32,366 nt of DNA from Acidimicrobiia bacterium (GTDB taxonomy: Bacteria > Actinomycetota > Acidimicrobiia > Spongiisociales > JAENVV01), in assembly GCA_029881355.1 (NCBI GenBank), contig JAOUMT010000007.1, positions 1-32,366 of the forward strand. Reading direction: 5' to 3'. Position numbers and translations under genes: made by a program. The first letter of the stretch is position 1, and each line of letters starts with the position of its first letter. Shown here one piece after another: positions 1 to 32,366 of the stretch. The notes under the pieces were generated by a model. It was not told the DNA's origin. It was given only the letters and a program-made list of their open reading frames with translations, and ran no database searches.

Positions 1-308
1 GGGATGTCCGGGTTGGCCAACCACTTGGCCTGGCTGACGATGGTCGAGTCGAGCCCGGCGTCGCGCAAGAGATCGACTACTTCGATGAGGTCGTGGCCGA
101 CCAGGTCGGGCATGATCGCCAGCGGCTGCTGGGGTGGCGCGGTGATGTCGGGCAGGGAATCGGATGGCACGTCGACCGGTGAACCGACCGAACCAAGGAG
201 CGCCATCGCCGCGATGACGGCTACTGCGGCAGCGACGAGTGTTCCGACCTTGGCCGCGGGACGCTCGCTCTGGTCCTCGAGAACGATGCGGTCACCATCT
301 GGGCTCAC
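1..308 (-). CDS. PASTA-domain-like membrane protein, N-terminal part (truncated by window edge)
   Basis: Minus-strand reading from GTG at 308: VSPDGDRIVLEDQSERPAAKVGTLVAAAVAVIAAMALLGSVG...MPDLVGHDLIEVVDLLRDAGLDSTIVSQ. One TM segment followed by a PASTA-like 'MPDLVGHDLIEVVDLLRDAGL' segment. Confidence 0.55.
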   Translation of the reverse strand, partial: MSPDGDRIVLEDQSERPAAKVGTLVAAAVAVIAAMALLGSVGSPVDVPSDSLPDITAPPQQPLAIMPDLVGHDLIEVVDLLRDAGLDSTIVSQAKWLANPDI

Positions 309-394
309 CAGCCGATCTTAGGAGGGTTTGGCCCGAAATGGAACCGCCTGCACGCCGGTTTCGGGTCGGATCTTGTCCGCGGACGCGGAAGTGG

Positions 395-793
395 TTAGCG
401 CGCAGGAGCCTTGCTGCGCACCATGATGCAGGGGCCTGCCAGATACTCGAACTCGTTTGCGTCGAGGAAATCGATGATGGCCGAGCTCTCGCTGCCTGGC
501 TGATACCAGATGCGTTTGTAACCGAGCTCGTTCGCTTGTTCAGCGATCAAGATGCCAACATCAGCCGGGACCACGACATCGATGATGTCGGGCGGGGAGG
601 GCAAATCTGCCAACGTCGCATACGCCGAGTCGCCGTCGACAGTCTGGCGGGTCGGGTTCACGGGAAAGACGCGATAACCCTTGCGCTTCAGGTCGCGGTA
701 GATCTTGCCACCGAACTTGAATGGGTCGTCAGTGGCTCCCACGACCGCGATGGTCGAGTCATGGTCGGCAAGCAGGTCGTCAAAAACACTCAT
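395..793 (-). CDS. CoA-binding domain protein (YccU-like)
   Basis: 132 aa ORF; 'TIAVVGATDDPFKFGGKIYRDLKRKGYRVFPVNP' Rossmann CoA-binding pattern and 'YQPGSESSAIIDFL'. Confidence 0.85.
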   Translation of the reverse strand: MSVFDDLLADHDSTIAVVGATDDPFKFGGKIYRDLKRKGYRVFPVNPTRQTVDGDSAYATLADLPSPPDIIDVVVPADVGILIAEQANELGYKRIWYQPGSESSAIIDFLDANEFEYLAGPCIMVRSKAPAR

Positions 794-805
794 GTGCCGG
801 GCAGG

Positions 806-1660
806 CTAGCGATACGGTCGCACGAACTCTGCAAGATATTCCAGATGTTCGGCAACTTCGACGGCTTCTCCCTGCGGCAGCCCGAACAACGCTCGAGCGA
901 ACCCTGCCTCAATAAGGGGGTCGATGTGTTGGGCCTCTGGCCGGATTTGGAAGACGCCAAGCTCGATCGTCGCTGGGTCGCGTCCGGCGTCCTCGGCCGC
1001 TCTGCGGAGGTGGGTTACCTGTTCGAGGACAGGAGTGCGACCGGCGATCGGCATCCAACCATCACAAAATTCAATAATGTGCTCGAAGGTTTTCGGTCCG
1101 CCCGACGAACCGAGAATCACCGGTGGGTGAGGCTTGGTGATTGGCTTGGGCCACGACCAGCTCGACGAGAAGTTGACGTGGTCACCCGCGAAGGCTGCTT
1201 CGTCTTTGGTCCACAGCTCTTTCATGGCGAGGACCTTCTCTCGGACCGCCGCCCGTCGTTCGGCGTACTGCACTCCGTGGTGGGCCATCTCTTCCTTGTT
1301 CCAGCCGTATCCGATGCCGAATAGAAGGCGTCCGTTGGAGATCATGTCGAGCGAAGCGACTTCCTTCGCCAGCCATATCGGGTCGCGCTGGGCAACGAGG
1401 GTGATGCCCGTTCCGAGCTTCAGGGTGGTAGTGACCGCCGCGGCTGCGGTGAGCGCAACAAACTGATCGTGGGTACGCCAGTACTGCTCGGGTAGGGGTG
1501 GTGCTCCCTCCCGGCCGCCCCAAGGCGTGGTGCGATCCGTGGGGATGTGGCTGTGCTCGGGGAACCACAGCGACTCGAAGCCGAGTGCTTCGGTGCGTGT
1601 GGCAAGCTCCATCGGCTGCATCGTCGTATCGGTCGGGAAGATATTGACGCCAAATTCCAT
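806..1660 (-). CDS. LLM class F420-dependent oxidoreductase
   Basis: 284 aa; 'LGFESLWFPEHSHIP', 'LGTGITLVAQRDPIWLAKEVASLDMISNGRLLFGIGYGWNKEEM' typical of luciferase-like F420 enzymes. Confidence 0.9.
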   Translation of the reverse strand: MEFGVNIFPTDTTMQPMELATRTEALGFESLWFPEHSHIPTDRTTPWGGREGAPPLPEQYWRTHDQFVALTAAAAVTTTLKLGTGITLVAQRDPIWLAKEVASLDMISNGRLLFGIGYGWNKEEMAHHGVQYAERRAAVREKVLAMKELWTKDEAAFAGDHVNFSSSWSWPKPITKPHPPVILGSSGGPKTFEHIIEFCDGWMPIAGRTPVLEQVTHLRRAAEDAGRDPATIELGVFQIRPEAQHIDPLIEAGFARALFGLPQGEAVEVAEHLEYLAEFVRPYR

Positions 1661-1692
1661 CCCGCCACCCTACCAACCCTCCCGATCGCTGG

Positions 1693-1797
1693 AACCCTGG
1701 GTTAAACCCTGGGTTCGTGTGCGCGGATTCCGATAGCTGTGGCCCCGAGAACGAACCGGAGCGTTAGCTGGAACCCTGGGTTGGAACGTCGTTCCAG
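1693..1797. promoter_or_regulatory. Cluster of palindromes between divergent genes (three AACCCTGGGTT, one GGAACGTCGTTCC)
   Basis: AACCCTGGGTT at 1693-1703, 1705-1715 and 1772-1782; GGAACGTCGTTCC at 1783-1795, in the intergenic space between an LLM oxidoreductase (minus) and a molybdopterin oxidoreductase (plus). Confidence 0.5.
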
Positions 1798-1831
1798 CAC
1801 GTCTGGGGCTGACGAGCGCTACCGTTGACGT

Positions 1832-4057
1832 ATGACGACGATGTCGATTCGGACCTGCCCACTCTGTGAGGCCACCTGCGGTCTCGAGCTGACCATTGAG
1901 GACGGCTCGGTCAAGGTTATTCGGGGCGACAAAGAGGATGTCTTCTCGCACGGCTTCATCTGCCCGAAAGGTACGACCCTCGGGCGACTGCATGAGGATC
2001 CGGACCGACTGAGGGCGCCGCTGATCAAGAAGAACAGCGAGTTCGTAGAGGTGAGCTGGGATGAGGCCATAGCTGCGGCCGGCGCAGGGCTGCGCGCAAT
2101 CATCGACGCCCACGGCGCATCGGCCACGGCCGCCTACGTGGGGAATCCCAACGTCCACAACCTCGCCGGTAGTCTTTACCTGCGTCCGCTGTTGAAGGCC
2201 CTTGGCAGTCCGAACGTTTTCTCCGCTTCGACCGTCGATCAGATGCCCAAACACGTTTCGTGCGGTGCCATGTTCGGTAGTCCGGATTTAATACCGGTTC
2301 CTGACATCGACCGCACCGACTATCTCCTCATGCTCGGCGCCGATCCCTACGAGTCAAATGGGTCACTGGCCACGGCGCCCGACTGGCCGGGTCGGATGGC
2401 GGCGATTCAAGAACGGGGTGGGAAGATTGTCACGGTCGATCCCCGGAAGTCGAAGACCGCCAAAGCCTCTGACGAGCATCTCTTCATTCGGCCTGGGACA
2501 GACGCCGCCTGGGTGGCTGCGCTGATCACGACTGTTCTTGAGGCAGGGGATGTCGAGCTGCCGGATTTCATGATCGGATTGGCCGACGCCAAAGAGGCAT
2601 TGGCCGGGTTCACGGCCGAATCGGTAGCAGCCGCAACGACCATTCCTGCCGAGACCACCCGCCGCATTGCAGTCGAATTCGCCACGGCTCCGAGTGCCGT
2701 CGCATACGGGCGGATGGGTACGCACACCACCGAGTACGGAACATTGGCGTCCTGGTTGGTCGATCTCCTCAATGCCGTTACCGGCAACCTTGATTCTCCT
2801 GGTGGTGCCATGTTCCCGATGGCCGCCATCGTCACTCCCCAGGCGGCTCCCGGCGGTCGAGGATTCCAGACCGGTCGCTACCGATCGCGGGTTGGCGGCC
2901 ACCCCGAAGTCAGGGGCGAGATGCCTTCTGCTGCCCTGGTGGAGGAGATCCAAACCCCTGGCGAAGGTCAGGTCCGGGCGTTGCTGGTCGTCGGGGGTAA
3001 TCCAGCCCGATCCATTCCCGATTCCGAACGAGTCGAGGCGGCGCTCGACCAGTTGGAGTTCATGGTGGCTGTAGACGTCTATCTCACCGAAACTGCCCGT
3101 CACGCTGACGTTGTACTGCCGCCGCCGTCGGTTCTCGAGCGGTCCCATTTCGATGTTGCGTTCACATCGCTCATGGTGCGAAACACCGCCAACTATTCAC
3201 CACCGACGTTCGAAAAGCCCGATGATCATCCTGCTGAATGGGAAATCCTGCTGGCCCTGACGGCCGCCATCCAGGGGAACGACCTGCCGGTCGCCCACAT
3301 GGACGAAGCCGGGGCAGCAGCTCTCTTGGCCAAGGCACTCACCAATCCAGCGTCCCCGGCATTTGGTACCGATCAAGTCGTCGCCTGGGATGAGGTATCA
3401 CGCTTCACAGGTCCGCAACGGATTCTCGACATACGCCTCCGGACCGGGCCGTATGGCGACGGGTTCGGCACCAACCCGGACGGGCTCAGCCTCCAGAAGC
3501 TGATTGACAACCCGCACGGTATCGACCTGGGTCCTCTCGAACCCCGGCTGCCGCTGGCCTCGAACAACCCCGATGGCCAGGTCCACCTTGCCCCGTCGGA
3601 GTTTGTCGCTGACCTGCCGCGGTTGGCGGCCATCCTCGATACACCCTCGACACCGTTCGTTTTGGTCGGGCGGCGGCAGCTTCGCTCCAACAACTCCTGG
3701 ATGCACAACGTCGAGGTGCTCGTCAAAGGCAAAGAGCGGTGCACCCTCATGATGAATCCGGCCGATGCCGATGTACTCGGAGTCGACCCAGGAGGATCGG
3801 TAACCGTCACGTCGGAGGCCGGACAAGTCGACGCCCCTGTCGAGCTTTCCGAGGACATCATGCCAGGAGTGGTTTCCTTGCCCCATGGCTGGGGCCACGA
3901 CGATCCCGAGGCGCGGCTGACGGTGGCGGCGAGGCGTCCTGGGGTTAACTCCAACGTCCTGTCGAACCGCACGGACATCGATCCGCTTTCTGGCAACGCG
4001 CGATTGAACGGAATCCCGGTCGAATTAGCCCTGGTTAGTTCTCATCGGGCGGGCTAG
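1832..4057 (+). CDS. Molybdopterin-dependent (Mo/W-bis-MGD) oxidoreductase with N-terminal 4Fe-4S motif
   Basis: 741 aa; 'CPLCEATCGLELTIEDGSVKVIRGDKEDVFSHGFICPKG' Fe-S motif; 'VPDIDRTDYLLMLGADPYESNGS'; C-terminal molydopterin dinucleotide-binding region 'NVEVLVKGKERCTLMMNPADADVLGVDPGGSVTVTS'. Confidence 0.92.
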   Translation: MTTMSIRTCPLCEATCGLELTIEDGSVKVIRGDKEDVFSHGFICPKGTTLGRLHEDPDRLRAPLIKKNSEFVEVSWDEAIAAAGAGLRAIIDAHGASATAAYVGNPNVHNLAGSLYLRPLLKALGSPNVFSASTVDQMPKHVSCGAMFGSPDLIPVPDIDRTDYLLMLGADPYESNGSLATAPDWPGRMAAIQERGGKIVTVDPRKSKTAKASDEHLFIRPGTDAAWVAALITTVLEAGDVELPDFMIGLADAKEALAGFTAESVAAATTIPAETTRRIAVEFATAPSAVAYGRMGTHTTEYGTLASWLVDLLNAVTGNLDSPGGAMFPMAAIVTPQAAPGGRGFQTGRYRSRVGGHPEVRGEMPSAALVEEIQTPGEGQVRALLVVGGNPARSIPDSERVEAALDQLEFMVAVDVYLTETARHADVVLPPPSVLERSHFDVAFTSLMVRNTANYSPPTFEKPDDHPAEWEILLALTAAIQGNDLPVAHMDEAGAAALLAKALTNPASPAFGTDQVVAWDEVSRFTGPQRILDIRLRTGPYGDGFGTNPDGLSLQKLIDNPHGIDLGPLEPRLPLASNNPDGQVHLAPSEFVADLPRLAAILDTPSTPFVLVGRRQLRSNNSWMHNVEVLVKGKERCTLMMNPADADVLGVDPGGSVTVTSEAGQVDAPVELSEDIMPGVVSLPHGWGHDDPEARLTVAARRPGVNSNVLSNRTDIDPLSGNARLNGIPVELALVSSHRAG

Positions 4058-4061
4058 CCGA

Positions 4062-4499
4062 TTGGCTGCGACTGCTGCCTTCATTGTCACATCCGTGGCT
4101 TGCAGTGGTACAGATTCTGCTCGGATCGAAGGAGTCTGGTTGTTGGATTCGGTCGCGGTCGACGGGGTGTTCCTCGATCTCGAGCCTGAGGTAGCTGCGC
4201 GCAACCCACTGGGTGTCGCCGCCTGGTTTGAGTTCGGTCCGGACGGCAGCTTCGAAGGCAGCGGACCGTGTAACGACATCTCCGGCTCTTATGACTTTGA
4301 TGGCAGCATGCTCGTGGCAGACGATGCCGTTCAGAGCGCTGCAGCGTGTTCCACCGAAGGGATTCCTGTGGAAGAATTCATGTCGTTGGAGGACATAGTT
4401 TTCGAGGCCCTAATCGGAGTGGTTGTGCACTTCTCCAGTGACATCCGTATGCAGTGGCAAGGCGACAACGCCATCGTGACCTTCCGTCGCCAGCCATGA
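4062..4499 (+). CDS. META-domain putative lipoprotein
   Basis: TTG start; signal region with lipobox-like 'VTSVACSG'; 'IEGVWLLDSVAVDG...WFEFGPDGSFEGSGPCNDISGSYDFDG' META/HslJ-like pattern. Confidence 0.7.
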   Translation: MAATAAFIVTSVACSGTDSARIEGVWLLDSVAVDGVFLDLEPEVAARNPLGVAAWFEFGPDGSFEGSGPCNDISGSYDFDGSMLVADDAVQSAAACSTEGIPVEEFMSLEDIVFEALIGVVVHFSSDIRMQWQGDNAIVTFRRQP

Positions 4500-5005
4500 G
4501 ATATCAAACATCCGCCGGCTGGATAAAGAAGCGGGCAGTCGGTTTGGTCGTTCTCGTTCTCGCACTCATCATCGCTACTGCCGTCCTCATCGGCGTCTTC
4601 TGGATTGTCAATGGCGAACTCCCGCCAGTCCTGGATCCCGAGCGAGCCGACGTCCAGACTCAGCTCGCCGACTTCTCCGTCAGCACCGATCTGCTGTTTG
4701 CCTACAACAGCGCCGAACTCGAGCCGGACGCCGTTCAGCGTCTCGATTCGATCGCCCGGTACCTGGCCGACCATCCCCAGTATCCGATTGTGGTCGCCGG
4801 CCATGCCGACTCGACGGGGGAACCGGACTACAACCTGGCGTTGAGTAAAGCGAGAGCCGAGGCAGTGGTTGTCTATTTGGTAACGGCCGGAGTTACCAAC
4901 GAGCTGGAATCGATCGGATACGGAGATACCGAGCCGATCGCGACCAACAGCACAGAAGAGGGGCGAGCAGCCAATCGTCGGGTGAGCTTCGAGATCGCCG
5001 GCTGA
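4496..5005 (+). CDS. OmpA-family (peptidoglycan-binding) protein with N-terminal TM helix
   Basis: ATG at 4496 overlaps the previous stop (ATGA); TM 'VGLVVLVLALIIATAVLIGVFWIV'; OmpA motif 'YPIVVAGHADSTGEPDYNLALSKARAEAVVVYLVTAGV...NRRVSFEI'. Confidence 0.88.
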   Translation: MRYQTSAGWIKKRAVGLVVLVLALIIATAVLIGVFWIVNGELPPVLDPERADVQTQLADFSVSTDLLFAYNSAELEPDAVQRLDSIARYLADHPQYPIVVAGHADSTGEPDYNLALSKARAEAVVVYLVTAGVTNELESIGYGDTEPIATNSTEEGRAANRRVSFEIAG

Positions 5006-5023
5006 TCCGACCCGGGCGGCTGA

Positions 5024-6478
5024 TCAAACCGAGAACGCGTCGATCACTTCTCCGAATGTTTCAAGGGATCCCGGGCGGTGAAGATTGGCGATGGCCACTA
5101 TCGCAAGGTCGACGCCTGCCTCGGACAAGCCGCTGAAGCGAGAGACGTTGTCAGCAACGGTTCCACCGGAGAACGGCCCCAGCAAGACATCGATGTCCAT
5201 CCCCATGGCCGCGGCTTCGGCTTCTAGCTCGGGCTTGGTCGTGTAGACGAAGGTCGGCGAGAGGTGGGTGACTTCGATCTCACCGCGATCGCGCCCGACG
5301 GCTTCACAATGCGTTTGGAGCACGGCGAGCTTATGGCGGACGTCGTCGGGGCCGCCCATGAGATTGCAGGCGTCACCATATTGGGCCACCAGTTTCAGGG
5401 TCCGCTTTTCGCCACTGCCACCGACCAGGATCGGTAAACGTTTCTGGACAGGTCGCGGATAGGCCAAAGCCTCAGGGATGCTGATGACCTTGCCCTCAAA
5501 CGACTTCGCTCCGGCTCCCCACAGGATGGGTAGCGCCTGGAGGGCGTCTTCGAGCAGATCAAGGCGTTCCTTGTCGGGCGGGTATACATACCCGAACGCT
5601 TCGTGTTCTTGTTTGAACCAACCCGCGCCGATGCCACATATCGCTCGGCCGTTGGACAACACATCGAGGGTGGCGACGATCTTGGCGAGCAATCCGACAT
5701 TGCGATAGGTCAGGCCGGTTACCAGCGTGCCGAGCCGGATCGTCTCGGTGACGCCTGCCAGCCAGGCAAGGGTCGTGTACGCCTCCAGCATGTCGTTCCA
5801 GGCAGGACCGACCTGGGGAATCTGCCGTAAGTGGTCCATCACCCACAAGCTCTCGAAGCCGGCCGCTTCGGCCCTGCGCGCGATGGCCGCCAGCGAGTCA
5901 GGAGTCGACACGTCGCCCCACTCGAAGTTCGACACTTGAAGCCCAAAGCGGAGGCGGCGGGCAGGCGTGACCTCGTCAGCAGACCAACTCCCCAACGCGA
6001 CAGGTACGACGGCATCTGGAGAATAAACCGCCGCGAAGCCTTCGTCATCAAGGGCCGGTCGTGTTTCGGCGTACCGGGTGATCTGGCCCTCGAGCACCTT
6101 CGCAGGGATGCTCCGACTGCGTCGTTTGTTGCGGTCCCGGCATATCTTGGCCTCGGTATCAAAGGCAACGGCAATGGATGCCATTCCGGCGTCCGAGGCT
6201 TTTTGGCGCCACCGCCGACGGTCCTCGGCGTTGAGGCCGAGCGTGTCTATCACGGTGACGAGTCCTCGTTTGAGGCGCATATCGACAATTGATTCGAGGA
6301 CGGCGAATGCGTCCGTCGATGCCTTCTGATCGTGTGCTCCGGTGCCTACCGCAGCCCGCAGGGCATCCGACGACACGACCTGGCCAGGCCTGAAGTTGGC
6401 TTCGGCCCACGTGGTTTTTCCGCTTCCTGACGGTCCGACGAGGACGATGACGGACGGAAACGGGATACGAATCGGCAT
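5024..6478 (-). CDS. Fusion protein: N-terminal P-loop (polynucleotide-kinase-like) domain + C-terminal LLM class F420-dependent oxidoreductase
   Basis: 484 aa uninterrupted ORF; Walker A 'LVGPSGSGKTTWAEANF' near N-terminus, then 'LRFGLQVSNFEWGDVSTPDSLAAIARRAEAAGFESLWVMDHLRQIPQVG...LDVLSNGRAICGIGAGWFKQEHEAFGY'. Confidence 0.88.
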   Translation of the reverse strand: MPIRIPFPSVIVLVGPSGSGKTTWAEANFRPGQVVSSDALRAAVGTGAHDQKASTDAFAVLESIVDMRLKRGLVTVIDTLGLNAEDRRRWRQKASDAGMASIAVAFDTEAKICRDRNKRRSRSIPAKVLEGQITRYAETRPALDDEGFAAVYSPDAVVPVALGSWSADEVTPARRLRFGLQVSNFEWGDVSTPDSLAAIARRAEAAGFESLWVMDHLRQIPQVGPAWNDMLEAYTTLAWLAGVTETIRLGTLVTGLTYRNVGLLAKIVATLDVLSNGRAICGIGAGWFKQEHEAFGYVYPPDKERLDLLEDALQALPILWGAGAKSFEGKVISIPEALAYPRPVQKRLPILVGGSGEKRTLKLVAQYGDACNLMGGPDDVRHKLAVLQTHCEAVGRDRGEIEVTHLSPTFVYTTKPELEAEAAAMGMDIDVLLGPFSGGTVADNVSRFSGLSEAGVDLAIVAIANLHRPGSLETFGEVIDAFSV

Positions 6479-6515
6479 CCCGGCAGCCTACTTTGCGTCC
6501 GGACGGCAAGCCCTC

Positions 6516-6917
6516 CTAGAACTCGACGCGATCTTCGATCGACTCCACCAGGGCCGCGAATCCGTCGATGTCGCTGGCCGTGGGTTCGTGCGTCCACACT
6601 TGTACGCCAGCGAGTAGATCGGCGTATTTCTGGACATCCTCTGGACGCACGACCGCCCGGATCGGAATGTCCGGACCCAGAATATCCTGGTATTTGGCGA
6701 GGATCGCCCGATGCTGTGCTCGATCAAGATCCAGGTCGAAGATCACGCCGCTCGCTGCTGCCACTTTTTCGCAGAATTCACCTTTGAGGATCGGGCAGAG
6801 TGTCGCAGGCGCAGGGCCGGGACAGACCTCAACATGATGGCCGAGTCGCTCCAAGAGAGCGGTTTGCGTTGTTCGATCAGACCCGCAGTCCACGAGAACG
6901 GTGTCGATCGTTTCCAT
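6516..6917 (-). CDS. Hypothetical protein, receiver-like fold suspected
   Basis: METIDTVLVDCG... start at 6917 has a good SD (GGAGGTCGTTATG); ORF-track start at 7025 would run through the intergenic region. Alternating beta/alpha pattern resembling a response-regulator receiver. Confidence 0.7.
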   Translation of the reverse strand: METIDTVLVDCGSDRTTQTALLERLGHHVEVCPGPAPATLCPILKGEFCEKVAAASGVIFDLDLDRAQHRAILAKYQDILGPDIPIRAVVRPEDVQKYADLLAGVQVWTHEPTASDIDGFAALVESIEDRVEF

Positions 6918-7024
6918 AACGACCTCCTTCAATCTGAGGATGTGCTCATTGGGTCGGCATGACCAGAGGACTAAGACTCGCTCGTTGTCAGGTCCGTTCC
7001 TGGGTCTAGTGATAGCCTCACCCA

Positions 7025-8320
7025 ATGATCACACCGGAAGGGCTTGGGTTCGAAACGCTCGCGTTGCATGCCGGGCAGCGGCCCGATGCGACGTATGGGG
7101 CCAGGGCTCAGCCCATCTATATGACAACGTCGTACTTGTTCGATTCCGTCGACCACGCCGCGTCTTTGTTCAACCTCGAGACCCCCGGTCACATCTATTC
7201 CCGGATCTCGAATCCGACTGTGGCGGCGTTTGAAGAGCGGATGGCGGCGCTAGAAGGGGGAGTCGGGGCAGTGGCAACTGCGTCCGGCCAGGCTGCCCTA
7301 TTCCTCGCAGTTGCCACTCTCATGGGACAGGGCGGACATATCGTGGCTTCTGGCTCGATCTATGGCGGGTCGCACAACATGTTCAACCTCACCCTGCCGC
7401 GCTTCGGGATTACGACCACATTCGTCAACCCTCGCAACCCGGATGAGTTCGCTGCCGCCATCACCGACGACACCAGGCTGGTCTACGGCGAAACCCTCGG
7501 CAATCCGGGACTGGAGATCATGGACATGCGCGCCGTGGCAGATCTGGCCCACACTCGGGGTCTGCCGCTCATGGTCGATAACACTTTCGCTTCGCCGTAT
7601 CTTTGTCGGCCGATCGAATGGGGAGCCGACATCGTCATGAACTCCGCTACCAAATTTATTGGCGGCCACGGCGTGGCGATCGGTGGAGTGATCGTGGACG
7701 GGGGTACTTTTGACTGGGAGAAGTCGGGGAAATTCCCCACCCTGACCGAACCGTACGAGGGGTATCACGGTATCGACTTCTCCGAGGAGTACGGACCAGC
7801 TGCGTTCATCTCGCGGGCGAGAGCCGAAGGGTTGCGTGACTTTGGCGCCGCGATGAGTCCCCAGAATGCCTTCTACATGTTGCTTGGGCTCGAAACGCTT
7901 CCCATCCGAATGGAACGCCACGTCGCCAACGCCCGAGCCGTGGCCGAATTCCTTGTTGATGCTCCGGAAGTCGAATGGGTTTCGTACCCAACCCTCGAGT
8001 CCCATCCCGATCACGCTCGTGCCCAACTGATGCTCCCGAAAGGACCGGGCGCGATCTTCTCATTCGGCATCAAAGGTGGTCGTGAGGCAGGGCGAAAGTT
8101 CATTGAAGCCGTCAGTGTCTTCTCGCATCTGGCCAATGTGGGCGACGCCAAATCCCTGGTGATCCACCCGGGATCGACAACTCACCAGCAGATGTCCGCC
8201 AAGGATCTGGAAGCCGCCGGCATCAGCGAGGACCTCATCCGCCTGTCGGTCGGGATGGAATCGATCGATGACCTTATCGGTGACTTGCGGCGCGCGCTAC
8301 GAGCCTCCCAAAAGACGTAG
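7025..8320 (+). CDS. metY: O-acetylhomoserine aminocarboxypropyltransferase / sulfhydrylase family PLP enzyme
   Basis: 431 aa; 'LALHAGQRPDATYGARAQPIYMTTSYLFDSVDHAASLFNL', PLP-lysine region 'MNSATKFIGGHGVAIGGVIVDGG'. Confidence 0.9.
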   Translation: MITPEGLGFETLALHAGQRPDATYGARAQPIYMTTSYLFDSVDHAASLFNLETPGHIYSRISNPTVAAFEERMAALEGGVGAVATASGQAALFLAVATLMGQGGHIVASGSIYGGSHNMFNLTLPRFGITTTFVNPRNPDEFAAAITDDTRLVYGETLGNPGLEIMDMRAVADLAHTRGLPLMVDNTFASPYLCRPIEWGADIVMNSATKFIGGHGVAIGGVIVDGGTFDWEKSGKFPTLTEPYEGYHGIDFSEEYGPAAFISRARAEGLRDFGAAMSPQNAFYMLLGLETLPIRMERHVANARAVAEFLVDAPEVEWVSYPTLESHPDHARAQLMLPKGPGAIFSFGIKGGREAGRKFIEAVSVFSHLANVGDAKSLVIHPGSTTHQQMSAKDLEAAGISEDLIRLSVGMESIDDLIGDLRRALRASQKT

Positions 8321-8322
8321 GC

Positions 8323-9120
8323 ATGGACATAACCGTCGGCGATAAGCGAGTGTTCGCGGCCACCGGCGGCCGCCCGATAGATCCTGCGAAGCCGCTTCTC
8401 GTGTTGTTACACGGGGCCGGGCAGGATCGCACGATCTGGGTTCTGCAAACCCGCTACCTCGCTCATCACGGTTTTTCGGTTCTGGCGCTCGACTTTCCGG
8501 GTCATGGGGGCTCTGAAGGGCCACCCTTGGCGACCGTCGAGGAGATGTCTGATTGGGTTGCCGACGTTATCCGGGCTGTGGGGGCTCCTTCGGCAACACT
8601 GGTCGGCCACTCGATGGGTTCGTTTGTCGCTATCCAGTGTGCGGCGGACCACCCCGACGTGGTCGACAAACTCGTTCTGGTTGGGGTCTCGGTTGAGATG
8701 CCGGTTCACCCCCAGATGCTGGCCGCCGCCGAGGCCGGCGAGCAGTTGGCGATCGACCTCATGGTCGGCTGGTCACATTCAAGTCATGGGCACCGGGGTG
8801 GTCACCGTCAACCCGGGTCGTGGATGGTCGGTGGCTCGAAGCGGGTAGTCGAACGGGCAGCTCCCGGGGTGCTGTACGCCGGGTTTCTGGCGTGTATGAA
8901 CCGCGGATCGATCCTTGACGCAGCTGAGAAGGTGAGTGTTCCTGCCCTGTTTCTTCTCGGCGGTGACGACAAGATGACGCCGGCAGCGTCGGGTCAGCAG
9001 GTCGCATCTGCGGTTGGTGATTCCGTAGTGGTGGTCTTGCCGCAGGTCGGCCACTCGATGCTGGCCGAAGCCCCGGAAGAGATCACCACACTTGTGATGG
9101 AGTTCCTCAGTTCGACGTGA
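8323..9120 (+). CDS. Alpha/beta hydrolase
   Basis: 265 aa; 'LVLLHGAGQDRTIW', nucleophile elbow 'LVGHSMGSFVA', 'GGDDKMTP' and 'VGHSMLAEAPEE'. Confidence 0.9.
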   Translation: MDITVGDKRVFAATGGRPIDPAKPLLVLLHGAGQDRTIWVLQTRYLAHHGFSVLALDFPGHGGSEGPPLATVEEMSDWVADVIRAVGAPSATLVGHSMGSFVAIQCAADHPDVVDKLVLVGVSVEMPVHPQMLAAAEAGEQLAIDLMVGWSHSSHGHRGGHRQPGSWMVGGSKRVVERAAPGVLYAGFLACMNRGSILDAAEKVSVPALFLLGGDDKMTPAASGQQVASAVGDSVVVVLPQVGHSMLAEAPEEITTLVMEFLSST

Positions 9121-9255
9121 CTGGCACGATCAGCGTGGAAGGCTCCCGTCCTGGGTGAACACGTGCTTTTGTCAGGACGATTCGGATGCGCACTGGCCGG
9201 TTGAACGACTAGTTTGATGCCATGCTCCTTTTGCGAGCGTTCACATGGAGGAACA

Positions 9256-10965
9256 ATGAAGAGACACCTATCACTGTTTTCGTTGCTGTTGGCCCTTGCG
9301 CTGATCGCGGCAGCCTGCGGAAGTGGTACAACAGATACCACCGCAGCTGCGGGCGAAGCCACGACCACTACCACCACCACGGTTGCCTCGACGCCCGATA
9401 CAACGGAACCCGCCGAGCCATCACCTGACTTTGTGGGTGAGGTCCTTGATGCAGGCGGCTGTGATTACGGCGGCAAGGTCGCCACGATCACTGCGGTTGA
9501 CGAGCTCACCGTTCAGTTCGACTTGTGCTCGCCAGACCCGGCCTTCTTGCCGAAGCTCGCTTTTGGTGTGTTCGGTATCCAGCCTTCCGAGCACCTTGAA
9601 GCTACGGCCGGCGCGCCGCTAGACAACCCGATCGGGACCGGTCCGTATGCGTTGCAGGAATGGGTCCGTGGCGACTCGGTTGTGTTCTCACGCAACGACG
9701 CCTACTACGGCGAGATGGCACCATCGGCCACCGCAGTGCTCCGTTGGGCGACTGAAAGCGCCGGCCGCTTGCTGGAACTCCAGTCCGGTCAGGTTGATGG
9801 AATCACCTTCCCGGGTACCGAAGATCTCGCCACCATCGAGGCCGATCCGAACCTGGTGCTGCTCGACAAGCCAGAACCGAACATTTTCTACATGGGCTTC
9901 ACGAACACGTTTGCCCCTTGGGACGATGTGAACGTTCGCAAGGCTGTTGCGCTCGGCATTGACCGTCAGCGGATTATCGACACCTTCTATCCGGCTGGTT
10001 CGGAGACCGCATCGCACTTCACGCCTTGCTCGGTTGAAAACGGTTGCGAAGGCGACTCGTGGTACGACTTCGATGTAGACGCTGCCAAGGCGCTGCTCGC
10101 CGAAGCCGGGTTGGCCGACGGATTCGAAACGGCAATTTACTATCGTGATGTGACCCGTGGGTATTTGCCCACGCCAGGTGACGTTGCCGCCGACATTCAG
10201 GATCAACTGAAGACAAACCTCAATATCGACGCGGAAGTGTTCGTCGTGGAATCGGGCGAATTCATCCAGACGTCATCGGCGGGTGGGTATGACGGCATTC
10301 ACTTGCTCGGTTGGACTGGTGACTATCCGCACGTAACCAACTTCTTGGACTTCCACTTTGCTGAATCGAATGCGCAGTTCGGCGACGCATACCCGGAGAT
10401 CTACGAACCGTTGGAGGCAGCCTCAAAGCTGGCCAGCGCAGCCGAAGCGGCTCCGCTGTACGCCGAGGCGAACAACGCCATCAAAGAGCTCGTACCGATG
10501 GTTCCGATCTCGCATTCGGCTGCGAACTACGCCGCCCTTGCGTCGGTCGAAGGTGCGTACGCGCCGCCATGGGGTGACGTGCAGTTCAGTCTGTGGAATA
10601 ACGGCAAAGACACCATCGTGTTCATGCAGGGCAACGAGCCGATTTCGCTGTACTGCTCAGATGAGACTGACGGTGAGTCACTGCGTGCTTGTGGACAGAT
10701 CATTGAGGGGCTGTACTCATACGCTCCGGATGGTTCGGTGCAACCGCAGTTGGCGACCGAATGTGTGTCCAACGATGAGCTGACCAGCTGGACGTGCAAC
10801 CTGCGTTCGGGTGTGGTCTTCCATGATGGATCGCCATTCGACGCCAACGACGTCGTGGCTACCTTCACTGCCGGGCTGGATGCGGCTTCACCGCTGCATA
10901 CCGGTAACAGCGGTGTGTTCGAGTACTACGACTACTTGTGGGGCCTCATCAACGCCGACGGGTAA
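9256..10965 (+). CDS. ABC transporter family-5 solute-binding lipoprotein, apparently circularly permuted
   Basis: ATG at 9256 with SD GGAGGAAC; lipoprotein signal 'LALALIAAACGSG'; SBP_bac_5-type segments present but in swapped order (see findings); immediately upstream of cognate permeases. Confidence 0.9.
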   Translation: MKRHLSLFSLLLALALIAAACGSGTTDTTAAAGEATTTTTTTVASTPDTTEPAEPSPDFVGEVLDAGGCDYGGKVATITAVDELTVQFDLCSPDPAFLPKLAFGVFGIQPSEHLEATAGAPLDNPIGTGPYALQEWVRGDSVVFSRNDAYYGEMAPSATAVLRWATESAGRLLELQSGQVDGITFPGTEDLATIEADPNLVLLDKPEPNIFYMGFTNTFAPWDDVNVRKAVALGIDRQRIIDTFYPAGSETASHFTPCSVENGCEGDSWYDFDVDAAKALLAEAGLADGFETAIYYRDVTRGYLPTPGDVAADIQDQLKTNLNIDAEVFVVESGEFIQTSSAGGYDGIHLLGWTGDYPHVTNFLDFHFAESNAQFGDAYPEIYEPLEAASKLASAAEAAPLYAEANNAIKELVPMVPISHSAANYAALASVEGAYAPPWGDVQFSLWNNGKDTIVFMQGNEPISLYCSDETDGESLRACGQIIEGLYSYAPDGSVQPQLATECVSNDELTSWTCNLRSGVVFHDGSPFDANDVVATFTAGLDAASPLHTGNSGVFEYYDYLWGLINADG

Positions 10966-10990
10966 TCAGATAAGTAATTCAGTTATGTGA

Positions 10991-11019
10991 GAAGGGGGAG
11001 GCCACCGGCCTCCCCCTTC
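10991..11019 (+). terminator. Strong GC hairpin between solute-binding protein and permease genes
   Basis: GAAGGGGGAGGCC-ACC-GGCCTCCCCCTTC: perfect 13-bp stem, 3-nt loop; no long U tract. Confidence 0.65.
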
Positions 11020-11037
11020 CTCTATCCTGACGCTCCG

Positions 11038-12117
11038 ATGATCAACTACATCATTCGACGCATCTTGCTTGCCATCCCGGTTCTCTTCGGGATCGTGCTT
11101 GTCGTGTTTCTCCTGATTCGGGCGATCCCGGGCGACCCGTGCACCTCACTGTTGGGGGAGCGGGCCACGGTGGAAGCCTGCGAGCGTTTCAACGAGGCGA
11201 ATGGCCTCAACGATCCGGTCTACGTGCAGCTGGGTGTCTATATGAAGAACGTAGCGACGTTCAATCTCGGCGAGTCAATCAGATTTTCGCGTCCCGTGAA
11301 TCAGATGCTCATCGAGCGTCTCCCCCTCACAACCGAGCTCGCATTGATTGGGCTCGCTCTGGCGGTTTTGGTTGGGGTTCCTCTGGGAGTTCTTGCGGCC
11401 AGGCGGCATAACTCTGCGGTGGATACCGCCACGATGGCGCTCGCCAACGTCGGCGTTTCAATGCCGGTTTTTTGGCTCGGTCTCATGTTGGCGTACATAT
11501 TCGCGCTCCTACTTCGCGACACTCCCTTCGCGCTCCCTCCGTCAGGGCGACTCAGTGCCGGCGTGTTTTCGACTCCGTATGTTGAGGTTTGGGGCTGGGA
11601 TCTCGAACCAGGCAGCTTGACGGCCAAGACGCACGAGTACATCGCCAACCATTACCTGTTCAACAATCTCATCACCGGGCAGTGGCCCGTCTTTTGGGAC
11701 GCGGTCAAACACATGATCCTGCCGGCTGTGGCGCTTGCGACCATTCCGTTGTCGATCATTGCCAGGATCACTCGCAGTTCGTTGCTCGAAGTAATGGGCA
11801 AGGACTACATCCGGACCGCCCGGGCCAAAGGCGTTGGCGATGCGTCGGTTGTCGGGAAGCATGCATTTCGTAATGCGCTGCTGCCGGTAGTCACCATCGT
11901 TGGACTCCAGTTGGGCGCCTTGCTCGGTGGGGCGGTTCTCACCGAAACGGTCTTCAATCTGGCCGGAGTCGGTCGCGCCCTATTCGACGCGATCCAGGGA
12001 CGTGACTACGCGATCGTCCAAGGATTCACGGTGGTGGTCGCAGCTGGATATGTCCTCGTGAATCTGCTGGTGGACTTGTCGTATGCGTATCTCGATCCAA
12101 GGATTCGCCTCGAATGA
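11038..12117 (+). CDS. ABC transporter permease (DppB/OppB-like)
   Basis: MINYIIRRILLAIPVLFGIVLVVFLLIRAIPGDP start; 'ARAKGVGDASVVGKHAFRNALLPVVTIVGLQLGALLGGAVLTETVF' EAA-loop region. Confidence 0.93.
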   Translation: MINYIIRRILLAIPVLFGIVLVVFLLIRAIPGDPCTSLLGERATVEACERFNEANGLNDPVYVQLGVYMKNVATFNLGESIRFSRPVNQMLIERLPLTTELALIGLALAVLVGVPLGVLAARRHNSAVDTATMALANVGVSMPVFWLGLMLAYIFALLLRDTPFALPPSGRLSAGVFSTPYVEVWGWDLEPGSLTAKTHEYIANHYLFNNLITGQWPVFWDAVKHMILPAVALATIPLSIIARITRSSLLEVMGKDYIRTARAKGVGDASVVGKHAFRNALLPVVTIVGLQLGALLGGAVLTETVFNLAGVGRALFDAIQGRDYAIVQGFTVVVAAGYVLVNLLVDLSYAYLDPRIRLE

Positions 12118-13076
12118 AGATGATGAGCCGCAAGGAAGCCCTCGCGCAATTACAGGCGGAAGCCGCCGACTCATCGCGTCTTTTCGAGAAACCCCTCACG
12201 CAGTGGCGTCTGGCTCTGCGCCGCTTCCGGGGACGAAAGTCAGGGATGATCGGACTTGGCATCGTCGTGTTTCTCATTCTCGTGGCGATCTTCGCCCCAC
12301 TCCTCGCCCCATACGGACCGACCGAGATTCTGATCGGCAAGGAAGATGTCAGCCGCTACGGGCCCCCATGCATTCACATGCTCGGGTGCGACCAGGCCAG
12401 CCCGCAGCACATTCTGGGGCTGGACGGCAACGTCCGTGACGAGTTCTCGCGGGTGATCTACGGATCCCGGGTGAGCTTGACGCTTGGCTTCTTCACTGTG
12501 ACGCTCGCGTTGATCGTCGGCGCCTCGATCGGCGCGGTCGCCGGTTATTTGGGGGGCTGGTTCGACAACATCGCGATGCGGTTTATGGATGTCATCCTCG
12601 GCTTTCCGTCGCTGCTGCTGGCCATCGCCATCGTGGCGGTGCTCGGTCCTGGCCTGCGCAATGCCCTGATCGCTATTGCCATCGTCACCATTCCCCAATA
12701 TGCACGGGTTACCCGCGCCCAGGTCCTCGGGCTCAAAGAAGCCGACTACGTCTCGGCATCTCGGGCGCTCGGTGCGTCCCCCATGCATATCTTGCTCCGC
12801 CGGGTGCTTCCGAACGCCCTCACCCCCCTAGTGGTGCTGGCGACGCTTGGCGTCGCCACGGCCATCCTGGAAGCAGCCGGATTGTCGTTTCTCGGGCTCG
12901 GTGCCCAGCCGCCGACCGCCGAGTGGGGTTCGATGCTCGCATCCGAGCGCAACCAGGTATTCACCGCCCCGCATCTGGTCTTCTTCCCCGGGCTGGCCAT
13001 CATGATCACCGTGCTCGGATTCAACCTGATGGGCGATGGCCTGCGCGACGCTCTCGATCCGACCTTGAACCGATGA
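12114..13076 (+). CDS. ABC transporter permease (DppC/OppC-like)
   Basis: ATGA overlap with previous gene; 'QYARVTRAQVLGLKEADYVSASRALGASPMHILLRRVLPNALTPLVVLATLGVATAILEAAGLSFLGLG'. Confidence 0.93.
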   Translation: MKMMSRKEALAQLQAEAADSSRLFEKPLTQWRLALRRFRGRKSGMIGLGIVVFLILVAIFAPLLAPYGPTEILIGKEDVSRYGPPCIHMLGCDQASPQHILGLDGNVRDEFSRVIYGSRVSLTLGFFTVTLALIVGASIGAVAGYLGGWFDNIAMRFMDVILGFPSLLLAIAIVAVLGPGLRNALIAIAIVTIPQYARVTRAQVLGLKEADYVSASRALGASPMHILLRRVLPNALTPLVVLATLGVATAILEAAGLSFLGLGAQPPTAEWGSMLASERNQVFTAPHLVFFPGLAIMITVLGFNLMGDGLRDALDPTLNR

Positions 13077-14068
13077 CCGAACCGTTACTTGAGATCCGCG
13101 GCCTGAAGACCCACTTCGATACAAGAGATGGCGTCGTAAAGGCGGTCGATGGGGTTGACCTACGAGTGAACCGGGGTGAGGTCCTCGGGGTGGTTGGTGA
13201 GTCAGGTTGCGGAAAATCCGTGACCGCACTCTCGATTATCGGTTTGATTTCCCATCCGGGTGAGATCGTCGCCGGGGAGATTCTCTTCAATGGGGAGAAC
13301 CTCGCTTCCATGAAGAAGAAGCAGCTGCGAGAGCTGCGTGGCGATCACATTTCGATGATTTTCCAACAACCCGGGTCTGCGCTCAATCCGGTCTACCGGG
13401 CTGGGGCGCAGATCAAAGAAGTCTTTGAGCTCCACCGTGATTGGGCCAAAGACGTAGAGGAAGAGAAAGTCGTCGAAATGCTGGCCAAAGTCGGAATCCC
13501 CGACCCGAAGCGGAGGGCGGCCGCCTATCCCCACGAGTTGTCAGGTGGGATGGCCCAACGAATCATGATCGCAATGGCGTTGGCCTGTGAGCCCGAGCTG
13601 CTGATCGCCGACGAACCGACCACCGCGCTCGATGTAACGATCCAGGCACAGATCCTTGACCTCATGCGGGACCTTCAGAAGTCGTCGAATACGGCCGTGG
13701 TGCTCATCACCCACGATCTCGGCGTGGTGGCCGAAATGGCCCATGAGGTCGCGGTTATGTACGCAGGCGAGGTTGTGGAGCAGACGAATGTGCGGCGCGT
13801 ATTCAGCGAGCCGTTGCATCCCTATACCCAGGGCCTCGTCGGATCCATTCCCGTGCTCGGGCACCTGAAGGAACGTCTTGACACCATCCCGGGTGTGGTG
13901 CCGTCTCTGATTGACTTACCGAGCGGTTGTCGATTCGCATCACGGTGTGTGGCGCGAGTTCAGAACGGCCTGGAAATCTGCACCAGGGTCAAACCGCAAC
14001 TCCTTGAGGTGTCTCCCGGTCACAACGTCCGGTGCTGGCTTTACCAGGAGGAGCCAAACGATGGCTGA
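13073..14068 (+). CDS. ABC transporter ATP-binding protein (DppD/OppD-like)
   Basis: [15 protein letters not shown] start (ATGA overlap); Walker A 'GESGCGKS', signature '[15 protein letters not shown]', Walker B '[12 protein letters not shown]'. Confidence 0.94.
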
Positions 14069-15065
14069 AAATCTGGTTGAGATTCGCGACCTCGTAAAAC
14101 AGTTCCCGGTCAAAGGAGGCCTGCTGCATCGGCAGGTCGCCACCGTAAACGCCGTGGCCGGAGTCGATCTTGACATTCGTCGTGGAGAAACCCTCGGTCT
14201 CGTCGGCGAGTCGGGCTGCGGCAAAACGACTCTCGCCAGAATCCTGGTCAGGCTGCTTGAGCCGACGTCGGGATCGATCCAGTTTGATGATCAGGACATC
14301 TCCCACTTGCGCGGCAATGCCTTGAAGCCATTCCGCAAGCGAGTTCAGATCGTTTTCCAAGACCCGTACTCATCCCTTGACCCTCGAACCCAGGTCGGCG
14401 AATCGATCTCTGAAGGACTCAGAATTCACGGTGTGTCGGACAAGGACGAGCGGCACGAACGGGTAAAAGCGATGCTGGAACTGGTCGGTTTGCAGCCTGG
14501 TCACACCGGTAGATATCCGCACGAGTTTTCGGGGGGCCAGCGGCAGCGCATCGGGATTGCCCGAGCACTGATTCTGAAACCCGATCTGGTGGTTGCCGAC
14601 GAGCCGGTGTCTGCCCTGGACGTGTCGGTGCAAGCCCAGGTTCTCAATCTCTTGAAGGAGATTCAGGGCGAGCTGGGTCTCACCTTGCTCTTTGTGGCTC
14701 ACAACCTGGCGGTTGTCGAACACATCTCCGACCGGGTGGCGGTCATGTACCTCGGCCGAATAGTTGAATTGACCGATCGTGACACGCTGTACCGGAACCC
14801 TCTACATCCGTATACCGAAGCCCTGCTCTCGGCGATCCCCATTCCCGATCCTGACCGGCCGCGCGATCGGCAGATTCTTGCAGGCGAAATCCCGTCGCCC
14901 CTTAATCCGCCTCGCGGCTGTCACTTTCATCCCCGGTGCCCGATCGCTCAGGGAGGGCTGTGCGACGTGACAGATCCGCCCCTTGAACCGCTGGGCGGAA
15001 GCCATCAGGTGGCCTGCCATCTTCGAGTAGCCACCAACTCGGGCTCGCCGATCGACGGTGGCTAA
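14061..15065 (+). CDS. ABC transporter ATP-binding protein (DppF/OppF-like)
   Basis: [20 protein letters not shown] start; 'GESGCGKTT', '[15 protein letters not shown]', '[12 protein letters not shown]'. Confidence 0.94.
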
Positions 15066-15853
15066 TAGGCGGCGTCTCGAATCGATTCAGTGAGATCCTT
15101 TCCCGGTTCGTACGCGATACAGCGTATGTCGTGATCCCCGGAATCCCAGGCTGCCACGGACGGTACGGCAACGTCGTAGAACAACTTGGAATCGAAGTAC
15201 TCGATACCAACGTAGTCCCGGAAGGGCTCGTCACAGAAGACTGTGATCCAAGCTTCCTCGTAGTCGGGATAGGTGTCGCCGGACCACGGCGCCAGCGCGA
15301 ATACCTCATGTGAGTGCGGTTCCGCACATGACACCGGCCCGGCAGAATCGCCGTGATTGAAACAGGTACCGACCGGATAGTCGACCGTCACTCCTCCCCC
15401 CGGAGTCGCCTCGTCGATGATGGTTTGGAACTCCTCCGACCCGGCGACGCTTCGGAAGAACGCCACTCCGGCGACGAAGGCCACGCCAATCAGAACGATA
15501 AAGCCGATGCCGACGCCGATGGCGATCTTGGCACCGGTCGACATGCCAGAACTCGTGGTCCCAACGATTGGGGCCGGTGTCCAGCTCGGCGCCGGACTGG
15601 ACGCGCCGGATTGGGTCATCGGCGGTTCCCACGCAGCGCCTGCGGCCCGGGGAAGCGGTGGCGGCTCCGGTGTCGCGCCGGTCGGTATCTCATCGAAACC
15701 AGAGTTGTCGCTGACCTCTCCACGAGATGGCGCTGTGGCGAACGGGTCGACCGGCGCCGGGCCATCGGCGATTTGCTCGGCACCACAATCGGGGCAGCGC
15801 TCGTCGGGAGCGGATGGCTCCCATGGATGGCGGCAACTGATACAGATGTTCAT
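15062..15853 (-). CDS. Zinc-ribbon / septum-formation-family membrane protein
   Basis: N-terminal '[21 protein letters not shown]' zinc ribbon; Pro-rich linker; TM; C-terminal '[26 protein letters not shown]...FRDYVG' septum-formation-like pattern. Confidence 0.75.
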
Positions 15854-15962
15854 GGGGTATGTATCGGCCAGGGGTTGGCGCTCATTGAATGTTTAGCCAG
15901 ATAAGTCAGGTGGAGCAGGTTCGGCCTTGACGAAAGCCCGAGACGTGGCATACTTCGCGGGT

Positions 15963-16043
15963 ACTTATCAAGAGCGGTGGAGGGACAGGCCCTTTGAAAC
16001 CGCGGCAACCAGTTCGGCTGGTGCCAATGCCTGATCGATGAGA
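15963..16043 (+). ncRNA. SAM-I (S-box) riboswitch aptamer
   Basis: CTTATCAAGAGCGGTGGAGGGACAGGCCCTTTGAAACCGCGGCAACCAG...CTGGTGCCAATGCCTGATCGATGAG matches the SAM-I core; P1 CTTATC (15964-15969) pairs with GATGAG (16037-16042, one G-U). Located upstream of metY-metX. Confidence 0.93.
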
Positions 16044-16108
16044 AGGGGTTAGCGAATGACCGATACCCGAAGTCCCTCCACGCCGAAGCTCTGTTGCTCC
16101 ATGCCGTG

Positions 16109-17521
<1,413 letters not shown>

Positions 17522-17531
17522 TCGCGGAACC

Positions 17532-17560
17532 AGGCGGGAGGCCGATCGGACCTCCCGCCT
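17532..17560 (+). terminator. Intercistronic hairpin between metY and metX
   Basis: AGGCGGGAGG-CCGATCGGA-CCTCCCGCCT, perfect 10-bp stem. Confidence 0.5.
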
Positions 17561-17575
17561 AGGCTGTTGTCTCTC

Positions 17576-18724
17576 ATGATCGATCCAGATACGCTCCCGA
17601 GCTCTACGGAGTTCTACGACCTCCCACCCGAGCTGCTGCCGTACAAGTTGCAGAACGGCGAAACGCTGCCGGAGGTTCGACTTGCGTACCAAACGTATGG
17701 GACACTCAACGCAGATCGATCCAACGTAATACTGCTCTTCCACGCCCTGACCGGATCGCAGAATCCGTCCGGTATCAACCCGTCCGTTCCTGGAGTAGAG
17801 CTATGGAGCGACGAATGCCAGGTGGGTTGGTGGCCGGGCTGGATGGGACCGGGTCGCACGATCGACACCGACCGGTTCATGGTTGTCTGCGTCAACTACC
17901 TCGGGGGTTGCTATGGCTCAACCGGTCCAACTTCGATCAACCCTGCGACGGGACTGCCGTACGGTGGTGGCTTTCCCGAGGTGACGTTTTCGGACATAGT
18001 CGACGTCCAGATGCTGTTGCTTGACCACCTCGGGATCGAGAAACTCCACACGGTGATCGGGCCTTCGGTCGGTGGAATGATGTGCGTGAGCCTGGCGACG
18101 CGCTACCCGGACCGGGTCGAGCGCGTAGTGCCGGTGGCCTCGGGCTTGTTCACTTCCTCCCTGCAGTTTCTCTACAACTTCGAGCAAACCAACGCCATTT
18201 TGAACGATCCGAATTTCAACGGGGGCGACTATTACGGGCGGCCCAAACCCGACCAGGGCCTGGCTCTGGCGAGAATGATCGGCCATAAAACTTTTGTGTC
18301 GCTTGAGGCGATGGAGTTTCGTGCTCGGGGCGAGGTCAACGAGGGCACCGGCCCTGCGGGGTATCAGATCCGTTCGCCGCTGGAGTCGTACATGTGGCAC
18401 CAGGGTCAGAAGTTTCTGGAAAGATTCGATGCCAATACCTACATTCGGCTGATGACTGCCTGGCAGCACTTTGATCTGCTCGAAGAAGCCGGCGCATCAG
18501 ATATGACAACCTTGCTCAAACGATCCCGACCCCACCGCTATCTGCTCTTCACGATTGATTCCGACGTTTGTTACTACCCGGAGGACCAGGCCGTCATGCT
18601 CGATGCGCTACGTGAAGCCGGAGTCCCCGCTCGTCGAATCATCGTTTCGTCCCATAAAGGTCACGACTCGTTTTTGCTCGAGCCCGAACTGTATGCAGAC
18701 GTGCTCCTTGATTTCCTTGCCTAG
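17576..18724 (+). CDS. metX: Homoserine O-acyltransferase (MetX family)
   Basis: 'LPYKLQNGETLPEVRLAYQTYGTLNADRSNVILLFHALTGS', nucleophile region 'VIGPSVGGMMCVSLATRYPDRV', C-terminal 'SHKGHDSFLLE'. Start could alternatively be TTG 17567. Confidence 0.92.
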   Translation: MIDPDTLPSSTEFYDLPPELLPYKLQNGETLPEVRLAYQTYGTLNADRSNVILLFHALTGSQNPSGINPSVPGVELWSDECQVGWWPGWMGPGRTIDTDRFMVVCVNYLGGCYGSTGPTSINPATGLPYGGGFPEVTFSDIVDVQMLLLDHLGIEKLHTVIGPSVGGMMCVSLATRYPDRVERVVPVASGLFTSSLQFLYNFEQTNAILNDPNFNGGDYYGRPKPDQGLALARMIGHKTFVSLEAMEFRARGEVNEGTGPAGYQIRSPLESYMWHQGQKFLERFDANTYIRLMTAWQHFDLLEEAGASDMTTLLKRSRPHRYLLFTIDSDVCYYPEDQAVMLDALREAGVPARRIIVSSHKGHDSFLLEPELYADVLLDFLA

Positions 18725-18727
18725 CAG

Positions 18728-18753
18728 TCGGGCGCCCAGTAACGGGCGCCCGA
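18728..18753. terminator. Hairpin between convergent metX and downstream minus-strand gene
   Basis: TCGGGCGCCC-AGTAAC-GGGCGCCCGA, perfect 10-bp stem. Confidence 0.65.
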
Positions 18754-18767
18754 CCTGGTCGTAGCTC

Positions 18768-19196
18768 CTAGTTGGAAGGGCCGACATTGGCCGCACCAGG
18801 GCATGGGCAGCTCTGATACGGCGTGAACGTTCCCGTTGCTCCAACGGCGGACGAATCGACTTCGTATTCAGGCATCCACCAAGCTGGTGGATCCGGGTCG
18901 AGATTGGCGTCTTCTCCAACGAATCGCTCAACGACGGTGACCGGACCGCCAGTGGTCGCGGCGACGGCCGGGTTGGCCGGTGTGTCCACCTCATACTCCG
19001 GGAGCATTTCATAGACAGTGGCTGGCTCGTCGACGACCGGCGTTGGATCCTGTGCGTTTATGACCAACAGGACGATTGCGCCAATTGCTGCCGCCAACAC
19101 CATTACGGCCCAGAATCCTCGTTGGACCCAAAACGGACTGGCTTGACGCCCCTCTGGTGGTTGTACAACTTCGGGTTGCCTATCGAGAAGGACCAT
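18768..19196 (-). CDS. Hypothetical single-TM protein
   Basis: 142 aa; TM 'FWAVMVLAAAIGAIVLLVINA'; duplicated 'PEYEVD' motifs. Confidence 0.6.
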   Translation of the reverse strand: MVLLDRQPEVVQPPEGRQASPFWVQRGFWAVMVLAAAIGAIVLLVINAQDPTPVVDEPATVYEMLPEYEVDTPANPAVAATTGGPVTVVERFVGEDANLDPDPPAWWMPEYEVDSSAVGATGTFTPYQSCPCPGAANVGPSN

Positions 19197-19356
19197 GCTG
19201 CGTCTCCTTCTGCAAGCTGAGGAGAGCTAGGCACCTTTACGAGAACCCGGGACTCCCCAGCGTCCTCATGAGTAGTAATCGTCCCGCTTTCGGGGCGACC
19301 CGGCTAGTGACGATTTACTCTTTGGCTCGCCTGGCAAGGCGCGAATTTGGCGACGA

Positions 19357-19415
19357 GCGTATCTCTCGCACTACGTGCGGAGATTGCGTATCTCTCGCAC
19401 TACGTGCGGAGATAC
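19357..19415. repeat. Tandem duplication of a hairpin-forming 28-nt unit
   Basis: GCGTATCTCTCGCACTACGTGCGGAGAT at 19357-19384 and identically at 19386-19413; each contains ATCTC-T-CGCAC-TAC-GTGCG-GAGAT. Confidence 0.9.
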
Positions 19416-19630
19416 GGGGCGATATCGGCTTCGTAATCGGCGTGGCGATCCGTTTCCAGTTTCGAATACACCAACTCGCCGTCGACTTTGACCTCAAACA
19501 GGCCACCACGTGACGGTATCAAGTGGATGTCATACTGTTGCCCGAACTCTTCGAAGATTGCCTCGACCATGCTCACGGCACGGGGGGTGTAGTTTCAGGC
19601 CCGGCAGAACTCAATGCTGATGGGAGTCAT
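19400..19630 (-). CDS. SelW/Rdx-family (SelT/SelW/SelH) selenoprotein, UGA(Sec) codon at 19595-19597
   Basis: Minus-strand reading from ATG at 19630 with UGA read as Sec: MTPISIEFCRAUNYTPRAVSMVEAIFEEFGQQYDIHLIPSRGGLFEVKVDGELVYSKLETDRHADYEADIAPYLRT*. Matches the Rdx pattern (YC..C/U NY.PRA ... PS.GG.FEV.VDG.LV.SK) with UGA at the second redox position; terminates with TAG at 19400-19402. Confidence 0.88.
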
Positions 19631-19727
19631 GTTTCGAGATGATAACGACGCGTGGAACCGTTGGTGAAATTCGCATGGACCGTCCCCATAGGCGAAATGC
19701 ACTCTCCACGGTGGACGTGTCCGTCGG

Positions 19728-20576
19728 CTACGACATGGGACGGACTGCGGCGTCGCCTGCCGGCTGATCGCTAGGTTGCTCGTCTTTCAGGGGACCGTCG
19801 ATCTCGGCATCCAGTGGCCAGCCGTTCTTCCAGCATCCGTCGAGGCCTTTGGTTTGTTGCATCATGACGGGTGCAAGGTCCCCGGAACCGGTGCAGTTCA
19901 CATGACCGTGTTTCAAGCCGTGGCCGACCTCGTGGTTGATGACGTAGATTTGATAGCCCCACAGGTCTCCTGCATAGTCGGCAGTTCCGGTTTCCCATCG
20001 CCAGACGTTGATCATGGCTCGATGGCTGTCCCAGCAGGAGTAAATACCAGCCGTGACGAGAGGTTGGCACCGCTCGTCGACCGTGGCCGGCGAAGCCAGT
20101 GTTACCCGAAACGACGGCTCACCGACATCGACTCTTTGCACGGCAAATCCTTCTCGTCCGCCCCATGACCGTGGATCGGCGAGGGTTCGATGAACCCGAT
20201 CGGCGAAACATGCCGCGTCAATACCAAGCCCCTCCTCGACTTCGACGATATACGTCTTGATTGGCCCGTCGGATGACGGCGTCGTGGCGCCTGGCACGAC
20301 AACCAGGTTCCCGGTCGGCTGGTGGGGCGTCCCGGTCGCACAGGATGCATCAACTGTGGGTGCCGGGGGCCCGTCGTCTGCGGACGGCATGGCCATCGTC
20401 AGGTCCGGCGTTGTCGAAGAAGTGATGGTTTGGATGGTGCTCGGGGTCTCGTTCGGACTTGGCTCGGGGGTCGCCCGGGTTGCTTCTGTTCCCAGTTGCG
20501 CAACGACGAAGGCGGCGGTAACGGCGATTGCCACCAGCATCAAAACGGCTTTTCGATGTGCGCGAGGACGGTCCAT
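19728..20576 (-). CDS. DUF3152-like secreted/membrane-anchored metalloprotease-type protein
   Basis: 'MDRPRAHRKAVLMLVAIAVTAAFVVAQLG' N-terminal anchor; 'YVINHEVGHGLKHGHVNCTGSGDLAPVMMQQTKGL' with zinc-binding-like HExxH-type motif. Upstream in-frame ATG at 20597 also possible. Confidence 0.8.
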   Translation of the reverse strand: MDRPRAHRKAVLMLVAIAVTAAFVVAQLGTEATRATPEPSPNETPSTIQTITSSTTPDLTMAMPSADDGPPAPTVDASCATGTPHQPTGNLVVVPGATTPSSDGPIKTYIVEVEEGLGIDAACFADRVHRTLADPRSWGGREGFAVQRVDVGEPSFRVTLASPATVDERCQPLVTAGIYSCWDSHRAMINVWRWETGTADYAGDLWGYQIYVINHEVGHGLKHGHVNCTGSGDLAPVMMQQTKGLDGCWKNGWPLDAEIDGPLKDEQPSDQPAGDAAVRPMS

Positions 20577-20595
20577 AAACAGTTGGATGTTATGC

Positions 20596-21045
20596 ATGAG
20601 CTTTGATACCCTCAAGGATATGTCCGGAATGCTGGGTCGCTTGGTGGTCGCCGCAACCCTGCTCATCGCTGGATGGGCACTCTTTGCCAATCCTGTCGAC
20701 ATCGTGCTGTTCCAGCAGTATCTCGATGATGGTTCGGTCGTGGATCGGGTTGACCACTGTGGGACCATCTACGAAGTCCTAACGGGCAACCTTGACGAGT
20801 CCATCGAGGGATCGATTGCAACGGATCGTTGTGTCAAAGCCGCCGGCACCGATGCAACTTTCGGAGGACTGCTGGCAGTCTTCTTTATTGCTGTCGGGGT
20901 GGTGCTCATCACCAGCTCGCACCGCCGCCCGGTCGTCGGAATGGATCGAGTACGCCCGTTGCCAAGCTTGTCGGTTTTTCGACGGCACCAGGACGCCCAT
21001 CATGCGAGGGCCGCCGAGTTGGCCGAGGGCCAGGACGACGATTAG
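20596..21045 (+). CDS. Small membrane protein of unknown function
   Basis: Two hydrophobic segments 'LGRLVVAATLLIAGWALFA' and 'FGGLLAVFFIAVGVVLITSS'; start uncertain (20596 or 20620). Confidence 0.6.
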   Translation: MSFDTLKDMSGMLGRLVVAATLLIAGWALFANPVDIVLFQQYLDDGSVVDRVDHCGTIYEVLTGNLDESIEGSIATDRCVKAAGTDATFGGLLAVFFIAVGVVLITSSHRRPVVGMDRVRPLPSLSVFRRHQDAHHARAAELAEGQDDD

Positions 21046-23000
21046 TCGGCGTCGATGACGACCAGTACCTGATCGGCCTGTACCTGCTCTCCCGTTACCA
21101 CGTTCACCGATGCCACGGTGCCATCTGCTGGGGACGCAACGGTGTGTTCCATCTTCATCGCCTCGATGATGACCAGGCTGGTCCCGGCTTTGACCTGGTC
21201 GCCGACGCCGACGTCGACGCGAATGACTTTGCCTGGCATCGGGGAGATCATTGACCCGGACGCCAGTGCAACTTCGGCCTTCGGAAACCTCGGTATCTCG
21301 ACCAACGAGGAAGAACCGTCATGACCATCGACGAACCAGCGGTTACCACTCGTCGCCACCGTGTAACGGAGGCGCTGTGATCCAAATTGAAGGTCGGCAT
21401 GACTGGCTCCGAGGGCGTGAATGCTCGTCTCCTTTGGTAGGCCGTCAACGGTGACATCGAGGGTATTTCTGGTGAACAAGTACGAAACGTGCATCTCCCC
21501 GTGTTCGGTCAGATAGGAGATATGTTGAGGCTGCGAGGGACTGTTGCGCCAACCCGACGGAACGTTCGATAGTACGTTGGCCTCGGATCGTCTTCGGTGT
21601 TGTCCAACCAGCGCCGCTGCCACCGCGTGTCGGCGCGTGACATCTGCATCGGCACGGGGAACGGCGAGCACGCTGGCCGGGTTCCGTTCGAGGAACGTGG
21701 TGTCGGTTGAACCGGCATCGAACTCGGGGTGGGTGAGGATTCCCACCAGGAGGTCACGGTTGGTGGTGACACCGTGGATGGACGCGCTCTCTAGCGAGCG
21801 CGTCAGAAGTCGAATGGCATCACGGCGCGATTGTCCATGCACCACGACTTTGGCGATCATCGGGTCGTAATAGACCGAAACTTCGCTGCCCACTTCGACG
21901 GCACTGTCGACTCTGGCGCCTGCAATCTGGAATCGTTCGATCCGTCCGGTCGATGGCAGGTATGCGTTTCGGGGATCCTCTGCGTAAACCCTCGCTTCGA
22001 TGGCATGGCCATTCATCGCCGGAGTGACGGCTTCAGGCGCGAGTGGGGACCCCTCCGCAACCTCGATCTGCATTCGGACCAGATCCAAACCGGTGACGAG
22101 CTCGGTTACTGGATGTTCGACTTGCAGTCGGGTGTTCATCTCGAGGAAGTAGAAGTGGTTGTCGCTGAACAAGAACTCCACGGTTCCGGCGCCGACGTAT
22201 TCCACGGCTTTGCAGACCTTAAGCGCCGCTGCACCCATCTCGGCTCGTTGAGTGGCGGTGAGAACCGTTGATGGGCTTTCCTCGATGATTTTCTGGTGGC
22301 GCCGCTGGATGGAGCATTCTCGTTCGAACAAGTGAGTCAGGGTTCCGTGGATGTCGCCGAACACCTGAATTTCGATGTGACGGGGGGCCTCAAGGTATTT
22401 CTCCAGAAAAACGGTTCCGTCGCCGAAAGCCGCCTCTGCTTCTCGTACGGCGCTCGCGATCGAATCGCCCAGGAGTTCTGGCGACGGCACGATCCGCATA
22501 CCCTTGCCGCCCCCACCGGCCGACGCTTTGACGAGGATCGGGTAGCCGATCGACTCAGCTTGGGCGGTGGCGTGCGCCAGGTCGTTCGAGCCGACCTGGA
22601 TGCTGCGAAGGGTTGGGACGCCGGCCGCTTCGGCGATTTGTTTGGCCGCCAGTTTGTCGCCCATCTTGGCAATTGCCGAAGGGGAGGGTCCGACAAAGAT
22701 CAGGCTGGCGGCAGAACAAGCTGCGGCGAAATCGGCATTCTCTGACAGAAAGCCGTAACCGGGGTGGATGGCGTCGGCGCCAGTCGCTACGGCCGCCGCA
22801 ATAATGGCGTCGCCGCGAAGGTATGACTCAGCTGGCGTGTTCCCGCCCAGCGCTATCGCTTCGCTTGCTTCGGACACAAAAGGGGCATGGGCGTCGGCGT
22901 CGGAGAAAACGGCGACGGTGGAAATGCCCATGTCGTTGCAAGTGCGAATGATGCGACGCGCAATTTCTCCGCGGTTGGCTATCAGAAGCTTGGAAATCAT
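21042..23000 (-). CDS. Acyl-CoA carboxylase alpha subunit (biotin carboxylase + biotin carboxyl carrier)
   Basis: 652 aa; 'KLLIANRGEIARRIIRTCNDMGI', 'VKASAGGGGKGMRIV', biotinylation motif 'VIIEAMKMEHTV'. Confidence 0.95.
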   Translation of the reverse strand: MISKLLIANRGEIARRIIRTCNDMGISTVAVFSDADAHAPFVSEASEAIALGGNTPAESYLRGDAIIAAAVATGADAIHPGYGFLSENADFAAACSAASLIFVGPSPSAIAKMGDKLAAKQIAEAAGVPTLRSIQVGSNDLAHATAQAESIGYPILVKASAGGGGKGMRIVPSPELLGDSIASAVREAEAAFGDGTVFLEKYLEAPRHIEIQVFGDIHGTLTHLFERECSIQRRHQKIIEESPSTVLTATQRAEMGAAALKVCKAVEYVGAGTVEFLFSDNHFYFLEMNTRLQVEHPVTELVTGLDLVRMQIEVAEGSPLAPEAVTPAMNGHAIEARVYAEDPRNAYLPSTGRIERFQIAGARVDSAVEVGSEVSVYYDPMIAKVVVHGQSRRDAIRLLTRSLESASIHGVTTNRDLLVGILTHPEFDAGSTDTTFLERNPASVLAVPRADADVTRRHAVAAALVGQHRRRSEANVLSNVPSGWRNSPSQPQHISYLTEHGEMHVSYLFTRNTLDVTVDGLPKETSIHALGASHADLQFGSQRLRYTVATSGNRWFVDGHDGSSSLVEIPRFPKAEVALASGSMISPMPGKVIRVDVGVGDQVKAGTSLVIIEAMKMEHTVASPADGTVASVNVVTGEQVQADQVLVVIDAD

Positions 23001-23046
23001 CGTGCGGCGAGGCTAGCGGGTAGCTTCGGAGTGGAGAAGGAGACTC

Positions 23047-23121
23047 ATGCCGATTCCCATCTCTGTCGGGGAAGTTCAACAAGCGAGTTACCAATCGACT
23101 GATGATCAGGCGAGCTGGTGA
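23047..23121 (+). CDS. Possible small ORF (24 aa) with strong Shine-Dalgarno
   Basis: AGAAGGAGACTC-ATG then MPIPISVGEVQQASYQSTDDQASW*. Confidence 0.3.
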   Translation: MPIPISVGEVQQASYQSTDDQASW

Positions 23122-23139
23122 TGCGGCGGTTCCAGCGGA

Positions 23140-23955
23140 CTAGGCGGGCGGACGATCCTCGAGCCTGGCCTGGATACTTTCGAATTCTTCAATGAGGACG
23201 AATTCTACGAGTTCGGCAGTCGGGTAGAGATACGCGACGGATTCGGCAACGTCGCCCTGTCGGCTGAGAAGCAGGACCATTTCGTCGTTGACGCGAACGG
23301 TTGCCGCCGTGGCTGGCAGAGAGTCAGCTCCGACCGCCGTCAGATCACCGATTGGTACGGCTCCATCGAGCGAGTCCGAGATGCTTTGTGCGGTGGCAAA
23401 GGGCTCCGATCCGCCGATGGTCAGCACGTCAGCCTGCCGGGCAGCGACCAGGGAATGGTAGGGATTGATCTTCACCCCGTTTGGCTGATGTAGTTCGAAG
23501 TGGATGTGCGGAGCAGTTCCTTCGGCGTTTCCGGAGTCGCCGACCCACCCGATCAGCTGGCCGGCCACAACCCGGGTGCCCTCGTCGATTCCCGGAGCGA
23601 ACCCCCAACTGTCTCCGTCGTCGGTTCCCGGCGTGTCATTGTTCATGTGGATGTAATAGCTTTCCCAGCCGTCATCGTGGGTGATGCCCAGTGCGCAGCA
23701 CGTTTTGCGGGTTCCGTCGTGGACCCAGTCGATAACGCCATCGGCTACGGCGACCACGGGCAGCATCTTGGCAGCCATGATGTCCGTGCCTTGATGGCGT
23801 CGTCCACCCGAGCGGGCATTTCCCCACGTGTTGTCGAACTGTACGTCGCCGACAACGGGGAAAACCATGTCGTATTCAGTGGCTGCATTGACCGGGGTCG
23901 AGACAGCCGGGACGATCGCGAGCGCGATGGCGAGCGAAATGAGGATGTGTTTCAT
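23140..23955 (-). CDS. M23-family peptidoglycan endopeptidase-like secreted protein
   Basis: Signal peptide 'MKHILISLAIALAIVPAVSTPVNA'; 'RRHQGTDIMAAKMLPVVAVADGVI', 'GTAPHIHFELHQPNGVKINPYHSL'. Confidence 0.9.
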   Translation of the reverse strand: MKHILISLAIALAIVPAVSTPVNAATEYDMVFPVVGDVQFDNTWGNARSGGRRHQGTDIMAAKMLPVVAVADGVIDWVHDGTRKTCCALGITHDDGWESYYIHMNNDTPGTDDGDSWGFAPGIDEGTRVVAGQLIGWVGDSGNAEGTAPHIHFELHQPNGVKINPYHSLVAARQADVLTIGGSEPFATAQSISDSLDGAVPIGDLTAVGADSLPATAATVRVNDEMVLLLSRQGDVAESVAYLYPTAELVEFVLIEEFESIQARLEDRPPA

Positions 23956-24093
23956 GAGGGGGTATCACCGAGTTAGAGGGCTGGTTTCGCAGCACTTATC
24001 TATCGGCGAATCGGCCAAAAAGCTTGAATCTTGGTCGTCGCCTTGCCAAAACCATATGCACAGGCGCGCATCAAGAACAAATCGGTTTTCGGG

Positions 24094-25692
24094 CTACATG
24101 CGAAAAACGCCGAAAGCGGCGGTGCCTTTCACGGGTCCCGAATGTACCGCTGATAGCGCCATGCCGAAGGCATCGCGTGTGTCGCGTGGGTCGATCAGTC
24201 CGTCGTCTTTGACGCGCGCGGTGGAGAAATAAGCGACTTCCTCGCGGAGGATTTGCTGTCGGATGACATCCTTTTGGGCCTCGAGCGCCTCCTCGTTTAC
24301 TTCAAGTCCGCGCCGTTCCATCCCTGCCCGGGTAATGATGTCCATGACCCCGGCGAGCTGCTCGGCTCCCATGACCGCCACCTTGTGGTTGGGCCATCCG
24401 AAGACAAAACGGGGTCTGAAGGCCTTGCCGGCCATTCCGTAATTGCCTGCGCCGTATGACGAACCTGCCATAAGGACAATATGGGGCACCTCGGAGTTGG
24501 CGACGGCGTTCACCATTTTGGCGCCATCTTTGATAATCCCCTGCTGTTCATATTCTTTACCGACCATGTAGCCGGTCGTGTTGTGGATGAAGATCAGTGG
24601 TAGGTCGTACTTGTTGCTCAATTGGATGAACTCGGTTGCCTTCTTGGCTTCCTCTGAGAAGAGCACGCCGGACTGGTTGGCGAGAACGCCAACGGGATAC
24701 CCGTGAATGTGCGCCCAGCCGGTTAGCAGGGACTGACCGTACAACTGTTTGTACTCGTCGACTTCGGATGCATCGACGACTCTGGCCAAGATCTCGCGCA
24801 TGTCGAACGGAACTTTGAGGTCCGATGAAACGATCCCGAGTATTTCCTCGGGGTCGTACAGAGGTGGCCGGCTTTGACGCGATGGCCCGGGACCGGCTTT
24901 GCGCCAATTGAGGTGTCCGACGATCTCGCGACCGATCCGCAGGGCGTCGTATTCGTCCTGGGCGAAGTAGTCGCTGAGGCCAGACACCCGCGAATGCATC
25001 TCGGCGCCACCGAGCTCTTCGTCGGTAGATTCCTCTCCCGTCGCCATCTTCACCAACGGAGGTCCGCCCAGGAAGACTTTGGCGCGCTCTTTGACCATCA
25101 CCGCGTAGTCGCACATGCCCGGCACGTAGGCGCCACCGGCAGTCGAGTTGCCGAAGACGATCGCAATCGTGGGGATCCCCTGCTTGGACATGTTCGTGAG
25201 GTTCCGAAACCACTTCCCACCGTTGAGGAAGACTTCGCTTTGGTTGGGGAGATCGGCGCCCCCTGACTCGACGAGGTTGACGAGGGGCAATCGATTCTCG
25301 AGGGCGATGTCCTGAGCCCGCAAGGACTTGGCCAACGAGTAGGGGTTCGAAGCTCCGGCCTGCATCGTTGGATCGTGGGCTGAGATGACGCACTCCACGC
25401 CGTTGATCACGCCGATTCCGGTTACGACGTTTGCCCCGGTCGGGAACTCGGTTCCCCAGGCCGCCAGGGCCGAGAGTTCCAGAAAAGGCGAGTCGCGGTC
25501 GACGAGGAGTTCGATCCGCTCGCGCACCAGGAGCTTTCCCCGGCTGCGGTGCAGTTCGATGTACTTGGGGCCGCCACCGGAGCGTGACTTGCCCATCTCT
25601 CTCTCGAACTCCTCCAGAACGGCGGCCATCGCAGACGCGTTCGTGCGGTATCGGTCCGAGTTGATGTCAACTCTTGTGGTGATCGCCGGCAT
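24094..25692 (-). CDS. Acyl-CoA carboxylase beta (carboxyltransferase) subunit, methylcrotonyl-CoA-carboxylase-like
   Basis: 532 aa; 'LHRSRGKLLVRERIELLVDRDSPFLELS', 'NSTAGGAYVPGMCDYAVMVKERAKVFLGGPPLVKMATGEESTDEELGGAEMHSRVSG', 'VFGWPNHKVAVMGAEQLAGVM'. Confidence 0.94.
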   Translation of the reverse strand: MPAITTRVDINSDRYRTNASAMAAVLEEFEREMGKSRSGGGPKYIELHRSRGKLLVRERIELLVDRDSPFLELSALAAWGTEFPTGANVVTGIGVINGVECVISAHDPTMQAGASNPYSLAKSLRAQDIALENRLPLVNLVESGGADLPNQSEVFLNGGKWFRNLTNMSKQGIPTIAIVFGNSTAGGAYVPGMCDYAVMVKERAKVFLGGPPLVKMATGEESTDEELGGAEMHSRVSGLSDYFAQDEYDALRIGREIVGHLNWRKAGPGPSRQSRPPLYDPEEILGIVSSDLKVPFDMREILARVVDASEVDEYKQLYGQSLLTGWAHIHGYPVGVLANQSGVLFSEEAKKATEFIQLSNKYDLPLIFIHNTTGYMVGKEYEQQGIIKDGAKMVNAVANSEVPHIVLMAGSSYGAGNYGMAGKAFRPRFVFGWPNHKVAVMGAEQLAGVMDIITRAGMERRGLEVNEEALEAQKDVIRQQILREEVAYFSTARVKDDGLIDPRDTRDAFGMALSAVHSGPVKGTAAFGVFRM

Positions 25693-25725
25693 GGCGGCGA
25701 GACTAGTCGGGCTACTATCGAAGGC

Positions 25726-26022
25726 ATGGACGACCTCGTCAAGATTGCGTTATACCTGAGTGACGCCGAAGCGGAGATCGCCCGTGCCAAACTCGAATCC
25801 GGGGGAATGGAAGCCTTCGTCTTCGTCGAGAATCTGGGGGGTGAGGGACCGCGACAGGGACGCCTGATGGTCCGACCTGATGATGTCAATGAGGCCTGTG
25901 AAGTCCTTGAGCTCGACCTGCCGACTGCCAGGATGAATCCGCTGGTCGACCGAGCGGTTGTGCTTATCGGTCTGGTACTGCTGGCGCTGGCGGTTGTTGG
26001 TCTTCTGATGGCGTTCCGATAA
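25726..26022 (+). CDS. DUF2007-like protein with C-terminal TM helix
   Basis: 'MDDLVKIALYLSDAEAEIARAKLESGGMEAFVFVENLGG...RLMVRPDDVNEACEVLE'. Confidence 0.75.
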   Translation: MDDLVKIALYLSDAEAEIARAKLESGGMEAFVFVENLGGEGPRQGRLMVRPDDVNEACEVLELDLPTARMNPLVDRAVVLIGLVLLALAVVGLLMAFR

Positions 26023-26070
26023 CCCTTTCGGGTGGCCTCCCCTCGGGGATAGCTGCTAAACATGCATCTC

Positions 26071-27273
26071 ATGCGTATCCTTTTCGCTGATTCGTTTCCC
26101 GAGCAGTTTTTGCCGCGGTTGGTCGGGCATACGGTCGACGTCCAGCCGACCCTGGAAGGCGATGATCTGGTATCGGCGATTTCGCCCTACCAAGTCCTCG
26201 TGGTGCGTTCAACGAAGGTGGGAGCTGCGGTTCTGGCAGCCGGCGAGAACCTTGAGCTGGTGATTCGGGCCGGGGCTGGAACGAACACGATCGACGTGAA
26301 GGCAGCAGCCGAGCGGGGCATCTTCGTCTGCAACGTACCGGGGAAAAACGCCATAGCCGTCGCCGAACTAACGATGGGCCTGATTGCGTCGATCGATCGG
26401 CGCATCCCCGACAACGTTGCTGCCCTGCGAGCCGGCGAATGGAACAAGAAGAGCTTTTCGAAGGCCGATGGTCTGGCTGGCAAGTCCCTGGCGATAGTTG
26501 GGCTTGGCGAGATCGGGTTGGCCGTTGCCGACCGGGCAGTCGCGTTCGATATGACGGTCCGGGTTGCCGATAAGGCCGGGCGGCCGCGGTCAAGCATTGA
26601 CCGGGCGCGCCAGGCCGGAGTGATATTCGTTCCCGACGACGAAACTTTGCTCGCCTCGGCGGACATCGTTTCGCTTCATGTGCCGCTCATTGACTCGACT
26701 CGGGGTCTCGTCAATCGTGACTTTCTGGCCAAATGCCAGGACGGAGCGTGGATCATCAACACCTCGCGGGGGGAGGTGGTCAACGAACCCGACTTGATCG
26801 AGGCGCTCGACACCCGCCAGATGTGGGCAGGTCTCGACGTGTTCGACGACGAACCGGCTGTGGCTCAAGGCGAATTCAAATCGGCACTGGCTCGACACCC
26901 GCGAGTGTACGGAACCCATCACATTGGCGCGTCGACCGAGCAGGCTCAGAACGCGATTGCAGAGGAGGTCGTGGCGATCGTCGACCGATTCGTCAACGGA
27001 GAGATCACGAACTGTGTAAATCTCGTCGGAACCCCTCTGGGGACGTGCACCGTGGCGGTCCGACACCTTGACAAGGTCGGCGTTCTGTCAGAGGTGTTCG
27101 GTGTTCTGAGAGCCGCCCAGGTCAACATCGAGCAAATGAACAATCAGATTTTCCAGGGCGCCGTCGCCGCCGTCGCCACACTTCGCACGAGCTCCGCGTT
27201 GAGCGATGAGGTTGTAGGGCAGCTCCGAGCCCTGGAGAACGTGTTGGGCGTGACCGTGCAAACCGAGGAGTGA
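26071..27273 (+). CDS. serA: D-3-phosphoglycerate dehydrogenase
   Basis: 'LELVIRAGAGTNTIDVKAAAERGIFVCNVPGKNAIAVAELTMGLI', 'SLAIVGLGEIGLAVADRA', C-terminal ACT-like region. Start may be 26062. Confidence 0.9.
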   Translation: MRILFADSFPEQFLPRLVGHTVDVQPTLEGDDLVSAISPYQVLVVRSTKVGAAVLAAGENLELVIRAGAGTNTIDVKAAAERGIFVCNVPGKNAIAVAELTMGLIASIDRRIPDNVAALRAGEWNKKSFSKADGLAGKSLAIVGLGEIGLAVADRAVAFDMTVRVADKAGRPRSSIDRARQAGVIFVPDDETLLASADIVSLHVPLIDSTRGLVNRDFLAKCQDGAWIINTSRGEVVNEPDLIEALDTRQMWAGLDVFDDEPAVAQGEFKSALARHPRVYGTHHIGASTEQAQNAIAEEVVAIVDRFVNGEITNCVNLVGTPLGTCTVAVRHLDKVGVLSEVFGVLRAAQVNIEQMNNQIFQGAVAAVATLRTSSALSDEVVGQLRALENVLGVTVQTEE

Positions 27274-27277
27274 TGTG

Positions 27278-28357
27278 ATGCGAAAGTATAATTTCAGCGC
27301 CGGACCATGCACGTTACCGCTCGAGGTTCTCGAAGAAGCGCAAGCTGAGTTCGTCGACTTCAACGGAACTGGCATGTCCCTCATAGAAATGAGCCACCGG
27401 TCGGCGACGTACGACGCGGTTCACATGGAGGCGATGGGCCTGGCCAAGTCGGTTTTTGAGGCGCCAGACGACTTCTCCGTGCTGTTTCTCGGCGGCGGGG
27501 CGACGCTGCAGTTTGCCATGGTTCCGATGAATGTATTGCGTCCTGGAGAGCGAGGCGCCTACGTCGTCTCTGGTGAGTGGGCGTCCAAAGCGTTGGACGA
27601 TGGCAGCCATCATGGCGATTTGTACGCGGCCTGGGATGGCGAATCCGTCGAGTACAACCGGATGCCGACGCCCGACGAGATCGAGATCGGCCCGAACACC
27701 CGGTATCTGCACGTCACCTCGAACGAAACGATTGGTGGGATACGCTTCAACGACTTTCCGCTCGTCGACGTCCCGCTGATCGGGGATATGTCTTCCGATT
27801 ACATGAGTCGTTCGATTCCGTGGGAACGATTTGACCTCGTCTACGGCGGGGCGCAGAAGAATCTCGGGCCGGCCGGAGTCGATATCACTTTTGTACGAAA
27901 CTCGGTTCTTGAAGAGACCAACCGGGATCTCGGCGCCTACCTCCGCTACGACATTCATGCAGCCAAAAACTCGATGTACAACACGCCACCCGTCTTTGCG
28001 ATCTATATGGTTGGCAAAGTCCTCGCCTGGATGAAAGCTCAGGGGGGACTCCCTGTCATCGAATCCCTGGCTGCACAGAAGTCGAGCCTGGTTTATGACG
28101 CCATCGACGTTAGTGACGGGTTCTATTTCAGTCCCGTTGACCCCGCCTCTCGATCACACATGAATGTCGTTTTCAGGTTGCCATCTGAAGCTCTCGACGG
28201 CGAGTTTCTCTCCGAGGCCGGCCGGAGAAACATGAGCGGTCTCAAGGGGTATCGAACCGCGGGCGGTGTCAGGGCGAGCCTGTACAACGCCATGCCCCTG
28301 GAGGGTGTTCAGGCACTCGTGGAGTTGATGGCTGACTTTCAGTCGGCCAACACCTGA
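27278..28357 (+). CDS. serC: Phosphoserine aminotransferase
   Basis: 'RKYNFSAGPCTLPLEVLEEAQAEFVDFNGTGMSLIEMSHRS', 'FDLVYGGAQKNLGPAGVDITFVR'. Confidence 0.95.
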   Translation: MRKYNFSAGPCTLPLEVLEEAQAEFVDFNGTGMSLIEMSHRSATYDAVHMEAMGLAKSVFEAPDDFSVLFLGGGATLQFAMVPMNVLRPGERGAYVVSGEWASKALDDGSHHGDLYAAWDGESVEYNRMPTPDEIEIGPNTRYLHVTSNETIGGIRFNDFPLVDVPLIGDMSSDYMSRSIPWERFDLVYGGAQKNLGPAGVDITFVRNSVLEETNRDLGAYLRYDIHAAKNSMYNTPPVFAIYMVGKVLAWMKAQGGLPVIESLAAQKSSLVYDAIDVSDGFYFSPVDPASRSHMNVVFRLPSEALDGEFLSEAGRRNMSGLKGYRTAGGVRASLYNAMPLEGVQALVELMADFQSANT

Positions 28358-29466
28358 TGCACCTCGAGCCGATCAACGTCTCGCTTGTCCGCCCGGAACT
28401 GGCGAAGCGAGTGGCGATTCCGGCCTACGACAACATGACCGGGCGAGAACGGGCCGAACTCGCCGAGCAGGAACCGCTGAGCTTTCTCCATGCGATCGGC
28501 ATCGGACCCTCGCCGATCTCGGCGGCTCTTGAAGGGCTGGCCCGGGTTCGATCGGCGTTCGATCAGCCGAGGCCCCGGGCGTTTGTCTACCGACTCCAGC
28601 AAGGACTCAGTCTCCAGACCGGCGTCGTGTGCGGAATTCCGTTTGATCAGTTGGGTCTCGTCAAGCCCCACGAATCAACCAGCCCGGCCCGGGTGGAGGC
28701 TCTGGTCGAATACACGGAGCAAGTCGGTGTGGTGTCGTCACCGGTCGCAGTCGCCTATCGTCACACCGAGGCGATGGAAGCGCTTCTCGCCGAAACGACT
28801 GCGTCGATCCCAAGTCATGATTTCCTGAGTCAGGACGGCTTGAGGCAAACCGTCTGGGAGGTGACTGGCGAAGCTGTGGCCATCGCCGGGGTTTCCATTG
28901 ATGCGGTTTACATCACCGATGGGCATCATCGGGTGGCTTCCTTGAAGGCTTACGCCGAGCGGAACGAAACCACTCCCGCTCTTCTATCGGTTCTGTTTGC
29001 GCACGACGATCTCCGGGTTGCGGCCTTCAACCGGATTCTGCTCCGGGTGGATCCTTCCGAGGTCCGGACGGCGCTCAACCGGCTCGGCGCCGAACCGACC
29101 CAGATCGAGCGTCCAGCACCTGGTGAGACGATCGTGCTTTTCGAGCGTGAACGCTGGCTGGTCCGGCTTCCCCCGGCCGCATCCGATTCTCCGGCGGCTC
29201 GCCTCGACTCGGCACGGCTCGACGAACACGTGATCGTCCCTCTGGTCGGATCGGCAGTGCCCGGGGGCAACATTGTGGCTGTGCCCGGTCCGGTTTCGAT
29301 TGACGAGGAGCAGGTCGCCGCGGGACACGGCGTGGCGTTTCTTCTCGCCGATCCGTCCATTGATCAGATGATGGCGGTCGCCGACGCTGGAGAGAACATG
29401 CCTGCCAAGTCGACGTATTTCAGTCCGAAGCCCCGCTCCGGGGTTTTCCTTCGGTATTTCGACTGA
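28357..29466 (+). CDS. DUF1015 family protein
   Basis: 369 aa; 'LSFLHAIGIGP', 'YRLQQG', 'VYITDGHHRVASLKAY', 'KSTYFSPKPRSGVFLR'; start overlaps serC stop by 1 nt (TGATG). Confidence 0.88.
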   Translation: MHLEPINVSLVRPELAKRVAIPAYDNMTGRERAELAEQEPLSFLHAIGIGPSPISAALEGLARVRSAFDQPRPRAFVYRLQQGLSLQTGVVCGIPFDQLGLVKPHESTSPARVEALVEYTEQVGVVSSPVAVAYRHTEAMEALLAETTASIPSHDFLSQDGLRQTVWEVTGEAVAIAGVSIDAVYITDGHHRVASLKAYAERNETTPALLSVLFAHDDLRVAAFNRILLRVDPSEVRTALNRLGAEPTQIERPAPGETIVLFERERWLVRLPPAASDSPAARLDSARLDEHVIVPLVGSAVPGGNIVAVPGPVSIDEEQVAAGHGVAFLLADPSIDQMMAVADAGENMPAKSTYFSPKPRSGVFLRYFD

Positions 29467-30031
29467 CGGCGAGCGCGCCCGCCATCAGCGATGCCATAGC
29501 CATCTGTTCAACGACGTCGCGGTTCTGGTCCTTTGAGTCGGGGTGTCCTGCGGTGTTGATCATGCCGATCACCGCTATTGCCACACCCTTGAGGAGCGAC
29601 GGATCACCGTCGGGGGCCAACTGCGTAAGGAACCGTACCCAACCTTCGACATATTCCCGCTGCTTCTTGCTGACGCGGAGTCGATCGGGCTCGGGAAGGT
29701 TTCGCTCCTCGATGACGTAGACGGTAATGAGTTCACGGGAACTGAAAACGAACGATGCATGGGTCTTGACGAGCCGTTCGAGTGCGGTCATAGGGTTGAC
29801 TTCCTCCCGGGCGACGCGCTCGTTGTGGGCCAGGAGACGCTCAACGACTCGCTCCGACATCGCTACGAGCAGCGCATGTTTGTTTTCGAAGTGGCGATAC
29901 ACGCCAGGGCCCGATATGCCAGCCGCGGCACCGATATCGTCGATCCCTGCTCCGTGAAAACCTTGAGTCCGGAACAACGCGACGGCCGCGTCAAGGATCA
30001 TTTCACGCCGGGGCTGTTCGGTCGTCGACAT
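29420..30031 (-). CDS. TetR family transcriptional regulator
   Basis: 'REMILDAAVALFRTQGFHGAGIDDIGAAAGISGPGVYRHFENKHALLVAM' canonical TetR HTH. Confidence 0.93.
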   Translation of the reverse strand: MSTTEQPRREMILDAAVALFRTQGFHGAGIDDIGAAAGISGPGVYRHFENKHALLVAMSERVVERLLAHNERVAREEVNPMTALERLVKTHASFVFSSRELITVYVIEERNLPEPDRLRVSKKQREYVEGWVRFLTQLAPDGDPSLLKGVAIAVIGMINTAGHPDSKDQNRDVVEQMAMASLMAGALAVSRNTEGKPRSGASD

Positions 30032-30082
30032 CTACGCCAAGTGTAGGCCCGGCGGTCGGCAGACTTGTGACGGTCATGTTGG

Positions 30083-30100
30083 GACAGTGACCAGACTGTC
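30083..30100. promoter_or_regulatory. Candidate operator palindrome GACAGT-N6-ACTGTC
   Basis: Perfect inverted repeat in the divergent TetR/peptidase intergenic region, 16 nt upstream of the GTG start at 30116. Confidence 0.45.
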
Positions 30101-30115
30101 GGTAGTGTCTCGCTC

Positions 30116-32173
30116 GTGAAACTGTCCGCCAGCTTGCTTGCCCTTTCTGTCTTTGCGTCGATCTTCATCGGTGCTGGCACAGACCCGGTCCTGGCCGTCG
30201 GCGAAACGTGGCCGAACGCCAATGAATCGGACGGTTGTTCGGGCCTCCAAACCGCTACTCCGCTGGCCACGAAGATCGGATTCCTGTCCAATGGTGAGCG
30301 GATCCTCGGACCGTACGGTGACATGTTCGGTCGAACGGTCAGTGCGGTACGCAGCGACCTCGTCAAGTGGACGGTTCCCATGAGTGGCGGAAATGTCTCC
30401 ATCAGCGTGCACGAGCGGGCGCTGCCGGCCTTCCAACAAGTGACCGCCAATCTCGCTGCCGAACAAGCCAAAGGTAACTACTACGCGGTTGGGTCAGACA
30501 CGTATGGCTATGCGGCGAGAACCGTTAGCGGTTCGTACGGCATCTCGCGTCATACATTCGGAATCGCCATCGACATCAATGCTTCGAAGAACCCGTTCCA
30601 GGCGGGTCCTTTCGAGCCGGGCGACAAGTTCATCACGAACATGCCTTCCTGGTTCGTCAATGCATGGCGCGACGCAGGCTTCTGTTGGGGCGGCGACTGG
30701 AGGATATTCAAGGATCCCATGCACTTCTCCTGGCAGGGACCTGCCTTTACACCGGGCTATGGCGACCCCGCCCCTTCATATCCGGTGATAACCACTGGGA
30801 CCAACTTCACGAACAAGGTGTTTGACGAAAGTACCTTCTTCGCCGGAAAGTCGGGAGTCCATCTGATCGGCGACGTCAGCGGGGATGGAGCCCCCGATCC
30901 GGTGCGAGCCTTCGACAAGAACGGAAACATCGTCGTGCAATACGTGTCCACCCGGTCCGACTATGCCGAATGCTCGGGAGCTTCCGGAGCGATCCCGAAC
31001 GCTTCGATCGAAACCCATGAGGTCATTGTCGGAGATTTCGCCGGGTTTAGACGAGCTGAGGTGGGAGTAGTCGACGAGTCGGGAAGTACCGTTGGCATCG
31101 AACTGCTTTCCCAGCGCGGCGAACCCGGCGACACCATTGAGATCGCAACTTCGATTCCGGTGCGAGCCGACCAAACCTACGTGGTCGGTGACTACAACTG
31201 GGACGGCACACCTGACCTGTACGTAATCATCAATCAGGGTGCCTCGACCGACGTTGAGGTCTGGGATGGCGCCTCGGCATACGCCACCAAACTGACCGAG
31301 TTCATCGGATTGTACGGCGATACGACCGGCTGGCAGTTCTCCCTTGGCGACAGGGATCTTGATGATCGTCCCGACCTGTATGCGTTCGAGCCGTCCGGCT
31401 CCGGAGCGGTGGCCCACATCTATACGAACAGCGGCCAAAACCTCACGGTTTCCAGCACCATCGACCTTGCGTCGGGAGCGGCAACCGTCGCAGACTTCGA
31501 TGGAGACGGCCGCGATGACGTCTGGCTCAATGCAGACGGCGCCTCATTTGCCGCCTGGATGGGCAGCAACGCCAGCGCGACGTCGTCGTGGTTCCGAAAT
31601 CCGAAGTGGGAATGTCCAGACCAATGGGACCCGCTCGACTACGAGGGAACGTTTCTCGATGATGACGCTTCAGTTTTTCAGGCCGATATCGAGTGGCTAT
31701 TTTCAGCGAAGATAACCTTCGGATGTAACCCACCCAAGAATGATCGTTTTTGCCCTGATAACACGGTCACCAGGGGTCAGATGGCCGCGTTCCTTTCGAG
31801 AGCTCTCCATCTTCCGGACGGCCCCAGTGCAGGGTTTTCTGACACCGGCGAGTCCATTTTTGCGGATGACATCGATAAGTTGGCCGCGGCCGGGATCACG
31901 TACGGCTGTCACGACGGCACGCGGTTCTGTCCAGACAACCCGATCACTCGCGAGCAAATGGCAGCATTTTTGGTGAGGGCGCTTGGCTACTCGACCCAAG
32001 CGAACGACCCCTTCACCGACGACGACACGTCTCAGTTCGAAACGGATATCGAAAAGTTGGCCGCCGCCCAGGTAACCCTTGGTTGTAATCCGCCGGCGAA
32101 CACACTCTTCTGCCCGAAGCAACCGGTGACTCGCGGCCAGATGGCCGCCTTCTTGCACCGCGCTCTTGGATAA
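30116..32173 (+). CDS. Secreted M15-type D,D/L,D-peptidase with FG-GAP/VCBS-like region and three C-terminal SLH repeats
   Basis: 685 aa; 'SGSYGISRHTFGIAIDINASKNPF...CWGGDWRIFKDPMHFSW' M15-like; 'VGDYNWDGTPDLYV', 'VADFDGDGRDDVWL' repeats; three 'F.DD...F..DIE.L..A.IT.GC....FCP...VTR.QMAAFL.RAL' SLH units. Confidence 0.88.
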   Translation: MKLSASLLALSVFASIFIGAGTDPVLAVGETWPNANESDGCSGLQTATPLATKIGFLSNGERILGPYGDMFGRTVSAVRSDLVKWTVPMSGGNVSISVHERALPAFQQVTANLAAEQAKGNYYAVGSDTYGYAARTVSGSYGISRHTFGIAIDINASKNPFQAGPFEPGDKFITNMPSWFVNAWRDAGFCWGGDWRIFKDPMHFSWQGPAFTPGYGDPAPSYPVITTGTNFTNKVFDESTFFAGKSGVHLIGDVSGDGAPDPVRAFDKNGNIVVQYVSTRSDYAECSGASGAIPNASIETHEVIVGDFAGFRRAEVGVVDESGSTVGIELLSQRGEPGDTIEIATSIPVRADQTYVVGDYNWDGTPDLYVIINQGASTDVEVWDGASAYATKLTEFIGLYGDTTGWQFSLGDRDLDDRPDLYAFEPSGSGAVAHIYTNSGQNLTVSSTIDLASGAATVADFDGDGRDDVWLNADGASFAAWMGSNASATSSWFRNPKWECPDQWDPLDYEGTFLDDDASVFQADIEWLFSAKITFGCNPPKNDRFCPDNTVTRGQMAAFLSRALHLPDGPSAGFSDTGESIFADDIDKLAAAGITYGCHDGTRFCPDNPITREQMAAFLVRALGYSTQANDPFTDDDTSQFETDIEKLAAAQVTLGCNPPANTLFCPKQPVTRGQMAAFLHRALG

Positions 32174-32230
32174 CTCCCACGAGGTCGTCTTCGGGTCTCG
32201 CCGCGCCCCCGGAGAAAGACCGGTCGTGAT

Positions 32231-32366
32231 CTAGCCGCGGAACTCCAAGAACGCCCAACCCGCCCAGATGAGCGCTATCGCCAGCACGGCAACCACCTGG
32301 ACCAGTGCGGCAATTCCGAACCCTTTCAGCGTGCCCTTCGTCGACGCCCAGGCCGCGGTTGGGTTG
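32231..32366 (-). CDS. Hypothetical membrane protein, C-terminal part (truncated by window edge)
   Basis: Minus-strand reading ...NPTAAWASTKGTLKGFGIAALVQVVAVLAIALIWAGWAFLEFRG*; hydrophobic C-terminal helix. Confidence 0.5.
   Translation of the reverse strand, partial: NPTAAWASTKGTLKGFGIAALVQVVAVLAIALIWAGWAFLEFRG

Follow-up and report, generated by a model that had tools for sequence, protein, structure and literature searches.

The window, by which we mean the whole 32,366-nt stretch of DNA from an uncultured Acidimicrobiia bacterium that was analysed, carries on its minus strand a short frame with one internal TGA. As claimed in the initial annotation, this frame opens with ATG at 19630, runs into TGA at 19597-19595 (codon 12) and closes with TAG at 19402-19400, and every letter of the read-through peptide proposed there recurs in our own translation. 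The gene is absent from the mechanical ORF list; at this place the list holds only an out-of-frame ORF, as had also been pointed out (plus strand, 19076-19513, antisense to selW). selW of this Acidimicrobiia bacterium is a gene overlooked by standard gene calling. Other frames of the window with one TGA near a Cys codon were, judged by eye, antisense or frame-end cases only. The features referred to below are:

19400-19630, minus strand: SelW-like gene (Rdx family), read-through translation of 76 residues, predicted Sec at codon 12, TAG stop
19595-19597, minus strand: UGA as putative Sec codon, codon 12, second redox position of C9-R-A-U12
19567-19583, minus strand: candidate bSECIS hairpin CCGUGC(CGUGA)GCAUGG, nt 12-28 after the UGA, loop motif N-G-U
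19639-19644, minus strand: inferred -10 element TATCAT, 8 nt before the selW ATG
15962-16044, plus strand: SAM riboswitch RF00162, 74.2 bits, upstream of the Cys/Met-metabolism PLP enzyme
16208-17521: Cys/Met-metabolism PLP enzyme, downstream of the SAM riboswitch
17567-18724: alpha/beta hydrolase resembling homoserine O-acetyltransferase, after the PLP enzyme
Same genome (G000), contig C28, 2954-3883, minus strand: selD (locus L097), 392 bits, in-frame UGA in the active-site motif GAG-U-ACK

To which family does the product belong? It matches the Pfam Rdx family (PF10262) with 64.5 bits (E 1e-17; curated cut-off 22.6), which bears out the assignment first made, and TIGR02174 (SelT/SelW/SelH) with 56.5 bits (cut-off 34.2). 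Against NF041051 SelTWH_Campy it scores 72.7 bits and does not reach the equivalog cut-off of 88; the product is related to Campylobacter SelW and lies outside that equivalog. A sequence search of the PDB retrieved SelW-related chains, mouse SelW among them (E 4e-5). Both redox columns of C9-R-A-U12 are invariant Cys/Sec in 27 homologues. The AlphaFold2 model, computed with 27 homologues and with Cys in place of Sec, has a mean pLDDT of 96.7; a predicted strand (residues 2-9), closed by the C-x-x-U motif, is followed by a helix (15-29), and the top PDB matches of the model in Foldseek are all SelW-related, with TM-scores of up to 0.82. We are confident in the prediction that the product adopts the thioredoxin-like SelW fold.

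Genes and elements around selW

In the arrangement seen in the window selW has no conserved operon partner, and its neighbours vary between families; among relatives, the neighbour met most often is an amidohydrolase-like gene on the opposite strand, 3' of selW. In two sister genomes (G004 and G002) selW is flanked by a divergent crotonase-like gene whose start lies ~10 nt away. Only a first-codon remnant of it, MITTRGTVGEIRMDRP, stands in the window at ~19640-19710 (plus strand), and the gene has therefore been lost.

On the other side, a 29-bp unit with the palindromic core ATCTCCGCACGTAGTGCGAGAGATACGC is tandemly duplicated at 19357-19412 (minus strand), its first copy sharing bases with the stop codon of selW; no other copy was found in this genome, and the unit is absent from sister genome G004. 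Just downstream of selW, a leader of ~120 nt (19197-19325, minus strand) precedes the ORF at 19196-18768 (minus strand), and its core, GAGGACGCTGGGGA ... TCTCCTCAGC ... GAAGGAGAC-ATG, is near-invariant. The leader is conserved in four of five genus members and restricted to the genus, as is the small protein encoded by the ORF, which probably has a transmembrane segment and matches nothing in Pfam. In this leader, GCTGGGGAG could be a rival of the Shine-Dalgarno sequence GAAGGAG for CTCCTC, a riboswitch-like layout. Searched with Rfam at a lax threshold, the surroundings of selW gave nothing, and the leader found no match even at E 5. Further away, the SAM riboswitch, the PLP enzyme and the alpha/beta hydrolase together look like a methionine operon.

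Start of the selW message

How would selW be expressed? No Shine-Dalgarno sequence precedes the ATG at 19630, and the TATCAT element stands immediately upstream. The same arrangement, TANNNT 6-10 nt before the selW start and no Shine-Dalgarno sequence, is found in 24 of the 29 relatives of the order; counted at 4-9 nt before the start, TANNNT occurs in 23 of 29, where shuffles would lead one to expect 1.1. In published work, leaderless genes, which are common in Actinobacteria, are marked by TANNNT ~12 bp before the start (PMC3160421). Because of this known mark, and because TANNNT also stands at similar spacing before many other genes of the window, the selW mRNA is probably leaderless or near-leaderless, which would be nothing unusual for the lineage. 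We lean towards the wider proposal that throughout the order selW is decoded from leaderless mRNAs, which would start at a 5' terminal AUG, carry the UGA ~30-36 nt from the 5' end and hold the bSECIS within the first ~65 nt. If the window's selW mRNA is leaderless, its Sec codon would consequently lie ~33 nt from the 5' end. A literature search brought up no account of Sec being inserted on a leaderless mRNA, and selW would offer a compact system for asking whether Sec insertion works near the 5' end of such messages.

A selenoprotein translated from a conventional leader, with its start upstream or downstream of 19630, would differ from this proposal in the expression step only. It draws support from the remaining five order relatives, in which a Shine-Dalgarno sequence is present and TANNNT lies 17-30 nt upstream. 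We nevertheless hold it to be unlikely here, given that 19630 has TATCAT at 8 nt and no Shine-Dalgarno sequence, that the spacing from TANNNT to ATG is conserved in the other relatives, and that the divergent crotonase-like gene of the sister species, starting ~10 nt upstream of selW, leaves no space there for a non-overlapping leader.

The in-frame UGA, its hairpin and the Sec machinery

A selW homologue is present in 35 of the 59 relative genomes. Wherever the homologue extends to the Sec site, a single in-frame stop interrupts it, and this stop is TGA; the sole exception, in G001, breaks off at the edge of its contig before the site. A survey of 84,980 species genomes retrieved 50 selW loci from records of Acidimicrobiia, Chloroflexota, Planctomycetota, Gemmatimonadota, Acidobacteriota, and proteobacterial and Desulfobacterota-type bacteria, the closest named record being LH_M20, a MAG of Acidimicrobiia. 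At codon 12 of the alignment, 79 loci show TGA in 77, TGT in one and TGC in one; two of the 79 are duplicates of genomes already counted, and without them TGA stands in 75 of 77. In a haloarchaeal homologue the aligned residue is Cys (CVPC). The homologues spanning the UGA, which the initial annotation had named as a check on its proposal, thus have either Sec (TGA) or Cys aligned at the site.

The machinery that it had proposed to look for was likewise found complete, with selA, selB, selC (tRNA-Sec) and selD in the same genome. The tRNA-Sec gene (contig C63) scores 76.3 bits, against a gathering score of 47, and is called tRNA-SeC(tca) by ARAGORN; extra matches of 30-47 bits stay below that score and probably represent other tRNAs. 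On contig C246, selA (16472-17776, 403 bits) adjoins selB (17797-19599, 334 bits). Since selD has a UGA inside its active site, this genome has at least one selenoprotein gene besides selW; among the SelD homologues of the order nearly all have one TGA, and a few (G013, G015, G028, G042) have none. tRNA-Sec was detected in 47 of 59 relatives, and selA and selD in nearly all. Three near-complete genomes of one family (G033, G040, G056) lack selA, tRNA-Sec, selB and selD above cut-off, and selW as well; with only these three machinery-free near-complete genomes, the co-occurrence of selW and machinery points the expected way, at a Fisher p of 0.07. One genome of 69% completeness (G005) has a weak TGA-containing homologue and neither selA nor tRNA-Sec.

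Might the UGA be read as another amino acid, by stop-to-Trp recoding or near-cognate suppression, or act as a plain terminator? UGA reassignment does occur in some bacterial lineages. We consider such a reading highly improbable here, where TGA is the ordinary stop of many genes of the window, where tRNA-Sec, SelA, SelB and SelD are encoded in the genome, and where the site is aligned with a redox Cys, not with Trp. The internal UGA of acidimicrobial SelW is almost certainly decoded as selenocysteine, to judge from its conservation and from the genes that accompany it.

The bSECIS stem, of 6 bp, is formed by nt 12-17 and nt 23-28 after the UGA and encloses a 5-nt loop (nt 18-22). Its sequence is as first proposed, and so is the G in the loop, but this G lies at nt 19 after the UGA and not at "about 18". 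The published geometry of bacterial SECIS elements, to which the hairpin had been likened, comprises a stem of 4-16 bp, a loop of 3-9 nt with G within its first two positions, a UGA-to-loop distance of 16-37 nt and an MFE of at most -7.5 kcal/mol (PMC13188914). The likeness holds: the loop has 5 nt, the stem 6 bp, G stands at loop position 2, and 17 nt separate the UGA from the loop; the MFE of the 53-nt region, a second hairpin included, is -13 kcal/mol. An RNA fold of the stretch past the UGA had been suggested as a check; run on these 53 nt, it recovered the hairpin, at an energy that does not stand out (z = -1.13; 28 of 200 shuffled sequences do as well).

In each of the 29 order relatives the stem is complete, with its six pairs. 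Pair 12-28 changes from C-G to U-A in three of them, and pair 15-25 from U-A to C-G in three others; in the latter swap a synonymous switch of the Arg codon (CGU to CGC) goes together with the replacement of Met by Ala (AUG to GCG), a coupling that protein constraint alone would not predict. Among 16 distinct rows, 100% of the bSECIS cells are paired and two pairs have changed on both sides. None of the sliding controls on these rows comes near this in cells paired, and the +3 slide ties the covariation score. Because only 3 cells carry double changes and that slide does equally well on covariation, the case for the bSECIS rests on its pairing and on the family-wide UGA; what lifts it above chance is this conserved pairing together with the aligned TGA, not the folding energy. 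In other phyla the hairpin appears, by eye, displaced by a few bases.

A dead frame, in which a Cys codon (TGC or TGT) was mutated to or miscalled as TGA, is refuted by the conservation of TGA in independent genomes: the genome is a draft metagenome-assembled one and two homologues do have Cys at the Sec site, but TGA recurs across many phyla and is retained in independent assemblies of sister species, so that a miscalled Cys codon, the sequencing error against which the initial annotation had asked for a test, is excluded, while frame and protein sequence past the UGA are conserved and the bSECIS hairpin covaries. We put at about 0.96 the probability that the locus encodes a true SelW-like selenoprotein of the Rdx family in an acidimicrobial (Acidimicrobiia) bacterium, as its sequence and those of its relatives indicate.

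Proposed decoding and known SelW systems

In the mechanism that we propose for this selenoprotein gene, transcription would probably start at or beside the selW ATG. SelB, present in the sequence together with the rest of the machinery, would bring Sec-tRNA(UCA) to the UGA of codon 12, drawn there by the bSECIS hairpin, whose stem begins 12 nt past the UGA. The product is predicted to be a small protein of thioredoxin-like fold that carries Cys9 and Sec12 in the C-x-x-U turn following strand 1, and, as its family suggests, would most likely act as a selenol/thiol oxidoreductase through a selenenylsulfide intermediate.

Bacterial SelW-like selenoproteins have been known since 2005, and the passages of the marine reports concerned with them describe a family of top abundance in Sargasso Sea data (PMC1088965) and the most abundant one in GOS data, with 427 Sec against 56 Cys forms (PMC2398784); a scarcity of Cys homologues of the family in Sec-using bacteria had already been described (PMC1794560). 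As described in those passages, the marine proteins resemble the acidimicrobial one in the C-x-x-U motif, in a bacterial SECIS directly after the UGA, in being small Rdx proteins and in a Sec form that is commoner than the Cys form. Acidimicrobial selW differs in its probably leaderless mRNA, and Acidimicrobiia do not figure in the same marine passages. Nor was a dedicated report of selenoproteins in Acidimicrobiia or Acidimicrobiales found in the open literature searched. The SelW of Campylobacter jejuni (CJnc60) is likewise a selenoprotein of SelW size overlooked by annotation, for which Ribo-seq and mass spectrometry have confirmed Sec at the UGA (PMC11955535). Unlike acidimicrobial selW, known here from sequence alone, it is epsilonproteobacterial.

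Two homologues from other phyla, at ~45-48% identity, have the UGA at the same place. The Rdx protein of Thermomicrobium roseum (NC_011961, TRD_RS11105) reads CTS-UGA-GY, and its RefSeq CDS begins only after the UGA. The Cytobacillus spongiae homologue reads CMR-UGA-NY and lies beside selD, with no gene in the PLSDB table; as that gene table is incomplete, this annotation case is the weaker one. The SECIS of mouse selenoprotein W, a eukaryotic protein, sits in the 3' UTR. In fold the mouse protein (PDB 2npb) belongs to the same family as the acidimicrobial product, with a TM of 0.73 by query length. With acidimicrobial selW, a redox gene dropped by standard callers is restored to the annotation, and Sec use in Acidimicrobiia is documented. 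The gene leaves knowledge of the SelW family unchanged and is an ordinary addition, of little surprise, to this long-known bacterial family.
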